Assembly: GCA_016200005.1 (NCBI GenBank)
Contig: JACQFP010000034.1
Coordinates: forward strand, 1 to 64,000
Origin: Verrucomicrobiota bacterium
Lineage (GTDB): Bacteria; Verrucomicrobiota; Verrucomicrobiia; Limisphaerales; PALSA-1396
Reading direction: 5' to 3'
DNA length: 64,000 nucleotides
Position numbers and translations under genes: made by a program. Under the pieces are notes generated by a model. The model had not been told where the DNA came from and made no database searches. It was given only the letters and a program-made list of their open reading frames with translations. Below are positions 1 to 64,000 of this stretch, piece after piece (within the stretch, counting starts at the first letter, position 1; each line of letters begins with the position of its first letter).

Positions 1-117
1 CGCAGCCAACAACCCAAAGCACAATACAAAACCACCACCGACTTCCAAGCTGCCATGGGAGAAAACAACCTCGCCAAAGCCATGCGATTCGTCACACGCA
101 AACGTCCATGCCTCTAA
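1..117 (+). CDS. C-terminal end of an unidentified protein (5' truncated by window)
   Basis: An open frame runs from the first base to TAA at 115-117 and encodes 38 residues ending in TRKRPCL. The residues are basic and polar with no motif I recognise. No internal start is needed, because the frame is open to the window edge, so this is most simply the tail of a gene that begins upstream. It is short enough to be chance, and nothing in the neighbourhood indicates a function. Confidence 0.4.
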   Translation, partial: RSQQPKAQYKTTTDFQAAMGENNLAKAMRFVTRKRPCL

Positions 118-254
118 AAACACGCTCATGCATACGCGCTGAACATTTGCCTTCGTCGCTCTTTAGTGTTGGCTTTGAGGCTGATTTTTGATTAAAGAGT
201 GGGCCGGAGTTTTGATGATTTGAAAAAAGCGATGGAAACGGGAACGAACGGTTT

Positions 255-2780
255 ATGAGTCTGCCGCCATCCCATGTCTTGTTGGTGGAGGATGACCTTA
301 AAATGCAGGAGGTGCTCGGCGCCCTGTTGCAGGAGGACAACATAGTGCTCGCCAACGCCGCTACGGCGGAACAGGCATTGGCTCAGGTGCGGGAAAGCAA
401 ATTCGACCTGGTGTTGTTGGATCTGGGTCTGCCCGGCACCAACGGCTTCGAGGTGTTACGCGAGCTTAAGAGCAATCCCTCGACCCAATCGATTCCGGTT
501 ATCGTCCTGACCGCCTGGAACAGCACGACCGACAAATTGCGCGGATTTGAGCTGGGCGCGGTGGATTATCTTACCAAACCGTTCGAGGCCGCGGAGCTGC
601 GTGCCCGCCTGTGCGCCGCCTTGCGCGCCAAACATCTGCAGGATGAGTTGACGCAGACCAACCGGGAATTGGAAGCCGCGCGAGTGGCCGCCGAAACCGC
701 CATGCGCGCCAAGGCGGAGTTTCTGGCCAACATGAGCCATGAAATCCGGACGCCCATGAACGGGGTGATCGCGATGGCCGGTTTCCTCCGCGAGACGCCG
801 CTGAACAACGAGCAGCTCGGCTACGTGGAGACCATCCATGCCAGCGGTCAATCCCTGCTCACGATCATCAACGACATTCTGGATTTTTCCAAGATCGAGT
901 CCGGCAGGATGGATCTGGAACATCAGCCGTTCGATCTTCGGGCCTGTATCGAAAGCGCGCTGGATCTGCTGGTGCCCAAGGCGGCGGAAAAGCAACTGGA
1001 CCTCGCCTATCAGGTGGACGACGCAATCCCCGCGATGGTTCTGGGTGATGTCACGCGGCTGCGCCAGGTGTTGGTCAACCTGATTGGGAACGGAATAAAA
1101 TTTACGGCGGCCGGCGAAGTCATCATCCAGGTCAAAGTCGAGGCGTCCACCCAACCGGCCACGCTGACGCCACCGCCGGAATCAGTGCCGGCGCCGGCCA
1201 AACCTTGGGAACTTCATTTTTTTGTCCGCGACACCGGCATTGGCATTCCGTCTGACCGGGTTGACCGGCTGTTCAAATCGTTCAGCCAGGCGGACGCCTC
1301 CACGACGCGCCAGTACGGCGGCACGGGACTGGGACTGGCCATCAGCAAACGGCTCGTGGAACTGATGGGCGGGCGGATCTGGGTCGAGAGCGTGCCCCAA
1401 AAAGGTTCCACCTTTCATTTCATTGTTCCCTTGCAAGCTTCGCCCGAGATCGCGCGGTTTTCCTTGCGCGGACCGCAACCGCAATTGGCAGATTTGCGGG
1501 TGTTGATCGTGGATGACAATCCGACGAACCGTCGCATCCTCACCCTGCAAACCGGCAAATGGGGGATGATCCCGTGCGGCGCGCAGAGCGGCAGGCAGGC
1601 TTTGGAATGGCTGCGCCAAGGCGAGCCTTTCGACCTCGCCATCCTCGATATGCAGATGCCGGAAATGGATGGATTGATGCTGGCCGGGGAAATCCGCGCG
1701 TTGCCCGGAGCGCGTTCCATGCAACTCATCTTGTTGACTTCGACCGGGGTCCGCGCCGACGATCCGGCTTTCGCCCGCCTCGCCTTCGCCGGGTGCCTGA
1801 CGAAACCGGTCAAACCAGCGCAACTGTATGAAACGCTGGTGCGGGTCATTTCCAACACCCAGCCGGCCCCCAAGAAAGCCGTCGCGGCGCCGGCCAGGCC
1901 GGACATCAAGCTGGCCGACCGATTGCCATTGCGCGTGCTGGTTTGCGACGACAACCTCATCAATCAAAAAGTTGCGGTGCGCCTCGTCCAACAACTGGGC
2001 TACAAAGCGGATGTGGCCAACAACGGACAGGAAGCCCTCGAGGCTTTGGAACGTCAACCGTATGATTTGATTCTCATGGACGTGCAGATGCCGGTCATGG
2101 ACGGCATGATGGCCACTCACCAGATCCGCCAGCGGCAGCAGGAAAAACCTCGATTTCCCAACTTTAAGTCCCCCATCATCATCGTCGCCATGACGGCCAA
2201 AGCCATGCCGGGAGATCGGGAAAAATGCCTCGAAGGCGGCATGGATGATTACCTCGCCAAACCGATCCGGTCGGAGGATATTTATTCCATCATTGAACGA
2301 TGGGGTTCCATCGCGGCCGCCGCCGTGCCGGCCCAGCCCTCGCCCACCGTGGCCGTCACTCAACCGCCGCCCGCCGCGGCCCCACCAGTGGACGCGTCTC
2401 CGGCGGTCCCCGACGCGGAGCCGCCCGTCAACATGGAACGGCTGCTGGATTTCGCGGGCGGGAGCGCGGATAATTTGCGCGAACTGATCACCCTCTACCT
2501 GCAACAAACCGGGGATCAAATCGAAAAACTCGAAACGGCCGCTCGCGCCGGCAACGCCCCGGAAGTCAAACGCCTGGCCCACAGTTGCGCCGGCGCCAAT
2601 GCCACCTGTGGCATGGTCACCATCGTCCCGCTGCTGCACAAACTCGAACGGATGGGCAATGAAGCCGACTTGACCGAGGCCTTGCCGGTTTGCGACGAAG
2701 CGTTCCGGCAATTCGACCGCATCCGGCGTTTTTTGTCCGAGTATCAGGACCGGCATCTCACCAACAACCTTTCCGCTTGA
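255..2780 (+). CDS. Hybrid sensor histidine kinase with three receiver domains and an HPt domain
   Basis: A phosphorelay kinase of 841 residues. Order: receiver 1 (about 7-122, acceptor D56), short coiled coil (about 125-150), HisKA with the H-box [10 protein letters not shown] (H162), HATPase_c with DTGIGI and GGTGLGLAI, receiver 2 (about 411-535, D465), receiver 3 (about 557-685, D609 in [10 protein letters not shown]), a Pro/Ala-rich linker and a C-terminal HPt domain (H776 in [13 protein letters not shown]). There is no membrane segment or periplasmic sensor, so it should be cytoplasmic, with input through the N-terminal receiver. The full His-Asp-His path is present within one chain. The next gene, 10 bp downstream, is another multi-receiver protein and a likely partner. 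The N-box reads NLIGNGIKF, with the key Asn residues kept. Confidence 0.93.
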
Positions 2781-2790
2781 TCAACTCACC

Positions 2791-3969
2791 ATGAACAAAC
2801 TGCTTTTAGTCGATGACGATAAAATGATCGCCAATATCTATCGGAACAAATTTTCCCTGGAAGGCTTCAAGGTGGAAATTGCCGGGGATGGACAAGAGGG
2901 GTTGGACCTGATGCAAACGTTCCAGCCGGACGTGGTCATCCTCGATCTTATGCTTCCCAAGATGTCTGGGGTTCAACTCTTGACGGCCATTCGCGCCATG
3001 CCGGGGTGTCAAAAATTGCCGGTCATTGTTTTTTCCAACACTTATCTGAGCGGCACCATCCAAGAGGCTTGGAAAGCCGGCGCCACCAAATGCCTCTCCA
3101 AAGGCAGTTGCAGCCCGGCCCAACTCATCAAGCTCGTCCAAAACACCTTGCGGCCCCCGGCACCGGCAGCCGAGGCCGAGCTTAAAACCGTCCCCGACCA
3201 AACGCCCGCGCCGGCGACACCCGGAGACGCCGATACCGCGTTTCAGACGAAATTGCGCGAGTCCTTTATTGAAAGCTTGCCGGCGACGTTGAACATCCTG
3301 CGCGCACAGCTTCGCGGATTTTCCAAAGCCGGGAACGAATCCGAGCGCCTGAAGCTACTGGAGGAGTTATGCCGCAAGGTTCACGCCTTGATCGGCAACG
3401 CGGGCATTGCCGGGATGCAGCAGGTCGCACATTTCTCCGACGCGGTCGAAGCCCTGCTCAAAGAACTGTCCGAGAAACCCAAAAGCATCAACGCCTCCAC
3501 CTTGCGCACCGTCGCGAGCGCCATCGATTTTCTCGGCGTGCTGTTTGAACCGGCTCATTTTTCCAAGAACCTGAATACCGACACGGCCAGTGTCCTGGTG
3601 GTGGATGACGAGGAACTCTCGCGGCGGGCGGTCGTTCACGCGTTGGAAAAAGCAAAACTCACGTCCGTGAGTGTGGAAGACCCGCTGGAAGCCTTGAGAT
3701 TGCTTGGCGAAAAATCCTACGATCTGGTCCTGCTGGATGTTGATATGCCGGGCATCAACGGCTTCGAACTTTGCACCAAGTTGCGCACCATGCCCGCGCA
3801 AAAGGCCACGCCGGTCGTCTTCGTCACCCGCCTCACCGACTTTGAAAGCCGGGCAAATTCCATGATCAGCGGCGGCACGGACCTGATCGCCAAACCGTTT
3901 TTGTTCATGGAATTGGCCGTCAAAGCTTTGGTTTATATCATGCGCAGCCGCCTGGGCGCAAACTCGTGA
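2791..3969 (+). CDS. REC-HPt-REC response regulator without output domain
   Basis: 392 residues. An N-terminal receiver (about 3-118; D8-D10, D52 in VVILDLMLPKMSG) is followed by a Pro-rich linker. The helical middle segment (about 150-255) carries RKVHALIGNAGIAG, an HPt-like signature with H198 as candidate phosphoacceptor, and a second receiver (about 268-385) has D316. There is no DNA-binding or enzymatic output domain, so it probably shuttles phosphate or binds a partner protein. The gene starts 10 bp after the hybrid kinase on the same strand, which points to one transcript. The HPt assignment rests on the H-x-L-x-G pattern; the Lys that usually follows the Leu is Ile here. Confidence 0.88.
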   Translation: MNKLLLVDDDKMIANIYRNKFSLEGFKVEIAGDGQEGLDLMQTFQPDVVILDLMLPKMSGVQLLTAIRAMPGCQKLPVIVFSNTYLSGTIQEAWKAGATKCLSKGSCSPAQLIKLVQNTLRPPAPAAEAELKTVPDQTPAPATPGDADTAFQTKLRESFIESLPATLNILRAQLRGFSKAGNESERLKLLEELCRKVHALIGNAGIAGMQQVAHFSDAVEALLKELSEKPKSINASTLRTVASAIDFLGVLFEPAHFSKNLNTDTASVLVVDDEELSRRAVVHALEKAKLTSVSVEDPLEALRLLGEKSYDLVLLDVDMPGINGFELCTKLRTMPAQKATPVVFVTRLTDFESRANSMISGGTDLIAKPFLFMELAVKALVYIMRSRLGANS

Positions 3970-4027
3970 ACCGTGTCATTGAAGCACCGTGCCATACTCG
4001 TTTCGCAAGCCGGCGACACCCGGGACT

Positions 4028-4056
4028 TTGACTTTCCCCGTTTCCCTGACTAGGGT
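4028..4056 (+). promoter_or_regulatory. Candidate promoter of the HIT gene, near-leaderless
   Basis: TTGACT (4028-4033), a 17-bp spacer and TAGGGT (4051-4056). The -35 box is good and the -10 box weak. The ATG begins only 7 bp after the -10 box, so a transcript from here would start at or next to the start codon, without a Shine-Dalgarno site. Confidence 0.4.
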
Positions 4057-4063
4057 CTGAATC

Positions 4064-4552
<489 letters not shown>

Positions 4553-4589
4553 ATTTTTCAATTTGCATCTTTAATTTTTGATTTCATCA

Positions 4590-5555
4590 ATGCCTTCCGA
4601 AACACTCCATTTCGAAACCGCCCGCCTCGCCCAGCAACTTTTCAACAACGACACCCGCAATCTCCAGGCGCTCGAACACCAGCTCGGCGTGAAAGCCGCC
4701 GCCCGCGATGGCTGGATCAAACTGGAAGGCCCCGCCGACGCCATTGAACGCGCCAAGCAACTGTTTCTTCTGCTGGAAAGTTCGTTGAAAGCCGGTTCGC
4801 CCGTGCGCAATCGGGAATTTGCCCACGCCCTCGACGTCATCCGGCACGAAGGCGCGTCCACCCTCAAAGACCTGATGGCCGACCGCATCCAGACTTCCGA
4901 CAAGAAAACGAACGTCACCCCAAAAACCGTCGGTCAAAAAAAATATCTCGAAGCCATCCGCCAGCACGACGTGACTTTGGGGATTGGCCCGGCCGGCACC
5001 GGCAAAACCTATCTGGCCATGGCCATGGCGGTGGCCGCCCTGCGGGAAGGCAAGGCGGCCCGCATCATTCTCACCCGCCCGGCCGTCGAAGCCGGTGAAG
5101 CGCTCGGTTTTCTGCCGGGCGACCTGTACGAAAAGATCACGCCCTATCTGCGGCCACTGCACGACGCGCTGCACGACATGATGCCGCCCGATGAAATTCA
5201 AAAAAACATGGAGCGCGGCACCATAGAAATCGCACCCCTGGCCTACATGCGCGGCCGCACCCTCAATCACGCGTTCATCATCCTGGATGAAGCCCAGAAC
5301 GCCACCACCGAACAGATGTTCATGTTCCTGACCCGTTTGGGCCACGGGGCCAAGGCGGTCATCACCGGCGACATCACCCAAATCGACCTGCCGCCGCACA
5401 AATATTCCGGCCTGGTCGAGGCGCATCGCGCTCTGCAACGCATAGACGGCATCGCCATCGTGGAGTTCAGCAAGCGCGACGTGGTCCGGCATCCGCTCGT
5501 TCAACGCATCATCGCCGCCTACGAATCGCACCGGAACCAGACCAATGAGCGGTGA
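4590..5555 (+). CDS. phoH: PhoH-like ATPase
   Basis: 321 residues from MPSETLHF. An N-terminal KH-like part (about 1-100) leads into a PhoH ATPase core with Walker A GPAGTGKT (about residues 133-140), the family block RPAVEAGEALGFLPGD, Walker B FIILDEAQNA and ITGDITQIDLP. PhoH proteins are predicted RNA-linked ATPases and are habitually encoded next to ybeY, as here. An in-frame ATG 12 bp upstream is possible, but this start matches family N-termini better. The end of the gene overlaps ybeY by 11 bp, so translation is likely coupled. Confidence 0.95.
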   Translation: MPSETLHFETARLAQQLFNNDTRNLQALEHQLGVKAAARDGWIKLEGPADAIERAKQLFLLLESSLKAGSPVRNREFAHALDVIRHEGASTLKDLMADRIQTSDKKTNVTPKTVGQKKYLEAIRQHDVTLGIGPAGTGKTYLAMAMAVAALREGKAARIILTRPAVEAGEALGFLPGDLYEKITPYLRPLHDALHDMMPPDEIQKNMERGTIEIAPLAYMRGRTLNHAFIILDEAQNATTEQMFMFLTRLGHGAKAVITGDITQIDLPPHKYSGLVEAHRALQRIDGIAIVEFSKRDVVRHPLVQRIIAAYESHRNQTNER

Positions 5556-6105
5556 ACTCTCGCTGCAAAACCGTCAGCGTATCCGTGCCGTCAATCTGCG
5601 CCTGCTCCGGCAAATCACGAACTTTCTCCTGACCGATCTCCTGTCCGTCAAGGATTCCAGCCTGGGCCTCCACCTCGTGGCTGCGCCCGAGATGACCCGG
5701 CTCAACGAGGACTTCCTCGACCACTCCGGCACCACGGATGTCATCACCTTCAACCACGCGGACCACGCCACCCGCCACACGCATCACGCAGCACGTCTTC
5801 ACGGCGAAATCTTTATCTGCGTGGACGAGGCCGTTATCCAGTCCCGCCGGTTTCGCACCACCTGGCAGTCGGAACTGGTCCGCTATCTCGTCCACGGCCT
5901 GCTTCATCTGCGCGGCCATGACGACGCCCAACCCGCCGCCCGCCGCCAAATGAAGCGCGAAGAAGATCGTCTGGTGCGCCAGCTCACGCAGCAATTTCAC
6001 CTTGCGCTTCTGGACCGCGCGACGCGATCTACTGGCATTATCCCCACTACGCGAACCAGGGCTGCAAACCGGGCGGGATCATTCGTCAGGGCGACTACAA
6101 GCTGA
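5545..6105 (+). CDS. ybeY: YbeY endoribonuclease / rRNA maturation factor, with altered C-terminus
   Basis: A metal-dependent single-strand RNase for 16S 3'-end maturation and ribosome quality control. It shows the YbeY block DVITFNHA and the metal site HGLLHLRGHDD (H117, H121). The third ligand of the usual HGxLHLxGYDH motif is Asp (D127), with His at the Tyr position (H125). Expected length is about 150-160 residues; this frame gives 186. From about base 6010 the DNA carries a sulfatase-like sequence in another frame, so roughly the last 30 residues appear to be read-through into foreign sequence until a chance stop. The enzyme core is complete. Confidence 0.9.
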   Translation: MSGELSLQNRQRIRAVNLRLLRQITNFLLTDLLSVKDSSLGLHLVAAPEMTRLNEDFLDHSGTTDVITFNHADHATRHTHHAARLHGEIFICVDEAVIQSRRFRTTWQSELVRYLVHGLLHLRGHDDAQPAARRQMKREEDRLVRQLTQQFHLALLDRATRSTGIIPTTRTRAANRAGSFVRATTS

Positions 6106-6302
6106 TTGAGTTTTACGAAGACGGACACCTGGAGCTTTACGATCTCAAACAGGACATCGGCGAAAAAAATAATCTGGCCGACAAAATGCCGGACAAGGCG
6201 ATGGCGTTGGAACTGAAACTCGATGCCTGGCGTCGCGATGTGAAAGCGCAGATGATGAATCCCAATACCAGTTACGATGCTGGCGCGAAAACGGGAAAGT
6301 AA
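6018..6302 (+). pseudogene. Remnant: C-terminal fragment of a sulfatase
   Basis: In the frame of base 6018 the DNA reads RDAIYWHYPHY, then GGIIRQGDYKLIEFYEDG, then LELYDLKQDIGEKNNLAD, and continues to the stop at 6300-6302. This is the characteristic C-terminal end of type I sulfatases (the WHYPHY block and the DYKLIE...LYDL...E..NLA block). The catalytic N-terminal two thirds are absent, and the fragment begins inside the 3' end of ybeY. It is therefore a fossil left by a deletion or rearrangement that joined ybeY to the tail of a sulfatase gene. It has no start of its own. Confidence 0.85.
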
Positions 6303-6344
6303 ACACCATACCCTCCGCCTCCTCTCGTCGTCGGCTGCCTGGCC

Positions 6345-6470
6345 CCGTAGCCGCCGAGGTAACGAGGTGGACTTGGAGTAGGGTTACGTCTTGGGAATCC
6401 GCCTCATTACTTCGGCGGCTACCATGCGAGGTGGCCACCAACCCCGTAGCCACCGACGTGAGGAGGTGGA
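6345..6470. repeat. Family A palindromic repeats (RAYT-associated), three units
   Basis: Units of about 25 bp starting GTAGCCGCCGAGGTAACG and ending GGTGGA or GGCGGA: 6345-6369 forward, 6398-6422 inverted, 6446-6470 forward. A degraded unit precedes them at about 6312-6330. Alternating orientation makes them able to fold as paired stems. The stretch 6303-6548 otherwise holds no gene I can support. Confidence 0.85.
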
Positions 6471-6548
6471 CAAAGGCGGCGGAAATAAAACGCTCGCAAT
6501 TCTGTCCCGCCCGGTTCATGTTTGGCCATAACCAGTGCAAACGAAACC

Positions 6549-9116
6549 ATGAAACATGGCGCCCGCTCTCTGCCTTTGCCCGCCGTAGCCGCCGCCGTTG
6601 TAGCCGCCGTTGTAGCCGCCGACGTAAGGAGGCGGATTCCCGTTCCCTGTAGCCACCGAGGTAACGAGGTGGATTCTTCCTCCCTTCCCTCCGCCTCATT
6701 ACTTCGGCGGCTACATCGGTGGATTCCTCTTCTCCTCCTTTTCCTCAGCCTGACCGCCCCCGCCCAGCCCTTCACCAACTCCGCCACGCTCGCGGCGGCC
6801 CGCGACGGCACCAATCTCGTCGTCACCTACTCGCTGGCCAACACGCAGGGCTGGGTCACGCTGTTCCAGGCAGACAAGCCGGAGATGCTGCTCTCCAATG
6901 CCCAGCCGGTGGACCTCGCGCCCGCGCCCGCTTCCGGCTCGGGCCAGTTCACCGTGCCGCTCGACCCGACGGCGCCCACGCGCTTCTATCGCCTGCTCAT
7001 CGAGCAATATCCGACGCGCGGCAAGGCGCTGGTGTTCGTCAACGGCCCGCTCGACTTCGACGCCATGCGCCTGACCTACGGCGCCATCACCAACAACGAT
7101 CAAAGCACCAACTCCGTTCACACGAACAGCACGCCAATGATTTTCCGACAACCAGTTCAAGTCTGGCTCAACCACCTTGGCTACTACGACACCAACGGCG
7201 TTCTAGTCGGCGATAATGGTGGAATGCTGAATGGAAAATATTCGAGGCCGGATGTTTCGTCGATAGACGATCCTGGACATGGCTTTCTTCCCATTAGCCC
7301 GCTTCAGTCTGTGAGCAACGACTTTCGGGTCGACTACGCTGGCGATGCCAACGTTCCGGCCAGAGAAGCCGTTATTTGGAGCACGGAAGCTCAGATGTAT
7401 TACGACGTGGACAATTACCGCTCGACACAGTTGACGGACGCATTCATTCAAGAGCTTCAACTGCCCGCTCAAATCGAACAAAATTTAATTAATCTGCAGT
7501 ACCGGCCGGATTTGAATATGGGATCGCCTCCTACAATGGCAAAACCAATTCTAAGAGCTCTTGAGGATTCCGGCACCTCATCATATCTCCGTCTATACCC
7601 AATCGGTAACGCATATAGTGTTTCTTTAAGAACTCGGGCAGCAAGCTATGTTTCCTTCCCTCCACTCTCGCTCGGTTACGATTCGGAAGCCTTCGTCGGG
7701 GATTACGTTGGCTTGGTCTTCTTTTGGGTTTTTGGCACGAACAGCGGTTATGGCGGTGATGCGTTCTACGGACAGAACAGCGAGTGGATAAGCAACGTCG
7801 TTTCCCCCGTTAACAATGCTCTCTCCGCTTGGATCGGCTACCGCTATTTCGGCAATTCAGAGATTTACCGCTACATCGATTATAGCAAGCGCATCTGGGG
7901 TGGACGACCGTGCGGCGGCACCGGCATTCCGTGCGACCAAGGGCAGAACATTCGCAACGTGATGATGTTCGATGAAGCCAATACTTCGCATGACGGAGTC
8001 TTTCCTTATCTCTGGCCCGCAAATGTCGCTACTGACCCAGTGTCGGTTGCATTCTCCATTGATGACGGCCCGGCGGTGTCCGACCTGGCCGCGCTTTACA
8101 TCGCCGCCATTTTTTACGACCTCGCGCATGAAGCCGGGCTGGGCTTGCACAAGACCGATTTGCTGATCTGGAAAACCATTTCGCTCATCACCGACAACGT
8201 GAACTTTCCGATGCGGGCCTTGGGCGGCAAGGTGCAGGAAGCCGCGCGCGCCCTCTGGCCAGACCCGCGCCCCGGTCGCGCCGGCCTGAGCCTTTACGAG
8301 GAAGACGTCGTCGATGTCCTCACCTCCCGCGGCATCCCGATGAACGGCGTCGCCGATTTCCGCACCAACCTGCCGGTGGCGATTGGCGTTTTTCCCGGCA
8401 GTCTGGATGTCAGCAGTGCAAACCGTTTTGGGTCGGGACATCCTGAAACTCAGCCGGCGGTCAACAGTTACGGCGCGTTCAGTGGTTTTATGAATGGCTA
8501 CACGCAAACGAATGCAGCACCAACCAACTATGTCGCGTACCAATTTTACAAACACTCCAAGTACGGCCCATGTGACGAACTGCGTTTGACCGACGGAACA
8601 CTCGACGCAACGACGGGCGTGTATAACAACGACGGGAGCTATTATCTCGTCCTAACAAACCGCGACCTCGGCAACCTTACTGTGCTGGCTCCTGGTAATC
8701 ACATCAAATGGGCGCGAATGCGTTTCCGCTGCCCGAACGAAGCCACTGGGTTCTACGCCGAGGATGTGCGTCCGTTTGGTTTCCGGCTGATTGCGGCCAC
8801 GCCCAACGGTTTTTCCTTCACCGCCACGGCACTCTCGGAAACCGCCACCAACAAGACCTATCAACTCACCATCCTCGATCCCTCCGTGGCCACGATCGGC
8901 ACGGCCACGTACGCCTGGACGTTCACCGATTACTTGGGAAACACAAACAACGTGGCCGGCAGCGTCGTGTCTCATACCGCGCTCAAAGATCAACCGTTCA
9001 CGTTGAGCATCGCCCGCACCCGCGCCGCCCAAACCGACACCCTCACCCTCCGCGAACGCGGCAATGATTTGGATCGCAACGGCGGGAATGCGTTTGTGAG
9101 GAATCTTGTCCCGTAG
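6549..9116 (+). CDS. Large exported protein of unknown function
   Basis: I do not recognise a family. From ATG 6549 it is 855 residues. The hydrophobic core RWIPLLLLFLSLTAPAQ and a likely AQ cleavage site mark it as exported. A basic N-terminal piece (MKHGARSLPLP) is separated from that core by some 43 residues encoded entirely by family A repeats (6584-6714). The mature part contains aromatic-rich stretches (7100-8000, visibly less GC-rich than the rest), GGRPCGGTGIPCDQG with two close Cys, and a C-terminal beta-like domain. The stop TAG at 9114-9116 lies in a repeat-like GTAG. Part of the 3' end is duplicated at 9250-9411. The start is uncertain: an earlier in-frame ATG lies at 6522. Confidence 0.7.
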   Translation: MKHGARSLPLPAVAAAVVAAVVAADVRRRIPVPCSHRGNEVDSSSLPSASLLRRLHRWIPLLLLFLSLTAPAQPFTNSATLAAARDGTNLVVTYSLANTQGWVTLFQADKPEMLLSNAQPVDLAPAPASGSGQFTVPLDPTAPTRFYRLLIEQYPTRGKALVFVNGPLDFDAMRLTYGAITNNDQSTNSVHTNSTPMIFRQPVQVWLNHLGYYDTNGVLVGDNGGMLNGKYSRPDVSSIDDPGHGFLPISPLQSVSNDFRVDYAGDANVPAREAVIWSTEAQMYYDVDNYRSTQLTDAFIQELQLPAQIEQNLINLQYRPDLNMGSPPTMAKPILRALEDSGTSSYLRLYPIGNAYSVSLRTRAASYVSFPPLSLGYDSEAFVGDYVGLVFFWVFGTNSGYGGDAFYGQNSEWISNVVSPVNNALSAWIGYRYFGNSEIYRYIDYSKRIWGGRPCGGTGIPCDQGQNIRNVMMFDEANTSHDGVFPYLWPANVATDPVSVAFSIDDGPAVSDLAALYIAAIFYDLAHEAGLGLHKTDLLIWKTISLITDNVNFPMRALGGKVQEAARALWPDPRPGRAGLSLYEEDVVDVLTSRGIPMNGVADFRTNLPVAIGVFPGSLDVSSANRFGSGHPETQPAVNSYGAFSGFMNGYTQTNAAPTNYVAYQFYKHSKYGPCDELRLTDGTLDATTGVYNNDGSYYLVLTNRDLGNLTVLAPGNHIKWARMRFRCPNEATGFYAEDVRPFGFRLIAATPNGFSFTATALSETATNKTYQLTILDPSVATIGTATYAWTFTDYLGNTNNVAGSVVSHTALKDQPFTLSIARTRAAQTDTLTLRERGNDLDRNGGNAFVRNLVP
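6584..6714. repeat. Family A repeats inside the signal-peptide region of the exported protein
   Basis: Truncated units begin at 6584 and 6600, followed by full units at 6612-6636 (GTAGCCGCCGACGTAAGG..), 6649-6673 and an inverted unit 6690-6714. All are read in frame without a stop between the basic start and the hydrophobic core of the downstream protein. Confidence 0.85.
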
Positions 9117-9131
9117 CTTCCGCCTCCGATT

Positions 9132-9241
9132 GTAGCCGCCGACGTAAGGAGGCGGAGGGGAAAAGGAAATTCCACCTTCTCACGTCGGTGGCTACGGTGG
9201 CTGGTGGCAGTACGAAACCGCCTCGTTACCTCGTCGGCTAC
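9132..9241. repeat. Family A repeat cluster
   Basis: Forward unit 9132-9156 and inverted units 9171-9195 and 9217-9241. They separate the end of the exported-protein gene from the duplicated copy of that end. Confidence 0.85.
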
Positions 9242-9249
9242 GGACGTTC

Positions 9250-9411
9250 GCCGGCAGCGTCGTGTCTTACACCGCGCTCAAAGATCAGCCGTTCACGATC
9301 AGTATCGCCCGCACCCGCGCCGCCCAAACCGACACCCTCACCCTCCGCGAACGCGGCAATGATCTGGATCGCAACGGCGGCAATGCGTTTGTGAGGAATC
9401 TCGTGCCGTAG
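9250..9411 (+). pseudogene. Partial duplicate of the 3' end of the exported-protein gene
   Basis: 162 bp that match 8955-9116 at a constant offset of 295 bp, from GCCGGCAGCGTCGTGTC to the TAG stop, with roughly ten substitutions. The copy lacks any start or upstream coding sequence and is joined to a family A unit on its left. Divergence shows the duplication is not very recent. Confidence 0.88.
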
Positions 9412-9547
9412 GTTCCGCCTCATCACTTCGGCGGCTACGGCGTAGCCGACGCCAGGCCCGTAGCCGCCGACGTAAGGAGGCGGACGGCCCGGAATCCACC
9501 TCCTTACGTCGGTGGCTACGTTTCGGTGGCTACTTCGCGGCGGCTAC
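9412..9547. repeat. Family A repeat cluster upstream of the first RAYT gene
   Basis: At least four units in both orientations: inverted near 9415-9438, forward near 9459-9483, inverted near 9496-9520, and partial inverted tips (GGTGGCTAC, GGCGGCTAC) to 9547. They end about 45 bp before the transposase start. Confidence 0.82.
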
Positions 9548-9590
9548 TTCCACGCTTGACATCTAATCCAACAGCTTCCATACCCGCCGC

Positions 9591-10298
9591 ATGATCCCGC
9601 CGCGCAAAGGGAAACTTCCCCGGCTCGAACGTCATCATTACCAGGGCCACGCGGTCATCTTCTGGACGAACACGCTCGAAGAACGCGCCCGCGGCTGGCT
9701 CACCGCGTCCTTTCACGCCACGTTCCGGGAAGTGATGCTCCACACCGCCGCGCGCGAATACCTTTTCTGCCCCGCCTACTGCCTCATGCCGGATCATCTG
9801 CACCTGATCTGGATGGGTCTGCGCCGCGGGAGTGACCAGCTTAACGCGATGAAATTTCTGCGCACGCATCTGGAGCCGGCGCTGGGTGGCGGTCGCGCAT
9901 GGCAGCATCAACCGCACGATCACGTCTTGCGCGAAGAGGAGAGGCAGCGGAATGCGTTCGCCAGTTTCTGTTTCTACACGCTGGCCAATCCGGTGCGCGC
10001 CGGCCTCGTAGCCGCCGACCAGAATCCACCTCGTTACCTCGGTGGCTACCGAACCGGCTACCCAACCGGCGTAGCCGCCGAGGTAACGAGGCGGACGGGT
10101 CAGGATCCGGAGGAATCCGCCTCCTCACGTCGGCGGCTACAGGCGGCGGAATGCGACTGGCCTTACAGCGGGGCGATCATCCCCGGCTATCCTGACGTTC
10201 ATCCGCTGGATGAGGATTACTGGCCATTGTTCTGGAAACTTTACGTCGCCGAGCGCGATGCTGAAGCGCCACCGCCATCATTGCCGCCCCTCAAGTAG
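9591..10298 (+). CDS. REP-associated tyrosine transposase (RAYT), repeat-interrupted
   Basis: 235 residues of the Y1/TnpA_REP family. It carries CLMPDHLHLIWMG, the HUH metal-binding motif, and FYTLANPVRAGLV, the block that in this family holds the catalytic tyrosine. Such single-domain HUH nucleases bind and nick palindromic REP repeats. Compared with the second RAYT in this window, it has about 45 extra residues between AGLV and DWPYSGA, encoded by family A repeats at 10008-10140, in frame. The stop codon is part of the next repeat (AAG-TAG-CC). Family A repeats flank the gene on both sides. Whether the interrupted protein still folds is unknown; the catalytic core precedes the insertion. 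Confidence 0.9.
   Translation: MIPPRKGKLPRLERHHYQGHAVIFWTNTLEERARGWLTASFHATFREVMLHTAAREYLFCPAYCLMPDHLHLIWMGLRRGSDQLNAMKFLRTHLEPALGGGRAWQHQPHDHVLREEERQRNAFASFCFYTLANPVRAGLVAADQNPPRYLGGYRTGYPTGVAAEVTRRTGQDPEESASSRRRLQAAECDWPYSGAIIPGYPDVHPLDEDYWPLFWKLYVAERDAEAPPPSLPPLK
10008..10140. repeat. Family A repeats inside the RAYT coding region
   Basis: A forward tip at 10008 joined to an inverted unit ending near 10050, a full forward unit 10071-10095 and a full inverted unit 10116-10140. The reading frame stays open throughout (GTA GCC GCC reading). Confidence 0.88.
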
Positions 10299-10406
10299 CC
10301 GCCGACGTGAGGAGGCGGAGGGAAAGGGGAAAAAGGAAATCCACCTCGTTACCTCGGTGGCTACGGACGGACAGAACGGAATCCACCTCCTCACGTCGGT
10401 GGCTAC
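10295..10406. repeat. Family A repeats downstream of the first RAYT
   Basis: A forward unit 10295-10319, whose TAG terminates the transposase, and two inverted units 10340-10364 and 10382-10406, the last ending a few bases before the stop codon of the convergent gene. Confidence 0.88.
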
Positions 10407-10410
10407 GGAG

Positions 10411-11941
10411 CTACTGATTCAAGCGGCGGCGCAGGGTTTCGATGCCCTCGCGATAGACGCTGAACACTTCGTCACGCTCGTGGTCATCGGCAAACTGGGC
10501 TTTGCTCTCGATTGAACGGATGCTCCGCTCCATCTCAGCGATGAGTTCGCGCGCCGCTTCCAGTTTGAAAACGCTGCGTCCGGTGAATTCAATGTAAACG
10601 GGACTTGTGTGCGCAAAGAGCGGCGCGCCCATCTCGTTTGTGTGAGTAATCGCCCCACCGTTGCTGACGCGCAGAGCAATCCAGCCCGGTTCGTTGGCCT
10701 CGATCGCCGTCGTCATGTCGGCTTCAAAATGTTCGCCCGCGGGATGACTGGTCACGCGTTGAACCACGAGGCCATTTTGCACCAGTTCGAGTTGTTGAAA
10801 ATCCTCTCGGCTTGCGCCGTGAGCGCGAACTTCAAGGCGACTTGATTGATCGAGGCGAATCGTGTCGCCGATGTTGTGTTCGCCCAAGTGGAGTTCGAGC
10901 AAAGGGCCGTTGGAAATGAATGTCTTGCCCGCCGTCAATGCGCTCAACCAGTTTTCAACGGTCGGCGGTTTATCCAGTTGAACATAGACGCGGGAAAAAT
11001 CGTAGATGAACCAGTCCGTGCCGGTGGAGAAGGGGACGCGCAAGCCGATGTTCAGATAGCGATAGAACGTGTCTTCGTAACCACCGCGGCTGCCGCCATC
11101 AAAAATGTTGAGGGCGTCGAGCTTGCCCGCCACCCAGTCGGGCACGTCCTCGAAACCGAACGCGTTGTGACACCAGATAACCGTGGCGGCATCGCTCCGG
11201 CCTTGCTCGATGCCGCGTCGCAATGTCGGCGCGTCGTTGCCTCCGCCCATGATGCCCGGTCCGATGCTCACCGGTTGAATGAGTTGCTTGATGTTCAAAA
11301 ACATCACGTGCCCGTAACCTTCGCCTCCAGTGCCAAAGTTGTGACGCATTTCTTCGCCGTGGCCGAATTGGACACCGCCGCCGGAGAGACGATATAGATC
11401 CTGCTCGGAATAAGTGTTGGAAATGTAGTTCCGATCAGCGTTGATTCGTCGCAGGTAGGAAACGAAAACGAGTTCGAGGTCGTCAGCTCGGGAAACATTT
11501 TTCAAATACTCGTCGGCCTGCGCGCGTGTGAGACGATTCAAGTGCAGATGCGTGTTGCCGCTGTGCCAGCCATCGTTGGCTGCGTGATGGAAACGTTTTA
11601 GAGGCAGTACAACTTCGCTTTTGCTTTTGCCACTCAAGTCGAGGGACTTGCGTGCGGTTTCAGTTTCCAAACCGGAGAAGGCCTCGACTTGCACACGCGC
11701 GCGTGGAACAACAACAATTGTCGGTTCGACCAACGCGAACCATTGTCGAGCCGGATGAGAATTTGCAGGTTGCTTCGGTCTGCGGTTGAGCGGCAGCCAG
11801 TTGAAAACCAGAACCGGGATCGAGGGAAGCTTCGTACGCAGCCAGTGTGTCTTCGTGCGCTGGTGCCGATGTGATAGGCAGAAACAGCGTCAAGGCGAAT
11901 CCAGCGAATCCCACCGAAATCAGTTGCCTCTTTGTTTTCAC
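10411..11941 (-). pseudogene. CehA/McbA-like PHP-type metallohydrolase, frameshifted near the N-terminus
   Basis: The main frame (10411 to about 11733) contains WHSGNTHLHLNR, then the VIWCHNAFGFED, VPFSTGTDWF and GKTFISNGPLLEL blocks, as in CehA/McbA-family proteins with a PHP metal-binding fold. Its frame has no good start. A signal peptide (VKTKRQLISVGFAGFALTLF.., GTG at 11939-11941) lies just upstream in a different frame. The two frames overlap between about 11660 and 11870, and the main frame reads sensibly upstream as SHPARQWFALVEPTIVVVP. One indel between about 11740 and 11870 explains this. It may be a pseudogene or a sequencing error. Confidence 0.72.
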
Positions 11942-11982
11942 TAGGGTCGTGGCTGTGGTTCTGTACGAATCCACAAAATGAA

Positions 11983-12507
11983 CTATCGCGACTTCAATTT
12001 CTTTAAATCCTCCACCAGAAACTGCGCGACGTCCTTGAACTTGGGAATGTTGGCCGGGTTGATCTCCATCAACGTCTGGTGCGCAGCCAGACAGGTGCGG
12101 GACACTTCCTGTCGCGTCGGCGTGGTCGTGGTCTGCGGCAGCGACTCCATGTTTTCCAGCGGCAACGGGTCGCCACGGACGATCTTGAAGAGGTGCGCCA
12201 CGCCGAGATTTTCCAGCAACTCGGAGATGCGGGAGTTCGGATTCAGCAATTCGATGGCGGAGCCCGCCTTTGTGGCGTCCGGCGAAGCCAGTTTCAATCC
12301 GAACCCGGCCAGGACGCCGACAAAGGTGCTGTCCATCAGCAAACAGTCGGTAAGGTCGAGCAGATAACGGTCGTAGTTCTTCTGACGGAGTTCGCTGAGG
12401 AGCGTCTTGAAATTGACGCTGGAATCAAAATTAGCGCGCCCCTCAATCTTGAGCAGGACTATCCTTTCACTGACGGAAACCAGAAGTCTGACAGATGGCG
12501 TGCTCAT
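11983..12507 (-). CDS. STAS domain protein (anti-sigma factor antagonist-like)
   Basis: 174 residues. The first 110 or so form a STAS domain: VSERIVLLKIEGRANFD, then the phosphorylation-loop pattern LLDLTDCLLMDSTFVGVLAG with the DS(T) residues, followed by NSRISELLENLGVAHLF. A C-terminal extension of about 60 residues, with QTTTTPTRQEVSRTCLAAH, is not part of the usual domain. STAS proteins regulate by phospho-dependent binding to anti-sigma kinases or act in sensory complexes. No kinase or phosphatase partner is adjacent. It lies just downstream of holA on the same strand, with a 42 bp gap. Confidence 0.85.
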   Translation of the reverse strand: MSTPSVRLLVSVSERIVLLKIEGRANFDSSVNFKTLLSELRQKNYDRYLLDLTDCLLMDSTFVGVLAGFGLKLASPDATKAGSAIELLNPNSRISELLENLGVAHLFKIVRGDPLPLENMESLPQTTTTPTRQEVSRTCLAAHQTLMEINPANIPKFKDVAQFLVEDLKKLKSR

Positions 12508-12549
12508 GCGGCGATGTGCGAGTGAAATATGAATGGTGTAACCGTGACG

Positions 12550-13707
12550 TCAAGCAACTGCCGCGGATTCTGCCCTAAGGTCGCCGCCTTGCGCAATCTG
12601 CACCAGGGTTTGTTGCAGGATCAAAGCGTCGTCGAGGTTGCTGAAAATCAAACGTTGATTGCATTGAAGCAATAAATCCATGGCCCGCACTAGTTCTGCG
12701 CTGCTGTAACGTCGCGCGTGCGGCAACGCTTTGTAAAGGACGTACGGATTCATCGAAAGCGGATTGAGTCGCTTGTCATCGGGCAATGAATCCGCGGGGA
12801 GCCGCTCCAATTGGGCTTTGAAACGGTTATAATCGCCGTCAGCCTTTAACCAGCCTTCGCGCAGCATTTCCTTGAGGAACAACATGACACGCACCTTGGT
12901 GATCAGCCCGTATAGCAGTCCGATCTCCGACTTCTTCTTGTCAAATTGAAGTCCCCACAATTCTTCGTCCAGTGTCCGCAACACGCGCGGCAGGTCGCGG
13001 TCGCCCAGGGCATCGCCGAGCGCAAACGCATGCGCCTGTTTGTTGCGAGTGACAACGGCGTTGACGTCCTCGACTTCGATGCGGGGTCGGTCGCCGACGT
13101 AAAGAGTCAGCTTTTCGATTTCGTTGCTGAGCAGACGGGCGTTGATGCCGGCGCAGTTGACGAGTTCCGCCAGGGCTTCGTCGGAGATTTCCTTTTTCCG
13201 GGCACGCAGCGCGCGTTGGGCCGTGATCTCGGCTTCGGCGGCCCAATTCTTATCGTCAACCGACCACGCGGCAAACGGTTGAACGACGCCGATTTTTTCG
13301 ATCGCTTTGTAAAATGTTTTGCGTTTGTCAACCTTGGCAGCGGTGATGAGCAGGCGGACATTTTCCCACTGAAACTCCCTCAATTCCTTTGCCACGTCCG
13401 CCAGTGTTTCAGTCACAGCCTGCGCGCCAGCGGTACGCTCATCGCCAAGAAAATTACAATTCTGAAACCAGACGACCTTGCCAGTGCCGAAAAAGGGGAG
13501 CGTCTGCAATGCCTCGCGTAACTTGGCCAGCGCTTTCAATGCTTCGCCACTGTTGGCGGCGCCAGCATCAATTATTTCATGGTCCATGCCGCCCAACTCG
13601 GTGGTCCATTGCTGATAGAGTTGTTTGGCTCGTTGACTGACGGCGAATTCGTCTTCACCACAGACGAGCACGAGTGGGCCGGACGGCTGGGCGTCGGAGG
13701 CGGGCAT
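12550..13707 (-). CDS. holA: DNA polymerase III, delta subunit
   Basis: 385 residues with the HolA layout: an N-terminal strand-rich start LVLVCGEDEFAVSQRAKQLY, then PFFGTGKVVWFQNCNFL, LLITAAKVDKRKTFYKAIEK, and SDEALAELVNCAGINARLLSNEIEKLTLYVG, followed by the C-terminal clamp-loader helical domain. The protein opens the beta clamp within the clamp loader. It is about 40 residues longer than E. coli HolA but similar in order. The next gene upstream on the same strand ends 6 bp before this start, so the two are probably cotranscribed. Another clamp-loader subunit, dnaX, lies near 50.8 kb. Confidence 0.92.
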   Translation of the reverse strand: MPASDAQPSGPLVLVCGEDEFAVSQRAKQLYQQWTTELGGMDHEIIDAGAANSGEALKALAKLREALQTLPFFGTGKVVWFQNCNFLGDERTAGAQAVTETLADVAKELREFQWENVRLLITAAKVDKRKTFYKAIEKIGVVQPFAAWSVDDKNWAAEAEITAQRALRARKKEISDEALAELVNCAGINARLLSNEIEKLTLYVGDRPRIEVEDVNAVVTRNKQAHAFALGDALGDRDLPRVLRTLDEELWGLQFDKKKSEIGLLYGLITKVRVMLFLKEMLREGWLKADGDYNRFKAQLERLPADSLPDDKRLNPLSMNPYVLYKALPHARRYSSAELVRAMDLLLQCNQRLIFSNLDDALILQQTLVQIAQGGDLRAESAAVA

Positions 13708-13712
13708 GGGGA

Positions 13713-14165
13713 TTATTCCGACTCGTCGCTGTTCTCATTGATGCGCTGCAACACCTCGCTCATGTCCTCGACCTGTTCAAAAAGCGGCGTGGCGACGAAG
13801 ATGGGGCGTTTCTGGGCGGCGGCGATGGCGAGGCAATCGCTGGGGCGCGCGTCAATCTCGACAATCTTGCGGGCCAGTTCGTTCTGTTGCTGGAGAATCA
13901 GACGCGCGTAGTAAGTTGCGTTTTTCAGTTCCGTGATGATAACGCGTTCGACGGTGATGTTGAATCCTTTGAAAATGTTGGCGATCAAATCATGGGTGAG
14001 CGGTCGTTCCTTGGGCTGGTCGCGCAGAAACATGCCGATGATGGCCCCCATGTTTTGCTCGACGTGGATGACGAAGACCTTCTCATCATTCCCGACGAAG
14101 ATGGCGCAGCCACTGTTGGCCGGCAGGATGCCGCGAATCTGCACGGGCAAGACATCGTTCTTCAT
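13713..14165 (-). CDS. Bifunctional nuclease (BFN/DUF151) domain protein
   Basis: 150 residues, almost entirely one BFN domain: VQIRGILPANSGCAIFVGNDEKVFVIHV, then MGAIIGMFLRDQPKERPLTHDLI, and the conserved IDARPSDCLAIAAAQKRPIFV block (DARPSDA-like). The family is known for single-domain nucleases in bacteria and plants and for BFN-UVR fusions; this is the short form. A short acidic tail (NENSDESE) ends the protein. It sits 5 bp upstream of holA on the same strand. Confidence 0.88.
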   Translation of the reverse strand: MKNDVLPVQIRGILPANSGCAIFVGNDEKVFVIHVEQNMGAIIGMFLRDQPKERPLTHDLIANIFKGFNITVERVIITELKNATYYARLILQQQNELARKIVEIDARPSDCLAIAAAQKRPIFVATPLFEQVEDMSEVLQRINENSDESE

Positions 14166-14304
14166 GTCTTCAGCTTATTGCGCTTGGGAAAAAAAACAAG
14201 TCCTTCAATTGAAATAACCGCGAAGCATGTCCGACCGCCGACACCGTCGTCTGAATCCGGTCTGCATGAAAATGCGTTGCCAAGGGGGAAACGCTTCGCC
14301 CACA

Positions 14305-14799
14305 ATGACCCCTGTGAATCTGCGCGAACAAATCATTTCGCTCGACGGTTTGCCGGCATGGCGAAGGACATCGCGTTCCGCCGGGAAAAAGCTCGTGGTG
14401 ACGAATGGTTGCTTCGATTTGTTGCACGCCGGTCATGTGATGTATCTGGAGGCGGCGCGTAATCACGGTGACCTGCTGTTGGTGGGGGTGAACAGTGACA
14501 CGTCCGTGCGCGCGCTCAAGGGCGAGGGCCGCCCGCTCAACGCCGAAGCAGATCGCGCGCTCGTGGTGGCGGCGTTGCAGAGTGTGGGTTGCGGCTGCAT
14601 TTTTCCGGAGCGCGAAGCCACCCGGTTTTTGTCGCTGGCCCAGCCGGATGTTTATGTCAAAGGCGGCGATTATACGCTGGAAACCCTCAACCAGGAAGAA
14701 CGTCGCGCGGTGGAAGGCGCCGGTGGAAAAATCGTCGTTACGCCGCTCGTGCCGGGTAAATCGACAACTGCGCTGTTCGGAAAAATGAACGCAGGCTGA
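14305..14799 (+). CDS. hldE (C-terminal/rfaE2 type): D-glycero-beta-D-manno-heptose 1-phosphate adenylyltransferase
   Basis: 164 residues from ATG 14305, matching the stand-alone RfaE2 family. It has the nucleotidyltransferase start KKLVVTNGCFDLLHAGHVMY with the HxGH motif, LLLVGVNSDTSVRALKG, and VYVKGGDYTLETLNQEE. The enzyme activates heptose-1-phosphate with ATP to give ADP-heptose for LPS core synthesis, so the cell should have an outer membrane with heptose-containing LPS. A longer in-frame start exists at 14227, but the extra 26 residues look non-coding. A weak AAGGGGG lies 14 bp upstream of the chosen ATG. No kinase partner (HldA type) is adjacent. Confidence 0.92.
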   Translation: MTPVNLREQIISLDGLPAWRRTSRSAGKKLVVTNGCFDLLHAGHVMYLEAARNHGDLLLVGVNSDTSVRALKGEGRPLNAEADRALVVAALQSVGCGCIFPEREATRFLSLAQPDVYVKGGDYTLETLNQEERRAVEGAGGKIVVTPLVPGKSTTALFGKMNAG

Positions 14800-14870
14800 T
14801 ATCCCGCCCACTTTAGGAAATGGGCAACTGCCGATGGAAAATTGTTCTCGCCTTAGCCTCAACGCGTTCG

Positions 14871-16283
14871 TTAGACGATGATTTCTTTTACCACGCGACC
14901 ACTCACGTCAGTGAGACGAAAGTCGCGGCCACTCGAACGGTAGGTGAGCCGCTCGTGGTCAAGTCCCATGAGATGCAGAATCGTGGCGTGAAAATCGTGA
15001 ACGTGCACCGGCTTTTCCGCAACGTTGATCCCGTAATCGTCGGTCACGCCGTGAGTGATGCCGGGTTTGACGCCGCCGCCCGCCAGCCATGAGGAGAAGG
15101 CCCAGTGATGGTGCTCGCGGCCTTTGGCTCCGGGATCTTTGTTAAACGGCGTGCGGCCAAATTCGGTGGTCCACACCACGAGCGTGTCATCCAACATGCC
15201 GCGCGCTTTCAAGTCTTTGAGCAAGCCGGCGATGGCCTGATCCACGTTCTTCGCCAGTGGGGTGTGGGTAAGCATGTCGCCGTGGGCATCCCAGTTGTTG
15301 GAAGAACCAGAGTCGATCAATTCAATGAAGCGCACGCCGCGTTCTGCCAGCCGCCGCGCCACCAAGCATTGCCAGGCAAATCCTTTGGTGCTGCCGCGTT
15401 CGAGTCCGTAAAGTTGCAGTGTCGAGTCCGATTCCCGCGACAGATCAAACGCTTCCGGCGCTTCCGTCTGCATCCCGAACGCGGTTTCAAAAGATTTGAT
15501 CCGCGCTTCCAGTTGCGAATCGCCGGCGCGGCTTCTCAGGTGTTGTTGATTCAATGACTTCAGTTCCTGCAATTGCAACTCCTGCAACTTCGCCGAGGGT
15601 GCGCGCCGGTCCAGATTGGCAATGGGCACAGCGCCGGGAATGACGCGCGTTCCCTGATGATGAGCAGGCAGGAAATTCGAATCCCAAACCTGTTCGCCGG
15701 CGTACGGCGAATGGGGCGCAATCACCATGAACGAGGGCAGGTTCTGATTAATCGTTCCCAGCCCATAACTGACCCAGGACCCGATGCTGGGTCGGGCAAA
15801 AGTGAACGAGCCGGTGTGCGTTTGCAATGTGGCCTCGTAATGATTGGTGTGATCGGATTTCATCGAGCGGATCACACAGAGATCGTCCACACACTCCGCG
15901 ATGTGCGGAAACAGATCGCTGACTTCCGTGCCGCACTTGCCGTGCGGTTTGAACGGCCATTGTGGTGTTTTGAGGAGCATCGAGTAATCACCCGGCTTGC
16001 CTTGAAATTCATTCACGGAAACAGTTTTCCCGTGGTCCGCAAACAACCTGGGTTTGGGATCGAACGAATCGACATGCGAAACCCCGCCGCTCATGTAAAG
16101 AAAAATGACCCGCTTGGCGCGCGGCGGAAAGTGGGGCGGTTTGGGTGCGAGTGGATCGGAGAGGATACGGCCGTCCTCTTCAGCGGAAACCAATTGCGCC
16201 AGGATTCCTGAAAGCAAAAGCGAACCGCCTGCCAGCCGGCGAATCATCTCCCGGCGTGTGCAGCCATAGGTTGAGTTGTTCAT
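14871..16283 (-). CDS. DUF1501 domain protein, Tat-exported
   Basis: 470 residues from MNNSTYGC. The N-terminus TRREMIRRLAGGSLLLSG is a Tat-type signal with the twin Arg. The body shows DUF1501/sulfatase-like alkaline phosphatase-fold blocks: VIFLYMSGGVSHVDSFDPKP, VIRSMKSDHTNHYEA, LVVWTTEFGRTPF, GREHHHWAFSSWLAGGG, and the C-terminal [20 protein letters not shown]. It begins 10 bp after the stop of the PSD1 gene. This pairing is very common in Planctomycetes and Verrucomicrobia, and the two are presumed to work together in the periplasm, possibly on sulfated or complex polysaccharides. The reaction is not established. Confidence 0.92.
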   Translation of the reverse strand: MNNSTYGCTRREMIRRLAGGSLLLSGILAQLVSAEEDGRILSDPLAPKPPHFPPRAKRVIFLYMSGGVSHVDSFDPKPRLFADHGKTVSVNEFQGKPGDYSMLLKTPQWPFKPHGKCGTEVSDLFPHIAECVDDLCVIRSMKSDHTNHYEATLQTHTGSFTFARPSIGSWVSYGLGTINQNLPSFMVIAPHSPYAGEQVWDSNFLPAHHQGTRVIPGAVPIANLDRRAPSAKLQELQLQELKSLNQQHLRSRAGDSQLEARIKSFETAFGMQTEAPEAFDLSRESDSTLQLYGLERGSTKGFAWQCLVARRLAERGVRFIELIDSGSSNNWDAHGDMLTHTPLAKNVDQAIAGLLKDLKARGMLDDTLVVWTTEFGRTPFNKDPGAKGREHHHWAFSSWLAGGGVKPGITHGVTDDYGINVAEKPVHVHDFHATILHLMGLDHERLTYRSSGRDFRLTDVSGRVVKEIIV

Positions 16284-16293
16284 AGTGTTGTCT

Positions 16294-19200
16294 TCAATCA
16301 ACATAACAGAATTCGTTGCTGCTGAACAGCACCCCCGCATAACTCGCCCAAGCCATTTCCAGATGCTTCGAGGCCGGGATGCTGGTCGTTGTTAACTCAT
16401 CAAGACAATTGCGCAGATAATTTTCTACGGAATGAACTTCCGCATCCGATGGCGCACGACCCAAGGCGAGTTGGTAGGCGAGGATGATTCGTTGATGATC
16501 GTCGGCACGGGCGTTGATCAATCGCGTGGCGAACTTTTCGGATTGTTCATGGACGAAAGGATCATTCATGAAAAAGAGCGCTTGGAGCGGCGTCGTGCTG
16601 ACCGCTCTTGCGGCCGTACTCTCGTTCGCGTCGGCGCCGTCGAACAAGGCCAGATACGGATGCCGTTTGATCCGTTGAACCATAAGATAGACGCTGCGCT
16701 GCTTGCTCTCATAGACGGCAAGGAACGGTGCGTGCTGGGTAAAGTTCCGTCTTTCCGCCGGCGGAAAGGAATGAGCGCCGCCCACCGTCAGGTCCAGATC
16801 GCCGCTGACCATGAGGATCGCGTCGCGCAAAGATTCCGCGTCGAGCCGGTGCCGGGAAAAATTCCACAACCACTCATTATCGGGATCACACGCAAAGTTT
16901 TCAGCATCATTCCCGCTGGAAAGTTGATAGACCCGCGAAAGCATGATCAGCCGATGCATGGCCTTGACCGACCAGCCGCTCTCCACGAACTGAGTCGCCA
17001 GGTAATCCAATAATTCAGGGTGCGTGGGAGGTCGGCCTTGTTTGCCGAAATTATTCGGAGTGCGCACGATGCCAGCGCCGAAATGATGCTGCCAGATTCG
17101 ATTCACCATCACGCGCGCGGTCAAAGGATTCCGCAGGCTGGTCAGCCACTCCGCCAGTTGCAATCGCCCGCTTCCCGACGTGTTGGGAGGCAACTCCTGA
17201 CCACCGAGCACCTGCAGGAAGCGACGCGGCACTTCGAGACCAGGTTTATCCGGGTCTCCTCTCAACTGCATGCGAGCGTTGTGCGGCGTGCCTTCGACCA
17301 CGCCGTAAGCCAGTTCGACTGGTCCATCCTCGAGTAAGGCCGTCAGTTCCCGTTTGGTTCTTTCGAGGTCGGCCTTCCGTGTTACAATCTGTCGGCGAAG
17401 CTCGTCAGCTTTTGCGCGACGTGATTCGCCATCACCATCCGCCAATTGAACCGCGCGAGCCTCCAACGGTGGCAGGGGCATTTCACGCACCGCAAAATTA
17501 TCAGCATCGAGTGCCGGCTTCACGCCCTCAATGTGGCCATAGCTGTCGATGAACGTGTAATCCACCGCGCCATCCCAGCCGCTCGCGAACTCGCCCTTAA
17601 AACCGATGCTCTCAGCGTCCGTTGTAGGCGAGGAGTTTATTGCACGGGGCGAGTCAGGCGTTGCGATGGTGCCGGTGTAAGTTTTGTCTTTGAGATTTAA
17701 CTCGAGCTGGATCTGATACCATTGACCGATACGCACCGGGCAAACGGTTTCACGGGCATTGGCGCTGCGGCGGTAAAACTCTTTTCCATTAAAAAAGAGC
17801 TCCACGGCTGCCGAACCGCCAGCCCCATGTCCAAGGTAAAACCGCCATGAACCGTCACCGCCCGCGTCATTGTTCACACAGCGGAAATCGAAACTTGCGA
17901 ACAGCTTTTCCGTCTTTTCCCTTTTCCAGGTGTTGGTGAGTGTCTGACCAAATCCGTTGTAATCACCACTGTTCGGCAAACGCACGCCAAGTTTGCCGGG
18001 TGGATATAGATTGCAGAACGGGCTTTGCGCCGCCGATGAAATCCCGACGACGCTTTTTGGGCCAGGTCCCCACGGTTTTGTGGGCGGCGTGTCGTCCGCC
18101 TGCAATTCGAAATCGCCATCAAGGCCCACGAGGGATTGCAACTCATCGGCGAGCGCAACGGTACTGGCTTCACCGGTCGTCGAGCCAAGGGACGCCAGCG
18201 AGATCGAGACCGGTGTGATCGATGTTTCCTCGACCGCAAGGTTGTCGAGTTCAATGCCGGGAAGCGCTCCCTCTGTGCCGCCACGGGAATCGACGGCCAC
18301 AAAATCAATCGTGCCCGGCCAGTTTGCCGAGAGCTGTTTGCAGTTGAAAGGGATGTTGGCGCCCGTCGTGGCGATGGTACCGGAAACAGTGTTCCCGCTG
18401 AGATTGAGCCTAAATTGCAGGTTGTGCCATTGGTTCGGTTGCAAACGGCAGATGGTGTCGAGAGTGTCGCTGGAGCGAATGGAAAGGTCAGTTGAGGAGA
18501 TGAGGAATTCCACCGCGGGTAACGACGGTTGCGCTCCGATCCAAAAGCGGTGTGCCCCGCGCGTAGCGGCATTGTTGGTTGGGATTCGGAAATCGAGGTT
18601 CACGTGCAGTTCGTGGCAAGTGTCCCGGCTGCGCGGAGGATGCAGCGCTTGCGCCAGGAAATATCCATTCGTGGTGGACGGGACATTCACGCCGACTTTT
18701 CCCAAGGCATACCGGTTCTTGAAAGGGCTTTGCGCCTCCTTCGTGACCGCGATGTTTCCCGCGTAAGTCCACGGCGGCACCAGGACGCCTTTGCTCCCGC
18801 CCGCGGCAACTGCTTGCATCTCGAAATCCCCATCCAAATCGTCGAGCGAGCGCAGTATCGTGGCTGGCACCGGTTGCTTTGATCGTTCGAGGTTGTCCGA
18901 CAGCGACGCGACTTGTGCCTCAAACGCGCGCCATTTCGACATTGATTCCTTCACCGGCAGCAATGGAACCAGCGCGCGATGCTTTTGCTTTTGCTCCGAG
19001 CCGGGGAACGCGTAACGGGTGCTATCGAAGATTCCGTAAAGGGCGTAGTAATCGGCAATCGATACGGGATCGTACTTGTGATCATGGCAACGCGCGCAAC
19101 CGAGCGTCAAACCGAGGATGGACTTTCCCAAAGTGCCGATGGTGTCCTCGATCGTCAGGTGGTGATAGTTTTCACTGTCAAAACCGAACCGGCGGGAAAT

Positions 19201-20142
19201 CGCCAGGTAGCCGGTGGCGATGACGTTCTCCGCGTATTTTTCGCGCGGCGCGTTTTGCGCCAGGATATCGCCGGCGATTTGTTCGCGAATAAATTGATCG
19301 TACGGTTTGTCCTGATTGAAAGAGTTGATGACGTAGTTGCGGTAGAGATAGGCTTGAGGCACGGGATAGTCGGCCGTTTCACCAGCCGTGTCAGCGTAAC
19401 GAACCACATCAAGCCAATGTCGTCCCCACCGTTCGCCGTAGTGCGGCGAGGCCAGCAATCGATCCACAACTTTGGCGAAGGCTTCCGAGGATTTATCTTT
19501 GAGAAAGGCGTCGATTTCGTCAGGAGTTGGTGGCAGGCCGATCAAATCGAACGTGGCGCGACGAATCAATGTGCGCTTGTCGGTTGGCGGTGCCGGGTTG
19601 AGTTTTTTCTCTTCCAATCGGGCCAGGACGAAACTGTCGATGGGCGACAGTATCCAGCGGGCGTTTTTAACTTTGGGGATGGGAGGCGTTTGTGGAGATT
19701 GAAACGCCCACCACTTGGAAGTTTCGAATTTCGAGTTTCGAGTTTCGAGTTTGACCGCTCGTGGATCGGGTGCGCCCATTTTCACCCACGCTACCAGATC
19801 AGCAATCTGCGCGTCCGGGAGCTTCTTGTCCTTGTGCGGCATTTGCAGATCCTTGTCGGTCTGGCGAACCGCTTTGATGAGCAGACTTTTTTCCGGGTCG
19901 CCGGGAACAATGGCCGGGCCGGTGTCGCCGCCTTTCAGCAATCCTTCGCGCGTGTCGAGGAGCAACCCGCCTTTGACCTTCTCGCTTTGTGCGCTGTGAC
20001 ATTTGTAACAATGCTCGACCAGCAGCGGGCGGATTCTTTTCTCGAAGAATTCAACGCCATCGTCGCCTGCGGCGCCGAAAGCGTCGAACAGCCGCGCGGA
20101 CAGCAAAACAAGAATCGCGATGAATAACTTCAAACCGGACAT
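16294..20142 (-). CDS. PSD1/DUF1549/DUF1553 protein with c-type heme site and two inserted LamG-like modules
   Basis: 1282 residues. A signal peptide precedes a PSD1 cytochrome-like domain with one CYKCH heme site (C45, C48, H49), then DUF1549 (FVLARLEEKKLNP.., TFDLIGLPPTPDEIDAFL) and, at the C-terminus, DUF1553 (NPLTARVMVNRIWQHHFG, FGKQGRPPTHPELLDYLA). Between them lie two related jelly-roll-like repeats, one starting LDGDFEMQAVAAGG and the other LDGDFELQADDTPP, each with GKxGVxxP and a RF(W/Y)IG-like core. The whole belongs to the large-protein partner family of DUF1501. Codons at about 19725-19755 form a TTCGAGT tandem microrepeat read as LETRNSKFETS. A periplasmic location is expected. 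Confidence 0.93.
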   Translation of the reverse strand: MSGLKLFIAILVLLSARLFDAFGAAGDDGVEFFEKRIRPLLVEHCYKCHSAQSEKVKGGLLLDTREGLLKGGDTGPAIVPGDPEKSLLIKAVRQTDKDLQMPHKDKKLPDAQIADLVAWVKMGAPDPRAVKLETRNSKFETSKWWAFQSPQTPPIPKVKNARWILSPIDSFVLARLEEKKLNPAPPTDKRTLIRRATFDLIGLPPTPDEIDAFLKDKSSEAFAKVVDRLLASPHYGERWGRHWLDVVRYADTAGETADYPVPQAYLYRNYVINSFNQDKPYDQFIREQIAGDILAQNAPREKYAENVIATGYLAISRRFGFDSENYHHLTIEDTIGTLGKSILGLTLGCARCHDHKYDPVSIADYYALYGIFDSTRYAFPGSEQKQKHRALVPLLPVKESMSKWRAFEAQVASLSDNLERSKQPVPATILRSLDDLDGDFEMQAVAAGGSKGVLVPPWTYAGNIAVTKEAQSPFKNRYALGKVGVNVPSTTNGYFLAQALHPPRSRDTCHELHVNLDFRIPTNNAATRGAHRFWIGAQPSLPAVEFLISSTDLSIRSSDTLDTICRLQPNQWHNLQFRLNLSGNTVSGTIATTGANIPFNCKQLSANWPGTIDFVAVDSRGGTEGALPGIELDNLAVEETSITPVSISLASLGSTTGEASTVALADELQSLVGLDGDFELQADDTPPTKPWGPGPKSVVGISSAAQSPFCNLYPPGKLGVRLPNSGDYNGFGQTLTNTWKREKTEKLFASFDFRCVNNDAGGDGSWRFYLGHGAGGSAAVELFFNGKEFYRRSANARETVCPVRIGQWYQIQLELNLKDKTYTGTIATPDSPRAINSSPTTDAESIGFKGEFASGWDGAVDYTFIDSYGHIEGVKPALDADNFAVREMPLPPLEARAVQLADGDGESRRAKADELRRQIVTRKADLERTKRELTALLEDGPVELAYGVVEGTPHNARMQLRGDPDKPGLEVPRRFLQVLGGQELPPNTSGSGRLQLAEWLTSLRNPLTARVMVNRIWQHHFGAGIVRTPNNFGKQGRPPTHPELLDYLATQFVESGWSVKAMHRLIMLSRVYQLSSGNDAENFACDPDNEWLWNFSRHRLDAESLRDAILMVSGDLDLTVGGAHSFPPAERRNFTQHAPFLAVYESKQRSVYLMVQRIKRHPYLALFDGADANESTAARAVSTTPLQALFFMNDPFVHEQSEKFATRLINARADDHQRIILAYQLALGRAPSDAEVHSVENYLRNCLDELTTTSIPASKHLEMAWASYAGVLFSSNEFCYVD

Positions 20143-20210
20143 GGCTGTTGGGTCTTATACAACTGTACGGAGATGAAGGGAAGACTCTATGATGGCCTGC
20201 TGGATCTGAT

Positions 20211-20704
20211 TGGGATTGAATCGGCCTCTGGAATGTCATAAGAATCGAGCCAATGGAAAAGCCTCATAAGCCCGACACGGTTCTCGACGAATCCGGAAAT
20301 CCAATTTCTAAACCGGCGGACACCGTCGACGATCTAAACCTGCCACCAGGAACTCAAGCACTCATCGAAACACGACTAAATGGTGCTTTAGATATGCTCC
20401 GGAATGATGCACAAACGCACCGAGAATCGCTTGCCAAGAGTAATGAATCGAAGCTCGAAGAGCTAGCAAAGAAGAAATGGAAACCGCTGGCTACGGTAGG
20501 ATGGACAATTGCCGCGATACAGTTTGTTGCGATGTTAATCGGGCTCTTCAAAGGCAGTGGGATTGAATCGGCCTCTGGAATGTCATAAGAATCGAGCCAA
20601 TGGAAAAGCCTCATAAGCCCGGCACGGTTCTCGACGAATCCGGAAATCCAATTTCTAAACCGGCGGACACCGTCGACGATCTAAACCTGCCACCAGGAAC
20701 TCAA
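20211..20704. repeat. 147-bp direct duplication (20211-20357 and 20558-20704)
   Basis: The two copies match at a constant 347-bp offset, with a single difference seen (A/G at 20276/20623). Each copy holds the end of one reading frame (GIESASGMS stop), a short spacer, and the start of the next (MEKPHKP through LPPGTQ). Near identity implies recent duplication or gene conversion. Confidence 0.93.
20253..20588 (+). CDS. Small single-pass membrane protein, first copy of a duplicated start
   Basis: 111 residues of unknown function. A polar N-terminal half (MEKPHKPDTVLDESGN.., up to LPPGTQ) is followed by a charged helix (RNDAQTHRESLAKSNESKLE, then ELAKKK). One hydrophobic segment, PLATVGWTIAAIQFVAMLIG, ends the chain with a short tail. 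The first 35 residues are repeated at the start of the next gene. The stop lies inside the second repeat copy, 11 bp before the next ATG. It may be the broken front part of a longer ancestral gene. Confidence 0.6.
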   Translation: MEKPHKPDTVLDESGNPISKPADTVDDLNLPPGTQALIETRLNGALDMLRNDAQTHRESLAKSNESKLEELAKKKWKPLATVGWTIAAIQFVAMLIGLFKGSGIESASGMS

Positions 20705-21694
20705 AGAACAAGCGACCTGGATCGCGACATCTCCAATAAGCAGGCAAGCCTTGCCAAAAAACAGATTGCTATCGACATGCAGCAGCATATCCAGGAATTG
20801 CTGGTTGATGCGAAAGGCGCGGGCAGTTTAGCCGCATACCGTGAAATTCAATCACTTGACCGACAGACTAATTCTGTTAGCAATACGGCGAAAGCAGCGG
20901 TGACAGAAATCAATTTGTTCTTCAACGCATATGCGTATGGCAATTTCCTCAATCGCGTTTTTGCGGATTCAACCTCGGCTGTTGGAATTGAAACGCCAGT
21001 CGACCAAGCTGTCTTCGAGTTAACATCCCCGTGGTGGACTCAGCGGGAAACTGCTGCCTATAGACTGGCAGAGCTAAAGAAGGATAACACCATAGCCCAT
21101 CTTTGTGAGGCGCTGATCGTCGAGACCAACCTTTTCGTTGTCGCCAAGATTACGAGGGCTCTGAACGAAATCACAGGCCAGAGCTTTCAAGCACTAGAGA
21201 TAGAGTCGGTGGAGAAATGGTGGAATGCGAATAAAGGGTTGATCAAGTACCTCTCCCCGTATCGTGAGCTTAAGGTGTTTTTTAATTCGGATGGAACCCA
21301 TACATTCTACATGGGTACTTCAGGAGCAAAGGATTCACTGGCCCCGCTCAAGAGGGTGAGCACAGCCGAGCCGGCTGCATGGTGGGCGCGGAGTTTACTC
21401 GGCTCTTCTTACATGGTGCTAGGGGATATGGAGAATGCCGAGAAGGAGTTCGCGGAAGTCGAAAAAGCATTGCCTCACTATGGAGAACTGCAGTTTAACA
21501 AGGCATACATGTATCTCATTCAATACAGGGGTGAGAAAGCGGTCGAACCCTTAAACAAAGCGCTCTTGGCCAGACCGAGCCTCGAGAAGAAAGCCCGCGA
21601 GCTTTTTCCGCGCGAGTTTCTATCAGATCCGCGAATGAAATGGCCGAGTGCTGCGACAAATTCGAATAATCCAAATAGCGTGAAGGGATTCTGA
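20600..21694 (+). CDS. TPR-like protein with duplicated N-terminus, unknown function
   Basis: 364 residues. Residues 1-35 match the previous gene except D8/G. After that come a charged region (SDLDRDISNKQASLAKKQIA), a HEAT-like segment with SPWWTQRETAAYRLAELKKD, and C-terminal tetratricopeptide-like helices: WWARSLLGSSYMVLGDMENA, then ELQFNKAYMYLIQYRGEKAV. There is no signal peptide or membrane segment. The previous protein carries the membrane helix that may once have been in the same chain. GC content is visibly lower than in neighbouring genes, suggesting acquisition. Confidence 0.7.
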   Translation: MEKPHKPGTVLDESGNPISKPADTVDDLNLPPGTQRTSDLDRDISNKQASLAKKQIAIDMQQHIQELLVDAKGAGSLAAYREIQSLDRQTNSVSNTAKAAVTEINLFFNAYAYGNFLNRVFADSTSAVGIETPVDQAVFELTSPWWTQRETAAYRLAELKKDNTIAHLCEALIVETNLFVVAKITRALNEITGQSFQALEIESVEKWWNANKGLIKYLSPYRELKVFFNSDGTHTFYMGTSGAKDSLAPLKRVSTAEPAAWWARSLLGSSYMVLGDMENAEKEFAEVEKALPHYGELQFNKAYMYLIQYRGEKAVEPLNKALLARPSLEKKARELFPREFLSDPRMKWPSAATNSNNPNSVKGF

Positions 21695-21812
21695 GTACAC
21701 TCCGAAAGAGTTCAGTCAAAATCAATTCTTGTTATTGGCTCGGTTCGGCCTCGGCGCAATCGCGCAACTTAATCAGGACATCACCACATTGCGCGTGACT
21801 CAAGCGAGAGCG

Positions 21813-22199
21813 TTACCAAATCACGCGGACCGGGTAGGCTTTGAACTCCGGGTCGGCGGATACGACTTCCCAGTTCTCGTGGTTGGCTTGAGCAATTAAC
21901 AAACGATCGAACGGGTCTTTGTGATGCAAGGGCAGATTTTCCAAAGCCAGCGCGTGCACAAGTTGGACGGGCAGGATTTGCAGACCGTTGGTCGTTTGAT
22001 GACTGGTAATGGTTTCGGCGAGCGAACGGCGCAGGCGCAATTTGCCCAGGGTGATTTTAATCTGCATCTCCCACGCGCTGGCCGCGCTCAACCAAAGCGT
22101 GTTGTTGACGTCGGAGCACGCGTTCTTTGCGGCGGCGGAAAGTTTGGCCTGTTCGCTGTCCAACCAGAGAAGGACCTGGGTGTCGAGCAACAGGTTCAT
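21813..22199 (-). CDS. PIN domain toxin, VapC-like
   Basis: 128 residues with the PIN layout: MNLLLDTQVLLWLDSEQAKL (first acidic residue D6), SAASAWEMQIKITLGKL (Glu of the second cluster), and HHKDPFDRLLIAQANHENWEVVSAD, which supplies the DPFDR acidic site and the final Asp. VapC toxins are Mg-dependent RNases acting on tRNA or rRNA. Its start overlaps the end of the antitoxin gene by 4 bp, the standard coupling for such modules. Confidence 0.93.
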   Translation of the reverse strand: MNLLLDTQVLLWLDSEQAKLSAAAKNACSDVNNTLWLSAASAWEMQIKITLGKLRLRRSLAETITSHQTTNGLQILPVQLVHALALENLPLHHKDPFDRLLIAQANHENWEVVSADPEFKAYPVRVIW

Positions 22200-22441
22200 C
22201 CGGCTTTTTCACCCAGCCAAAACGAATCCGGCAGCGGCGCGTTGAAATCGTCGCTCATCCAAATCTCGCCCTCGTGCAAACCGAAGATGCGCGGGCCTAA
22301 CTTTGCGGGCGCGACAACGGGCACGAGGCGGGCTTTGCCTTTTTGCGGGTCCTGGATGATGACTTCATGACCCGCTTGCGCAAGTTCGAGCAATTGAGCG
22401 AGCTTGCCTTGGGCTTCCGTGACGGACAGCGTCATGCTCAT
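22196..22441 (-). CDS. Phd/YefM-type antitoxin of the PIN toxin
   Basis: 81 residues. The N-terminal half (MTLSVTEAQGKLAQLLELAQ, then AGHEVIIQD) has the Phd/YefM fold pattern and would bind DNA and autoregulate. The C-terminal half (FGLHEGEIWMSDDFNAPLPD) is the toxin-neutralising tail typical of antitoxins paired with PIN toxins. Its stop codon overlaps the toxin start. A possible alternative start is the Met two residues later. Confidence 0.92.
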   Translation of the reverse strand: MSMTLSVTEAQGKLAQLLELAQAGHEVIIQDPQKGKARLVPVVAPAKLGPRIFGLHEGEIWMSDDFNAPLPDSFWLGEKAG

Positions 22442-22525
22442 GGCAAAACATTACCTGCGGCCGCACAAACTGCAAGGCTGGAGATTGGCACGTCGAACCA
22501 GGACACCTTCGCGTTACGCGTTACT

Positions 22526-22704
22526 CAAGCGAGGATGGGATGGATCACGTTACCATAGACATCCGTGAGACGATAATCGCGGCCGTCGTGGCGATAGGTG
22601 AGCCGCGTGTGGTCAAGGCCCATGAGGTGCAGGATCGTCGCGTGCAAATCGTTGACATGGACCTTGTCTTTGACCGCGTGCCATCCGAAATCGTCGGTTT
22701 AATA
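22526..22704 (-). pseudogene. Remnant: C-terminal end of a DUF1501 gene
   Basis: Read on the minus strand this gives [20 protein letters not shown], then [20 protein letters not shown], then [17 protein letters not shown] and a stop. It is closely similar to the last 60 residues of the DUF1501 protein at 14.9-16.3 kb but is a separate copy. Homology stops at about 22704, directly at the padR promoter. About 87% of the gene is missing, so it is a fossil. Confidence 0.88.
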
Positions 22705-22722
22705 TTGTTTGGTTTTCTCCCC

Positions 22723-22767
22723 TTGACATTCTAGGTAAGCGCCCTACACTCCCCTAGAACATCTAGG
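22723..22767 (+). promoter_or_regulatory. padR promoter with palindromic operator
   Basis: TTGACA (22723-22728), 16-bp spacer, TACACT (22745-22750). The perfect inverted repeat CCTAGA-ACA-TCTAGG (22753-22767) lies over the expected start of transcription, and an additional TCTAGG half-site (22730-22735) sits in the spacer. This arrangement is what an autoregulating PadR repressor would bind. AGGAAAG at 22765-22771 serves as ribosome binding site. Confidence 0.75.
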
Positions 22768-22774
22768 AAAGACT

Positions 22775-23107
22775 ATGCCAACCACAAAAGCTGAACTCTT
22801 ACAAGGGACATTGGACCTGCTCATCCTGAAAACCCTCGCTGCCGGGCCGATGCACGGTTACTCCATCGCTCAGCGCATCCAGCAACGCTCTGACGATGTG
22901 CTCGTGGTGGAGGAAGGCTCGCTCTACCCGTCGCTTTATCGAATGGAGGAGAAGGGGTGGATTGCCGCGGAGTGGGGCAAGTCGGATAACAACCGGCGGG
23001 CGAAGTTTTATTCGCTGACACGCGCCGGGCGCAAGCAACTGGAGGAGGAAACGGCGATCTGGGAGCGCGTTTGCCGCGCTATCACGCTGGTGTTGGAGAC
23101 GGCCTGA
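22775..23107 (+). CDS. PadR family transcriptional repressor
   Basis: 110 residues: a PadR winged helix with [25 protein letters not shown] at the N-terminus, [20 protein letters not shown] at the wing, and a short C-terminal dimerisation helix. This is the short PadR form that commonly precedes MacB/ADOP-like permeases. It ends 17 bp before the permease start and heads the operon. The palindrome at its promoter suggests autoregulation relieved by a toxic ligand; the ligand is unknown. Confidence 0.94.
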
Positions 23108-23124
23108 CCTCGAACTCACGCGGC

Positions 23125-25755
23125 ATGAAAACGCTCCTCACTTTCTGGCGCTGGCTTCGTTCGCTCGGACAGAGGCGAGCGGTGAAGCAGGACATCGATG
23201 AGGAATTGCGCCTCCATCTGGAAATGCGCACGGCGGAAAACATCGCGGCGGGTATGGCGCCGGAGGAAGCTGCACGTGAAGCCCGCCGTCGCTTCGGCAA
23301 CGTGCAAAGCATTCGTGAGAAATGCCGCGAAGTTCGCGGCGCGAGCTTTGGCGAGACGACATGGCAGGACGTCCGGTTCGGGTTGCGGATGCTGCTGAAG
23401 AATCCCGGCTTTGCGGTCGTGGGGGTGCTCACGCTCGCGCTCGGTATCGGAGTGAATACGGCGATCTTCAGTCTGGTCAACGCTGTGATGCTGCGGCCAC
23501 CACCGTTTCCTCAACACGGGCGACTGGTGTTTTTGTCCGAGAAGTCGCAGCACATGGATGACATGTCTATTTCGTATCCCAATCTCCTGGATTGGCAGGA
23601 ACAGAACCAGGTCTTTGCAGGAGTCGCTGGCTTTCGGGGTGAAGGATTCAACCTGACGGGCAAAGAGCGGCCAGAACGGGTGGAAGGTTATGCAGTTTCT
23701 GCCAGCTTCTTCTCCGTCATGCGCGTGGCGCCACTCCAAGGACGAGTGTTCAGTCCGGACGAGGACAAACCGGGTGCGAGCAAAGTCGTGGTGTTGAGCG
23801 AAGGACTTTGGCAACGGCGTTTTGGCAGTGACGCCTCCATATTGAATCAACCGATTAGCTTGAACGGCGGAAGTTATACGGTCATCGGAATCATGCCGCG
23901 CGCGTTTCAATTTCCGCGCACGGTCGAGCTCTGGACGCCTTTGGGACTGAATTACGCGCAGGAAAACTGGAAGCAACGCGGAAATCATCCGGGCATTTAC
24001 GCCATTGCCCGAATGAAACCCAGCATCACTCTCGAACAAGCCACCGCAGAGATGCAAACGATCGCAGCGCGTCTCGCACAGCAATATCCCGACTCGAACA
24101 CCGGAAATAGCGTTACGATCATGAGTCTGCGCGAACGAATGGTTCGCCAGGCGCGCCCGGCCTTGCTGCTGTTGCTTGGTTCGGTGTTGTTCGTCTTGCT
24201 CATTGCCTGCGCGAACCTGGCCAATCTCCTCTTGGCCCGGTCCGCTGCCCGTCAGAAGGAGTTCGCTATTCGCGCGGCTTTGGGTGCTGGGAAATTTCGG
24301 ATTGCGCGACAGTTGTTGTCCGAAAGTCTGGTGCTGTCGTTGCTGGGTGGAATGTTCGGCCTGCTATTGGCGTCGTGGGGCATTCAACTGCTCAATCAGA
24401 TCATTCCCGCAGAAATCAGAGAGGCGATCGTCATCAACCTGGACGGCAAAGTACTTGCGTTCACTTTAGGCGTTGCGCTTTTGAGCGGAATCGCTTTCGG
24501 TCTCGCTCCGGCCCTACAAGCCGCGCGACCAAACCTCACTGAGTCCCTGAAAGAAGGCGGGCTTGGCACTGGCGAAGGCCGAAGCCGTCACCGTTTCCGG
24601 AAGGCATTGGTGGTGTCGGAAATCAGCGCGGCTTTGGTTCTATTGATCGGGGCTTGCCTGCTGATCCGGAGCTTCGGTCGCGTGCAGGCGGTTTCTCCAG
24701 GCATAGACACAGAGAATGTTTCGGTGATGTATTTTTCTCTGCCGCAATACAGATACCGCGAGGAACATCAACAACAGACATTCTTCGACGAACTAATCCG
24801 CCGCACCGCAGCATTGCCGGGAGTGAACGCTGCGAGCATCACGACTACACCGTTGGGCCACTGGCAGACCGGTTACGAAGTTCACGGCCAGCCCAAGCCA
24901 CCTCCGGGGCGGGGTCACCTCTGCGACATCGCAACCGTCAGTCCGGATTATTTCAAGGTGATGGGAATTCCGTTGCGACGCGGCCGCGGCTTTTCGGATG
25001 CGGACAACGAGCGCGGGCAGAAGGTGGTCATCATCGACGAAAAGTTCGCCAACAAATTTTGGCCAGACGCAGATCCGCTCGGACAGCAAATCCAATTGGG
25101 AGGAGACACGAACGAACTGCTTTCGATTGTGGGTGTCGTGGGTCACGTGAAGAACTACGGGGTGGACGCCGCTTCAAGGGAAGAAATCTATCTGCCGGTG
25201 AAACAACACTCGCAGGCTGCCATGAACCTGATGATTAAGACCGCACGCTCGATGCCAGAGCTCGCGGCCACTCTCCGCGGCGTGGTTCTGGCAATGGATC
25301 CTGACCAGCCTCTGACTTCGCTGCGAACCATGGAAAGCATTTTGGGCGAAAGCACGGCTCCGAGACGAATCACGATGTTGCTGCTCTCAGTTTTTTCGGG
25401 ATTGGCAGTGGCGCTCGCCGTCGTGGGAATCTACGGCGTTATGGCTTATTCGATCAGCCAACGCACCCGCGAGATTGGCGTCCGAATGGCCCTCGGTGCC
25501 CGGGCGCAGGACGTGCTCAAGCTGATGCTCAAACAGGGCGGTCAACTCATCGTGATCGGAGTGTTGCTGGGATCGGCTGTCGCGCTTGGGCTGACGCGCT
25601 TCATGGGCCGACTGTTGTTTGAAGTCGAACCCACCGATCCGCTGACGTATTTGACAATGCCGTTGCTGCTGGCTGCCGTGGCGCTGTTGGCTTGTTACAT
25701 TCCAGCCCGTCGCGCCGCGAAGGTTGATCCGATGGTGGCGTTGAGATACGAATGA
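23125..25755 (+). CDS. ABC transporter permease of the ADOP/MacB type
   Basis: 876 residues from ATG 23125. The N-terminal cytoplasmic segment ([30 protein letters not shown]) is diagnostic of ADOP (acidobacterial duplicated orphan permease) proteins. Then come two MacB-like halves, each with a periplasmic MacB_PCD domain and FtsX helices: [20 protein letters not shown] with a first FtsX block [20 protein letters not shown], and a second block [20 protein letters not shown]. About eight membrane helices are expected. Neighbouring ATPase and adaptor genes suggest a tripartite macrolide- or lipid-type efflux pump. Confidence 0.94.
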
Positions 25756-25768
25756 TTCTTTCAAACTT

Positions 25769-26470
25769 ATGCAAACAACCATTCCATTAATTCAATTGAA
25801 CAACATCGAGAAGGTCTTCCTCACCGACGAAGTGGAGACGCACGCGCTGTCCGGCGTCCAGCTTGAAATCCGCCACGGCGATTACGTCTCCATCTCCGGG
25901 CCGTCGGGTTGTGGCAAGTCCACGCTGCTTTCCATCCTCGGCTTGCTCGATTCGCCGACGAGCGGCAGCTATCAACTGCGCGGCGAGCCGGTGGAACATC
26001 TCGACCACGCTGCGCGTGCGCGCGTGCGTAATCGCGAGATCGGCTTCATCTTCCAAAGTTTCAATCTCATCGGCGACCTGAACGTCTGGGAAAACGTCGA
26101 GCTGCCGCTGACGTATCGTGGACTGACCGCGGCCGAGCGGCGCGAACGCGTGGACGAGGCGCTGGCGAAAGTTGGCATGACCGCGCGCGCGAAGCATTAT
26201 CCGGCGCAGCTCTCCGGCGGTCAGCAACAACGCGTGGCCGTGGCGCGTGCGCTGGGCGGTCGTCCGTCCATCCTGCTTGCGGATGAACCGACCGGTAACC
26301 TCGACTCAAAAAACGGTGAAGCCGTCATGGCGTTGTTGCGCGAATTGCACGCCGAGGGCGCGACCGTCTGCCTCGTCACGCACGATGAGCGCTATGCCCG
26401 CGACGCGCAGCAGACCATTCATCTGTTCGACGGGAAGATTGTGAATGAGGAAGTGGGGGCAACGCGATGA
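25769..26470 (+). CDS. ABC transporter ATP-binding protein, MacB/LolD type
   Basis: 233 residues with Walker A GPSGCGKST, Q-loop FQSFNLIGDLN, signature LSGGQQQRVAVARAL, Walker B ILLADEPTGNLDS and the switch His in CLVTHDERYA. The protein powers the permease encoded 13 bp upstream. The end of the gene runs into a 212-bp spacer before the adaptor gene. Confidence 0.95.
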   Translation: MQTTIPLIQLNNIEKVFLTDEVETHALSGVQLEIRHGDYVSISGPSGCGKSTLLSILGLLDSPTSGSYQLRGEPVEHLDHAARARVRNREIGFIFQSFNLIGDLNVWENVELPLTYRGLTAAERRERVDEALAKVGMTARAKHYPAQLSGGQQQRVAVARALGGRPSILLADEPTGNLDSKNGEAVMALLRELHAEGATVCLVTHDERYARDAQQTIHLFDGKIVNEEVGATR

Positions 26471-26511
26471 TCGACGCTTGCGAAAATGAATCGCATCACG
26501 GAATGAGAAAT

Positions 26512-26646
26512 CCGAATGCCGAAATCCGAGATCCGAAAGAAGTCCGAAGCCCGAAATCCGAAGGGTGGGACGGGAAGCCGTTGGCCGTTTCGGGATTCGG
26601 AATTTGGATTTCTTTCGGATTTCGACCCTCGGATCTCGGATTTAGC
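26512..26646. repeat. Long imperfect hairpin built of CCGAAAT-type microrepeats
   Basis: The left arm (about 26512-26568) is full of TCCGAAAT/CCGAGATCCGAA words; the right arm (about 26586-26646) carries the reverse complements (GGATTTCGGATT-like words). Both arms are transcribed between the ATPase and adaptor genes and could fold into a long stem in the mRNA. A degraded family A unit follows at about 26653-26676. Confidence 0.75.
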
Positions 26647-26688
26647 AAAGTGAGCCTCCTCACGTTGGCTGCTACATAAGGATTGACC

Positions 26689-27954
26689 ATGGACGTTCCC
26701 ATTTCACCAGCCGTTCGGAAGCGACGCCAAACACGTCGTTGGTTCATCGGCTTGGCCGTCGGCCTTGTGCTGGCGCTGGTCACGCTCGGTTTATCACGAC
26801 TTCAACCCGCCGCGCCGCTCGTTGAAAATGCGTTCACCGACACCGTCAAGCGCGGCGAGCTGCTCCGCCAGGTGCGCGGCAACGGTTCGCTCGTACCGGA
26901 GGAGATTCGCTGGATTCCGACCATCAACGCGGGCCGCGTCGAGAGCATTCTGGTGTTGCCCGGCGCGCGCGTCAAAGTGGACACCGTGCTCGTGGAGTTG
27001 GCCAACCCGGAAGCCGAGCAGGCAGGATTCGACGCCGCGTCGCAGGTCAAGGCCGCCGAAGCCGACATGGCTAATCTGCGCGTGCAATTGGATTCGCAAA
27101 AATTGACCCAGCAGGCTGCGGTGGCAAGCGCTCAGGCCAATTCCAGCGCCGCGAACCTTGACCTCGAAGTGAATGAGGACCTCGCCAGGAGCGGTCTGGT
27201 TCCGGCGCTAATCTTGAAACAGTCCAAGGCAAAGGCCGACGAGCTTGCCAAGCTCTTTGAGATTGAGCAGGAACGATTGAAGATGTGTGGCGAAGCCGCC
27301 AAGGCGCAGCTTGCCGCGCAGGAAGCGAAAGTCGCACAACTCCGTGGCCAGCGCGACTTGAAGCAACGTCAAGTGGACGGGCTTAAAATTCGCGCCGGCA
27401 TGGACGGTGTTTTGCAACGGCTCGGCGACCTCACCAATCCGCTGCAGGTCGGCCAGCAAATGGCGGCGGGTGCGATCATTGCCCGTGTCGCCAACCCTGC
27501 GAAGTTGAAGGCCGCGATCAAAATCGCGGAAACACAGGCCAAGGATATTCAAATCGATCAATTGGCTGAGATCGACACGCGCAACGGCGTCATTCCCGGC
27601 CACGTCCTTCGCGTTGATCCAGCCGTTGAGAATGGCACGGTGACGGTGGATGTGGGTTTGGACGCGCCGCTGCCGAAAGGTGCGCGGCCCGATTTGAGCG
27701 TCGATGGGACCATTCAACTGGAGCGATTGAATGACGTGATGTATGTTGGAAGACCAGTGCAAGCTCCGCCGGACAGCACGGTGGGGTTGTTCAAGGTGGT
27801 GGAAGGCGGCAAAGCGGCGATCCGGGTGTCGGTGAAGCTGGGCCGTGGTTCGGTGAGCGCCATTGAAATCGCACAAGGATTACAAGTCGGCGATCAAGTA
27901 ATCCTGTCCGACATGTCGCAGTGGGACCGGTTCGAGCGCGTGCGGTTGAAGTGA
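26689..27954 (+). CDS. Periplasmic adaptor subunit (HlyD/MacA family)
   Basis: 421 residues from ATG 26689, preceded by AAGGA at a 7-nt spacing; a TTG two codons earlier is less likely. One N-terminal membrane anchor (WFIGLAVGLVLALVTLGL), then a beta-barrel start with RGELLRQVRGNGSLVPEEIR, a long alpha-hairpin coiled coil (about 120-225), the lipoyl half RAGMDGVLQRLGDLTNPLQV, and a C-terminal beta domain. It should connect the ADOP permease to an outer-membrane channel, which is not encoded here. The downstream 174 bp (27955-28128) up to the insertion element hold no gene I can support. Confidence 0.92.
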   Translation: MDVPISPAVRKRRQTRRWFIGLAVGLVLALVTLGLSRLQPAAPLVENAFTDTVKRGELLRQVRGNGSLVPEEIRWIPTINAGRVESILVLPGARVKVDTVLVELANPEAEQAGFDAASQVKAAEADMANLRVQLDSQKLTQQAAVASAQANSSAANLDLEVNEDLARSGLVPALILKQSKAKADELAKLFEIEQERLKMCGEAAKAQLAAQEAKVAQLRGQRDLKQRQVDGLKIRAGMDGVLQRLGDLTNPLQVGQQMAAGAIIARVANPAKLKAAIKIAETQAKDIQIDQLAEIDTRNGVIPGHVLRVDPAVENGTVTVDVGLDAPLPKGARPDLSVDGTIQLERLNDVMYVGRPVQAPPDSTVGLFKVVEGGKAAIRVSVKLGRGSVSAIEIAQGLQVGDQVILSDMSQWDRFERVRLK

Positions 27955-28128
27955 GACTATGTTGACGGTGGCGGTGGCAGTCGAGGAGTTGATCGCGTGG
28001 GCATCGCAAACTTACAACACATCAATCGAATGGCTCGTCATCCAGATGGCAAGCTGCTGGAATCGAGCCTTCAACGTGGTCGTCAACTGCTCGAAGAAGC
28101 GCCGATTCTCGGGAGTGTCCTCAACATC

Positions 28129-29500
28129 TAGCCCGACTTGGCGGATTCGAGGGAGTAAAATGCGCAAGTGCTTGAAAGTCAGCGCACGCATTTCCTAGGT
28201 CTTCACTACAGACCCGGTTTGGCCAGGGGGTTGGGAGCGGTGATTTTGGGCGGCGGTTGGGGCGGTAACTCCAGCTTCAATCTTTGCAGGAGTAGTTGCA
28301 CGTCAGTCTCCGGTTGCGTGTAACGACTCAAGACCACCGTGCGCTCATCGGTCGTGGGCAGATGCACGTCGAGCATTTGCATCGTGGCAAGCTTTTCCAG
28401 CACGGCGCGCGGCGTCAGTCCGGGCGCCAGGTCGCGCAAACGGCGGCGCAAGGTGACATGCAAACAGTAAGCCAGAAAGGAAATGAAAATGTGCGCTTCG
28501 ATCCGGTGCTCCAGTTGATGATGAATGGGACGCAGGGCCAGGTCGTCTTTGAGATTTTTGAAGGCGGCTTCCACCTCGGTGAGCTGGATGTAAAACTGCC
28601 ATAGTTCTTCGGCGGAACGTCCGCGGGTGATATTGCTGCGCAACAAATAGCGGCCTTCTCGTTGGCGCGCCGGCCGCAGTTGGTCTTTGCGCAGGGGGAA
28701 GGAAAGCTGCGCCGCTCCGGCGGCCACGGCCGTCTGGATCAAACGCGCGCCCACCGGATAATCGTGCAGCGCGGCGCCCAGTTTCTTGAGCCACTCATCG
28801 CGCTGGAGTTTCATCTTCTGCAATTGGTGGAGCCGTTGCCAGAGTCCCTTGAGTTGGCGGCGGCGCATGGCCCGTTCTTTGTTCACCCGGTCTTGGCTCT
28901 GGGCCAGCACATACAACTCCTGACCTTCGACCAGCAGTTTGACGGACATCCCAGCGCGTGCCCTTGCGGCTGGGCGGCAGGCGCGCGGCCCAAAACCGAT
29001 CCAGCCCCACTTGCTCCCAAAGTTGGCCGGCCAGCCAGCACGCGCCCCACTGCCGGGGCCGATGCAGCGAGAGTTGGCTCAGCCGAATCCGCACGATGTC
29101 GGGATCGGCCACCGCGCCGATCCGATCCTCGGGAAACAACGCCACCGTGCGCGACCGGGCCTGACCCTCCTCGAAAATCTCGATGGTCTTGCGCCAGGCC
29201 ACTTGCTGACGGTCGTTGATCTCCCCCAGGTAAAGTGCGTGCCGCTGAACCACGCGACCGCCGGCCAGCCGCCGGTTTTCCACCAGACTGTAGTAGCGAT
29301 GTTCCTTGCCGTTTTTCTTTCGCGTCGTGTAGCGCAAAAACATAACGGCGGTTGATTATGCACACTTCCTTGGGCATGGGAATAGGGTAGGTCTTCACTA
29401 CAGGCAGTTTGGTCCTTTCGGAGACTGGCCTCCTCAGCAAATCAAGCCCTTGTGTCACGAAAAAAGTTGCACCGCAGGTTGAATCCGCCAAGTCGGGCTA
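28129..29500. mobile_element. Internally deleted IS1634-like insertion element
   Basis: Outer 20-bp inverted repeats, TAGCCCGACTTGGCGGATTC at 28129-28148 and its exact complement at 29481-29500, enclose transposase remnants. Similarity continues outward for about 7 bp (TCAACAT on both sides, with a 1-nt gap). Inside lie 16-bp direct repeats, TAGGTCTTCACTACAG, at 28196-28211 and 29388-29403, immediately outside the coding part. Which pair marks the true tips is not certain. The 1.37-kb length is well short of a full element. Confidence 0.7.
28206..29343 (-). pseudogene. IS1634-family transposase, internal deletion and frameshift
   Basis: The N-terminal part (from MFLRYTTRKKNGKEHRYYSL at 29343 to RKGTRWD) and the C-terminal part (KLLVEGQELYVLAQSQDRV onward to AKPGL at 28206) lie in different frames and meet at about 28945. 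From memory of the family, complete proteins are close to 600 residues; the parts here sum to about 380. Some 200 or more residues, including the first catalytic Asp residues of the DDE domain, are missing. The final Glu region (EAAFKNLKDDLALRPIHHQ) remains. It cannot encode an active enzyme. Confidence 0.85.
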
Positions 29501-29597
29501 ATGTTGATCTGCGCAGATTCGACAAGGCCTGTTCTCAAATGTTGATGACACAGGAAATCCGTGTTCATCGGTGTTCATCCGTGGTTGAATCCCTTCT

Positions 29598-30065
29598 ATG
29601 AATTCGAAGTTCATGCGCGAAGCCATCCGCATCTCGCTCGAAAAGATGCGACGCAATCACGGCGGGCCTTTCGGCGCGGTCGTGGTGAGAAAAAACAACA
29701 TCGTCGGGCGCGGCTGGAATCGTGTCACCTCGACGAATGATCCCACTGCCCATGCCGAGATCGTGGCGATCCGCGACGCTTGCCGTCGGTTGAAAACGTT
29801 TCACCTCAACGATTGCGAACTCTACACCAGTTGCGAGCCATGCCCGATGTGTCTCTCCGCGATTTACTGGGCGCGCATCCGGAACGTTTACTATGCCAAT
29901 ACGCGCAGGGACGCGGCCAAGATCGAGTTCGCCGATGATTTTCTTTATCGTGAAATCGTCCAACCAGTTTCACGTCGAAAGATTCCGATGAAACAACTGC
30001 TGCGAGGGAAGGCGATGAAGGTTTTTGCCGAGTGGAGCGCCAAGGCGGACAAGATTCGGTATTGA
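29598..30065 (+). CDS. Nucleoside/guanine deaminase (cytidine deaminase superfamily)
   Basis: 155 residues with the zinc site: HAEI (proton-shuttling Glu) and PCPMC, the two Cys ligands, in TSCEPCPMCLSAIYWARI. The conserved GGPFGAVVVRKNNIVGRGWN and the C-terminal segment FADDFLYREI match the GuaD-like guanine deaminase group more than tRNA adenosine deaminase TadA. Expected reaction: guanine to xanthine. Upstream, 29501-29597 carries the dispersed motif GTGTTCATCGGTGTTCATCC (29561-29580) and no promoter I can assign. Confidence 0.9.
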   Translation: MNSKFMREAIRISLEKMRRNHGGPFGAVVVRKNNIVGRGWNRVTSTNDPTAHAEIVAIRDACRRLKTFHLNDCELYTSCEPCPMCLSAIYWARIRNVYYANTRRDAAKIEFADDFLYREIVQPVSRRKIPMKQLLRGKAMKVFAEWSAKADKIRY

Positions 30066-30090
30066 CGAACTTGGTCTGGTGCTGCGGCGT

Positions 30091-30243
30091 TCAGCTTCGG
30101 GCATGGCTGAAAATGCGCGTCACCTCGGCTTCCGCTCGTGCCTCCGTCCAGTCGGGATGCTGCGACTTGAGCCACGCCGATTTCATTCGCCGCGCGGTCC
30201 AGTAAAGCCCTTCCGCCCGTGCAAGGCGACGCTCCGGCGTCAT
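30091..30243 (-). CDS. Small conserved-type protein of 50 residues, unknown function
   Basis: ATG at 30241-30243 follows an in-frame TAG by two codons and runs to TGA at 30091. The protein begins MTPERRLARAEGLYWTARRM and continues KSAWLKSQHPDWTEARAEAE. The pattern of a basic amphipathic helix, then W-K-SQHPDWTE, resembles small proteins often found next to nucleotidyltransferase-like genes (recalled, not checked). The upstream codons end in NSPEQIAI-stop, which may be the tail of a lost partner gene. Codon pattern and composition look coding. Confidence 0.55.
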   Translation of the reverse strand: MTPERRLARAEGLYWTARRMKSAWLKSQHPDWTEARAEAEVTRIFSHARS

Positions 30244-30350
30244 CCGCCGCTAAATGGCGATCTGTTCTGGGCTGTTCATCCGCAAGCTTGACTGGACTGT
30301 GCGCCGGAAGACCGGGACAGGCAAGTTCATTGGCGGTTTCAACCACTATT

Positions 30351-30902
30351 TCAAAACAAACACCCCAATCGAAATACTCCACGTGCAATTACCCGGGGCT
30401 CAGATTCGGGTGCGTTCGGGGATGTCGCGAAGAACACCACAATCCAATCGGCTGTGGATGAATACCCCTGATACTGCCAATACACGAACTTACCCTTTCG
30501 AGGTAATTGCTCCTCTATTTCGTGGAACTCCTGCGGCAGCTTGCGAGACGAAGAAACGCCTTTGTACATATCTCGGATACGTTTGAGGAACTGTCGCCGA
30601 GTTTCGGTATGTGACCATCCCTCCCTGCCCATGATCGCAGTCACTTCAGACAACGTCTGCCCGAGCTGAATAGACTTAGCAATGTTTGGGTCGCGGCGAA
30701 GCGGTAGCGTGCCTTCTGGCCAGCCATCCGGATAAGGTCGGAAATCGCCTGCTGCTTCGGCACGTTTAGCAGCTTCGTGTAATTGCCGCTGTCTATCTGC
30801 CAAAAATGGAAGCGGAGATTCATCTTTTGCTGAAGACTCCTTGCGCGGTGATGCACACCCCATCAGAAGAACCGTCAACGCTAATGACGCGAAGGCTCTC
30901 AT
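30351..30902 (-). CDS. Putative lipoprotein
   Basis: 183 residues. A lipoprotein signal, MRAFASLALTVLLMGC, with lipobox LMGC and Cys16. The mature part holds GDFRPYPDGWPEGTLPLRRD, LGQTLSEVTAIMGREGW (similar to SmpA/OmlA-like small envelope domains that monitor assembly, weak match), and FVYWQYQGYSSTADWIVVFF. It overlaps the end of nadA by 4 bp and is probably translated from the same message. No function can be named. Confidence 0.75.
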   Translation of the reverse strand: MRAFASLALTVLLMGCASPRKESSAKDESPLPFLADRQRQLHEAAKRAEAAGDFRPYPDGWPEGTLPLRRDPNIAKSIQLGQTLSEVTAIMGREGWSHTETRRQFLKRIRDMYKGVSSSRKLPQEFHEIEEQLPRKGKFVYWQYQGYSSTADWIVVFFATSPNAPESEPRVIARGVFRLGCLF

Positions 30903-31924
30903 GGTTTCGCCGAAATATCCAGCATCCGCTCAATCGGCAACCGCGCGCGCTTCAAAACTTCTTCTGGCAATTCGATGCGCGGTTGCAGTCTGGCCATGCA
31001 GTCGCGCACTTTCTGAAGCGTATTCATCTTCATGTATTTGCACTCGCTGCAACGACAGTTGTCCGTCGGCATCTTCATCACGTCGAACACGGGCGCGCAG
31101 AACAATTCCTTGTCCGGCGCTTCCTTCTTCATCCGGTGGATGATGCCGGATTCAGTCACCACCACGAACCGTTTCGCCGGATTGGTCTTGACGTAGTTCA
31201 CCATCTTTTCCGTTGAGCAAATCGCGTCTGCCAGATCGCGCACTTCGCGAAGACTTTCCGGATGAACCACAATCTTTGCGTCCGGATACTTCTCGCGCAT
31301 TCGCAGGACAGCATCGCGACGAAACTCGACGTGCGCGTAACAATTGCCGCGCCACAGCGTCATGGGGCGACCGGTCTGTTCCATCACCCATGCGCCCAGG
31401 TTTTCGTCGGGCACAAAGAGCAGGTCTTTGTCCTTGGGCGACGCCTCGACGATTTTGACGGCGTTGCCGCTGGTGCAGATCACGTCGCTGAGCGCCTTCA
31501 CGTCCGCGCTGCAATTGATGTAGGCGATGGTGTAGAAGTTTGGATTGGTCTTTTGAAATTCGCGCAGCTTGTCGGCGGGGCAGCTTTCTTCCAGCGAGCA
31601 TCCGGCGTCCTTGTCCGGCAGCACGACGATTTTGTTGGGGTTCAAAATCTTCGCCGTCTCGGCCATGAAATGCACGCCGCAGAACACGATGACATCGGCG
31701 CTGGTCTTGGCTGCCTGTTGGGAGAGACCGAGCGAATCGCCCACGTAATCCGCCACTTCTTGAATCTCCGGCACCTGGTAATTATGCGCGAGGATGACTG
31801 CATTGAGCTGCTTCTTGAGCGTGAAGATCTCGCGCGCCAGCGGATCGAATTGCCCCTTCGGCATCGGCTTGCGCACTTCGAGTCCGCTTAAACCACGCGG
31901 TTGAATGTCAGTTGCGTCAATCAC
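30899..31924 (-). CDS. nadA: Quinolinate synthase A
   Basis: 341 residues. The enzyme condenses iminoaspartate with dihydroxyacetone phosphate to quinolinate in NAD biosynthesis, using a [4Fe-4S] cluster. Visible landmarks: LAHNYQVPEIQEVADYVGDS, VIVFCGVHFMAETAKILNP (first Cys ligand), CSLEESCPAD, WRGNCYAHVEF (second), and NCRCSECKYMKMNTLQKV (third in the C-terminal CxxC). Order and spacing fit the longer bacterial form. nadB and nadC are not in the window. The following lipoprotein gene overlaps its stop. Confidence 0.95.
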   Translation of the reverse strand: MIDATDIQPRGLSGLEVRKPMPKGQFDPLAREIFTLKKQLNAVILAHNYQVPEIQEVADYVGDSLGLSQQAAKTSADVIVFCGVHFMAETAKILNPNKIVVLPDKDAGCSLEESCPADKLREFQKTNPNFYTIAYINCSADVKALSDVICTSGNAVKIVEASPKDKDLLFVPDENLGAWVMEQTGRPMTLWRGNCYAHVEFRRDAVLRMREKYPDAKIVVHPESLREVRDLADAICSTEKMVNYVKTNPAKRFVVVTESGIIHRMKKEAPDKELFCAPVFDVMKMPTDNCRCSECKYMKMNTLQKVRDCMARLQPRIELPEEVLKRARLPIERMLDISAKP

Positions 31925-31963
31925 AAGGAGAAGTTACAGCCGTGAATTCAGACCGTCAACGTG

Positions 31964-32047
31964 CGCGTTGGAGTTCAAGCTTGAGCATGTTTCCTTGGCA
32001 CGCGTTGGATTGAAGCTCAGAACAAGCTAAATCTTGAACACCAACTC
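31964..32047. repeat. Dispersed inverted-repeat pair (family C), first locus
   Basis: GTTGGAGTTCAAGCTTGAGC near 31968-31987 and a complementary-type unit AACAAGCTAAATCTTGAACA near 32022-32041. The same pair type occurs at 54131-54193. The words read as tandem TTGGA/TTCAAG motifs able to form a stem. The rest of the 143-bp spacer shows nothing else. Confidence 0.6.
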
Positions 32048-32067
32048 AGCGCGCACCTGCCTCTACC

Positions 32068-32661
32068 TCACTCGCGATGCCGCGCCAGAAAGCCCGGTTC
32101 TTTACCGGCCAGATCGGCGCGGCGTTGTTTGGCCAGCAGCGCGCCGTACACCCGCACATCTCTGACAAGCATGGCCAGACGCTTTTTCAATGCGGTGCTG
32201 ACTGGTTTGCCACCTTTGACATCCTCGCCTTCCACGAAGGAAACACCGTAGGGCAATGACCAGGCATAACACTGCCGCGCCACGGTGCGAAGTTGATCGG
32301 TGACAGTGAGACCTTTTTCGTGCGAAGCGACAATGGTGGCGAAGAGTTTGCCGGCGAATTCATGCCAGAAATGGTCGAGGAAATTCTTCATCGCGCTGCT
32401 GATGCTCCCGTGGTAATCGGGCGTCCCCAGCAGAATGACATCCGCACGTTCCACGCGCGCCTGCAACGCTGCGTAGTGCGGCGTGTCATGAGCCGTGTCA
32501 GGATTGTAAAGAGCGAGCGGTTCTTTTTCCAGATCGAGCACGTCCACCGAACAACCGTCCTCCTGAAGTTGTTTGGCGACATGAAGGATGACTGTTCGTG
32601 TCACCGAGTCGCGATGCAGACTGCCGATGACGGCAAGAATTTTCAGAGCGGCATTGGCCAT
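32068..32661 (-). CDS. NADPH-dependent FMN reductase family protein
   Basis: 197 residues, flavodoxin-like fold. ILAVIGSLHRDSVTRTVILH binds the FMN phosphate, ADVILLGTPDYHGSISSAMK (the G-T-P-x-Y-x-G-S pattern) contacts the isoalloxazine, and FLDHFWHEFAGKLFATIVAS follows. Members reduce FMN, quinones, azo compounds or metals with NAD(P)H; the substrate cannot be resolved. It is separated from the Pit transporter gene by 75 bp that contain a GAATGTC tandem microrepeat. Confidence 0.9.
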   Translation of the reverse strand: MANAALKILAVIGSLHRDSVTRTVILHVAKQLQEDGCSVDVLDLEKEPLALYNPDTAHDTPHYAALQARVERADVILLGTPDYHGSISSAMKNFLDHFWHEFAGKLFATIVASHEKGLTVTDQLRTVARQCYAWSLPYGVSFVEGEDVKGGKPVSTALKKRLAMLVRDVRVYGALLAKQRRADLAGKEPGFLARHRE

Positions 32662-32685
32662 GGAAGGAGTGTAACAATCGCCAAT

Positions 32686-32709
32686 GACGAATGTCGAATG
32701 TCGAATCAG
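32686..32709. repeat. Heptamer tandem microrepeat
   Basis: GACGAATGTCGAATGTCGAA, two to three turns of a 7-nt unit (GAATGTC), in the short gap between the FMN reductase and Pit genes. Confidence 0.6.
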
Positions 32710-32736
32710 AGCGTCAAGAGCTGCTGAGCCAAAAGA

Positions 32737-33837
32737 TCATTCCGCGAGGCCGCTGGCTTGAAGCACGCGCACCAGTCCATACGCGATGGCGCCGCTGACG
32801 GGAATCGTCCAGACCCACGCCCAGACCATGCGTTCGACGACCGTCCACTTGATGGCATTGAAACGCTTGGCGGCGCCAACGCCCATGATGGCGGCGGAAA
32901 TATTATGTGTGGTGGATACCGGGATGCCGAGGTGCGTCGCGAGGAAAATGACAGTGGCAGAACTGGCTTCGGCGGCAAAGCCATTGATCGGTTGCAGTTT
33001 CACCATCTTGTGGCCGAGCGTCCGAATGATGCGCCAGCCGCCGACCGCGGTTCCCGCCGCCATCACGAGCGCACAGGTGACTTTGATCCAGAGCGCGATA
33101 TCCATGTCTTTGCCCGGAGGCGGTTCGGGGGTGTGCAGAAATGACAACCATCCCGGCAGGTTTTCGAGGTGTCCAGCCTTGGTGCCGGCGAGCAACACCA
33201 GCGCGATGATGCCCATCGTTTTTTGGGCGTCGTTGGTGCCGTGCATGAAGCCCATGGCGCCGGCGCTGAAGATTTGGGCCTTGCCAAAAAACCGATTGAC
33301 CGAGAGCGGCCGCATTTTGTGCAAGGCCAGATAGAGGAGCGCCATGATGCTGAAGCCCAGGATCAGCCCGGCCATCGGCGAGGTGACCATCGGCGCGATT
33401 ACTTTCCACAAGAGTCCCTTGCCCAGATACCAGTGTTCACTGTTTGGCTGTGACCAGATGATCACACTCCAATTATTGTGAGATGCCGCCAGCGCCGCGC
33501 CGCACAAACCGCCGATCAGCGCATGGCTCGAACTCGAAGGCAACCCAAACCACCAGGTCAGCAGATTCCAGACAATCGCTCCAAGCAGCGCGCAAATGAT
33601 GATGCCGGAAGTGATCGTCACCATTTTGGAGTCCACCAAGCCGGAGGATATTGTTTTGGCGACGGCGGTGCCCCACATCGCGCCGACCAGATTGGTGACC
33701 GCGGCCAACACGACGGCCTGGCGCGGGGTCAACACCTTGGTGGAAACGACGGTGGCGATGGAATTGGCGGTGTCGTGAAAGCCATTGATGTATTCGAAGA
33801 CCAAGGCCACCAGGATCACGGTCACGATGAGCGTCAT
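32737..33837 (-). CDS. pit: Inorganic phosphate transporter, Pit family
   Basis: 366 residues with about ten membrane helices. Both Pit signature repeats are present: FEYINGFHDTANSIATVVST at the N-terminus (GFHDxANxxAT) and FMHGTNDAQKTMGIIALVL in the middle (GxNDAxKxMG). They form the phosphate/cation path of this low-affinity symporter. The upstream gene on the same strand encodes its usual DUF47 regulator and ends 6 bp before this start. Confidence 0.95.
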   Translation of the reverse strand: MTLIVTVILVALVFEYINGFHDTANSIATVVSTKVLTPRQAVVLAAVTNLVGAMWGTAVAKTISSGLVDSKMVTITSGIIICALLGAIVWNLLTWWFGLPSSSSHALIGGLCGAALAASHNNWSVIIWSQPNSEHWYLGKGLLWKVIAPMVTSPMAGLILGFSIMALLYLALHKMRPLSVNRFFGKAQIFSAGAMGFMHGTNDAQKTMGIIALVLLAGTKAGHLENLPGWLSFLHTPEPPPGKDMDIALWIKVTCALVMAAGTAVGGWRIIRTLGHKMVKLQPINGFAAEASSATVIFLATHLGIPVSTTHNISAAIMGVGAAKRFNAIKWTVVERMVWAWVWTIPVSGAIAYGLVRVLQASGLAE

Positions 33838-33843
33838 GGCGCG

Positions 33844-34473
33844 TTACGAATTCTTCAACACGATGTGGGAAATGACATTGCCCGCGTCACGGCAACGGTC
33901 GATGACTTTTTCCAGCAGTTCGTAGAGGTCTTTGAGCACGATGACCTTCACCGGATCATGCTGGCCGTTGAAGAGGGCACGCAACAACTCCATGATGGCC
34001 TTGTCCGCTTCGCCTTCCAGATGTTGCAGCTTGTCATTGAGCGATTTTATTTTTTCGAGATTGGCGCCCTTGCGCAGGTCTTTCACCATCGCGAGCACCG
34101 TGACGGTTGCTTCTTCAAGCAGGTTGATCTGCTTGGAAAAATCCACGCCGCGCACCAGTTGCGGCGAGAGCAGCATTCGTTCCCCAAACTTTTCCACCGT
34201 CTTTGGAATTTTATAGAGCGCGTTGGAAAGCGCCTCGATGTCTTCGCGTTCCAGGGCGGTGACGAAGGTCGTGTACACAGCCTCGCTGATCTGCCCGGTG
34301 ATCTGTTTGTCCTTGCGCCGCGACTGCACGAATTCATCCAGCGAGGCGGTGTGTTCGGGGCTTTTGCATAACTTGATCAACGCCTGGACAGCGTTTTGCG
34401 CTTCCTGGGCGCTGGCCTCCAAAAGGTTGAAAAACTTGTCTTCCTTTCCAAGAAGTCTTTGCAATGAGAACAT
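33844..34473 (-). CDS. DUF47 family PhoU-like regulator of the Pit transporter
   Basis: 209 residues from MFSLQRLLGKEDKFFNLLEA, the usual DUF47 start; a longer frame begins at 34512. All-helical, with two PhoU-like bundles and the acidic metal-binding motifs DxxxxE typical of the family (KLQHLEGEADKAIMELLRAL; VIVLKDLYELLEKVIDRCRD). DUF47 proteins are genetically linked to Pit transporters and are thought to gate or regulate them. Both genes are transcribed together. Confidence 0.93.
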   Translation of the reverse strand: MFSLQRLLGKEDKFFNLLEASAQEAQNAVQALIKLCKSPEHTASLDEFVQSRRKDKQITGQISEAVYTTFVTALEREDIEALSNALYKIPKTVEKFGERMLLSPQLVRGVDFSKQINLLEEATVTVLAMVKDLRKGANLEKIKSLNDKLQHLEGEADKAIMELLRALFNGQHDPVKVIVLKDLYELLEKVIDRCRDAGNVISHIVLKNS

Positions 34474-34615
34474 AATGTCGCCAGTTGTCACACAACCCGA
34501 AAAAAAGCGCACGAAAAATTTCTGACGGGTTTCCGGGAGCGATGTGCTGATTAACCGCCCACTCCTTCCGGAATTTCGTCAACCCCTCAACCCGGCATGC
34601 GCCAGAATAAATTGC

Positions 34616-34644
34616 TTGGTCGGCCAACTCACCGCCGATATATT
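34616..34644 (+). promoter_or_regulatory. Candidate ispF promoter, near-leaderless
   Basis: TTGGTC (34616-34621), a 17-bp spacer, then TATATT (34639-34644). The ATG of ispF begins 7 bp after the -10 box, so transcription from here would give little or no leader, as at the HIT gene. Confidence 0.45.
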
Positions 34645-34651
34645 TTCGCCC

Positions 34652-35128
34652 ATGAATCATGTGGGCATAGGGTACGACGTTCATCCGCTGGTTGCCGGAC
34701 GCAAATTGATTTTGGGCGGCGTCGAGATCCCTCACCCCAAAGGTCTGGAGGGGCATTCGGACGCCGATGTGTTGATGCACGCGGTGTGCGATGCGATCCT
34801 CGGCGCGCTGGGCGAACTGGACATCGGGCACTTCTTCCCCAACACCGACCCGCGCTGGCGGGGCGCATCAAGCAAAGTCTTTTTGCAGGAGGCCGCGCGA
34901 CAAGTGACGTTGCGCAAGGGGAAGATCGTCAATGTTGACGCCACGATTATTGCTCAACAGCCCAAGGTGTATCATCACATCCAGGAAATGAAGGTGAACA
35001 TCTCCGCCGCACTGGGGATCGACGCCAGCGCAGTGGGCATCAAAGCCACCACCAACGAGCACCTGGGTTTCATCGGTCGCGAGGAAGGAATCGCCGCGAT
35101 GGCCGTGGCCAGCGTGGATTTACCGTAA
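34652..35128 (+). CDS. ispF: 2-C-methyl-D-erythritol 2,4-cyclodiphosphate synthase
   Basis: 158 residues, the family's normal size, from MNHVGIGYDVHPL. It has the metal-binding DVH (D8, H10), the HSDADVLMHAVCDAILGALG block with the catalytic region, DIGHFFPNTDP, and the C-terminal KATTNEHLGFIGREEGIAA. The step belongs to the MEP pathway of isoprenoid synthesis. An in-frame ATG 36 codons upstream gives no family similarity. The other MEP genes are not here. A small conserved protein starts 6 bp downstream. Confidence 0.96.
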   Translation: MNHVGIGYDVHPLVAGRKLILGGVEIPHPKGLEGHSDADVLMHAVCDAILGALGELDIGHFFPNTDPRWRGASSKVFLQEAARQVTLRKGKIVNVDATIIAQQPKVYHHIQEMKVNISAALGIDASAVGIKATTNEHLGFIGREEGIAAMAVASVDLP

Positions 35129-35134
35129 ACCAAG

Positions 35135-35404
35135 ATGGCAAAGGCGGAAATCAGTTGGAAGCGGCGGGCCGAAACGGGCGAGCGGTTGGAGGTTTATGCG
35201 CACCATGTGGGAAATCGTTGGATTTTTTACGCGCGTGAGCGACGTTTGGGCCAATGGCAGATTGTGGCCAACCCGCCGCTGGAGGACTGGCTGGAATTGC
35301 TGGATGCCATCCGGCGTCGCATCAATCGCCGGTTGTTGCGACCGGAAGAAGAAGCGCGCGTAAAGAAAACCATCATAGAACGCTTTCCCGAAGCAAAAGT
35401 ATGA
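35135..35404 (+). CDS. Small conserved-type protein, unknown function
   Basis: 89 residues, basic: MAKAEISWKRRAETGERLEV, then VGNRWIFYARERRLGQWQIV and DWLELLDAIRRRINRRLLRP. A beta-rich front and a helical back; no motif I recognise. It is embedded between ispF (6 bp) and the amidotransferase-like gene (4 bp overlap), which supports it as a real, cotranscribed gene. Confidence 0.75.
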   Translation: MAKAEISWKRRAETGERLEVYAHHVGNRWIFYARERRLGQWQIVANPPLEDWLELLDAIRRRINRRLLRPEEEARVKKTIIERFPEAKV

Positions 35405-36171
35405 AATCCTCTCCGCTGATTCTGATTTCACCCAGCACGGAATCCAAGGGCGCGGAATTCGGAGACACCTCGATCAGCCTGTCCGAAACATATTTGCACG
35501 CCATCATGGCGGCGGATGCCGTTCCGGTGGTGCTGCCTTGCACGACCTCGCGCACCGTCATCGCTGAATGTGTGAGGCGTTGCGACGGCGTCATGCTCAC
35601 GGGCGGCGATGACCTCAGCCCGCAACTTTACACGAGCCGTTTGACCCCGGCGTTGCGCAAGACCACGTTGCCAAACGATCCGGAGCGCGACTTGCGGGAG
35701 TTGTTGTTGATTGACGAAGTGTTTCGCCAGCGCAAACCGCTGCTGGCGATTTGCCGGGGCCACCAGATGTTGAACGTGGCGCTGGGGGGGACACTCGTGG
35801 TGGACATCCGGCGGCAACTGCCCGACGCCATCAATCATCGCCGCATGGACAAACGAAATGAAGTAGTGCACGAAGCGCGATTGACAGATGATTCGTTGCT
35901 GGCCAAGATAACCGGCAGACGGACGTTGGGCGTCAATAGCACGCATCATCAGGCGGTTGCGCGGGTGGCCAGACCGCTGCGAGTGACGGCCAGCAGTGCC
36001 GATGGTGTGGTCGAGGGAATGGAACTGAAGCCGGAAGCGGCGGGCTTGTTGCCGTTCCTGATGGCCGTGCAATTTCATCCGGAACGCCTGGTGACGCGCC
36101 ATCCGGAACATCAGACCATATTTTCCAGTTTCACCCTGGCCTGTGATTTGAATCGGAAAAAAAGCTTATGA
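35401..36171 (+). CDS. Gamma-glutamyl-gamma-aminobutyrate hydrolase-like class I glutamine amidotransferase
   Basis: 256 residues from MKSSPLILISP; the frame is open further upstream, but that part is another gene. It has the peptidase C26 layout: VRRCDGVMLTGGDDLSPQLY, the nucleophile elbow AICRGHQMLNVALGG (Cys in CRGHQ), VNSTHHQAVARVA, and the catalytic His-Glu in AVQFHPERL. Related enzymes (PuuD) hydrolyse gamma-glutamyl-GABA in putrescine breakdown, but no other puu genes are near, so the substrate is open. Overlaps both neighbours by 4 bp, indicating a tightly coupled operon. Confidence 0.92.
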   Translation: MKSSPLILISPSTESKGAEFGDTSISLSETYLHAIMAADAVPVVLPCTTSRTVIAECVRRCDGVMLTGGDDLSPQLYTSRLTPALRKTTLPNDPERDLRELLLIDEVFRQRKPLLAICRGHQMLNVALGGTLVVDIRRQLPDAINHRRMDKRNEVVHEARLTDDSLLAKITGRRTLGVNSTHHQAVARVARPLRVTASSADGVVEGMELKPEAAGLLPFLMAVQFHPERLVTRHPEHQTIFSSFTLACDLNRKKSL

Positions 36172-37550
36172 AGGCGAAAATACTCGTGGTGGATGACGCG
36201 GCGGAAATCCGCGAACTCCTGGTTTTCATCCTGGAAGGCGCCAACTACCAGGTCTCCCTGGCCGAAGACGGCGCCGCCGTGATGAAGGCGTTCACGCAGC
36301 CCCAACCGGACATTGTCATCCTGGACCTGAATCTGCCGGATGCCAATGGATTGGATTTGCTTCCGCAAATCAAAAAGGAATGGCCGGAGACGCAGGTCAT
36401 CGTTTTGACGGGCAATGCGACTTATGATGCGGCGGTCGAGGCAACCAAACGCGGCGCGTTTCATTTTCTGAACAAACCGTTCGACCGGGAGACGTTGTTG
36501 GTCACTGCCCAGCGCGCCCTCGAGCATAAACAACTGAACGAAGAAGCCGGCGCTTTGCGCAAAGCGCTTTCCGCCATGAGCGGCGGCGGGGCGCCCATTT
36601 TCCAGAGTCCGGCCATGAAGACGGTGGTGCGCACGGTGGAACGAGTGGCCACGGCGGACGTTTCTGTTTTGATCACCGGCGAAAGCGGCACCGGCAAGGA
36701 AATCATTTCCGACCTGATTCATTACATGAGTTCGCGCTCCAAGGGGCCATTGATCAAAATAAACTGCGCGGCGCTGCCCCGGGAACTCATCGAAAGCGAA
36801 TTATTCGGTTCGGTCAAAGGCGCATTCACCGGCGCTCACACGGACCGCGACGGATTGTTCCGGCTGGCGGAAAACGGCACCTTGCTGCTGGATGAACTCT
36901 CGGAAATGCCGGTGGACACCCAAAGCAAATTGTTGCGTGTCTTGCAGGACCAGGAGGTCCGGCCGGTCGGCGGTAAAACCAGTTACAAAACCAACTGCCG
37001 CATCATCGCAGCCACGAACCGCAAGGTGGAAGACGCCATCAAGGAGGGCAAGTTGCGCGAGGATTTGTATTACCGCATCAGCGCCATCTCCGTGCATCTG
37101 CCGCCCCTGCGCGAGCGGGTCGAAGACATCATGCCCCTGGCCAATTCATTTTTGAAACGCTTCGCCGCGCAAGCCAATCGGAACCTCAGCGGGTTTACCC
37201 CGGCGGCGGTGGACCGGTTGCGCGCCTTCGACTGGCCGGGCAACGTGCGCCAGTTACAGAATGAAGTGCAGCGCGCCGTGTTGCTGTGCGAGGGCAACAC
37301 CGTCGATGCGCCCGATTTGTCCATCACCACGGCAAAGAGCGGCGCGGGCGTGACCGCCGGGATGGTGGGCGCGACCGATACCGCTGCAATCAGCGACACG
37401 AGCTTCACGTTGCTGGAAGGTGTCGAGCGCAACGCCATCGTCCAGATGCTCAAGGAGACCGGCGGCAACAAACTCGAAACCGCCAAACGCCTCGGCATCG
37501 GCCGCCAGACCCTCTACAACAAGATCAAGGCCTACGGGATCGACGTGTAG
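36168..37550 (+). CDS. Sigma-54-dependent response regulator (NtrC family)
   Basis: 460 residues. Receiver (about 4-118; D9, D10, acceptor D53, K103 region NKPFDRE), AAA+ domain (about 145-385) with Walker A GESGTGKE, the sigma-54 loop GAFTGA, Walker B GTLLLDELSEMP and the arginine-finger region; then a Fis-type helix-turn-helix (LETAKRLGIGRQTLYNKIK). It activates sigma-54 promoters when phosphorylated. No cognate kinase gene adjoins it; the hybrid kinase at the window start is distant. Family A repeats begin 3 bp after its stop. Confidence 0.95.
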   Translation: MKAKILVVDDAAEIRELLVFILEGANYQVSLAEDGAAVMKAFTQPQPDIVILDLNLPDANGLDLLPQIKKEWPETQVIVLTGNATYDAAVEATKRGAFHFLNKPFDRETLLVTAQRALEHKQLNEEAGALRKALSAMSGGGAPIFQSPAMKTVVRTVERVATADVSVLITGESGTGKEIISDLIHYMSSRSKGPLIKINCAALPRELIESELFGSVKGAFTGAHTDRDGLFRLAENGTLLLDELSEMPVDTQSKLLRVLQDQEVRPVGGKTSYKTNCRIIAATNRKVEDAIKEGKLREDLYYRISAISVHLPPLRERVEDIMPLANSFLKRFAAQANRNLSGFTPAAVDRLRAFDWPGNVRQLQNEVQRAVLLCEGNTVDAPDLSITTAKSGAGVTAGMVGATDTAAISDTSFTLLEGVERNAIVQMLKETGGNKLETAKRLGIGRQTLYNKIKAYGIDV

Positions 37551-37553
37551 CAG

Positions 37554-37693
37554 GTAGCCGTGGACGTCCGTCCGCGCCAATCTCTCCGCGAACGGTTCAC
37601 CCGAAGTTAGCCCGTCCATTCCTCGCGACAATTTGCGCCGACTCACGTCAGCGGCTACTTCGGCGTAGCCGCGAACGTCAGTTCGCGCTAATC
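37554..37693. repeat. Family A repeats, second variant (A2), upstream of second RAYT
   Basis: A pair made of GTAGCCGTGGACGTCCGTCC at 37554 and an inverted partner ending GCGCCGACTCACGTCAGC.. at about 37634-37658, then a lone half-unit GTAGCCGCGAACGTCAGTTC at 37665-37693. The central variation (TGGACGTCAGTCC versus CCGACGTAAGG) sets them apart from the 6-10 kb copies. Confidence 0.85.
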
Positions 37694-37715
37694 TCGTCCC
37701 ACGCACGCCAGTCCG

Positions 37716-38324
37716 TTGCCACCGAATTCCCACGCCCCCAAACCTCGTTCCTCGTTCTCGCATTATCTGCCGCGCTTGAAACGCGAGTTCTATCAAGCCG
37801 ATGCCGTTGTGTTCTGGACCATGCCTGTTTCCCAGCGTGCGCAGGGCTGGCTGACCGACCGTTTTCATGACATTTTCCGCGAGATGCTGCTGCACGCGGC
37901 GGCACGCGAAGGTCTGCTTTGCCCGGCCTACTGCCTCATGCCCGACCACGTCCATCTTGTCTGGATGGGCCTGCGTCGTGGGACCGACCAGCGCAATGGG
38001 ATGAAATCTCTCCGCGCGCAACTCGGTCCGTTCCTCAAACCGGCGAAGTTCCAGCATCAGCCGCACGACCATGTGCTCACCCCGGAGGAGCGGCAACGTC
38101 ACGCCTTTGGAGTCGCCTGCGCGGATTACGTCTTGCTCAATCCACTGAAAGCCGGGCTGGTGAAATCGTCAACGGACTGGCCGTATCTCGGCGCGCTGAT
38201 TCCGGGCTATCCGCGACTGAACCCGTTCGATGCCGGGTATTGGACATGGTTTTGGAAACACCACTTCGCCGTGCGCGAACCGGGCATCCAGCAGCGCGTT
38301 CTGCCGCCGCGTGAGATGGAATGA
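37716..38324 (+). CDS. REP-associated tyrosine transposase (RAYT), second copy
   Basis: 202 residues with CLMPDHVHLVWMGLRRG (HUH site) and YVLLNPLKAGLV (tyrosine block), then DWPYLGALIPGYPRLNPFD. It is clearly related to the RAYT at 9.6 kb but lacks that gene's repeat insertion, so it shows the ancestral layout. The only available start upstream of the conserved region is TTG at 37716, inside or next to repeat sequence; conserved similarity begins around HYLPRLKREFYQADAVVFWT. Flanked on both sides by A2-type repeats, its presumed substrate. Confidence 0.9.
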   Translation: MPPNSHAPKPRSSFSHYLPRLKREFYQADAVVFWTMPVSQRAQGWLTDRFHDIFREMLLHAAAREGLLCPAYCLMPDHVHLVWMGLRRGTDQRNGMKSLRAQLGPFLKPAKFQHQPHDHVLTPEERQRHAFGVACADYVLLNPLKAGLVKSSTDWPYLGALIPGYPRLNPFDAGYWTWFWKHHFAVREPGIQQRVLPPREME

Positions 38325-38329
38325 CGACC

Positions 38330-38513
38330 GTAGCCGTGGACGTCAGTCCGCGCTGATCTCTTCGCGAACAGACCTTGCGAATCGGGTAAACTTTCGTGAT
38401 CGGGAAGTTTGCGCCGACTCACGTCGAGCGGCTACCCAATCGTCGTAGCCGTGGACGTCAGTCCGCGCTGATGTCCTGAAAGAAGAACGGCGCCGACTGA
38501 CGTCGGCGGCTAC
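38330..38513. repeat. Two A2-type repeat pairs downstream of second RAYT
   Basis: Pair 1: GTAGCCGTGGACGTCAGTCC at 38330 with an inverted partner ending at 38435. Pair 2: the same head at 38445 with an inverted partner ending at 38513 (GCGCCGACTGACGTCGGC..). The tip of the last unit supplies the stop codon of the convergent gene. Confidence 0.88.
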
Positions 38514-39430
38514 GGGGAGTTTTTCAAATATCTCTCAATCCCGTCCCGAAAAAGAATCGGTTTAAGACCAAATAACTCATTCGCCGGTTGCGGATTTCCT
38601 ATGTTGTCCTCCTGCAACATGACAAGCTGATCACGATTGAACGGCGGCGGTTTCCCCAGCAGTCGCGCGAAAATAAACTCAAGCATCGCCGCCTGATAAC
38701 GCGCCACTTTCATTGGCATGTGTAATTTCAGACGCATCCGTCCCGTCACCGAAAGAATCTGATCCAGGATTTCTTCGAGCGTGAGCACTTCGCTACCGCA
38801 CAAATCGAACGTCTGGCCATCGGACTTTGGTTCGGTGAGCGCCTTGACAAAGCAAGTCGCCACGTCCGCAACAGTAACCGGTCGAAATTTGCTCTGTCCG
38901 CTGCCCATCACCGGCACCACCGGTAAAAATCGGCTCATCCTTGCGAACAGGTTTACGAATTGGTCGTCCGGACCGTAAATGATCGAAGGTCGGAAGATGG
39001 TGAAGTTGATTCTGCTGCCACGAACGATTTCCTCCGCCGACCACTTCGATTGGTGGTAACGCGATAGGGCATTGGCACGCGTGCCGAGAGCGCTCATGTG
39101 CAGCAAGCGTTTCACTCCAGCTTGTCGGGCCGCGGCCACAACGTTCTGCGTGCCGCAAGTGTGGACGTTTTCAAAAGTGTTTTCGCCCACCTCGCTGATG
39201 ATGCCGACAAGATGAATTACCGCGTCGCAACCGGTCATTGCGCCAGCCATTGACGGCGCATGAAGGACGTCGCCCGGATGAACTTCAATTAGCTGGTCTG
39301 CCTCAGCTTCGTGCACGCGCAGCGACCGACGGTTGCGGGCCAGGACGCGCACCGAATACCCCGCCGCGTGCAGTTGCCGCAGGATTTCCCGTCCTACAAA
39401 GCCCGTTGCGCCTGTGACAAAGACCTTCAT
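38510..39430 (-). CDS. NDUFA9-like atypical SDR NAD(P)-binding protein
   Basis: 306 residues from MKVFVTGATGFVGREILRQL. The N-terminal GATGFVG is the dinucleotide-binding motif. Further blocks are GCDAVIHLVGIISEVGENTF, HMSALGTRANALSRYHQSKW (the SDR Ser and YxxxK), and RPSIIYGPDDQFVNLFARM. This is the complex I NDUFA9-like group of nucleoside-diphosphate-sugar epimerase relatives, present widely in bacteria; the substrate is unknown. The stop codon TAG is formed by a family A repeat at its 3' end. The upstream gap to the peptidase gene carries TTGGAGTA microrepeats. Confidence 0.92.
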   Translation of the reverse strand: MKVFVTGATGFVGREILRQLHAAGYSVRVLARNRRSLRVHEAEADQLIEVHPGDVLHAPSMAGAMTGCDAVIHLVGIISEVGENTFENVHTCGTQNVVAAARQAGVKRLLHMSALGTRANALSRYHQSKWSAEEIVRGSRINFTIFRPSIIYGPDDQFVNLFARMSRFLPVVPVMGSGQSKFRPVTVADVATCFVKALTEPKSDGQTFDLCGSEVLTLEEILDQILSVTGRMRLKLHMPMKVARYQAAMLEFIFARLLGKPPPFNRDQLVMLQEDNIGNPQPANELFGLKPILFRDGIERYLKNSP

Positions 39431-39433
39431 AAC

Positions 39434-39513
39434 ACCCAAAAGAAGTGTTGAAGTGTTGGAGTATTGGAGTGATGCGACCAGGTTTCCACTACTCCATTAC
39501 TCCATTACTCCAA
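39434..39513. repeat. Octamer microrepeats as an inverted pair
   Basis: GTGTTGAAGTGTTGGAGT/ATTGGAGT words (about 39446-39470) face TACTCCAT tandem units (about 39487-39513). The two sides are complementary and could form a hairpin in the gap between the NDUFA9-like and peptidase genes; the right side encodes the last codons and the TAA stop of the peptidase. Confidence 0.7.
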
Positions 39514-41259
39514 CTTTCCCAATTCCTCCCGCACCAGCGCCACCAGCGGTTTCATGGTCTTCCCGTTGAATTCAAACCGGCAACCCGCCGCGGCAAATAA
39601 TTCCGGCAACCGCCGCGAACCGCCCAACGCGAGCGCCTGCTTGTATTCCTGCAAGGCTTTGGCCCTGTCCCGCCGGGAGTTTCCCCAGACCTGCAATGCG
39701 CCGAGTTGAGCGATGCCGTATTCCACGTAGTAAAACGGATGCAGAAAGATGTGCAACTGGCGATGCCAGAGATTCGCCCGCGCCTTTTCGTGACCCGTCC
39801 AATCCACCTCTCCGCCGAAGCGATCCATCAACGCCAGCCAGGCTCTCCGCCTTTCCGTCCGAGAATGATGCGGGTGCGCATAAATCCAGTGTTGAAAGGC
39901 ATCGACAGTGGCGATCCACGGAAAGATTTCCACAATCCCTTCCAGATGATCGCGGCGCGCCCGTTTCGCGTCGGGTGGAGAATAAAATTCTTCGATGAAT
40001 TCGTTGCCCAGCAATTCCATGCTCATGGACGCCACTTCGCAAAACTCGATCGGCGCGTGGCGATAAGCGTGCAAGTTCTCGTCCCGCGTCGCGAGCGCAT
40101 GAAACGCATGACCCGCCTCGTGCAAAATCGTCTCCACATCACGCTGCACGCCGATGGCGTTCATGAAGATGAACGGCAGCCGCGCTTCCGATAAAGTGGA
40201 TTGATAGCCCCCTGGCGCTTTGCCTTTGCGATTGTCAAGGTCGAGCAGCCGCAGGTCGTTCATCTGTTTGAAACCGGACGCGAGTTCCGTGTCGATTTGA
40301 TCAAAAATCTTCTGCGTCGCGGAGACCATCTTCCCCACCTTGTCGAATGGGCACAGCGGCGGACGGTTCAACGGGTCCACCGCCAGATCCCACGGGCGCA
40401 GTTTGTCCAGCTTCAATTTCTTTCGACGTTCGGCTTGCAGTTCGCGCACGATGGGCACCACCTCGTGCTCGATGGCGTCGTGGAATTTCAAACAATCGTC
40501 CGGCGTGTAATCAAACCGGCGGTTGAGGCGGAAGGCATAATCGCGGTAATTCCTGAAGCCGGCGTTCTTCGCGATGCGTTCGCGCAACGCGACAAGTTGG
40601 TCGAAGATGGTCTCGAACTTTTCTGCTTCCCGCAGCCGCCGGTTGACCACGAGTTCCCAGGCCTCCTTTCGCAACGCGCGGTCCGGTTCCTCGAGGTAAC
40701 GGCTCATTTGCACCAAGGTTTTTTCCTCGCCGCGAAACCGCACGGTCAACGAGCCGGTCAGTTTCTGATACTGCTGGCCAAGTTTCGCTTCCTCGGTTTC
40801 CAACGGCACATTTTCCGCCCGGTAAAGTTCAACGTGGACAGCGGTGTTACGATCGAAAACTTCATATCGCCGCTTCGGCAACTGCCGACGCAATGGATGC
40901 GCGAGAAATATCTGCGCGAGCTTGAACTGTCGCGGCTTGAGCTGCGGTTCGATCTGTTCGACGAAATGCAAATATGCCTTCTCGGCCTCGGCGTGGTCCG
41001 TGTGACAGGTCATCGCGATGTAGCGGCGCGACGATTCCTCATCCAGCGCCGCCGTCAACTCGCTCCCATCGAGCAGCCAGCCTTCGAACTCCGTCACGGA
41101 TTTGCATTGCGCAGCGAGCGCTTCGAGCCGGTCGAACAACGGCGCGAGTTGAGACCATTCGCCCAAATCAACCTTGGCGGGAACGAAGCGGCGCGGCGAA
41201 TGGGCGGGCAACTGTCCGAATGGTAATAAACTCATGTCCGAAGGATACTGAGAAATCAT
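39505..41259 (-). CDS. M3 family oligoendopeptidase (PepF-like)
   Basis: 584 residues. A zinc metallopeptidase with the HExxH motif in ETILHEAGHAFHALATRDEN and the downstream Glu (EFCEVASMSMELLGNEF). The helical N-terminal domain (KAYLHFVEQIEPQLKPRQFK) and C-terminal MDRFGGEVDWTGHEKARANL fit the M3/PepF group that cleaves short peptides in the cytoplasm. A second possible start, MSLLPFGQ, lies eight codons in. The C-terminal Leu-Glu and stop come from a TTGGAGTA microrepeat. The 200 bp upstream show nothing I can name. Confidence 0.93.
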   Translation of the reverse strand: MISQYPSDMSLLPFGQLPAHSPRRFVPAKVDLGEWSQLAPLFDRLEALAAQCKSVTEFEGWLLDGSELTAALDEESSRRYIAMTCHTDHAEAEKAYLHFVEQIEPQLKPRQFKLAQIFLAHPLRRQLPKRRYEVFDRNTAVHVELYRAENVPLETEEAKLGQQYQKLTGSLTVRFRGEEKTLVQMSRYLEEPDRALRKEAWELVVNRRLREAEKFETIFDQLVALRERIAKNAGFRNYRDYAFRLNRRFDYTPDDCLKFHDAIEHEVVPIVRELQAERRKKLKLDKLRPWDLAVDPLNRPPLCPFDKVGKMVSATQKIFDQIDTELASGFKQMNDLRLLDLDNRKGKAPGGYQSTLSEARLPFIFMNAIGVQRDVETILHEAGHAFHALATRDENLHAYRHAPIEFCEVASMSMELLGNEFIEEFYSPPDAKRARRDHLEGIVEIFPWIATVDAFQHWIYAHPHHSRTERRRAWLALMDRFGGEVDWTGHEKARANLWHRQLHIFLHPFYYVEYGIAQLGALQVWGNSRRDRAKALQEYKQALALGGSRRLPELFAAAGCRFEFNGKTMKPLVALVREELGKLE

Positions 41260-41460
41260 GGCACAAGGCCAGATTTGTTATCCTTTCATCAGGCTGAAGT
41301 TCCCAGTCGAGAATGGTTCTAGGTGCGATGGTTCAAAGTTTGAGAGAAGACGCGGCGCGCGAGGAGTGTTGAGCAGATTGGCATCGCCGGCAGATTCTTT
41401 CCGTCGCCACGCCGCGGGTTTTGGCGATTTTCGCCCAAGACTTAACGTTGCAACGAACAA

Positions 41461-43368
41461 TCAATACACATCTCGCTGGTAGCGCTTCTCGGTCTTCAAC
41501 CGGCAAACGTATTCAGCAGCCTGCTCCAGCGTGCGACCACCGCCGATTTGGATGAGCTGATGCAGGGCACTGTCAACATCTTTGGCCATGCGCGTGGCAT
41601 CGCCGCAGACGTAGAAGTGCGCGCCGTCTTCGAGCCAGGCGAAGAGTTCTGGCGCGTGCGCCAACATTCGATGCTGCACATAAAGTTTATCCACCTGGTC
41701 GCGGGAGAAAGCAGTGTCGAGTCGGGTCAACGCTTCCTCCCGCAGCAGTGATTGCAACTCGTCGCGATAAAGAAAGTCAGACTGGTCGTGTTGATCACCG
41801 AAGAACAGCCAACCCCTTCCCTTCGCTGCCACCGCACGACGTTCTTCAAGGAAAGCGCGAAACGGTGCGATGCCCGTGCCCGGTCCGACCATGATCATGG
41901 GGCGGCTGGGGTCGGTGGGCGGACGGAAGTTTTTGTTTGTGTGGACGAAGACGGGAACAGGCGCGTCACCTTGGGCGCGATCGGCGAGGAAAGTGGAGCA
42001 AACGCCTTTGCGCGGACGGCCCAGTGATTCATAACGAACCACACTCACCGTGAGATGCACTTGTCCGGCGTGCGCTTTCAGGCTGGACGAAATGGAGTAA
42101 AGCCGCGGCTGAAGTTTCTTGAGCAAGCCGACGAATTCGCTCGGTGAAAACTTCATGCTGGGAAATCCAAGCAACAGGTCAATGATTTCCCGTCCCCAAA
42201 GAAACCGGGTCAGTTCGCCGTTGGCGTCCGGCGCGGAAACTTTGTTGAGGAACTCGTCCCCGGTGCGCGCCGCCAGGAACTCCAGCAGCGGCTTGGGAAT
42301 ACGGGTGATTTCATAATGGCTCGCGAGCGCCTCGCTTAACGCCACGTCGCTCCCCGTCTTGCCGGGCACCGATTCCTCACCGCTCATGCCCAATGCGACG
42401 AGGAGTTCCGCGACGAGAGCGGGATCGTTCTGCGGCACGACGCCCAGCGCGTCGCCGGCCTCGTAGTTGAGGTCAGAGCCATCGAGCGAGATTTCAAAAT
42501 GCCGAACGTCTTTGGCCGAGCCGGGCGCGTTGAGCTTGCGGTTCGTGAGCAGGCGAGCGGGAAATGGATCGTTTTTCGAGGATCGTGCGCGGCTTTCCCC
42601 CTCACCCTTGCCCTCTCCCCCTCCATGGGGGAGAGGGGAAAGCAATGCACGACTCACGCTATCTCGAGAGAGTGTCGAATTGTCTTCAACCTCACACTCG
42701 TCTTTGGCCTGAGAATGATTCTCCCTCTCCCCGTCGGACGGGGAGAGGGCCGGGGTGAGGGGTTTCTGTGTGTCTGTCAAAGCGCCCAACACACCATCCA
42801 GCCATTTGGCGAAAGCCTCCTCGTACTCCACGTCACAATCCACACGTGAGTGGACACGCGTCGCACCGAGCTTTTCCAGCCGCGCATCAACATCTTTGCC
42901 GAACCCGCAGAACTTCGCATAGTTCGAGTCCCCGAGCGCACAGACGCTAAAGCGCAGGTTCGACAAGGCCGGCGCGGCGTCCCTTACCAGAAAATCCCAG
43001 AATGCCTTCGCATTATCCGGCGGGTCGCCGTCGCCGAAGGTGCTGGTGAGGATGAGCAGATGCGTATCCTGCGTCAGACTGCGACAATCAAATTGCGCCA
43101 GATCACACACAGTTGGAGCATAGCCGCGTTGGCTGGCGGCTTTTGCCGAGCGCTTGGCAAGGGCTTCGGCATTGCCGGTTTGCGAGCCGAAAAGGATGGT
43201 CAGCGGTTGAAGGGGCGTCGCGCTTCGCCCGGTGTTTTCCCCACCGGGCGACGCAACAGATGCGCGCGAGAACAAGCCCGCCAGAAAACCGTTCAGCCAC
43301 GCGCGCTGCTCCTGCGTGAACGGAGCGTTCTCCGGGATGACGGGAATCATGGAGGTCGGATCTGTCAT
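41461..43368 (-). CDS. CysJ-like diflavin reductase, probable electron donor of the nitrate assimilation cluster
   Basis: 635 residues from MTDPTS. Flavodoxin domain (about 55-195: [49 protein letters not shown]), a linker of about 60 residues made of family B repeats (about 200-258), then the FAD-binding domain ([20 protein letters not shown]) and the NADPH domain ([37 protein letters not shown]; terminal RYQRDVY). Architecture is that of sulfite reductase flavoprotein, but no cysI adjoins; the neighbours are nitrate and nitrite reductase genes. I infer it passes NADPH electrons to one of them. An upstream in-frame start exists but lies in microrepeats. Confidence 0.9.
42597..42764. repeat. 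Family B hairpin repeats inside the flavoprotein linker
   Basis: Two facing units: CCCCTCACCCTTGCCCTCTC.. with GGGGGAGAGGGG (42597-42641), and CCCTCTCCCC..GGGGAGAGGGCC ending GGTGAGGGG (42721-42764). Each is a stem by itself, and the pair is inverted. On the coding strand they read [13 protein letters not shown] and [13 protein letters not shown] in frame. Confidence 0.9.
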
Positions 43369-43387
43369 TGGGGCGCGGTGCGCGAAA

Positions 43388-43510
43388 AAGGCTCCAAGCT
43401 CCAAGCTCCAAGCTCCAGAAAAGCACCAAGGATCAAGCACCAAACCGTGCGCGTCACAACTTGGTGCTTGGAGGTTGTAGTTTCTCTGGTGCTTGGATTT
43501 TGGTGCTTGG
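43388..43510. repeat. Heptamer microrepeats between flavoprotein and nirA
   Basis: GCTCCAAGCTCCAAGCTCCA (period 7) at about 43390-43418, then AGCACCAAGGATCAAGCACC, and farther on the complementary words CTTGGTGCTTGG and TGGTGCTTGGATTTTGGTGC (to about 43510). The arms are complementary, giving another hairpin-capable spacer of 154 bp that holds no gene. Confidence 0.75.
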
Positions 43511-43522
43511 ATGTTTTCATCC

Positions 43523-45526
43523 TCATTCGGAAAACATTTCCTGCAATTGTTTCACTTCATGGCGGCGGGTGAATTCGGCAAAGCTTTCACCAGAGTTGCG
43601 CCGGGCGAGGTAAGTCGTCAGCACGCGCTCCAGCAGTTTGAGCAACTCTGAAAAGGGAATGCCCTTGAACACTTCCTTGCCGATGGCCTGCTCGTGACCG
43701 AAGCCGCCGCCGAGCGTGACGTTGTACGCCTCCACCGATTCGCCGCTCAACATCGTCTTCACACCGAGCAACCCGATGTCACCCACGTAATGCTGGGCGC
43801 AGGAGTTCGGACAACCGGTGAGGTGAATGTTGATGGGTTGATCGAGTTGCAGGCGCTTTTCCAGATGGCGCGCCAGCGCGACCGCCTGGGCTTTGGTGTT
43901 TGTGGCAGCCCATTTGCAACCCGCGTTCCCCGTGCAGGCAACCAGTCCGCCTGCGATGGCGCTGGCGGAATGGTGAAGACCCATGCGCACGAGGTTGCGT
44001 TTGACGGTTTCTACAAAACCGTCGGGCACATCCGGGATCAGCAGGTTTTGCCACGGGGTCAGCCTCAAGTTCCCCGAACCGTAATTCTGCGCCAGGTCGG
44101 CCAGCCGCCGCATCTGACGCGTGTTCAGCCGCCCCACAGGAATCACCACGCCGATGTAGTTGCGCCCGGTCTGCGCCTGTTTGTAAACACCGATGTGGCC
44201 GTGCCGGATCGGCGGATGCGCGGGCACGCATTCCGCGCGCGAGAAATGGATGAGTGGGAACGCGAGTTTCTTTTGCGTCGCTTCGAGAAATGTCGGGATG
44301 CCCCACTTGTCGATGAGGTATTTCAAACGCGCCTTCTTGCGGTCGGTGCGGTCACCGTGCTCGTTGAAAACGCGGATCATCGCTGCGGCAACCGCAACGC
44401 ACTCGGAGGGTTTGATGAGAATGCCGGCGTCCTTCGTGAACTGCTTGTGACCGGTGATGCCGGCTAGTTCTACGCGGAAATAAACGCCGGATTGAGGCGG
44501 AACGAGTGACTCGTTCTTGTTCGAATCAGCCCCCTCACCCTGACCCTCTCCCCCTCGGCGGGGGAGAGGGAAGGGCAATGAACGCTTCCCGATATTCCCA
44601 GCCGCGACCGATTCTCCGGCGGGCTGGCGAAGGTTCTCCCTCTCCCCTTCCGAAGGGGAGAGGGTCGGAGTGAGGGGAGCGGAAGTGGATGAAGTTTGTT
44701 TCGCGCTCGATCCATCCACGCGCACCGCAACGAAACCGATGTCATTCGTGTCCGCGACGACGCTGACCGAACCTCCGCCGTCAAAGGCCACGTTGAACTT
44801 TCGCGGCAGACCGTAAAGATCGCGGTGATTGAGAATGTAATGATGCAGCGCCTTGGCCAGCGGTCGCGCGTCAATCAACTCCGCCGGATCAATGCCGGCC
44901 GTCGGCGAAGCAGTGATGTTGCGCACGTTGTCCACGCCCGAACCGCGTGCGGTCAAACCCAGCTCCTGCAGTTTGGTCAGGACTTTGATGATGTTGCGCG
45001 GCGCAATCTCACGAATTTGAATGTTCGAACGCGTGGTGATGTCGGCGTGGCCGTTGCCCCATTCGTCTGCGATATCGGCCAAGCCGCCAAGTTGCGCCGA
45101 AGTCAACTCACCTGCTGGAATACGACAACGGAGCATGAAAGAGTTTTGCACCGGCCCGACCCAAAAGAGCCCGAAGTAACGGAAACGGAAGGTATCCTCC
45201 TCGTTCGGCGCTTTGTCCTGTTCTGCGTGCGCCAGCAAACGTTCCCAACCGTCCAGCGGGTTCTCTTCGAGTTTCCATCGCTCCTGCTTGGTCAAGTCGG
45301 ACAAGGGTGTGCCGAAGCGGGCCTCCTCCAGAGGTGCGGCCAGATTTTGTCCTGCTTGCGCTGGATCAGCGGTGATGAGTCCCTGGTTCGTTGTTCCAAC
45401 AAACGGGATCAAACCTCGTTGCGCAACACCCGCCATGAAGCCGGCAAGATACTCCTTCTGTTCCGGTGTAAACTCACCCGAAGCGGGTCCCGACAATTCA
45501 ATCACATTTGATTCTGCCGTTTTCAT
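43523..45526 (-). CDS. nirA: Ferredoxin-type nitrite reductase (siroheme, [4Fe-4S])
   Basis: 667 residues. Two half-repeats of the nitrite/sulfite reductase fold; the C-terminal cluster ligands are C531 and C537 (CTGNAGC) and C572 and C576 (GCPNSC), which hold the [4Fe-4S]-siroheme centre. [12 protein letters not shown] and [20 protein letters not shown] are also typical. It should reduce nitrite to ammonia with six electrons. Around residues 282-332, between the two halves, lies an in-frame family B repeat insertion. Position in the cluster with a nitrate reductase and transporter favours nitrite over sulfite. The N-terminal 60 residues resemble the start of the neighbouring flavoprotein ([15 protein letters not shown] versus [15 protein letters not shown]). 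Confidence 0.93.
44531..44678. repeat. Family B hairpin repeats inside nirA
   Basis: Unit 1 (44531-44573: CCCCTCACCCTGACCCTCTC.. with GGGGGAGAGGG) and the inverted unit 2 (44636-44678: CCCTCTCCCCTTCCGAAGGG.. ending GTGAGGGG). Coding-strand reading is [13 protein letters not shown] and [13 protein letters not shown], without a stop. Confidence 0.9.
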
Positions 45527-45551
45527 AACTCTGATCCGTCTCCCCCGATTT

Positions 45552-45720
45552 CCCCCTCACCCTGGCCCTCTCCCCCTCCGAGGGGGAGAGGGGAAACCAA
45601 CCAATCACCTCCGGTTATCTGAGCAACCATCTGGTAAACTCCGTCTCTCGCATCTCGACGATGCCGCGAAGGATTCTCCCTCTCCCCTTCTGAAGGGGAG
45701 AGGGTCGGGGTGAGGGGAAA
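45552..45720. repeat. Family B hairpin repeat pair between nirA and nitrate reductase
   Basis: CCCCTCACCCTGGCCCTCTC.. (45552-45595) and the inverted CCCTCTCCCCTTCTGAAGGG.. ending GTGAGGGG (45675-45720). This pair fills most of the 205-bp gap, which contains no gene. Confidence 0.9.
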
Positions 45721-45731
45721 TGCGGACGTGT

Positions 45732-47834
45732 TCATGACCGGGCCCTTTCCAACCGCACCGCGCTGAACTTCAGTTCCGGTTGCCGCGAAATCGGGTCGGC
45801 TGCACTCGTCGTGACCGCGTTGACGCAGCCGTCTTCACGAAAGGACTGTCCCCAATGAAACGGCATGAAAAGCGTGCCCGGCGTGACCGAGTCATCCACT
45901 CGCAACGTCGTGCATGCCGCGCCGCGCGATGAAACCAGTTGCACCGCGTCGCCATCGACAATACCGAGGCGTTGCGCATCGGTTGAGTGTGCAGCGGCAA
46001 ACGGACTGGGGTTGGTCTTGTTCAGCTTGGCGACATGGCCGGTCTTGGTCCGCGTATGCCAATGATTCGCCAGACGACCGGTGATCAAAGCCATCGGGTA
46101 TTCCGCCGTGAGTTCATCCTTGGGTGGCAGATAGCCGACGGGATGAAACCGGGCGCGACCATTTGGCGTGGCAAAAACTTTCCGACGATAGCGGCGGCTG
46201 ATCCCGTGACTGGAATAATCGGGACACGGCCACTGGACGGCATGGCGCTTGAGCCGCCGGTAGCTGATGCCGTTCATCTGTAATTGATAAACATCCGAGC
46301 AACAGGATTTATGCTCCTCGAAAATGTCGGCGGCGCGGTTGTAGGAAAACTGTTCTTCGAAACCCAGGAGGGCGGCGACGCGGCAGGCGATTTCCCAATC
46401 GGGACGCGCGTCGCCCGGCGGCGGCAGGCAGGGCTGCATCAAACTGACCCGGCGCTCGGAGTTGGTCATCGTGCCTTCCATTTCCAGATTCATCGCAGCC
46501 GGCAGCACGACATCGGCATACAGGGAAGTTTCCGTTGGATGATAACAATCCTGCACGACCAGCAGTTCAAGGTTTCGGAGTGCGCGCCGGATTTGATTCG
46601 CATCCGGCATCGTGGCGAGCGGATTACAACCGACGATCCAAAGCGCCTTGATCTTGCCCGACTCCGCCGCCTCGAACATCCGCACTGCATCGAGGCCGGG
46701 CGTGGGTTGAATTTTTTCCGCGCGAACCCCCCAGATTTTGGCGATCTGCTCGCGATGCGCCGGGTTCGTGACCTCGCGATGCCCCGGCAGCAACCCGGAC
46801 ATATAGCCGACTTCGCGCCCTCCCATTGCATTCGGCTGACCGGTCAAAGAGAACGGTCCGCTTCCAGGGCGGCCCACTTTGCCGGTGGCGAGATGAAGAT
46901 TGATGATGCCGAGATTATTGGCGACGCCGTTGGTGCTTTGATTGGCCCCCATCGCCCAAAAGCTCAGCGCCTCGGCTGATTGACCGAACCAAAACGCCGC
47001 CCGATGTATGTCCAACTCCAGAATACCGCACACTTTCGCCGCCCGCGCTGGCGACCAGGCTTCCGCAACTTCACAGAGAGTATCCCAGCCTTCGGTGTGA
47101 TTGCGGATGAAGCGTTCGTTCGTCCATCGTTGTGAAATAAGGAGGTGCAGGATCGCGTTGAGCAATGCCATGTCCGTGCCCGGACGAATGGCCAGATGCA
47201 GATGAGCCGCGTCCGCCGTCGGCGTGCGGCGCGGATCGACAACAATGATGCGCGTGCGCTTGCGGGTGGCGCGCTTTTTGATTCGCTGCCACAACACCGG
47301 ATGGCATTCCGCCATGTTCGCGCCCAGGATAAAAAAACATTCTGCATGTTCGATGTCGTCGTAGCAGGTCGGCGGCGCGTCCGCCCCAAAGGCCAGATTG
47401 TAGGCGCTGACGGCGCTGGCCATGCACAGGCGTGAGTTCGCGTCGATGTTGTTGGTGCCAATCGCGCCCTTGGCCAGTTTGTTGAAGACGTATTGCGATT
47501 CAGTTGTGAGCTGTCCGGAAACATAAAACGCGACGGCATCCGGACCGTGCTGGCGAATGATTTGCTTGAATTTTGCGGCGACACCTTCCAGCGCGGTGTC
47601 GAGGCCGACCGGCGCAAAAGCTTGAGAGCGGCCGTCGCGCCGCAGCGCCGAAGTGAGTCGATTGGGTGTATTGATAATCTGATCCACCTGCGCGCCTTTA
47701 TTGCAGATGCCGCCACGACTGGAAGGGTGATCCTTGTCACCTTTGACCTCGACGATGCGGCCGTCGCGGACTTTCACCGCCAGTCCGCAGCCGACGCCGC
47801 AGTAAGGGCAGATGGTTTTGACGGTTTTATCCAT
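45732..47834 (-). CDS. nasA/nasC type: Assimilatory nitrate reductase catalytic subunit (molybdopterin)
   Basis: 700 residues from MDKTVKTICPYCGVGCGLAV. The N-terminal [4Fe-4S] ligands are C9, C12, C16 and C44 (GGICNKG). Molybdopterin-domain landmarks follow: NANSRLCMASAVSAYNLAFG, ILGANMAECHPVLWQRIKKR, the MGD-binding MGANQSTNGVANNLGIINLH, and TGRLANHWHTRTKTGHV near the C-terminus. There is no Tat signal, so it is cytoplasmic and assimilatory. The frame is open far upstream over the transporter gene, but that part is out-of-frame antisense-like sequence; this ATG overlaps the transporter stop by one base. No FAD or extra Fe-S domain is fused. Confidence 0.94.
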   Translation of the reverse strand: MDKTVKTICPYCGVGCGLAVKVRDGRIVEVKGDKDHPSSRGGICNKGAQVDQIINTPNRLTSALRRDGRSQAFAPVGLDTALEGVAAKFKQIIRQHGPDAVAFYVSGQLTTESQYVFNKLAKGAIGTNNIDANSRLCMASAVSAYNLAFGADAPPTCYDDIEHAECFFILGANMAECHPVLWQRIKKRATRKRTRIIVVDPRRTPTADAAHLHLAIRPGTDMALLNAILHLLISQRWTNERFIRNHTEGWDTLCEVAEAWSPARAAKVCGILELDIHRAAFWFGQSAEALSFWAMGANQSTNGVANNLGIINLHLATGKVGRPGSGPFSLTGQPNAMGGREVGYMSGLLPGHREVTNPAHREQIAKIWGVRAEKIQPTPGLDAVRMFEAAESGKIKALWIVGCNPLATMPDANQIRRALRNLELLVVQDCYHPTETSLYADVVLPAAMNLEMEGTMTNSERRVSLMQPCLPPPGDARPDWEIACRVAALLGFEEQFSYNRAADIFEEHKSCCSDVYQLQMNGISYRRLKRHAVQWPCPDYSSHGISRRYRRKVFATPNGRARFHPVGYLPPKDELTAEYPMALITGRLANHWHTRTKTGHVAKLNKTNPSPFAAAHSTDAQRLGIVDGDAVQLVSSRGAACTTLRVDDSVTPGTLFMPFHWGQSFREDGCVNAVTTSAADPISRQPELKFSAVRLERARS

Positions 47835-49081
47835 CAAACAGTCTCCAGTTCCTGACCTGGGACAACCGTCGTGACGGGACGGACACGGCCATGTTCGGCG
47901 ATCCAGTTGCCTATCCAATCGCGTTGGGCGATCAGAAGGCAGACCAGCGCAAACACGACCAGACCGGCAAACGCCATCAGCCCGAAAGCATACGAACCGG
48001 CCGCCTGCTTGAACGAGCCGAGCAACGTCGGCAGGAGGAAACCGCCCAACCCGCCGGCTGCACCTAGGATTCCCGTCGCGGCGCCCACCTGCTTGCCGTA
48101 GCGTTGCGGCACGAGTTGAAACACCGAACCGTTCCCCGCCCCCAAACAAGCCATCACTAGGATGAACAGCGCGACCGCGACCATCAGCGAGGTCGTTTGC
48201 GCCACCGCCAGGACGAGCAGTCCCACCACAGCGTAAAGAATCGTCAACATCCGGATGCCGCCGAGTTTGTCGGCCAGCAATCCACCCACCGGACGCAGAA
48301 AACTGCCCGACAAAACGCAGAGGGAAGTCAGATCGCCAGCGTGTATTTTGGTGACGCCAAATTGGTCGCGAAGATAAATCGAAAGAAAACTGGCCAGGCC
48401 GACGAAGCCGCCGAACGTCACCCCGTAGAAAAAACTGAACAGGTAAGTGTCCCGCTGCTTGAGCACGGCCAGAAACTCCGCTGAGCTTTGGCGGCGGGCC
48501 GGCTGTGGAACGTCCTTGGCGAAGATCATGAAAATCACCGTGACGATTGCCAAAGGCAGCATCGCCAGTCCGAACACCGCGTGCCAACCGTAGGCTTCGG
48601 CCAGACGCGGCGCAAACAACGTGGCGAGCAGCGTGCCGGAATTTCCCGCGCCGGCGATGCCCATCGCCAGCCCCTGATATTTGGCAGGATACCAGCGACT
48701 GGCCATCGGCAACGCCACGGCAAAACTCGCCCCTGCCACGCCCAACAACATCCCGACGAGATAAACTTTCGAAATCGAATCCGCCCAGAGCCATCCCGCC
48801 AGCAAGGGGATCAGGGTGGCAACGAGACCAATGCAACCAGTGCACTTGCCGCCGAGCCGATCGGCGAGCTGGCCGGAGACCAATCGCAAGAGTGACCCGC
48901 CCAGCAGTGGCACCGCCGCCATGAATCCTTTTTGTGCGGGACTTAACCCGAAATCCGCCGCCACATAATTTCCCAACGCTCCCAACAGCACCCAGATCAT
49001 GAAGCTGACGTCGAAGTAGAGGAACGCGCTGATTAGCGTTGGCAAATGACCCGCCTTTAGGAACGGCATATTGGCTCTCAT
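47834..49081 (-). CDS. MFS nitrate/nitrite transporter (NarK/NasA family)
   Basis: 415 residues from MRANMPFLKAGH (an upstream in-frame ATG is weaker). Twelve membrane helices. The nitrate signature motifs are present as GNSGTLLATLFAPRLAEAYG in helix 5 and GLGNG-like LGAGNGSVFQLVPQRY in helix 11, with the conserved Arg in helix 2 (LLRLVSGQLADRLGGK). It should import nitrate for the downstream reductases. First gene of the four-gene operon, with the nitrate reductase start overlapping its stop. Confidence 0.94.
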   Translation of the reverse strand: MRANMPFLKAGHLPTLISAFLYFDVSFMIWVLLGALGNYVAADFGLSPAQKGFMAAVPLLGGSLLRLVSGQLADRLGGKCTGCIGLVATLIPLLAGWLWADSISKVYLVGMLLGVAGASFAVALPMASRWYPAKYQGLAMGIAGAGNSGTLLATLFAPRLAEAYGWHAVFGLAMLPLAIVTVIFMIFAKDVPQPARRQSSAEFLAVLKQRDTYLFSFFYGVTFGGFVGLASFLSIYLRDQFGVTKIHAGDLTSLCVLSGSFLRPVGGLLADKLGGIRMLTILYAVVGLLVLAVAQTTSLMVAVALFILVMACLGAGNGSVFQLVPQRYGKQVGAATGILGAAGGLGGFLLPTLLGSFKQAAGSYAFGLMAFAGLVVFALVCLLIAQRDWIGNWIAEHGRVRPVTTVVPGQELETV

Positions 49082-49159
49082 GTCACGTTGCCAAAAGCAC
49101 TCAAAACGCCAGCGACCGAAACCCGGCAACGAAACTCATTGAAACGTTTTCACCGATGC

Positions 49160-49176
49160 GTTGAATGCCATTCAAC
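49160..49176. promoter_or_regulatory. Palindrome upstream of the nitrate transporter gene
   Basis: GTTGAATG-C-CATTCAAC: two perfect 8-bp arms about a single base. It lies 80 bp upstream of the transporter start. It suits a dimeric regulator; which one is unknown. Confidence 0.55.
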
Positions 49177-49298
49177 CATCGCGGCGTTGCTTGATTTGAT
49201 GCCGTCGCCACGCGATCAGCCTGCCCTCGGCGACAACATTTCCACGCTGTGAACGCGGCTGGGCGGTGAGCAGTTGCCGGTGATTTCACGCGAACCAC

Positions 49299-49314
49299 TG
49301 CACAATTCTCGCCA
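49299..49314 (-). promoter_or_regulatory. Sigma-54-like promoter for the nitrate operon
   Basis: On the minus strand TGGCGAGAATTGTGCA: GG and GC are 12 bp apart, as in the sigma-54 consensus TGGCAC-N5-TTGCA, with TGGC and TGCA conserved. Nitrogen genes are classic sigma-54 targets, and an NtrC-type activator is encoded at 36.2 kb. Confidence 0.4.
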
Positions 49315-49392
49315 TCGTGGACAAACGCTGACAGGTGGAAACAAGCACGGTGCACACGTACCGCACCGTCGCGGCCAAGCAGTCTTGCTTTG

Positions 49393-49430
49393 TAATAATT
49401 CTTGAAGCCGGCGGTTGGCTGCGTTTATTA
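49393..49430 (+). promoter_or_regulatory. TTGAAG promoter-like element, copy 1 (second copy at about 50537-50578)
   Basis: AATTCTTGAAGCCGGCGGTT then GGCTGCG and TTATTA. The same words (TTCTTGAAGCCGGG, TTTTGGCTGC, TTAATG) lie just before the SRP RNA. TTGAAG at 49402-49407 with TTATTA 17 bp later reads as a promoter for the following gene. Confidence 0.5.
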
Positions 49431-49487
49431 ACGGCCACAGAAAATCATGAAGGGCTCTAACTGCTCCCCGACTGTGACGTTTGATCA

Positions 49488-50480
49488 ATGAAAACCTTTT
49501 TGAGAATAATCTCTGGTCGCCGCCGATTCGCCACCTGGACGCTTGCTTTGTTCCTGAGCGCAATCGGCAACGAATCGACTTCTTTGATTCGGGCTGACGA
49601 GGGCACGAACAAGCCTCCCCTACGGCTTGACCGTGCTTTTGTGTTTGGGCGCGCAACCGATTCCGCCGGCAGCGTCAACAATGTCGCTTCCGAGTCCGAC
49701 CTCATCGGCCCGGCCAAGCAACCGCAGTGGACGGCGCGTCGCGCTTTTGCCGAAACGGACATTTACGTCATCCCACCCGGCGAGATTGAGTTCAATCAGT
49801 TTTACATTTCATCGCACTCGCGAAACGCGAAACCGGAAAATCTGTTTGAGACCGAGTTTGAGTTCGGTCTGCCCTGGCGCACGCAGTTTGACGTGGAAGT
49901 GAACTACGCCATCGAGCGTGGACGACTTCATTATGATGAGACGCTGCTGGAACTTCCGCATGCCTTGGCGGACTGGGGAAAGATCCCCCTCAACCCGGCG
50001 GTCGCCGGCGCCTGGCGCTTCATCAACGAAGAGCCGGACGCGTTCGTCATCCGGCTGTTGTTAGCCGAGGAAGTTTGCAAGAAAGTGCACTTTGGCGCAA
50101 ACCTGACCTACGGCCGACAAATCGGCGGAGCGCACGAAACCGCCTACGAGCTTAACGTCGCTCTCAGTCATGTGATGATTGATTCTAAATTGACCGTCGG
50201 CATGGAAATACTCGCCGAGTTCGAAACTGAAACGGAAGGCACGCCCGGCGTACCAGGGGTCGATACCGAACGTACCACCAACGTCATGCTCGGCCCTTCG
50301 ATTCTCTGGAAACCAACGCGAACAACCCACTTGGGCTTGGTGCCATTGTTCGGGCTGACGTCCGATTCACCCGTTGTGGAAGCTTTCGTGGTTTTCGGCT
50401 TCGATTTCGGCCCGTTTGGCTGGAATCGTGGCGAGCGAGAGAACGAAGGTGGTTTCGGGCCTCTGCGCAAGCGACGGTGA
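49488..50480 (+). CDS. Exported envelope protein, probably a beta-barrel; unknown function
   Basis: 330 residues. An N-terminal signal (RRRFATWTLALFLSAIGNES) precedes a mature part rich in alternating amphipathic strands: IPPGEIEFNQFYISSHSRNA, TEFEFGLPWRTQFDVEVNYA, VHFGANLTYGRQIGGAHETA, PSILWKPTRTTHLGLVPLFG, ending AFVVFGFDFGPFGWNRGERE. The pattern fits an outer-membrane barrel or transporter-like protein with no named family I can identify. Divergent from the nitrate operon and upstream of the SRP RNA. Confidence 0.75.
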   Translation: MKTFLRIISGRRRFATWTLALFLSAIGNESTSLIRADEGTNKPPLRLDRAFVFGRATDSAGSVNNVASESDLIGPAKQPQWTARRAFAETDIYVIPPGEIEFNQFYISSHSRNAKPENLFETEFEFGLPWRTQFDVEVNYAIERGRLHYDETLLELPHALADWGKIPLNPAVAGAWRFINEEPDAFVIRLLLAEEVCKKVHFGANLTYGRQIGGAHETAYELNVALSHVMIDSKLTVGMEILAEFETETEGTPGVPGVDTERTTNVMLGPSILWKPTRTTHLGLVPLFGLTSDSPVVEAFVVFGFDFGPFGWNRGERENEGGFGPLRKRR

Positions 50481-50579
50481 GGCAGTCGGCGGTTTTCGAG
50501 CGGGCAGTTTGGAGCAGCTCGCCATTGTGCGACGGAATTAATATTTCTTGAAGCCGGGTTTTGGCTGCTGCTTAATGAA

Positions 50580-50676
50580 GTTGCCAGGGCCCATGGAATG
50601 TGGACTTACGAACCCCGCCAGGGCAGGAATGCAGCAACGGTAGTTTGCTCCGCATCCGCCGTGGTCACCCTGGCAC
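50580..50676 (+). ncRNA. ffs: Signal recognition particle RNA, small (4.5S-like) type
   Basis: The conserved apical core CAGGGCAGGAATGCAGCAAC (50618-50637), with the GGAA loop, is flanked by CGAACCCCGC on the left and ..GCCGTGGTCACCCTGGC on the right. The ends GTTGCCAGGG (50580) and CCCTGGCAC (to 50676) pair. This is the domain IV-only RNA that binds Ffh for membrane targeting. Its place directly upstream of dnaX is typical of many bacteria. TTGAAG (50548) and TTAATG (50572) give a plausible promoter. Exact ends are estimates. Confidence 0.9.
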
Positions 50677-50682
50677 TCTCGA

Positions 50683-50764
50683 TTTACGATTTGCGATTTT
50701 GGATGGACGATTAACGAATCAAATTGCAACCGGCGCGTAAATCGTAAATCGTAAATCGCAAATG
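50683..50764. repeat. Heptamer microrepeats as an inverted pair before dnaX
   Basis: TTTACGATTTGCGATTTTGG (50682-50701) faces GTAAATCGTAAATCGTAAAT/CGCAAATGG (50737-50764), period 7. The right arm contains the ATG of dnaX (50762), so a hairpin here would include the start codon. No good Shine-Dalgarno site is visible. Confidence 0.75.
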
Positions 50765-52540
50765 GCTTACCAGGTTATAGCGCGCAAGTACCGCCCGCAG
50801 CGTTTCGCCGACGTCGTCGGCCAGGAGCACGTCACACAGACGCTCACCAACGCCATCGCACAGAAGCGGATCGCGCACGCCTACCTCTTCGTCGGCCCGC
50901 GCGGCACCGGCAAAACCACCATCGCCCGCATCTTCGCCAAATGCCTCAATTGCACCGGCGGTCCCAAGGTGGACTTCGACGACAACGATCCGCGCTGCAT
51001 CGAAATTACCGAAGGCCGCTCCATCGATGTTTTGGAAATCGACGGCGCGAGCAACAACGGCGTGGAACAAGTGCGCGAGTTGCGAGAGACGGTCAAATAC
51101 ATGCCGGCCTCCGGCCGGTTCAAGATTTACGTGATTGACGAAGTTCACATGCTCTCGACGGCGGCGTTCAACGCCCTGCTCAAAACGCTCGAAGAACCGC
51201 CGGAGCACGTGAAGTTCATGTTCGCCACGACCGAGCCGGAAAAGGTTTTGGCTACGATTCTCTCTCGTTGCCAGCGGTTCGATTTGCGACGCATCCCCGC
51301 GGCGCTCATCGTCAAACATCTTGCGCATATCGCCAAACTGGAGAATGTGAAAATCGGTGACGACGCGCTTTATGCCATTGCCCGCGGAGCTGACGGCGGA
51401 ATGCGCGACGCCGAATCGACACTCGATCAACTCATCAGTTTTTGCGGTGAGAAGATTGAGGAGTCGGACGTGCTCTCGATGTTCGGCCTGACGGCGCAAG
51501 GCCAGATTTTGAAACTCGCCCATGCCATTCTGGCTGGCAATGCGGAGACGGCCTTGACTGAATTGAACGACCTCGCCAAGCATGGCAAAGACCTCGCGCG
51601 GTTGTTGTCGGACTTGCTAAATCACTTCCGCAATCTGCTGATCTACCAGGTCTCGCGTGGCGATTTGAAATTGCTCGAAGTTTCCGAAGTCGAAGCCGCT
51701 TCCCTTGCCGAACAATCCGCCGGGATCAGCACCGACGCATTGACCCGCATCATGGAGGTGCTGACGGACTGCGAGAGCCGTTTGCGCGACGCGGCCTCGA
51801 AAAAGATCTTGATCGAAGTCGCGTTGCTCAAAGCCATGGAAGCGCGGAGCGCGGTCAGTCTTGATTCCGTGCTCAAGCAGTTGCAGGACTTGCGCGGCAA
51901 AAACAGCGCCAGCGTATCGCCCGCGCCGGTGGCCGCGAACGTGAGTTCGCGGACTGTCGCCGCAGTTGCGCCAAAGGTTGAGCGTTCCGTGGTCAATAAT
52001 CCGCCGACTCACGTCGGCGGTTACGAAGCGCCCGCATCGACGACAATGTCAGTTGCGTTGGAAGAAACGCCCGGAAGCTCCGCTGGCTTGTCCGGTCTTT
52101 GGTCGCAGGTGATCGAGGCGGTGGGCCGCGTCAGTCCGTTCACGCGCAGTTATCTGCTTGAAGCGCATCCGGTGTCGTTCGCCAAAAACGTTTTCACCAT
52201 TGGCTTTGATCCGGAGTTTGAGGACCACATCGGACTGGTGGACAACGCCAAGAATCACACCCTGCTCCAAACCAAGCTGGATGAACTCGGACACGCGAAC
52301 GTCCAGATCAAATTCATCAAAGCCGAAAGACCGGCGGGTGCCGGTGTGGCTCCGGTTACGCAACCAACGGCGGCAACGGTCGCGGCAACGCAAAGCATGG
52401 CCAAGCAAGCAACCACGCCGGCAGCGCGCGCGACCGTTGAGAAACCAACCCCCTTCAACAAGGACGAATTCAAAAACGATCCGCTGATCCAAAAGGCGCT
52501 GGAGATTTTCAAGGGCCAGATCGTCGATGTCCGTGCCTAA
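50762..52540 (+). CDS. dnaX: DNA polymerase III subunit gamma/tau
   Basis: 592 residues. Clamp-loader ATPase: KYRPQRFADVVGQEHVTQTL, Walker A GPRGTGKTT, zinc-site Cys in KCLNCTGGP..PRC, Walker B VIDEVHMLS, sensor 1 FATTEPEKV with SRCQRFD. Domain III follows, then a low-complexity linker (about 385-430) containing family A repeats, and a tau-like C-terminal domain (WSQVIEAVGRVSPFTRSYLL..). No AAAAAAG slippage site is seen, so only the long form is expected. Part of an ffs-dnaX-ybaB-recR array. Confidence 0.95.
   Translation: MAYQVIARKYRPQRFADVVGQEHVTQTLTNAIAQKRIAHAYLFVGPRGTGKTTIARIFAKCLNCTGGPKVDFDDNDPRCIEITEGRSIDVLEIDGASNNGVEQVRELRETVKYMPASGRFKIYVIDEVHMLSTAAFNALLKTLEEPPEHVKFMFATTEPEKVLATILSRCQRFDLRRIPAALIVKHLAHIAKLENVKIGDDALYAIARGADGGMRDAESTLDQLISFCGEKIEESDVLSMFGLTAQGQILKLAHAILAGNAETALTELNDLAKHGKDLARLLSDLLNHFRNLLIYQVSRGDLKLLEVSEVEAASLAEQSAGISTDALTRIMEVLTDCESRLRDAASKKILIEVALLKAMEARSAVSLDSVLKQLQDLRGKNSASVSPAPVAANVSSRTVAAVAPKVERSVVNNPPTHVGGYEAPASTTMSVALEETPGSSAGLSGLWSQVIEAVGRVSPFTRSYLLEAHPVSFAKNVFTIGFDPEFEDHIGLVDNAKNHTLLQTKLDELGHANVQIKFIKAERPAGAGVAPVTQPTAATVAATQSMAKQATTPAARATVEKPTPFNKDEFKNDPLIQKALEIFKGQIVDVRA
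51929..52024. repeat. Family A (A2 variant) repeat pair inside the dnaX linker
   Basis: GTGGCCGCGAACGTGAGTTC (51929-51948) matches the half-unit GTAGCCGCGAACGTCAGTTC at 37665, and CCGCCGACTCACGTCGGCGG TTAC (52001-52024) matches the inverted partner units near the second RAYT. Read in frame as VAANVSSRT..NNPPTHVGGYEA. Confidence 0.85.
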
Positions 52541-52569
52541 CTCTCAACCCTCAACTCACAACCAAAGAA

Positions 52570-52881
52570 ATGTCCAGCATTGGCAAACTCATGAAACAAG
52601 CTGCGCGGATGCAGCAACAGATGGAACAAATCCAGGCACAACTAGCCGCCCGCACCGTCGAAGCCACCAGCGGCGGCGGCGCGGTGAAGGTGGTTGCGAA
52701 ATGCGATGGTTCCATTGCTTCCATAAAAATTGACCCGCAGGCACTCAACGCCGCCGACGCTCAATTGCTCGAAGACATGATCCTGACCGCCGCCAATCAG
52801 GCGCTGTCCCAAGCCAAGGAGATCTCCAACACGGAAATGGGCAAGGTGACTTCCGGACTTAATCTTCCTGGGTTGACCTAG
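52570..52881 (+). CDS. ybaB: Nucleoid-associated protein, YbaB/EbfC family
   Basis: 103 residues, one YbaB domain: KLMKQAARMQQQMEQIQAQL (helix 1), VEATSGGGAVKVVAKCDGSI, IKIDPQALNAADAQLLEDMI, and ILTAANQALSQAKEISNTEM. A DNA-binding dimer often encoded, as here, between dnaX and recR. The 29-bp gap from dnaX contains CTCAACCCTCAACTCACAAC, another short tandem microrepeat. Confidence 0.95.
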   Translation: MSSIGKLMKQAARMQQQMEQIQAQLAARTVEATSGGGAVKVVAKCDGSIASIKIDPQALNAADAQLLEDMILTAANQALSQAKEISNTEMGKVTSGLNLPGLT

Positions 52882-52901
52882 TTCGCCTCTTTCCTGTTCC
52901 T

Positions 52902-53504
52902 GTGGCTTCACTTCCTGAACCGATCACTACGTTGATTGCCGCGCTGAGCAAGTTGCCCGGCATCGGCCCGCGTTCAGCCGAACGAATCGCGCTTCACCTG
53001 GTGCAGAGCGAAACTGATTTCGTCAAACAACTCGCTCAAACCCTCCTCGACGCTCGTGGGCGCATTCAGGTCTGTCCCGTTTGCGGCGCGTTGGCGGAAA
53101 AAGTTCCTTGCTCCATTTGCGATGATCCGCGCCGCGACGTGGGACTTGTTTGTGTCGTCGAACGCGCCGTTGATGTCATCAGCATTGAAAAGTCGGGGAC
53201 ATATCGCGGCAGATTTCATGTGCTCGGCGGCAAGATTTCACCGTTGAACGGCGTCGAGCCGGAGGATTTGTGCATCGCGGAACTGGAATCGCGCCTTGCC
53301 AAGGAACCGATCAAGGAAATCGTGATCGCGTTGGGCACAGACGTGGAAGGCGACGCGACCAGTTTTTATCTGGCCAAACGGCTCGCGAGAAAAGGGCTCA
53401 AGATCACCCGCATCGCGCATGGTCTGCCGGCGGGCAGTGGTCTGGAATTTGCCGATGAATTGACGCTGAGCCGCGCACTTGAAGGACGAAGGGAAATGGA
53501 ATGA
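52902..53504 (+). CDS. recR: Recombination protein RecR
   Basis: 200 residues from a GTG start (52902). Helix-hairpin-helix LSKLPGIGPRSAERIALHLV, zinc finger CPVCGALAEKVPCSIC, and the Toprim domain with VCVVERAVDVISIEKSG and VIALGTDVEGDATSFYLAKR. It loads RecA at gaps together with RecF/RecO. It overlaps the next gene by 4 bp. Confidence 0.96.
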   Translation: MASLPEPITTLIAALSKLPGIGPRSAERIALHLVQSETDFVKQLAQTLLDARGRIQVCPVCGALAEKVPCSICDDPRRDVGLVCVVERAVDVISIEKSGTYRGRFHVLGGKISPLNGVEPEDLCIAELESRLAKEPIKEIVIALGTDVEGDATSFYLAKRLARKGLKITRIAHGLPAGSGLEFADELTLSRALEGRREME

Positions 53505-54109
53505 AAGTTCCTGAGGTTGTCGTTTTCGATCTGGGCAAAGTACTGGTGGATTTTGACTACGGGATTGCCGCCCGCAAAATCGCAGCACGCGGCACCAGGA
53601 CCGGCGAGGAAGTCCAGGGTTTTCTCGACCACTCTCCCCTACTCTTCCGTTACGAGACCGGCCTGGTAAGCCGACACGAATTCTTTGAAGAAGTCCGTCA
53701 AGCGACAGGGTTCGCCGGGAACTTCGAGGAGTTCGGATCATTTTTCGCCGACATCTTTTGGGAGATTCCTCCGATGATTGAAATACACGCCACGCTGCGG
53801 CGGCGCGGAATTCCGACTTACATTTTCTCGAACACCAACGATCTTGCGGTCGAACACATCCGCCGGAATTTTCCATTCTTCAGCAATTTCGATGGGCACA
53901 TCCTTTCCTACGAAGTCGGCGCGATGAAACCCGACGCGAAAATCTACGAGGCGCTTGAGCGCTTGGCCGGCAAGCGCGGCCCAGAAATCTTGTACTTCGA
54001 CGACCGCCAGGAAAACGTGGATGCCGGCGCGGCGCGCGGCTGGCAAGTGATTTTGCAGGAGTTGCCGGAGAAAACCCGAGGCGCAGTTCAAAAACTCGGA
54101 CTGCTGTAA
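53501..54109 (+). CDS. HAD superfamily phosphatase (YihX-like)
   Basis: 202 residues. Motif I VVFDLGKVLVDFDYG (DxG variant as in the YihX branch), motif II IFSNTNDLA, motif III Lys in SYEVGAMKPDAKIYE, motif IV ILYFDDRQENVDAGAARGW. Likely hydrolyses a small sugar or nucleotide phosphate. Translation is coupled to recR by a 4-bp overlap. Confidence 0.92.
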   Translation: MKVPEVVVFDLGKVLVDFDYGIAARKIAARGTRTGEEVQGFLDHSPLLFRYETGLVSRHEFFEEVRQATGFAGNFEEFGSFFADIFWEIPPMIEIHATLRRRGIPTYIFSNTNDLAVEHIRRNFPFFSNFDGHILSYEVGAMKPDAKIYEALERLAGKRGPEILYFDDRQENVDAGAARGWQVILQELPEKTRGAVQKLGLL

Positions 54110-54130
54110 CTTCGCGGCGCATCAGAACGG

Positions 54131-54193
54131 CGCAACCTAAAGGTTGAACTCCAACCCACGGCGGGCGGCGTTGGAGTTCAAGCTTCAGCTTGT
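54131..54193. repeat. Dispersed inverted-repeat pair (family C), second locus
   Basis: GCAACCTAAAGGTTGAACTC (54131-54150, continuing CAAC) and GTTGGAGTTCAAGCTTCAGC (54170-54189, continuing TTG) are near-complements, between convergent genes. The same words occur at 31964-32047. The position suits a transcription-ending hairpin. Confidence 0.65.
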
Positions 54194-54198
54194 CCGGA

Positions 54199-54630
54199 TT
54201 AACTGGCGCGGCTGGAAAACGGAGGCCAAATCTTCCCAACGCGATTGAACTTTGGTGCCAGGACGCAAATCAATTGTTCCTCCCGATGCCGGGCCACCTC
54301 CTCGCTGGCGCAAACGTCAAACTCGATCCGGGCAACTTGATGAAGCAGGCGCATAATGCGGCGTGAAAGGCGTTCCGGATTGGCAACGCGATAACTCGCC
54401 AGTCGCTTGCGGAGATTTTTTGCCTTGCCGACATAGAGCACACCCGCTTCGGCGCCGCAGAAAAAATACACGCCGGGACTGGTTGGCAGGCGGTGAAAGA
54501 AATCATCGCCGAACCGCTCGACCAGCGGGCGCGGCGGTGGAAAGAGCCAGAGTTGATGCGCAGCCATGAGCGCATTTAACGAAACTCGCTGGGTCAAAAG
54601 CTGTCCATCACGAAAAATCAACCTTCGCAA
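54199..54630 (-). CDS. GIY-YIG endonuclease domain protein
   Basis: 143 residues. The GIY-YIG core is SPGVYFFCGAEAGVLYVGKA, with KNLRKRLASY carrying the catalytic Arg and a Glu in HREEQLICVLAPKFNR. It resembles the UvrC N-terminal domain in isolation. A more likely start may be MAAHQLWLFPPPRP at about 54567. Single-domain members have roles ranging from repair to mobile-element nucleases; none can be chosen here. Confidence 0.88.
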   Translation of the reverse strand: MRRLIFRDGQLLTQRVSLNALMAAHQLWLFPPPRPLVERFGDDFFHRLPTSPGVYFFCGAEAGVLYVGKAKNLRKRLASYRVANPERLSRRIMRLLHQVARIEFDVCASEEVARHREEQLICVLAPKFNRVGKIWPPFSSRAS

Positions 54631-54646
54631 GAAGTGCCTCGGAATT

Positions 54647-55390
54647 TCACCGCGCAGACGCCGGGGGGTTGCTTCCGCCCGAACCCAGCAGGCCGGAGAT
54701 CGGGAAATCCGGGTCGCCGATCGAGAGGAGCCGCTCGGCCATGTCGTTCAGCGCGAGGCGGGTTGCCCGAAAGCGTTCCGCGAGCGTGTTGAAGATCGGC
54801 GCGAGCTCGTATTTCTGAGCCAGCCGATGGTCACTGGCCAGGCGGTACTGCATACGCCCCAGTTCTTCGTAATAACTTAATCCGGGAAAGCCGCGCGTCT
54901 CCGCGCGTAGGCGGATGTGTTCGGGGAACACGCCGGAAAGAAAGAGCGAACGGTTGCCGATGTGGACACGAATAAAAAAGCTGGTGCGATCATCGGCGGT
55001 CTGGAGGGCGGCCATCATTTCGAAAAAGTAATCGAGCGGATGGGTCTGGCCGGGCGCCGCGCAATTCACCCGTTCCGTGCGGGAAAACTCAGCGAGCACC
55101 TCGGCCACGTAATCCGCCACCGCCCGGTCTTTGATGTCCGAGCGGCGAAAGACCTGCCGCACGAGGATGTAGAAATAAAACCGGCTCGAAACCCGCAAAC
55201 AACCGCGATGCTCCAACAGCGCGTGCAGCAACGCCTCGTCGTCCAGGATCAAGTCGCGCGACTCCTCATCCGCCAGCAACCGAACGAGACATTCCGTCGT
55301 GCCAATCTTGCGACCGAGCACCGACAAAATAAAATCGATGTCTTCAGCCGTAAACTGGACCCGGCAATTTGGTTGAATCACATTCATCAT
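54647..55390 (-). CDS. Conserved-looking cytoplasmic protein of unknown function
   Basis: 247 residues from MNVIQPNCRVQFTAEDIDF (ATG 55390; the frame is open 12 codons more). Largely helical, with FILSVLGRKIGTTECLVRLL, LHALLEHRGCLRVSSRFYFY, and FFIRVHIGNRSLFLSGVFPE. No membrane segment or catalytic motif. It ends SGLLGSGGSNPPA. A good promoter and a leader hairpin lie upstream, which supports it as a real gene. I do not recognise the family. Confidence 0.75.
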   Translation of the reverse strand: MMNVIQPNCRVQFTAEDIDFILSVLGRKIGTTECLVRLLADEESRDLILDDEALLHALLEHRGCLRVSSRFYFYILVRQVFRRSDIKDRAVADYVAEVLAEFSRTERVNCAAPGQTHPLDYFFEMMAALQTADDRTSFFIRVHIGNRSLFLSGVFPEHIRLRAETRGFPGLSYYEELGRMQYRLASDHRLAQKYELAPIFNTLAERFRATRLALNDMAERLLSIGDPDFPISGLLGSGGSNPPASAR

Positions 55391-55722
55391 CTTTCGCTCG
55401 CTTTCAGTTTTGACGAATACGACCACGCGCGCCCTTCAGCGCGCACCCGGACCGTCACTCGCTGCCTGTTGAATTATACAGCAGATTAGATTCCATGAAA
55501 AGCATCGCGGTTCAACCCGGTTGCGATGTGCGTTATTTACCGTCCTTCCCGATCTTTGCAACCTCAAATCCTGATCAAGAACAGAAACGCGCGGCGTGGT
55601 GCGCCGGGCGTTGGCGGAAATTTTGACGCACCGCGTGAAAATCCATACACTGAGCCGGTGTCCTGACCAACACATCCGTGCGAGAGAATGAACATTGCTG
55701 GCGTGATTCGCCACGCCGCGAT
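55391..55722. promoter_or_regulatory. Divergent promoter region between the unknown gene and rhomboid
   Basis: Minus strand: TTTTCA (55496-55501), 17 bp, TATAAT (55473-55478), then a leader hairpin GCGCGC-CCTTCA-GCGCGC (55427-55444). Plus strand: TTGACG (55623-55628), 17 bp, TACACT (55646-55651) for rhomboid. No gene is visible in this gap. Confidence 0.65.
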
Positions 55723-56604
55723 ATGGACTCCTTGATGAATCGGATCACAACGCGCTCCCGTCGCCAGGCGATGGACTGGAGTCTGGTGCTTGTCAGCCAG
55801 GGGATTGAAACCGTAATCGAGCAATCAGAGGATGGGACGGGTTGGGGATTGGTGGTGGATGCTCGAGACTATGAGCGAGCCGTCAGCGCCATACGCCAGT
55901 ACCGTGCGGAGAATCGTCACTGGCCGTGGCGACAACAAACGCGCTGGCCGGGATTATTGTTTGACTGGACGAGCGTGGTCTGGTGTCTGGCGCTCGCCCT
56001 GTTTTATTGGTTTGGTGAAACTCGCGCGGTCGATCTCCGTTCAAACGGAGCGATGGATAACGCAGCAGTTTCGGCCGGCCAATGGTGGCGACTGTTCACC
56101 GCAATCACCCTTCACGCCGACGTTGCGCATCTCGTCGCCAACGTCACCATCGGATTCGTGTTGCTCGGTCTGACGATGGGGCGTTACGGAACGGGTGTGG
56201 GTCTGCTCGCCGCAGTGCTGGCCGGCGCCGGTGGCAACGTCGCCGACCTGATTGTTTATCACGCGCCGCATCGCAGCCTGGGCGCGTCGGGAATGATCCT
56301 CGGTTGCCTCGGACTACTTGCTGCTCAATCCATGTCGCTTTGGCGACAACATCCCCTAGCCACGAAATACGTGGTCAGCAGCGTTCTGGCCGGCATCATG
56401 TTGTTTGTCTTGTTCGGGCTGACGCCGGGGACGGACGTTGTGGCGCACTTTGGTGGATTCGCAACTGGCCTCCTGCTGGGTGGAATTCTGGCGCACGCTC
56501 CAACGAAGTTCTTGCACAATCCCAAAATCAATCTTGTCAGCGGTACGCTTGTCGCCGCACTGATGATGCTCGTTTGGGGACAGGCGATGGGCAGACTAAA
56601 CTAA
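55723..56604 (+). CDS. Rhomboid family intramembrane serine protease
   Basis: 293 residues from ATG 55723 (a GTG at 55678 is also in frame). The N-terminal 80 residues form a cytoplasmic part (MDWSLVLVSQGIETVIEQSE), then six to seven helices: WRLFTAITLHADVAHLVANV, the catalytic Ser in LGASGMILGCLG (GxSG), and the catalytic His in VVAHFGGFATGLLLGG. Cleaves membrane proteins within the bilayer; substrate unknown. Confidence 0.92.
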   Translation: MDSLMNRITTRSRRQAMDWSLVLVSQGIETVIEQSEDGTGWGLVVDARDYERAVSAIRQYRAENRHWPWRQQTRWPGLLFDWTSVVWCLALALFYWFGETRAVDLRSNGAMDNAAVSAGQWWRLFTAITLHADVAHLVANVTIGFVLLGLTMGRYGTGVGLLAAVLAGAGGNVADLIVYHAPHRSLGASGMILGCLGLLAAQSMSLWRQHPLATKYVVSSVLAGIMLFVLFGLTPGTDVVAHFGGFATGLLLGGILAHAPTKFLHNPKINLVSGTLVAALMMLVWGQAMGRLN

Positions 56605-56919
56605 TGTGAAAGTCTGAATTGGTCTGGAGCGGCAGGCCAAGCCAAGCAAGAAAAGTCTGATTTTCGCCAAGAAAAGTGAAGCCACAACCGTTCGCTTCAC
56701 CCATTATCTCACCTCAAGAATGCATAATTGATGTGCTGCCGAACCGAATCTGATGGGCCATCCGGGTGTCCATTTCCCATCAGCGGCGCGCATAAATGCC
56801 AAGGAATGGATTTTTAAACATTCGCCATGCGAACAGGAAATGTAAGGTTATCCGCGGGTCAAATCGGGACAAGCACTGACGCCTCGATCATTTCCAACAC
56901 GAAAACCGCATTCCTGTTC
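56605..56919. other. Intergenic region downstream of rhomboid
   Basis: Two stems: GTGAAGC/GCTTCAC (56676-56682 and 56694-56700), a possible end of the rhomboid transcript, and TGATGGG/CCCATCA (56751-56757 and 56775-56781). The frame of the next gene is open from 56827, but its signal peptide starts at 56920. No other feature seen. Confidence 0.5.
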
Positions 56920-59900
56920 ATGCCACCGAGACCCTTTGCAGTTTTTTGCGCTTTACTAGTCGCTGCCGGATTGATCGGCGGACCGCCTGTAGTTCAGGCG
57001 GCTGGCTTGGTGGCGGCGTATTCGTTCAACGAGGGCACGGGGACGACCGTTGCGGACGCCTCTGGCAACGGCAACACGGGCACGATCGCAAACGCGACCT
57101 GGACCCCCGCCGGCAAGTTCAGCAACGCGCTATTGTTCAATGGGACCAATGCGCGCATAACCATCAGCGATTCGCCTTCCTTGCATTTGACGACCGGCAT
57201 GACATTGGAGGCGTGGGTGAATCCGTCCGCCGTGGACAGCGCATGGCGCGACGTGATCTACAAGGGGAATGACAACTACTATTTGATGGGCACCACATCG
57301 ACGGGCGGCGAGCCAGCGGTGGGCGGATACTTTGGCGGGGTCAATGCCAATCTGTATGGCCCGTTGGTGCTGAGCTTGAATACCTGGACGCACCTGGCGG
57401 CGACTTACGATGGAGCAACGCTTCGATTATATGTGAACGGAGTCCAAGTCTCGAGTGCGGCGCAGACTGGAAATATTCTTACCTCGTCGAACCCGTTGCA
57501 AATTGGCGGAGACAGCATTTTCGGACAGTACTTCCAAGGGATGATCGACGAAGTGCGTGTCTATGATCTGGCCTTGAGCGCCAGCCAGATTCAAACCGAC
57601 ATGAACACCTCCATTGGTCCGCCGGCCAATCAGCCGCCGGTGGCGCAAGCGAATGCCACACCGAAGGCAGGTGTCGCGCCTTTGGACGTTGCGTTCTCGA
57701 GCAGCGGGTCGCAGGATCCGGAAGGGCTGCCGCTTTCGTACAACTGGACGTTTGGCGATGGAACCCCTTCATCCACTGCGACGAATCCCGCTCACACCTA
57801 CCTCACGGCTGGATTATACGCAGCCTGGTTGACGGTTTCAGATGGTGTCAACTCGACGACTTCCAGCGTCGTGAACATCACCGTGGGAACAGTCGGCGAA
57901 CCTCCGCCAGCCGTGTCTTTCAGCAACACCAACTATCCAGTCGCGGAAAACAGCGGTATCGCGACCATCAATGTCTGGTTGGACAAGTTTTACTACGTGG
58001 ATGTGTTCGTCGATTTCGCCACGGCGGGAGGCACTGCGACGCCCGGCGTGGACTATGTCACGAACAGCGGGACACTCCACTTCCTGCCCGGTCAAACGAA
58101 TCAATCGTTCCTCGTCACGCTGCTCAATTCCAGCGGTCAGAATCCGACCTCGCGAACGGTTCATCTGACATTGAGCAATTTTTCTGGAGCGAGTCCAGGA
58201 AATCCCGTGGCCGCTGACCTCGTGATTCTCGACCCAGATGCACCCCCGCGCCTCGTTTCGCCGTGCCTGACCAGCAACGGTTTGTTCCAAGCCACAGTGG
58301 TCGGCCTGCCGGGCCAGATTTTTTCCGTCGAGTGCTCCCAGACACTCAGCAATTGGACTTCGCTGATTACGCTGACCAATGTGGCCGGCTCCATGAACTT
58401 CACGGACGTAACGTCGCCTGGCGCGTCCGTCCGTTTCTACCGAACCGTGAGCGGTTATCGCGGTGTGTTTACCCAGCACAACGACAACTTCCGAACGGGT
58501 CAGAATCTCAATGAAACAATACTGACTCCGACCAACGTGACTTCAGCGACCTTCGGAAAACTTTTTTCGTATCCGCTGGATGGAATTGCTTACGCCTCCC
58601 CCCTCTACGTGGCCAACGTCAGCATCCCCGGGCAGGGCTTCCACAATGTCATTTACGTGGCGACGGAACACGACAGCGTTTATGCGTTTGACGCTGACGG
58701 ACTGGGCACCAATCCGCTCTGGCAGGTCAGTTTCATCAATCCCGCCGCGGGCATCACCACGGTGCCCGCCGACGACACCGGCGAGTGCTGCGATATCGCG
58801 CCTGAGATCGGAATTACAGGCACTCCTGTGATTGATCCGGTCAGTGGCACACTTTACGCCGTTGCCAAAACCAAGGAAGTCAACGGGAGCAACACAGATT
58901 ATGTGCAACGACTTCACGCGCTCGACATCACCAGCGGCGCGGAAAAGTTCGGCGGACCGGTGGTGATTCAAGCCACGGTGCCCGGGACTGGTGTCGGATC
59001 GCAGGCCGGACAACTGCCATTCCTGTCGCTTCGCGAGAACCAGCACCCGGCCTTGCTTCTGAACCATGCCGTCATTTACATCGCGTTCGCAAGTCATGGA
59101 GACAATCAACCGTATCACGGATGGATTTTGGGATACCACGCCACCACACTTCAGCAAACGATGGCGTTCTGCGCCACACCCGACGCTGAAGGTGCCGGCA
59201 TCTGGATGGGTAGCGGCGGCCTGTCCGCCGACGCCGATGGCAACATCTACTTCGTCACCGGCGACGGAACATTCGACGCGAACACCGGCGGTGCGGACTA
59301 CGGGGATACCTTCATGAAGCTCAGTACCAATGGCACCGTGCTGGATTATTTTACACCCTTTGATCAGGCGAGCCTCGATGCTGGAAATCACGACCTTGGA
59401 TCGGCGAACGCCCTGTTGCTCCCCGATCAACCCGGTAACCACCCGCACCTGGTCACCAGCGCCGGCAAGAACGACGTGCTGTACCTCGTTGACCGCGATA
59501 ACATGGGGCACTTCAACTCCGTTGACGACAGCCAGATCGTACAATCGATGACGTTGTCCAATGCGAACTTCATCAACCCCGTCTATTTCAACGGCTACGT
59601 GTACTACAGCGTGACCAGCACAAAAATTGCCGCGTATCGGTTGAACAACGGATTGCTTCCTGTCACGCCCACCTCCCAGTCCGCGGACACTTACGGATTT
59701 CCAGGCGGAGCACTGGCGACCTCCGCCAACGGCACCAACAACGCGATTCTCTGGGCCGTCCAACGCAAAGGCGCGACCACACCCGGCGTCCTCCATGCCT
59801 ACGACGCCTACAACCTGGGTGTCGAATTCTACAACAGCAACCAAGCTGGCTCGCGGGATACCCTCGACTTCGCGGCGAAGTACACCGTTCCGCTCGTCAT

Positions 59901-59961
59901 CGACGGCAAGGTCTTCGTTGGCTCTTTGAGCCGATTGACTGCCTACGGGCTGTTGCCGTAG
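56920..59961 (+). CDS. Exported multidomain protein: LamG, PKD, Calx-beta and PQQ-like propeller
   Basis: 1013 residues from MPPRPFAVFCALLVAAGLIG, a signal peptide ending near VQAAG. Then a LamG/concanavalin-like domain (LVAAYSFNEGTGTTVADASG..DEVRVYDLALSASQIQTDMN), a PKD domain (SSGSQDPEGLPLSYNWTFGD), a Calx-beta domain (GTATPGVDYVTNSGTLHFLP), a small linker domain (FSVECSQTLSNWTSLITLTN), and a C-terminal beta-propeller with VYAFDADGLGTNPLWQVSF and similar blades. Probably a cell-surface or secreted carbohydrate-binding protein; no catalytic residues identified. An in-frame ATG at 56827 precedes it. Confidence 0.85.
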   Translation: MPPRPFAVFCALLVAAGLIGGPPVVQAAGLVAAYSFNEGTGTTVADASGNGNTGTIANATWTPAGKFSNALLFNGTNARITISDSPSLHLTTGMTLEAWVNPSAVDSAWRDVIYKGNDNYYLMGTTSTGGEPAVGGYFGGVNANLYGPLVLSLNTWTHLAATYDGATLRLYVNGVQVSSAAQTGNILTSSNPLQIGGDSIFGQYFQGMIDEVRVYDLALSASQIQTDMNTSIGPPANQPPVAQANATPKAGVAPLDVAFSSSGSQDPEGLPLSYNWTFGDGTPSSTATNPAHTYLTAGLYAAWLTVSDGVNSTTSSVVNITVGTVGEPPPAVSFSNTNYPVAENSGIATINVWLDKFYYVDVFVDFATAGGTATPGVDYVTNSGTLHFLPGQTNQSFLVTLLNSSGQNPTSRTVHLTLSNFSGASPGNPVAADLVILDPDAPPRLVSPCLTSNGLFQATVVGLPGQIFSVECSQTLSNWTSLITLTNVAGSMNFTDVTSPGASVRFYRTVSGYRGVFTQHNDNFRTGQNLNETILTPTNVTSATFGKLFSYPLDGIAYASPLYVANVSIPGQGFHNVIYVATEHDSVYAFDADGLGTNPLWQVSFINPAAGITTVPADDTGECCDIAPEIGITGTPVIDPVSGTLYAVAKTKEVNGSNTDYVQRLHALDITSGAEKFGGPVVIQATVPGTGVGSQAGQLPFLSLRENQHPALLLNHAVIYIAFASHGDNQPYHGWILGYHATTLQQTMAFCATPDAEGAGIWMGSGGLSADADGNIYFVTGDGTFDANTGGADYGDTFMKLSTNGTVLDYFTPFDQASLDAGNHDLGSANALLLPDQPGNHPHLVTSAGKNDVLYLVDRDNMGHFNSVDDSQIVQSMTLSNANFINPVYFNGYVYYSVTSTKIAAYRLNNGLLPVTPTSQSADTYGFPGGALATSANGTNNAILWAVQRKGATTPGVLHAYDAYNLGVEFYNSNQAGSRDTLDFAAKYTVPLVIDGKVFVGSLSRLTAYGLLP

Positions 59962-60094
59962 GAAAACACGCCGAAGCCAGCCACAGTTTGGATTTGTTTC
60001 AGGTGAAATTCATCGACGTTTTGTATGACTCGACTCTGCCACCGGTTCGGACTACTGCTGCCTGTACATCGTGACGATCACCCCACGCAGAATT

Positions 60095-60112
60095 CGTAGG
60101 CGATGACCTACG
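60095..60112. terminator. Weak hairpin between convergent genes
   Basis: CGTAGG-CGATGA-CCTACG: a 6-bp perfect stem with a 6-nt loop in the 177-bp gap between the propeller protein and the convergent fucosidase. No T tract follows, so termination is only a possibility. Confidence 0.3.
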
Positions 60113-60138
60113 CTCCTGGAACTGGAACTCCTGCGCCA

Positions 60139-61512
60139 CTACTCAATCCGCAATTCACCGCGCAGCTTCACCACAATGGAGGAGGACATCGCATCCGGCG
60201 CAGATGCCGGAACGGAAATGACTAAACCCTCCCTGCCAGACACAGCCGTGAGCGGCGTTTGTTTCTTGTCTGCCAGCAGATAGACTTTCCCCGCAGAATT
60301 TTTCAGGCTTGGCACAACGAGCCGGCCGTCAGTGGGCCAGTCGAAGACGTGGAGGTAGAGCGTGGTGGCGCGGCCCTGGACCTTCTTTGTGCAACGTCCC
60401 CACGGCAGACGCGGGAACGGGCTGGCAGTGGTGCCGTAGATCGCCGCGTGGTTAACCTTCATCCATTTTCCAATTTCAGCGAGCCGTTCGACGCTGGCGG
60501 GCGGGAAGAGGCCTTCACTGGTCGGGCCAACGTTGAGCAGGTAGTTGCCGCCTTTGCTCGCGCAATCAATCAGATTGCGCACGAGCGTCTGCGTGGATTT
60601 CCAGTTTTGATCATTCTTGTTGTAGCCCCAATGCCGGTTCATGGTCATGCAGGATTCCCACGCGACACCCGGACCGAAACCGGTCGGCGGAATTTCCTGT
60701 TCCGGCGTGCCGTAATCGCCGACGCCCTGGCCTTTGTCCATGCCACCCATGCCGGAGCGACCTTTGCCCACGCGGTTGTTGACGATGATGCTCGGTTGCA
60801 GGCTGCGAACGTAGTTGTATAGGTCCACCCCGCGGTCGTGTGTCCAAGGCTTTTCCCATTCGCCGTCAAACCACAGAATGCCAAGCGGCCCGTAACGCGT
60901 GATGAGTTCCTTGAGTTGGGCCTTCATGAAATCCACGTAACGATCCATGTTCGGCTCGCCGGCGGCCTTGTCGTTCCAGGCGCGGCGCGTGCCCCAATCC
61001 GGATGATGCCAGTCCATGATCGAGTGATAAAAGCACAACGTGATGCCGTCCTGCTTGCACGCGGCGGCGAGTTCCTGGAGCGGGTCGCGCGGAAACGGGG
61101 TGGACTTGATGCACCAGTCCGTCACGTCCGAGCGCCACAGCCCGAAGCCATCGTGATGTTTGCTCGTGATGACGACGTATTTCATGCCGGCGTCTTTGGC
61201 CATGCGCACCCACTGTTTCGCGTCGAACTTCACCGGGTTGAACTGCTGGGCAAACTTCTCGTATTGCGAGACCGGCATCTTCGTTTCCTCCATGAACCAT
61301 TCGCCGTAGTTGGTTTTGCCCAGCCACTCGCCCGCCGGGACGGAATACACGCCCCAATGAATGAACAGACCGAAGCGGGCGTCGTTGAACCACGCCATGC
61401 GTTTGGCGCGTTGCTCGGGACTTTCTTTCGTGAAGTCCTTTTGGGGCAGGCCGGCCTGGCTGACATGGGCTGCCAACAGCAGGACGTTCAATAGAATCAA
61501 AGTTCTTTTCAT
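60139..61512 (-). CDS. Alpha-L-fucosidase, GH29 family
   Basis: 457 residues from MKRTLILLNVLLLAAHVSQA, a Sec signal peptide. GH29 landmarks: MAWFNDARFGLFIHWGVYSV, WVRMAKDAGMKYVVITSKHH, DGITLCFYHSIMDWHHPDWG, and the nucleophile Asp in GILWFDGEWE. The acid/base residue is less conserved and not assigned. A C-terminal all-beta domain follows. It should release terminal L-fucose from glycans in the periplasm or outside. It follows the oxidoreductase gene by 22 bp on the same strand. Confidence 0.94.
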   Translation of the reverse strand: MKRTLILLNVLLLAAHVSQAGLPQKDFTKESPEQRAKRMAWFNDARFGLFIHWGVYSVPAGEWLGKTNYGEWFMEETKMPVSQYEKFAQQFNPVKFDAKQWVRMAKDAGMKYVVITSKHHDGFGLWRSDVTDWCIKSTPFPRDPLQELAAACKQDGITLCFYHSIMDWHHPDWGTRRAWNDKAAGEPNMDRYVDFMKAQLKELITRYGPLGILWFDGEWEKPWTHDRGVDLYNYVRSLQPSIIVNNRVGKGRSGMGGMDKGQGVGDYGTPEQEIPPTGFGPGVAWESCMTMNRHWGYNKNDQNWKSTQTLVRNLIDCASKGGNYLLNVGPTSEGLFPPASVERLAEIGKWMKVNHAAIYGTTASPFPRLPWGRCTKKVQGRATTLYLHVFDWPTDGRLVVPSLKNSAGKVYLLADKKQTPLTAVSGREGLVISVPASAPDAMSSSIVVKLRGELRIE

Positions 61513-61534
61513 GGGTTTCTCCGTTGAATCTCGC

Positions 61535-62902
61535 TCAAAGCTTCCACGGCGCGCGCATGGGCCGCAATTGCAACTTGCGATTGGCCTCGTCGTCACCGAC
61601 GAACTTCTCGGTTCGGCAATTAAACGTGAGCTTGCGTTCCAACCGCGTAGCGATGTCGCTCACCTGACAGAGCGCGTCCGCCTGCACGGCTTCTTCAATG
61701 GGGCAAACCGTGCGCGCGCGGCTCTTGACGCTTTCGAGGAAGTTCCGCACGTGATTGGGGCTGCGGGGCAACTGGATCTTGAATGAATCCATCGGCTCCT
61801 CCGCCAGCGATTCCGGCGAGGTGCGCAAGTTGCCGCGCTTGACGACGACCCAGCCGTCTGTGCCTTCGAACGCCGTGCCGTGATCCTGCACCAGCCCGTA
61901 TTTTTCCCGCCACGCCGTGAGGTCATTCAGCGCATTGACTTCCTTGTAGCCAGTGGGCGTCCCCCGGAAATCCATCGTTACTCCGTCGGCGAATTTGAAA
62001 TCCACCTTCCATGCCACCGATGTGTTGCACGCGCCCTCCTTCGGGAAAATCCCCCTGCCCTCGATGCTCATTCGTCCTTGAAACATCTTCGGGTGTCCCC
62101 ACAAGGCGATGTCCAGCGGATGCACGCCCCAGCCGGCGACGAAGCCCAGCGCGTAATCGGTGTTGAACCACCAGGTTTTGCCCACATCGAGGCACTTGTC
62201 GGCGGTGTAGGGCGTGAACCGCGCCGGGCCAAGCCAGCGGTCGTAGTTGATGTTGTCCGGCACCGGCACCGGCGTCGTCGAACCGCCCGGCTGACTGGCG
62301 GGCGCCCAGACATTGATGTGTTTCAATTTCCCGATGTGGCCGTTGTGAACCAGTTGGCAGGCCCGCCAGAATTCTCGTGATGAACGCTGCTGCGTGCCGA
62401 ATTGGAACATGCGTTTATTCTTCTGCACCGCCTTGCGCAAAACCTGGTCTTCGGCCAGTGACAAACCCATCGGCTTTTCCAGATACATGTCCTTCCCGGC
62501 GCGCGCGGCGGCGACAGCGACATGCACATGCCAGTGATCCGGCGTGGCGATCAGCACCGCGTCAATGTCCTTGCGCGCGAGCAGTTCACGGAAATCATCG
62601 TACGTCTTGCAGTCGGAGTTCGCGTAGCGCGTGTTGACGGCGGTACGGGCCAGTTCCAGTTGGTCCTTCTTCACGTCACAAACGGCCACGACCTGGGCTT
62701 CGGCTTGCGACAGGAATCCGTTCATCACGCCCCGGCCCTGCGGACCGTTGCCGATGCAACCGACAACAATTCGGCTGCCCGAAGCTATCTTGCCTTCCCG
62801 GCCCAGTGCTGAAGCCGGAATGATGGATGGAAATGCGCTGGCCGCGAGCGCGACAGTAAGGTTGGTACGAATGAAACTGCGGCGGGTGATCAGTCTTTTC
62901 AT
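61535..62902 (-). CDS. Gfo/Idh/MocA family oxidoreductase, Tat-exported
   Basis: 455 residues from MKRLITRRSFIRTNLTVALA, a Tat signal. The nucleotide-binding fold has IVVGCIGNGPQGRGVMNGFL, then VVAVCDVKKDQLELARTAVN, and the EKP motif in DMYLEKPMGLSLAEDQ. The C-terminal domain contains VAGWGVHPLDIALWGHP. Such exported proteins of Verrucomicrobia and Planctomycetes act on sugars or related compounds with NAD(P); the precise reaction is unknown. It precedes and is probably cotranscribed with the fucosidase. The longer frame upstream runs into family B repeat sequence and is rejected. Confidence 0.93.
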   Translation of the reverse strand: MKRLITRRSFIRTNLTVALAASAFPSIIPASALGREGKIASGSRIVVGCIGNGPQGRGVMNGFLSQAEAQVVAVCDVKKDQLELARTAVNTRYANSDCKTYDDFRELLARKDIDAVLIATPDHWHVHVAVAAARAGKDMYLEKPMGLSLAEDQVLRKAVQKNKRMFQFGTQQRSSREFWRACQLVHNGHIGKLKHINVWAPASQPGGSTTPVPVPDNINYDRWLGPARFTPYTADKCLDVGKTWWFNTDYALGFVAGWGVHPLDIALWGHPKMFQGRMSIEGRGIFPKEGACNTSVAWKVDFKFADGVTMDFRGTPTGYKEVNALNDLTAWREKYGLVQDHGTAFEGTDGWVVVKRGNLRTSPESLAEEPMDSFKIQLPRSPNHVRNFLESVKSRARTVCPIEEAVQADALCQVSDIATRLERKLTFNCRTEKFVGDDEANRKLQLRPMRAPWKL

Positions 62903-62943
62903 AGATATGGATTCTTCATGTGATGTTCGTGATTTGTGGCTTC

Positions 62944-63071
62944 CTCCTCTCCCCTCTGAGGGGAGAGGATTGAGGTGAGGGGTGCGGGTCCGCTGTGCCA
63001 GCCAAATGCGGATGCGAGGCACGACGTGGCCCCCTCACCCTGTCCCTCTCCCCCTCGGCGGGGGAGAGGGA
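62944..63071. repeat. Family B hairpin repeat pair upstream of the oxidoreductase
   Basis: CCTCTCCCCTCTGAGGGGAG.. ending GTGAGGGG (62944-62982), then CCCCTCACCCTGTCCCTCTC.. with GGGGGAGAGGG (63030-63071): the same two units as in nirA but in the reverse order. Located between the truncated gene's stop and the oxidoreductase start. Confidence 0.88.
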
Positions 63072-63118
63072 AACGACACGTCGAGCGTTGTCGTGATTCA
63101 TGATGTGCTCCTCGTCGG

Positions 63119-64000
63119 TCATGGCGTTCTTCCCAGGCTCCAAAGCTGAAACATTTTTCTGCGCGGAGCGTCCGGCGAACGCTCGTACGACTTCAACACC
63201 GACTCCAGTCCATCGCACAGTTTCGCCAGCGTCTCGGTGTAAGACTTGTCAGCGGCGGTCTGCGACGGTTCGGGCAGACGGCGGAGTTTGCCCGCCAGCA
63301 ACAGCTCCCGGCGCGCCGCGGTAACTTCGGCAAAGTCCAGAGCCAGCTTCGCGTGAGCGGCCTCGTAAGTTTCGCCCAAATGCGCAGCAAGGAGCTGCCG
63401 ATGAAACTCCCGCACCCGCGCCACCCGTTGTTCAAGCCGGACGTCGCTCACGAGCGTCCCAACCGTCGAAGTTTTCGGCACGAACGCGGGGGGGCTTTTA
63501 CTGAGTTGGCGGGACGACGGTTTCGCACCGCCGAGGAAGATTTCGACGCGGGCCGTGTCCGGCGTTTTGTCGTACGCGAGAAATATCGACTTGCCATCGA
63601 AAGTTTTCCATTTCCGCCCGTTGACATCCACGGCGGTGACTTCTCCGTAGCCCAGCGCTGAGAGGAAGATCTTCTTTTTGCCGAAGCGGACAGGGTCGCG
63701 TTGCTCAAGCTCGGTTATCGAGGGCGGAACGTGCGGCACGAGCGTGAGGCCGTCGGCGCGGTAGAGATACTCGAAGAGTCCGCGCATGAACGCCGCCGGC
63801 GGGCCAAAGGCGTCGTAGGTGAGGTTCACGGGTTGGTTGGGTTGATAGACATCGCTGCCGAACTTCACCAGCGGGTTGTCCATCCGGAATCGTTCCGCGA
63901 ATGTGAGCAACCGGAGCATCGAGCGGCGGGCGTCGTCAAACTTTCCCAGCCGGTAATAGGCCAGCATCATCCGGGCTTCGCAGGTGGACCAATGGCCGCC
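63119..64000 (-). CDS. Six-hairpin glycosidase-like protein, N-terminus beyond window
   Basis: 294 residues visible, open to the window edge (first visible GGHWSTCEARMMLAYYRLGK). The visible part has LLTFAERFRMDNPLVKFGSD, NQPVNLTYDAFGPPAAFMRG, LTLVPHVPPSITELEQRDPV, and FLSALGYGEVTAVDVNGRKW: an alpha/alpha-toroid end followed by a beta-sandwich cap, as in six-hairpin (GH65/GH95-like) proteins. A helical tail with YEAAHAKLALDFAEVTAARR ends it. It lies upstream of the oxidoreductase and fucosidase on the same strand, fitting a glycan-use cluster. Family is not certain. Confidence 0.7.
   Translation of the reverse strand, partial: GGHWSTCEARMMLAYYRLGKFDDARRSMLRLLTFAERFRMDNPLVKFGSDVYQPNQPVNLTYDAFGPPAAFMRGLFEYLYRADGLTLVPHVPPSITELEQRDPVRFGKKKIFLSALGYGEVTAVDVNGRKWKTFDGKSIFLAYDKTPDTARVEIFLGGAKPSSRQLSKSPPAFVPKTSTVGTLVSDVRLEQRVARVREFHRQLLAAHLGETYEAAHAKLALDFAEVTAARRELLLAGKLRRLPEPSQTAADKSYTETLAKLCDGLESVLKSYERSPDAPRRKMFQLWSLGRTP

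Follow-up and report, generated by a model that had tools for sequence, protein, structure and literature searches.

The GTAG head has been described as a feature of REP sequences (Nunvar et al., 2010, PMC2817692), and their layout as inverted pairs as that of REPINs (Bertels and Rainey, 2011, PMC3116915). In REPINs and REPtrons, inverted doublets of about 70 nt are dispersed throughout the genome and the RAYT gene is flanked by inverted REPs (Nunvar et al., 2010, PMC2817692; Bertels and Rainey, 2011, PMC3116915), an arrangement which is shared by the locus described here. The presence of GTAG REPs, as singles or dimers, in frame in protein genes was described in 2013 (Di Nocera et al., 2013, PMC3733652), the genome with the highest number of GTAG cases being that of the verrucomicrobium Opitutus terrae, where both uvrA genes are hit. 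The inserts reported in that study code for 20-82 residues in various species. Rickettsia palindromic elements (RPE) are similar in that they are palindromes located in frame in genes, the products of which are probably functional (PMC3733652). With regard to the transposases, work on Escherichia coli TnpA_REP has shown that deleting 34 or 21 C-terminal residues impairs both binding and cleavage and that losing the last 13 residues raises activity (PMC8266576).

The locus analyzed here lies in a window of 64,000 nt (the whole stretch of DNA under study, G000:C34), part of a verrucomicrobial genome of 6.54 Mb in 87 contigs that is represented by one assembly. In this window, a RAYT gene, referred to as RAYT1, carries repeats of its own flanking family, family A, within its reading frame (Table 1).

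A RAYT gene with repeats in its reading frame

Across 49 aligned sequences, H69, H71 and Y129 are invariant, which places RAYT1 among proteins with an HUH motif and a single catalytic tyrosine of the Y1/IS200-like type. All 23 alignment-invariant residues are retained, with neither a stop nor a frameshift in the gene. The NCBIfam model REP_Tyr_transpos matches the 49 sequences without exception, RAYT1 itself with an E-value of 6e-14 and 52 bits, below the curated cut-off of 80, and the Pfam model Y1_Tnp gives no match to RAYT1; the assignment was made by NCBIfam together with structure. By sequence, RAYT1 matches a single PDB entry, 4er8, which shows E. coli TnpA_REP in complex with a REP hairpin; this entry also ranks first by fold, ahead of IS200/IS605 transposases. 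This protein is thus the closest solved structure in both sequence and fold, with HUH motif, tyrosine helix and DWPFS segment following in the same order, although at 165 aa it has no insert and its identity to RAYT1 is only about 21%. Related RAYTs are recorded from Limisphaerales, Pedosphaera and other Verrucomicrobiota.

Alignment to 48 homologues places the insert between LV and CDWPYSGA, where it separates the catalytic-tyrosine helix from the C-terminal segment. The reading frame holds three complete 25-nt units of the family A repeat GTAGCCGCCGASGTRASGAGGCGGA, and with 235 aa it is well above the threshold of at least 120 aa applied to intragenic cases, remaining open on both sides of the repeats where the homologues are free of insert. 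Both units of the complete REPIN are identical to the family consensus, which indicates that the insertion is recent. A unit whose first base immediately precedes the stop codon, so that the REP supplies the TAG, occurs at nine scanned RAYT loci, RAYT1 included (the others being L059, L062, L070, L073, L074, L075, L085, and L097).

Table 1. Features of the RAYT1 locus (window coordinates) and further genes of the same genome with REPINs in frame
Feature	Position	Strand	Remarks
RAYT1 gene	9591-10298	+	235 aa; HUH motif D68-H69-L70-H71, catalytic Tyr129
Insert relative to all spanning homologues	10011-10142	+	132 nt, 44 codons; from alignment, ends uncertain by a few nt
Internally deleted REPIN	10008-10049		11-nt GTAG head, 6 nt, complete minus REP
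Head of unit	10008-10018		11 nt, GTAGCCGCCGA
Complete family A REP unit within coding sequence	10025-10049	-	25 nt
Linker between the two REPINs	10050-10070		21 nt
Complete REPIN	10071-10140		70 nt; plus REP 10071-10095, 20-nt spacer, minus REP 10116-10140
Downstream flanking REPIN	10295-10364		Its GTAG gives the TAG stop of RAYT1 (10296-10298), within REP 10295-10319
Further downstream REP unit	10382-10406	-	
Upstream flanking REPs	9414-9519		9414-9438 minus, 9460-9484 plus, 9495-9519 minus
More distant upstream REPs	9132-9242		9132-9156 plus, 9171-9195 minus, 9218-9242 minus
RAYT2, insert-free paralogue	37716-38324	+	
glpD (glycerol-3-phosphate dehydrogenase)			In-frame family A REPIN
uvrA	L126 (G000:C6:65500-71500), ORF 95-3484	-	Three in-frame REPINs: one family A, two family GTAGCAGCCGACGTMAGTCGGCT
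GMC oxidoreductase			In-frame family A REPIN
prfC (peptide chain release factor 3)	L128 (G000:C6:236600-242600), ORF 2286-4217	-	29-residue in-frame REPIN
M20 dipeptidase			In-frame family A REPIN
ThuA/heme-binding fusion			In-frame family A REPIN
Two NPCBM genes, one alpha-galactosidase-like			In-frame family A REPIN in each
msbA-like transporter			In-frame family A REPIN between membrane and ATPase domains

The comparison with homologues drew on 71 distinct RAYT loci that span both of the relevant loops (the second being described below). Among these, only RAYT1 has extra residues between (A/G)LV and DWPxxGA, a spacing of about 4-6 residues in the aligned homologues, and the closest orthologue (L059, in G038), which is 86% identical, lacks the insert. 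An insertion of unrelated sequence native to this site, which would have spoken against the reading given in an earlier note on this DNA, was found in none of the 70 other spanning loci and was rejected as an explanation. Likewise, no orthologue carrying the insert was found in 320 genomes of the order, and a shared, conserved insertion was rejected on this ground; the same-genus genome G001 has no RAYT1 orthologue. Since the nearest orthologue differs at the insertion point, neither the ancestral codons nor an IS200-like target signature at the GTAG can be recovered. The paralogue RAYT2 is bordered (window 37554-38514) by repeats of another REP family, in which GTAGCCGTGGACGTCAGTCCGCGC pairs with GCGCCGACTSACGTCRGCGGCTAC, and was therefore rejected as the mobiliser of family A.

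In its main lines, the description given in the earlier note is borne out by these results: the gene is a RAYT, as seen from its HUH and tyrosine residues, 4er8 fold and flanking REPs; the insertion can be read directly from the comparison with the paralogue at 37.7 kb and with the other spanning homologues; and the inserted repeats belong to the flanking family and keep the frame. Its two full units within the frame have to be raised to three complete 25-nt units, and its figure of about 45 added in-frame residues lowered to 44.

Family A repeats around RAYT1 and within other genes

A 25-nt family A pattern gave 136 matches in the 6.54 Mb genome with up to 2 mismatches and none when reversed, which excludes a chance origin of the units. 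Around the listed copies the units mostly form inverted pairs, plus followed by minus, with 54 pairs of 60-91 nt, mostly 75-76 nt. The family therefore displays the GTAG head, palindromic REP, inverted pairing, short fixed spacing and high copy number of REPINs. Twelve units occur in RAYT1 or within 1 kb of it (six upstream, three inside, three downstream), against a genome average of about one per 48 kb, and the gene is thus flanked by inverted REPs from a dispersed family, as is characteristic of RAYTs. At most RAYT1-clade loci that were retrieved with their flanks, about two units were found on each side of the gene. A 127-nt direct repeat (window 9000-9126 and 9295-9421, 94% identical) has also been detected, in which the gene upstream (6522-9116) has its 3' end duplicated beyond the REP cluster, which suggests a repeat-associated partial duplication.

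Family A is present in 31-295 copies in each of the 11 genomes with a RAYT1-clade gene and reaches at least 30 copies in 20 of 282 others, an association with p = 3e-12 in a calculation that ignores relatedness. Several REP-rich genomes have no detected RAYT1-clade gene, and these were counted against the explanation favoured below. One genome that is 96% complete (G037) has 298 family A copies, with no RAYT1-clade gene found, and its congener G080 has both.

RAYT1 is one of several genes in this genome with family A REPINs in frame. A scan requiring coding signal in a single frame on both sides of the repeat identified at least nine further genes (Table 1), a lower bound given that it used a simple codon score and covered the clusters around the 100 listed copies out of 136. 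Most of the nine could be assigned by family searches, and most have conserved domains on either side of the repeat. In prfC the REPIN falls between the GTPase domain and domain 2, the model match ending at 367 and the REPIN starting at 369. For UvrA, release factor 3 and the dipeptidase, the score remains above the curated cut-off for one or more equivalog models. On either strand, 80-89% of the 54 REPINs leave two of their three frames open, the third being closed by the TAG of GTAG, and the REPIN length is divisible by three in about 40% of cases. Since two frames are usually open and such lengths are common, an open in-frame insertion is not a rare event, with selection removing those that break the frame. 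In Verrucomicrobiota, as the nine genes show, REPINs repeatedly give rise to new stretches of protein, which are mostly 24-29 residues long.

Further RAYTs have been hit by repeats. In the Pedosphaera sp. Baikal-deep-G230 genome (G186), a RAYT (L086/L042, G186:C43:1060-1716) carries two in-frame REPINs that belong to its own local repeat family, GTAGGCGACGASGTRASGAGTCG, at the loop between LEAAL and KFQPQ. The genome contains 92 copies of this family, with the densest listed cluster at the RAYT gene, and AlphaFold predicts a disordered insert and an intact core for the protein. The event is independent of that in RAYT1 and took place at another loop. A RAYT from G192 (L040, G192:C97:266-910) has an in-frame insert of about 25-30 residues in the same loop as in G186 (LEAAL/KFQPQ), with two units of the palindromic repeat GCCGYGTTCNNACGAACRCNGCC, which has 23 copies in that genome, 8 of them on the contig of the RAYT; this is probably a further case of in-frame insertion by a gene's own family. 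Consequently, in-frame inserts occur in two, probably three, of the 71 RAYT loci, involving different repeat families and two sites. In addition, a RAYT1-clade gene in G233 (L039, G233:C202:316-1088) is disrupted by other palindromic repeats that total about 300 nt.

Origin and consequences of the insert

A local accumulation of REPINs near the RAYT gene, combined with the survival of those insertions that are in frame and located in a loop, is the likely explanation for RAYT1, and it covers RAYT1, the further affected RAYTs and the nine genes unrelated to them alike. According to this model, family A REPINs (about 75 nt, each made of two inverted 25-nt GTAG REPs) spread throughout the genome and pile up at their own RAYT, and two of them entered the coding sequence at a surface loop following the catalytic-tyrosine helix, after which one would have lost its middle, unless it had arrived truncated. 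RAYT1 itself may have catalyzed the insertion. Structure modelling with the insert, proposed in the earlier note, predicted an intact catalytic core, with AlphaFold (49 sequences) giving pLDDT values of 92-98 for the core on either side of the insert and of 44-62 for the insert itself, which loops out as a disordered segment after the tyrosine helix (122-136) and before a strand and helix at 193-223. The insertion would have survived because the frame was kept, two of three REPIN frames are usually open and the disordered loop lies outside the catalytic core. The insert is probably a near-neutral member of the genome-wide set of in-frame REPINs, and the 235-aa protein presumably still works.

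A different fate for the gene, in which the insertion inactivated RAYT1 and the frame is still open owing to recency and to the scarcity of stops in two frames, is unlikely. The exact consensus of the intact REPIN leaves little time for decay, an open frame is often expected by chance and the RAYT of G233 has indeed been broken by other repeats; nonetheless, RAYT1 has no stop or frameshift, keeps every invariant residue, has a core that is predicted to be intact and shows only 2 changes on its branch at positions conserved in five outgroups, compared to 7 on the branch of its closest orthologue. Between these two genes dN is 0.14 and dS about 1.4, with dN about one tenth of dS, which indicates at the sequence level that RAYT1 has been under purifying selection. 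As the insert is recent and most of the dN/dS signal predates it, this signal says little about the time since insertion. A misjoining of repeats into RAYT1 during assembly is extremely improbable: the genome does come from a single assembly in 87 contigs, but an insert of about 132 nt is within reach of a normal read pair, it sits between unique flanks, the reading frame is preserved exactly, and a comparable insertion is present in another, independent assembly (L086).

The earlier note had also raised the possibility of a self-limiting feedback, in which REPINs inside the gene would lower RAYT output or activity and be selected for restraining the repeats, through an mRNA hairpin, through binding of the RAYT to its own gene or transcript, or by keeping the C-terminal segment apart from the catalytic core. 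The insert directly precedes the segment that matches the C-terminal part of TnpA_REP in the alignment to 4er8, and since TnpA_REP needs this part, an effect on activity is plausible by analogy. The insert is also predicted to form a very strong hairpin in the coding region of the mRNA (-112 kcal/mol, z = -8.6), so that damping of translation is possible, and two to three independent RAYTs have in-frame REPs. Comparable hairpins are, however, expected in the other REPIN-carrying genes, no fewer than nine genes unconnected with transposition have the same REPINs in frame, the insert sites differ among the RAYT cases and none of the RAYT1-clade relatives shares the insert, so that nothing has been conserved over time. 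With nothing that singles out regulation, the feedback proposal finds no support here; it was set aside as the leading reading once nine other genes had proved to carry REPINs in frame, and is quite unlikely. Very doubtful is the broader proposition that cognate REPINs enter RAYT genes of the order time and again at loops that tolerate them, with the inserts damping activity or translation; if this were true, a repeat family too active at home would limit its own mobiliser.

If RAYTs place REPINs, RAYT genes would be the likeliest coding targets, since they are sited in the densest repeat clusters. RAYT1 and the RAYTs of G186, G192 (a probable case) and G233 (a broken gene) can be regarded as natural insertion mutants of transposases, marking loops that tolerate insertions.

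Relation to described systems

The earlier note knew of no precedent for repeats inside the gene of their own transposase. For a RAYT as the target this stands, none being named in the main text of the published reports found, whereas in-frame REPs in genes as such had already been published (PMC3733652). The locus differs from REPINs and REPtrons as described, in which the repeats are extragenic and lie outside the RAYT reading frame (PMC3116915; PMC2817692), and from RPE, which are of CGTC type, have no dedicated transposase and occur in another phylum (PMC3733652). The intragenic GTAG REPs show the greatest resemblance, occurring in Verrucomicrobia, in frame, with uvrA among their targets and with REP ends that give TAG stops; the main text of that study names no RAYT, while here the target is the cognate transposase (PMC3733652). 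RAYT1 can thus be considered one case of a known process, the in-frame insertion of REPs, made noteworthy by the transposase itself being the target and by the recurrence of such events.
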